The notes under the pieces are model-generated. The model searched no databases, was not told where the DNA came from, and saw only the letters and a program-made list of their open reading frames with translations. Position numbers and translations under genes: made by a program. A DNA stretch of 5,506 bases from Actinomycetota bacterium (GTDB lineage: Bacteria > Actinomycetota > Actinomycetes > Streptosporangiales > Streptosporangiaceae), in assembly GCA_003140115.1 (NCBI GenBank), contig PLIQ01000001.1:1-5506 (forward strand), in the 5' to 3' direction. Below, in pieces: positions 1-5,506 of the stretch (position 1 is the first letter of the stretch; every line of letters starts with the position of its first letter).

Positions 1-32
1 CCGATCGTCCTAGCCATCCCAATGTTTGGTAC

Positions 33-50
33 GTATCGGGTCGATACCCG
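33..50. repeat. Overlapping inverted repeats, possible operator
   Basis: GTATCG (33-38) and CGATAC (42-47) form a 6-bp dyad with a 3-base spacer. CGGGT (37-41) and ACCCG (46-50) form a second, overlapping dyad. This could be a protein-binding site for a gene outside the window, but nothing in the window says which, and short dyads are common in GC-rich DNA. Confidence 0.3.
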
Positions 51-172
51 CATGCGCCGAAATCAAAACAAGCGATGTGCCACTTATTCTGACGGCGGGG
101 ATGATTCCACCGGATCGATCGAGCCCAGCGGTCGGGATGGCTGGTACAAGTTAGCCGCGGCTGAGACGACAT

Positions 173-188
173 GCCGGTCGCGACCGGC
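173..188. repeat. Perfect 16-bp palindrome
   Basis: GCCGGTCG (173-180) is followed immediately by its exact reverse complement CGACCGGC (181-188), with no spacer. A palindrome this long without a loop suits binding by a dimeric protein better than an RNA terminator. No adjacent gene tells what it controls. Confidence 0.45.
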
Positions 189-286
189 ACCGTCCGGACC
201 TAAGTCGAGCGAGGATCCTTCGCGCGTCAGCAACTCCCCAGAGCTACCGAAGTTGCGGAAGGCGCCAGCAGATGGCAGCGCCGCCT

Positions 287-342
287 TGGACGGTCCGCGG
301 TGGACGGTCCGCGGTGGACGTGCCGTGCTGGACGTGCCGAGA
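287..342. repeat. 14-bp tandem repeat, four units
   Basis: Two identical units TGGACGGTCCGCGG (287-300, 301-314) are followed by two diverged ones, TGGACGTGCCGTGC (315-328) and TGGACGTGCCGAGA (329-342). Every unit begins TGGACG. The unit length is not a multiple of three, so the repeat would change frame within any ORF, which argues against a coding role. It may be a slippage-prone minisatellite or a string of protein sites. Confidence 0.7.
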
Positions 343-550
343 GAGCCAAGCTGGGGCGCACCTGCCCGGAGCGCCGGATGGCCTGACCATCGCGCACAAT
401 GAGCGCTGGACCCCGCCCGGCCACAGCCAATCGCGATGCACCCGAACGATCACAAACTAGCTGTTCAGCGACCTGCGCGGCCCGGAGGTCCCTGCTGACC
501 TGGCGAGCAAGGGCTCCGGGTGAGCGCACTGCCCCGGTTAACCGCGATCG

Positions 551-775
551 CTAGCGGACGAGCCCGCCCGCCGGCCGGAGGAATTCCGGGTCCAGGTCCC
601 GCCGGCCGACGCCGGTCAGCCGGCGAGTGCTCCTAGACAGCCGGTCGGGCGCCTCGCCGGCCAGTGTGTAGCGGCGGTCTTCGCGACGGACCGCGATCGC
701 GATCGCCGTGATGACCACCATCACCAGTCCTCCGAGGAAGACAGAGACTGCTGTTACGACTACGACACCGGCCAT
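551..775 (-). CDS. Small single-span membrane protein, unknown function
   Basis: This 74-residue protein starts at an ATG (complement of 773-775) with a clear ribosome site, GGAGG, five bases upstream (complement of 781-785). Residues 3-29 are a continuous run of Val, Ala, Ile, Leu and Gly and form one transmembrane helix. The cluster RREDRR follows at 30-35, predicting a short outside N-terminus and a basic cytoplasmic tail by the positive-inside rule. The tail (36-74) is Arg- and Asp-rich and probably partly disordered. I see no catalytic motif or signal-peptidase site. Small proteins of this shape are common in Streptomyces and usually lack a known function. It is divergent from the GntR gene and shows no evident link to the peptide locus. 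Confidence 0.7.
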   Translation of the reverse strand: MAGVVVVTAVSVFLGGLVMVVITAIAIAVRREDRRYTLAGEAPDRLSRSTRRLTGVGRRDLDPEFLRPAGGLVR

Positions 776-1178
776 GATGGCCTCCAGTACGTCCGTCCCG
801 CGGAGTTCCTTCCGCAGGTCCCGCTACCCACGACCCGGCGAGTTGGTCTCGCTGGCCTAGTGCTCGTGGGCCACGGTGTCCCCGTCTGACCACGATCTAC
901 GCCTACTGTCCGATACGTCCAGTTGAGACCGGCCGTAAGACTCTGCAGAATCATCCAGCAGGTTCCAGTGCATCCAAGCAGTAGGACTGCTAGGATTGAG
1001 CCTATGCTTCCTGCCATCCAGGCCATCCCAACCTTTGGAATATCTGGTATGGTGTTACCACGCCGAAGTTGAGCATAAACCCGCCGAGGCCAAATATTCC
1101 GCTCAGACTGATGGCCCAGGTGGTCCGGACAGGTGGGATCAGCCCGATCTGAGCAGGGTCGACCGGAGAGGAGGGTCG
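776..1178. other. Divergent intergenic region upstream of the GntR gene
   Basis: These 403 bases separate the minus-strand small membrane gene from the regulator and should contain both promoters. A 16-bp dyad lies at 1045-1060. The GntR reading frame stays open back to about 996, but the extra 61 codons have no domain sequence and no ribosome site, so I treat them as untranslated. A minus-strand frame across 760-1026 begins with a hydrophobic stretch but has no other support. Confidence 0.5.
1045..1060. promoter_or_regulatory. Inverted repeat, candidate autoregulatory operator
   Basis: TGGTA (1045-1049) and TACCA (1056-1060) form a perfect 5-bp dyad with a 6-base spacer, about 120 bases before the regulator's ATG. 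GntR-family proteins bind short dyads and often repress their own genes. TATGGT (1048-1053) within it resembles a -10 element, but I find no good -35. A second dyad with the same 5-6-5 geometry, though a different sequence, lies downstream of the regulator at 2054-2069. Binding is inferred. Confidence 0.35.
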
Positions 1179-1988
1179 ATGGGAAGCCCGATGTACCGGC
1201 AGATCGCCGAAGATCTGCGGGCGCAGATCGAGTCCGGCGGACTCGAGCCTGGCCAGCAGTTGAGGACCGAGCTTGAGTTGCGGGAGCGCTACGGAGCCTC
1301 GCGGAACACCGTCCGCGACGCGATCAAGTGGCTTACCAGCCTCGGCCTGGTCGAAACGAAACCGGGTCAGGGCACCTTCGTAGTCCAGACAATCGACCCG
1401 TTCGTCACCACGCTGACTGAGGATCCTCGGAGCGGGCTCGGCGGCGGCGAGGGCACCAGCTACCTGTCGGAAGTGAGCGAGCGGGACAGGAAGCCATCCA
1501 TCAGCCCGCTCCAGGTCGAGATCCAGGAAGCCTCGGACGATATGGCTATCACGCTGGGGATCCCCAAGGGCGCCGAGGTCATCAGCCGTCACGAGCGGCG
1601 CTTTATTGATGGCACTCCCTGGTCGATGCAGACCTCCTACTACCCCATGGAGTTCGCCGACCGCGGAGCGGAGCGACTCAGGAGTGCCCGAAATATAGAA
1701 GAAGGAACCGTAGGTTACTTGGCTGAGACGCTCCACATCCGGCAGATCGGCTATAGCGACAGGATCACTGTGCGTGCGCCGAATCCAGTCGAGGCGGACT
1801 TCTTCAAACTGCCTTCCGACGGCCGTATCCCGATGTACGAGATAACCAGGACGGCATACGACGGTAACGGGCAGCCGATGCGTGTCACCGTGACGGTCTA
1901 CCCTACGGACCGGAATCAGTTCATCGTGAACGTTGGAGAAGTCCCGGATCCCAAGTCTCCTGTTGATGGGGGCTTAGCGCCGACCTGA
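1179..1988 (+). CDS. GntR-family (HutC/UTRA type) transcriptional regulator
   Basis: This 269-residue cytoplasmic DNA-binding protein starts at ATG 1179, four bases after AGGAGG (1169-1174). A later ATG at 1191 is too far from that site. Residues 3-70 are a GntR winged helix: YRQIAEDLRAQIESG, then PGQQL, then LRERYGASRNTVRDAIKWL, where SRNTVRDA is the recognition helix, then GLVETKPGQGTFV as the wing. Residues about 105-250 match the UTRA ligand-binding fold of the HutC subgroup, with the typical GAEVISRHERRFIDGTPW and a C-terminal MYEITRTAYDGNGQPM. UTRA domains bind small effectors such as sugars, amino acids or histidine-derived compounds; the effector here is unknown. The length is normal for the family. 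A strong hairpin overlaps the stop codon, so it is probably transcribed alone. It may control itself and the acetyltransferase/peptide genes after it, through dyads at 1045 and 2054. Confidence 0.93.
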   Translation: MGSPMYRQIAEDLRAQIESGGLEPGQQLRTELELRERYGASRNTVRDAIKWLTSLGLVETKPGQGTFVVQTIDPFVTTLTEDPRSGLGGGEGTSYLSEVSERDRKPSISPLQVEIQEASDDMAITLGIPKGAEVISRHERRFIDGTPWSMQTSYYPMEFADRGAERLRSARNIEEGTVGYLAETLHIRQIGYSDRITVRAPNPVEADFFKLPSDGRIPMYEITRTAYDGNGQPMRVTVTVYPTDRNQFIVNVGEVPDPKSPVDGGLAPT

Positions 1989-2025
1989 ATCTCCTATCCA
2001 AGACTCCCGGGATAGGAGATTCAGG
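1984..2025 (+). terminator. Strong hairpin terminator after the GntR gene
   Basis: CCTGAATCTCCTATCC (1984-1999) pairs perfectly with GGATAGGAGATTCAGG (2010-2025) across a 10-base loop, and ATTTTAC follows. The 16-bp perfect stem with a short T run fits an intrinsic terminator. It overlaps the regulator's stop codon (1986-1988). Being symmetrical, it would also act on transcripts entering from the right, although the A/T tail favours the plus strand. Confidence 0.85.
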
Positions 2026-2036
2026 ATTTTACGGAT

Positions 2037-2082
2037 AATGGCAGTAAACGTCAGTAATAAGACAATTACACGTTAAGCCATT
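2037..2082. promoter_or_regulatory. Nested dyads, candidate GntR operator before the acetyltransferase
   Basis: GTAAT (2054-2058) and ATTAC (2065-2069) form a perfect dyad with a 6-base spacer. ACGT (2048-2051 and 2070-2073) and AATGGC/GCCATT (2037-2042 and 2077-2082) lie outside it, giving an imperfect palindrome of 46 bases. This AT-rich patch stands out from its surroundings and lies between the regulator's terminator and the next genes, where an operator/promoter is expected. The 5-6-5 spacing equals that of the dyad upstream of the regulator. I found no convincing -35/-10 pair. Confidence 0.4.
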
Positions 2083-2253
2083 GCGGCGCTCACGCGTTAT
2101 GGATGTCAATGGCTGTCAACACAGCTAGGAAACTCAAATTGGAGTCGAGCGGACTGCCTTCTCGTCTTTCGAGTGTATCGCTGTCGGTACGCCGCATACT
2201 GCCTTGGTCTGGTCTAGCCAGGGCCGGCCTGGATCCGCAGCAGGTCTCTCCCG

Positions 2254-2370
2254 GTGCGGCACTCCAGCAAGGAGAACTTCATTCGTTTCGTCCGGTACGA
2301 CCTGGTACTTCGCCGCATGACTCGATGCGGCCAGGCCTACAGGCATGGCCGGCTACGGGCGGAGTGGTAA
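2254..2370 (+). CDS. Possible 38-residue protein overlapping the GNAT start
   Basis: I do not recognise this product. From GTG 2254 the frame reads a basic, aromatic peptide including FIRFVRYDLVLRRMTRCGQA and ends at TAA 2368-2370, sharing GTGGTAA with the GTG start of the acetyltransferase. Two things support it. By my count about 30 of 38 codons end in G or C, against about half in the acetyltransferase frame over the same bases. The overlap is also of the kind that couples translation. Against it, no good ribosome site precedes GTG 2254. AAGGAG (2269-2274) would instead serve an ATT at 2281, a very rare start, giving 29 residues. It may be a real small gene, a remnant whose ATG became ATT, or chance. 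Confidence 0.35.
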   Translation: MRHSSKENFIRFVRYDLVLRRMTRCGQAYRHGRLRAEW

Positions 2371-3011
2371 CAGCCCCGTTGCATATCGCGCAAGCAAACG
2401 CACAGCACCTGGACGCCGTGCTCGACCTCATCGACGACGCGAGAAGTTGGCTGTGGACCATGGATACGGACCAGTGGGAGGAACCGTGGCCGACGGCCGC
2501 AGCACGCGACGCGAGGGTCCTTAAAGGATTGCAGAACGGGAAGACCTGGATCGTTTGGGACGGCGGCATCGCGGCGGCCACGGTCACGATCGCGACGGCA
2601 CACAACCCGGCTGTCTGGTCGGAGCCTACATGTACATGTGACCTAACTGAACGGGCCGTCTACGTACACCGGCTGATAACTGCGAGAAAGTACGCGGGCT
2701 GCGGATTGGGTGCAGAGCTAATCAACTGGGCCGGCTTGCGCGGTCGCCGAAAGAATCGTGCCAGAAAGATCAGGATCGATGTGTGGAGTACCAACACGGG
2801 ACTGCACGACTACTACGTGAGCAAGGGGTTCAGGCCCTGCGGCCACTGCGCTGACCCGGATTACCCATCTGGCGCGCTCTTCGAGAAGCCAGTCGCGGAA
2901 ATAGTGGTGCCAAGATTCCCGAAGTTCACAGAAACCTCTGGCGACTCACAGCTCACAGAGCCCATCATCAACGTGGAGGAAACCGCCAAGTTCAACCTCG
3001 CTTCCATCTGA
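2364..3011 (+). CDS. GNAT-family N-acetyltransferase (intact copy)
   Basis: This 215-residue predicted cytoplasmic enzyme would transfer an acyl group, usually acetyl, from CoA to an amine. I place the start at GTG 2364. The frame is open back to 2103, but the extra 87 codons lack coding bias and domain sequence. The GNAT fold begins at LHIAQANAQHLDAV (residues 6-19). A beta-strand pair lies around 62-79 (TWIVWDGGIAAATVTI). The CoA-binding motif A follows VYVHRLIT as KYAGCGLGAELINWA (109-123), giving K-x-x-G-x-G where Arg or Gln is more usual. IRIDVWSTNTGLHDYYVSKGF (137-157) is the standard strand-helix of motif B. A tail of about 45 residues after SGALFEKPV (169-177) exceeds the minimal fold. 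A second, broken copy lies at 4691-5366. The substrate is unknown; an amine of the nearby Lys/Arg-containing peptides is possible but inferred. Confidence 0.88.
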   Translation: MVTAPLHIAQANAQHLDAVLDLIDDARSWLWTMDTDQWEEPWPTAAARDARVLKGLQNGKTWIVWDGGIAAATVTIATAHNPAVWSEPTCTCDLTERAVYVHRLITARKYAGCGLGAELINWAGLRGRRKNRARKIRIDVWSTNTGLHDYYVSKGFRPCGHCADPDYPSGALFEKPVAEIVVPRFPKFTETSGDSQLTEPIINVEETAKFNLASI

Positions 3012-3328
3012 CCTCCGTTCCTGGCTAGCCGACTCGGGAGAAGCCGCCCAGTCTAGTTTGTTGTGCCCATTTATAACTATTTGGCTACTTTTTCGCCTTC
3101 TGGGTGAACCGCCAGCCTGAGAATATCGGGGTAAGAGGCCTGCTCATCGACCGGATGGGTACTCGAACCGGGCCGTGGCGAATCGAGCGGGCAGTGCCGC
3201 AGTGGCGACGCTCGGTCGTGACGGCGGGGCCCCGGTGTCGGATACTCAAGACAAGAGGGGACGGCGAACTCGACCATAGCCACGCCCTAAGCCACTGTTA
3301 CGCGTGATCACAGAAAGGGGAATGTGCA
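3012..3328 (+). other. Intergenic region before peptide gene 1
   Basis: These 317 bases carry no convincing protein gene. A 67-codon frame (3104-3307) has no recognisable features and no clear ribosome site. The AT-rich patch at about 3060-3095 contains TATAAC (3072-3077) but lacks a matching -35 element. A weak promoter candidate lies at 3218-3246. I see no tRNA or other structured RNA. Confidence 0.5.
3218..3246 (+). promoter_or_regulatory. Weak candidate promoter for peptide gene 1
   Basis: GTGACG (3218-3223) and GATACT (3241-3246) match the vegetative -35 and -10 hexamers at four of six positions each, with an ideal 17-base spacer. They lie about 80 bases before the peptide ATG. Matches of this quality occur by chance, so this is a suggestion only. 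Confidence 0.25.
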
Positions 3329-3397
3329 ATGGCCAAGTTGCACGCACGTCCCTCGAACCAGTACCGGTACGAGCACTACGACCCCCAATTTGCTTAG
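3329..3397 (+). CDS. Micro-peptide 1 (22 residues), candidate modified-peptide precursor
   Basis: I know no described family for this product. ATG 3329 follows AGAAAGGGG (3312-3320) with eight bases between. The peptide is MAKLHARPSNQYRYEHYDP followed by QFA, ending at TAG 3395-3397. A copy at 4529-4594 shares the first 19 residues, while the two genes differ there only at silent codon positions, so translation and selection on the protein are strongly supported. It has no signal peptide or membrane segment. The N-terminal half is basic (K3, R7). The C-terminal half is rich in residues that enzymes commonly modify: Asn, three Tyr, two His, Asp and Pro. It lies between an acetyltransferase and a 2-oxoglutarate oxygenase, which suggests a precursor peptide. 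A regulatory or arrest peptide for the gene downstream is the main alternative, since a hairpin follows. Confidence 0.85.
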   Translation: MAKLHARPSNQYRYEHYDPQFA

Positions 3398-3459
3398 CCG
3401 ACCAGGGGATGAGACGGTCGATCCCGCCGCTGAGGATTGATCTTCATACCGCGTAGTCA

Positions 3460-3495
3460 ACGATGCTGCCTGCGCTGGAACGCAGGCAGCATCGT
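3460..3495 (+). terminator. Perfect 15-bp hairpin between peptide 1 and the oxygenase
   Basis: ACGATGCTGCCTGCG (3460-3474) and CGCAGGCAGCATCGT (3481-3495) pair perfectly around the 6-base loop CTGGAA. GTAG (3453-3456) and CTAC (3501-3504) can extend it beyond a small internal loop. No T run follows, which is usual for actinobacterial hairpin terminators. It starts 62 bases after the peptide stop and ends about 50 bases before the possible oxygenase ATG. It could terminate a short peptide transcript, cap it with a stable 3' end while letting some transcription through, or act as an attenuator. Confidence 0.75.
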
Positions 3496-3564
3496 AGCTG
3501 CTACCACGACGTATCCGCTGGTCAGTTGGGCACTCGGGGGAACCATGCATCTGCCAAGTAACGC

Positions 3565-4230
3565 TTGGATGCGCTGGCTGTGTCGTTGAGTTTCGGCTGG
3601 ACGACATTCGACGTGAGCAGCCGGCTCCCGGTCGGCTGGAAGCAAGACATCGCGACAGTCGCGGTCCAGGCCGATTTCCGGGAATTCCCGCGCACGCCGA
3701 TCTTGTCCCGGGAGTCAGAGGATGTGGCACGTATTTCGCGGGGCCGGGTGCACGCTAGCGAGGTACGGCAGCGCCTGCCCTGGCTCTACCACTTTTACCG
3801 CGGGTACTTTCTCCAGCTGGCCAGGGAGACCTCTGGCGAATCTGTCGTTGCCGCGCTCGATGACCGCTACGGCGTCGTCCTGAATGTTCAGCGCGGGACC
3901 GCGATGCGGTTTGAATGCCATGTCGATTCGAATCCGCTGACAGGCCTCCTCTTCTGCACCGAACACCCGGCGGGAACCGGCGGCGAACTCGTATTCGCGC
4001 ACGATCCGGCCGCGTCTGACGTCGATGCGGTGGAGAAGGACTGCTCGGTCCTCCGGCCGCATGTGGGCCATTTGATTTTCTTCGAAGGCAGGGAGCACCC
4101 GCACTATGCGCGTCCTCTGCTGACGGAAGCGCACGTGCGGATCGTGGCGGTGATGAACTTCTACACCGAGTCCTGTCCGGAATCTACTCGTCCACCTGAA
4201 CTGAACCGCCATCTCTTCGGCCGCACCTGA
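3565..4230 (+). CDS. Fe(II)/2-oxoglutarate-dependent oxygenase (prolyl-hydroxylase-like)
   Basis: This predicted cytoplasmic non-haem iron oxygenase would couple 2-oxoglutarate decarboxylation to hydroxylation of a substrate. Numbered from TTG 3565 (221 residues), the iron triad is H119-x-D121 in FECHVDSNPLTG and H180 in HPHYARPL. R192 in VRIVAVMNFY is placed to bind 2-oxoglutarate. Between them lie the expected strands TGLLFCTE and GGELVFAHD, plus GHLIFFEG. Residues 1-110 are a less conserved substrate-recognition part. The start is uncertain. A stop at 3559-3561 limits the frame to TTG 3565, GTG 3580 or later starts, none with a good ribosome site. ATG 3545 has an excellent one (GGGGGA) but is one base out of frame and stops at 3587-3589, so a lost base or a frameshift is possible. 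Its position between two copies of one peptide gene makes that peptide the obvious candidate substrate. Confidence 0.85.
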   Translation: MDALAVSLSFGWTTFDVSSRLPVGWKQDIATVAVQADFREFPRTPILSRESEDVARISRGRVHASEVRQRLPWLYHFYRGYFLQLARETSGESVVAALDDRYGVVLNVQRGTAMRFECHVDSNPLTGLLFCTEHPAGTGGELVFAHDPAASDVDAVEKDCSVLRPHVGHLIFFEGREHPHYARPLLTEAHVRIVAVMNFYTESCPESTRPPELNRHLFGRT

Positions 4231-4241
4231 GGACCCGCGCC

Positions 4242-4313
4242 ATGTCGTCCGGTGAACAGTGGGAACAGTACCGGGCTGCGGGAAGCCAGGACTCCCAGTG
4301 GCACACCAAGTAA
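4242..4313 (+). CDS. Possible 23-residue peptide after the oxygenase
   Basis: I do not recognise this. ATG 4242 follows GAGGA (4229-4233), which overlaps the oxygenase stop codon at 4228-4230, with eight bases between. The frame runs to TAA 4311-4313 and reads a polar peptide rich in Gln and Trp, including GEQWEQYRAAG and a C-terminal QWHTK. About 18 of 23 codons end in G or C. The ribosome site and tight spacing suggest coupling to the oxygenase. No second copy exists in the window, so unlike the 21/22-residue peptides it has no comparative support and may be chance. Confidence 0.4.
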   Translation: MSSGEQWEQYRAAGSQDSQWHTK

Positions 4314-4398
4314 GCAGGCCTCGCTAGACGGCAGGCAGCCTTCCTTATCGTCAAGCAGGAGGCCGCCATACAAAAGACTCCGGCAATCGCCCCGGCTT

Positions 4399-4435
4399 GT
4401 AAGGCGGCGGCCGGACAAGGCCATTCCGGCCTTAC
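4399..4435 (+). terminator. Hairpin upstream of peptide gene 2
   Basis: GTAAGG (4399-4404) plus CCGGA (4411-4415), with a 6-base bulge CGGCGG between them, pair with TCCGGCCTTAC (4425-4435) around a 9-base loop. The nested version GGCCGGA/TCCGGCC also forms. It may end the oxygenase transcript, so that peptide gene 2 would need its own promoter. There is no T run. Confidence 0.45.
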
Positions 4436-4528
4436 AGCCCGGAGATAAACTTCCGGACCGCACAGTTGAATTGGCAAACCAACCGAAGCGCTCCCCGTGG
4501 AGCGACGACCAGAAAGGGGGCGAGCGCG

Positions 4529-4594
4529 ATGGCAAAGCTGCATGCGCGTCCCTCTAACCAGTATCGATACGAGCACTACGACCCCCGCTTCTAG
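4529..4594 (+). CDS. Micro-peptide 2 (21 residues), near-identical to micro-peptide 1
   Basis: ATG 4529 follows AGAAAGGGGG (4511-4520) with eight bases between, the same site and spacing as peptide gene 1. The product shares residues 1-19 with micro-peptide 1, then reads RF before TAG 4592-4594, where the other reads QFA. Over the shared 19 codons the genes differ at seven (codons 2, 4, 5, 6, 9, 12 and 13), all silent. Phe21 is also kept through a silent change. Such a pattern needs selection on the peptide itself and shows that the duplication is not recent. The neighbours are the oxygenase upstream and the broken acetyltransferase downstream, the mirror of the order around peptide 1. Its role is unknown: precursor of a modified peptide, or regulatory peptide, as argued for copy 1. 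Confidence 0.85.
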   Translation: MAKLHARPSNQYRYEHYDPRF

Positions 4595-4618
4595 CGGACC
4601 GGTCCGAGTACGTAAGCG

Positions 4619-4670
4619 GTCGGCGCTGGCTGGTATACACAGCGCCGACGGCCAAGGCGTCGTCGGCGCT
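4619..4670 (+). promoter_or_regulatory. Mutually exclusive hairpins after peptide 2
   Basis: Three arms can form two competing stems. GTCGGCGCTG (4619-4628) pairs perfectly with CAGCGCCGAC (4640-4649) across 11 bases. AGCGCCGACG (4641-4650) pairs perfectly with CGTCGGCGCT (4661-4670) across 10 bases. The middle arm can join only one at a time. The first arm begins 24 bases after the peptide stop, close enough for a stalled ribosome to affect folding. The second stem ends about 20 bases before the GTG of the broken acetyltransferase and could hide its start. This is the geometry of an attenuator or translational switch, although it may simply be a two-stem terminator. Confidence 0.55.
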
Positions 4671-4690
4671 ACCATGTCTGCCGGATATGG

Positions 4691-5366
4691 GTGATCATAT
4701 CGGTGGGAAGGTATCCGTTTGTCCTAAGCCTTGCTGTGCCTGGGGATTTGGACAAAGTAGCCGGACTTGTCCGGGAAGCCGCTGGCTGGCTGCGTAGCGA
4801 GGGCATCGATAAGTGGCAGGAATTGTGACCCGACCCGGCCGGACAGCGAGAGCGCATCCTGAATGACCTGCTCAAAGGCAAGACATGGCTGCTGCGAGAC
4901 GGGGAGACCATCGCTGCGTCCATCACGATCGACATGGATGAACCCCTGGACGTGAACGAGTGTCCCGTCTGGCCGCCGGAGGAAAGCCAGCGGCCTGTGC
5001 TGTGCGTACGACGAGTCATCGTTGGCAGGCGCTACGCCCGACTCGGGCTGAGTGCCGCGCTGCTGGACTGGGCAGCCGACGTGGCGAAAAAGAGACCACG
5101 GAGCCGAACTGATCCGTATCGACGTGCGGACGACCAACCTGAAGCTGCACGCCTATTACGAAGGACAGCGCTTTACCCGCTGCCCGGATCTGCGAGGGCT
5201 TGGCGACACCCCGTCCCAGGCGCTCTTCGAGCGCCAGGTGGACGTGCCAGGGTCAGACTTCACCAAGTTGTTCATCGCGGAAGAAGCCCAGGCACGGCAC
5301 CCGGCGAATGACCGATCATTCCCGATCAGGGACTCGCGATTTTGGACCAAGCCGCCGACGAGGTAA
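4691..5366 (+). pseudogene. GNAT N-acetyltransferase, broken second copy
   Basis: This is a relative of the acetyltransferase at 2364-3011, with two inactivating changes. From GTG 4691 the frame reads a GNAT N-terminus (LSLAVPGDLDKVAGLVREAA) and meets TGA at 4826-4828, exactly where the intact copy has Trp42 (EPWP against EL-stop-P), so a TGG-to-TGA change is likely. It continues in frame (GKTWLLRDGETIAASITI) to the run of five A at 5087-5091. There one extra base shifts the rest into the frame reading IRIDVRTTNLKLHAYYEGQRF and SQALFERQV, ending at TAA 5364-5366. Repairing both gives 224 residues, close to the other copy's 215. The CoA loop reads RYARLGLSAAL, with Arg where the first motif A Gly belongs, a third sign of decay. 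The last 41 bases overlap the convergent mnmA end. Confidence 0.85.
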
Positions 5367-5506
5367 CCGTGGACGTGCCGCTGATCGTAGCGCTGCCCAG
5401 GACGGTGTGGCCGTCGTAGAGGACCGCGGCCTGACCCTTGGCTATGCCGCGGGCGGGGTGGTGGAGGCGGAGGCGCAGGTTGCCTTCGTCCAGCCAGGCG
5501 GTGCAG
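5326..5506 (-). CDS. mnmA: tRNA 2-thiouridylase MnmA, C-terminal fragment
   Basis: Only the last 59 complete codons lie in the window; the rest is beyond its right edge. The minus strand reads DEGNLRLRLHHPARGIAKGQ, then AAVLYDGHTVLGSATIS, and stops at TGA (complement of 5326-5328). The pattern of a short strand, P-x-R-G-I-A-x-G-Q-A-A-V-L-Y-D-G, then V-L-G-S-A-T-I is the C-terminal beta-barrel of MnmA, the enzyme that thiolates U34 of Lys, Glu and Gln tRNAs using sulfur relayed from a cysteine desulfurase. The catalytic cysteines and ATP site are not visible. About 17 residues follow the barrel as a variable tail, within the stretch that overlaps the GNAT pseudogene. A distinct MnmA-like paralogue cannot be excluded from this fragment. 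Confidence 0.7.
   Translation of the reverse strand, partial: CTAWLDEGNLRLRLHHPARGIAKGQAAVLYDGHTVLGSATISGTSTVTSSAAWSKIASP

Follow-up and report, generated by a model that had tools for sequence, protein, structure and literature searches.

Peptide genes of some 20 codons with a conserved core in one actinobacterial order and in viral contigs

Two peptide genes in a GntR/UTRA-linked locus

The window, as we call the whole stretch of 5,506 nt analysed, contains two open reading frames that encode nearly the same peptide of about 20 residues. Genes of this size are too short for gene finders and are missed by gene callers. Along the window there are, in this order, the gene for a small membrane protein (minus strand), those for a GntR/UTRA regulator and a GNAT acetyltransferase, the first peptide gene, an oxygenase gene, the second peptide gene, a broken GNAT gene and the 3′ end of mnmA (minus strand), with the following features:

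551–775, minus strand: small membrane protein with RREDR as its last residues; divergent from the regulator gene
1179–1988, plus strand: GntR/UTRA regulator (PF00392 and PF07702)
1985–2024, plus strand: hairpin followed by a run of T, terminator-like (z -5.8), after the regulator gene
2103–3011, plus strand: GNAT acetyltransferase (PF00583), with relatives in loci L017, L019 and L021
3312–3320, plus strand: AGAAAGGGG, probable ribosome-binding site of copy 1
3329–3397, plus strand: peptide gene copy 1, MAKLHARPSNQYRYEHYDPQFA
3460–3495, plus strand: strong hairpin, 3′ of copy 1 and 5′ of the oxygenase gene
3565–4230, plus strand: 2OG-Fe(II) oxygenase, between both peptide genes; the start may be 3580
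4511–4519, plus strand: AGAAAGGGG, probable ribosome-binding site of copy 2
4529–4594, plus strand: peptide gene copy 2, MAKLHARPSNQYRYEHYDPRF
4619–4649, plus strand: weaker hairpin, 3′ of copy 2
4691–5366, plus strand: broken GNAT gene with an interrupted frame, its likeness to the intact one judged by eye
5326–5505, minus strand: C-terminal end of mnmA (PF20258), convergent with the peptide genes

Both peptide frames exist as the preliminary description had claimed, and their products have 19 residues in common. Seven of these 19 codons (2, 4, 5, 6, 9, 12 and 13) differ, by one nucleotide each, and every change is silent, as had also been reported (seven synonymous and no nonsynonymous differences by the Nei-Gojobori method); in a simulation with seven randomly placed changes, all were silent in 2 of 200,000 trials. 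The motif AGAAAGGGG precedes both copies, and the spacing, previously given as identical, is 8 nt to the ATG in copy 1 and 9 nt in copy 2. The surroundings of the copies had been described as not obviously similar, and their DNA likeness is indeed essentially a single 77-bp stretch covering peptide and ribosome site (3311–3386 vs. 4510–4586; 83 % identity, blastn E 2e-18), the other three blastn pieces being of 10–28 bp with E of 0.009 or worse. The hairpin 3′ of copy 1 is very stable (-31.3 kcal/mol, z -5.7, equalled by 0 of 200 shuffles) and probably acts as a terminator or processing signal; that 3′ of copy 2 is less so (z -2.4, equalled by 3 of 200 shuffles). No RNA family or tRNA was found in the window at gathering scores.

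The start of the intact GNAT gene is uncertain and, from comparison with its relatives, may lie at ca. 2364. Two pieces of the broken GNAT gene obtained no score against Pfam; this second gene is broken, yet the peptide copy that precedes it is intact. The small membrane protein has one hydrophobic stretch and an ending of the type REDR...G.AP, and proteins like it were recognized by motif in L017, L018 (two), L023, L024 and L026, and by eye also in L001, L019 and L020. The oxygenase has the complete HxD...H residues; comparison of its predicted fold, from a model of middling quality, says only that it is a 2OG-oxygenase, nearest to BesD-type halogenases/hydroxylases and PHD2. It has at least 2158 relatives at E ≤0.001 among 2487 candidates, the best 120 mostly from jgi, ena and lgn; one, in Trebonia kvetii, was confirmed when GTDB contigs were scanned with a pattern, and tblastn searches of plasmid records matched neither the peptide nor the oxygenase. 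An IMG/VR contig contains an oxygenase relative with 52 % identity (L002:722–1399), followed by a gene that is P450-like by eye.

Distribution and conservation of the peptide family

No described relative was found, in agreement with the earlier remark that no described family was known to have this sequence. Searches with the peptide itself against Pfam, NCBIfam, PHROGs and the sequences of PDB were all negative. Its longer relatives did not exceed any curated cut-off in Pfam, NCBIfam or PADLOC (with nothing in PADLOC for proteins P0205 and P0121), and their weak signals were to DUF5988 (PF19450; 12.9–14.2 bits vs. a cut-off of 27) and phrog_33130 (E 0.1). Text searches of the literature with three overlapping stretches of the motif found no paper containing it, a literature search found no paper on DUF5988, and in two broader searches nothing among the papers listed was relevant by title or by the opening of the abstract.

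Homologues outside the window, on which the preliminary description had made its claim depend, were found in genomes of the order of T. kvetii and in IMG/VR contigs. A degenerate QYRYEHYD pattern matched 13 places in 10 of 345 genomes of this order, and a backward control pattern had no match in the table for the same genomes. An HMM built from 14 peptides matched 13 of the 345 at E ≤0.01, corresponding to the same 10 genomes, G049 and two weak partial matches. The latter, in G027 and G053 (E 0.001–0.006, 20–22 bits, partial coverage), were rejected; that in G027, by eye the better of the two, was taken as chance because it is antisense to a 393-residue RadA-like frame. The core PSxQYRYEHYDP was thus accepted in 11 of the 345 genomes; in the single convincing addition from the HMM, the QYRYEHYDP stretch differs at Q only. 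Neither a search of 394 sampled genomes of the class with the exact pattern nor one of 396 sampled genomes of the phylum with the HMM found any besides T. kvetii (G001) itself.

The host set comprises 14 loci with 16 peptides of 20–24 residues, the window included. In T. kvetii, the GntR/UTRA gene is followed by the peptide MAKFHARPSLQYRYEHYDPLAG, the oxygenase and then convergent mnmA. The GntR/UTRA gene is the most constant partner, upstream and on the same strand in 11 of the 14 loci; the contigs of L021, L025 and L027 stop at the peptide or within about 0.5 kb of it. Convergent mnmA closes 12 loci (recognized by eye from a partial frame in L022 and L026), with L020 stopping earlier and L044 having a different neighbour. 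The oxygenase occurs in two loci (window and L001), a GNAT in four (window, L017, L019 and L021), and MFS_3 in seven (L018, L020, L022, L023, L024, L025 in part, and L044; assigned with Pfam in L022, L024 and L044 and by eye or motif in the remaining ones). The MFS_3 exporters weakly resemble EntS, under the NCBIfam cut-off. No oxygenase, GNAT or MFS is visible in L026 or in L027, which is cut off near the peptide. An enzyme gene lies downstream of the peptide in the window, L001, L019 and L021, and there is no called same-strand gene between the peptide and convergent mnmA in L017, L018, L022, L023, L024 and L026.

Among 14 searched genomes of the family, mnmA was matched in 10 (all except G003, G005, G008 and G037), and neither regulator nor peptide was recognized in the ten mnmA flanks from these other genomes of the family. 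In G049 the peptide is on a different contig from mnmA; in G027 a GNAT is beside mnmA, but without a peptide there. T. kvetii and its kind are presumably soil organisms, and we assume the same habitat for the remaining hosts and viruses.

A scan of IMG/VR for YRYEHYDP identified 18 contigs, 13 of them distinct, which we treat as viral from their IMG/VR classing and from the head genes present in five types, many of the records being fragments. Six (L052, L055, L058, L060, L061 and L062) share one identical stretch. The viral frames stop 1–7 residues past the core in 17 of the 18 contigs and 53 residues past it in L057. A scrambled control of the same composition gave two matches, both with a serine for arginine permitted by the pattern and both inside frames of ca. 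200 residues, with 167–176 residues after the motif. Opening the R codon added L064 only, and opening the H codon L065 only, both of them long unrelated frames. The core thus tolerated no change in the IMG/VR scans, its codons being free to vary. Three viral N-termini are host-like, MAKFHARPSLQ (L051), MAKLHARPSNQ (L053) and MSKLHARPSLQ (L054), and others include MARRNPSPQ, VHEKPSQA and MDSHE.

The host-like viral peptides are among or beside tRNA genes in three large contigs, L080 (L051), L081 (L053) and L082 (L054). There are 19 tRNAs in the 20 kb around the peptide in L080 and 35 in L081, where PTH2 is its immediate upstream neighbour; in L082 a single tRNA gene lies to each side of the peptide. 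The one directly 5′ of the peptide gene in L082 (9580–9652) is a predicted viral tRNA whose anticodon (agga) has four bases. Five other types are near head or packaging genes (L047, L050, the L052 type, L056 and L063) and five are in neither setting (L046, L048, L049 and L057, where it is fused with or next to the second motif described below, and L059, of ambiguous context). The genes listed downstream of the peptide differ among viral types, and in the L052 and L056 types another frame begins at the end of the peptide ORF. A search at E 0.001 of 14 of the 18 viral records, many of them fragments, gave no UTRA or PF13640 match; the other four (L055, L058, L060 and L062) have the same peptide region as L052. 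Named phage genomes gave no tblastn match to a 20-residue query, a search of possibly low sensitivity. A peptidase-like gene (cysteine, by eye) precedes the peptide in L050 (3165–4046), where PHROGs also identified a peptidase, and in L056 (1232–1876), for which PHROGs had no match.

A second tiny motif, PR[FY]T[IV]PR[VTC]A[HN]C, occurs in short viral ORFs (L046:3651–3785, L049:3726–3836, L057:2839–3042 and L048:5217–5345), fused with or adjoining YRYEHYDP in L046, L049 and L057, and also in L048, where the first residue is changed. It appears without YRYEHYDP in seven further contigs (L090–L096), doubled within one ORF of L093. Proteins P0212, P0215, P0236, P0246 and P0267 contain it too.

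Protein databases were searched with the natural 42-residue frame around copy 2, yielding 84 proteins, and with an alignment of 15 natural frames, yielding 569 proteins at E ≤10 from 1885 candidates; the best 120 of these, 81 of them new, enter the set of 165 proteins described here, and 449 others are outside it. YRYEHYDP is present in all 165, which is no unbiased measure of variation because both searches were seeded with it and rely on shared words. Ahead of it, 160 of the 165 fit M/V-x-x-x-x-x-R-P-S-x-Q/E, and the tails after the core are of 1–55 residues (median 3), with 117 of 165 having at most seven. The core occurs twice within 48–68 residues in P0205, P0206, P0207 and P0209.

The earlier proposal of purifying selection on a translated product gains support beyond the two copies from 19 aligned peptides and from checks independent of the pattern, namely the HMM search of the order and the IMG/VR scans with the R or H codon opened. 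Across 19 codons, the alignment gave a pN/pS of 0.17; codons 12–19 gave a pS of 0.64 and a pN of 0, the latter being built in because the rows were chosen by a pattern for those codons. L021, which lies at a contig end and nearly duplicates L020, was left out of the alignment, as were those viral types with unalignable N-termini; the L018 frame, which extends past the tail, was trimmed at residue 21 in alignment A2. AGGAGG-like sites lie upstream of most relatives: five or six of the six bases matched in 15 of 18 upstream stretches examined vs. 209 of 3900 random ones. The family thus consists of separate small genes for peptides of ca. 20 residues under strong purifying selection, present in one actinobacterial order and in 13 distinct viral contigs.

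Three resemblances to host proteins were considered and dropped. LHARPS is similar to the phosphorylation site of HPr, but in relatives position 4 is L, F, R, Y or others and position 5 may be Y, F or E. Mimicry of a longer host protein was sought with the HMM at E 10 in G001, G010 and G021, which gave, besides the known loci, partial matches of 11–13 bits only. A likeness by eye to QYRYHVLDSP, in an N-terminal segment of LigA (L001 and L019), was taken as chance.

Possible roles of the peptide

The separate gene, its ribosome site, the selection on the protein, the free flanks, the modular placement and the doubling together argue for a motif that acts in trans on a nearly immutable partner. 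Our preferred reading, to which we give a probability of about 0.48, is that of a standalone micropeptide whose linear motif docks on a conserved factor used by both host and phage. The peptide itself is probably the product. Acting in trans and without modification, its core PSxQYRYEHYDP would dock as a short linear motif on a conserved partner in the cell, the N-terminus and tail serving mostly as handles. The host peptide would belong to a GntR/UTRA-linked locus in which GNAT, MFS_3 and 2OG-oxygenase are interchangeable, and phages would have the motif because the peptide manipulates or protects the same partner in infection. The differing viral N-termini and the doubled core in one protein suit such a motif; as expected of one, the core is fixed, the flanks are free and the core is sometimes repeated per chain.

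At a guess from the viral tRNA arrays, PTH2 and the mnmA neighbours, the partner might lie in translation or tRNA metabolism. This link may be an accident, because five viral types are near head genes, five are in neither setting and L044 is away from mnmA; the tRNA neighbours tell little because any gene inside a 10-kb tRNA array has them. Several observations speak against the preferred reading: an enzyme gene follows the peptide in the window, L001, L019 and L021, and in L052 and L056 another frame begins where the peptide ORF ends, both as for a leader peptide; host loci have tailoring- and export-like genes, as expected of a peptide natural product; and cellular matches are within a single order.

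The gene content of host loci would suit a RiPP precursor modified by the 2OG-oxygenase and GNAT, exported by MFS_3 and controlled by GntR/UTRA, since the tiny gene lies near an oxygenase with a complete HxD...H, near GNATs and near EntS-like MFS_3 exporters. In addition, Y-E-H resembles the Y-x-H stretch that P450s cross-link in some biarylitides, and two cores occur in one protein, as RiPP precursors may have. We nevertheless consider this explanation unlikely. No enzyme is constant (oxygenase in two, GNAT in four and MFS in seven of 14 loci) and the core is unchanged, whereas a RiPP precursor would have a dedicated modifying enzyme encoded in every locus (none is visible in L026); none of the neighbour proteins scanned is a RiPP-type modifying enzyme or protease; and as little as one residue may follow the conserved stretch. 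Viral copies without the oxygenase (0 of 14 records searched had a PF13640 match) or the regulator argue against a dependence of the peptide on these, and hence against a RiPP made by that enzyme.

It seems improbable that the peptide is a leader through which stalling of the ribosome at the core, or translational coupling, controls a neighbouring gene. Such a leader peptide calls for a co-directional gene directly downstream, which not every host locus has: six are without a called same-strand gene before mnmA, and the genes listed downstream vary among viral types. Two copies per protein are also hard to reconcile with an arrest site, and the codons are free to vary. The frequent lack of a gene behind the peptide thus argues against a leader, though some loci would permit one, as an enzyme gene follows in four (window, L001, L019 and L021) and the next frame begins at the ORF end in the L052 and L056 types. 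There are also hairpins 3′ of the stop, and the invariant stretch near the stop, between a free N-terminus and tail, ends in D-P, as do some arrest peptides.

Equally doubtful is a role as a signal peptide that the GntR/UTRA regulator would sense, the viral copies being mimics. The constancy of the regulator gene (11 of 14 loci, with the contigs of L021, L025 and L027 ending near the peptide) would fit this role, but UTRA domains are known for small ligands, MFS genes are in half of the loci only and, with no UTRA match in the 14 viral records searched, a viral copy would need the regulator of the host. Least probable of all, and in fact very unlikely, is a phage counter-defence or host-takeover peptide taken up by the bacterial chromosome and now priming or tuning defence: in several viral types the peptide is among tRNA genes and near late genes, and phage tRNAs are proposed in one report to evade tRNA-targeting defences (PMC10264068), but the six locus and peptide proteins scanned include no defence gene, the sole PADLOC match being a generic 2OG model, and the present data cannot separate this explanation from the preferred one.

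Returning to the docking micropeptide, we tentatively suggest that there is a class of micropeptides, leaderless and unmodified, with an invariant motif, PSxQYRYEHYDP, common to actinobacteria and unrelated phages. In both it would address a single conserved machine, for which the translation/tRNA apparatus is plausible, and phages would insert it into tRNA arrays or late operons; PR[FY]T[IV]PRxAHC might be a second member. The core has identical residues in bacterial chromosomes and in viral contigs whose gene neighbourhoods are quite dissimilar. Its binding partner must be almost immutable, and a single synthetic peptide and a lysate should suffice to find it. A pattern search is enough to detect micropeptides common to host and phage, and there may be entire classes of such genes that lack annotation.

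Comparison with known systems

The family DUF5988 (PF19450), of unknown function, has a profile whose positions 39–54 match the core below threshold in P0205 and P0206; the best score was 14.2 bits, under the gathering cut-off of 27 bits. The biarylitide precursors (bytA and relatives) are, like the genes described here, extremely small, evade gene finders and encode a Y-x-H stretch. Biarylitides are described as having a five-residue precursor and dedicated P450 enzymes (PMC13417212). The peptides described here differ in having 20–24 residues and free-standing viral copies, and the pairing of a pentapeptide gene with an adjacent cytochrome P450 was not seen, there being no P450 among the neighbour proteins scanned. 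In microcin C-type clusters, a tiny peptide gene also lies beside an MFS exporter and a GNAT; unlike them, the loci described here yielded no adenylating enzyme of the ThiF type in the proteins scanned, their accessory genes are interchangeable and there are viral copies.

The tiny ribosomal proteins bL37 and bS22 are likewise actinobacterial, easily overlooked and of about 20–30 residues. As core ribosomal proteins they should be widespread, whereas in the cellular genomes searched the peptide is in one order only, G001 being its sole bearer among the 394 class and 396 phylum genomes. The Stp peptide of phage T4 acts on a host complex that is linked to the cleavage of tRNA, and we know of no bacterial chromosomal twin of it. 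Stp resembles what is proposed here in being a phage peptide of some 20–30 residues that acts in trans.
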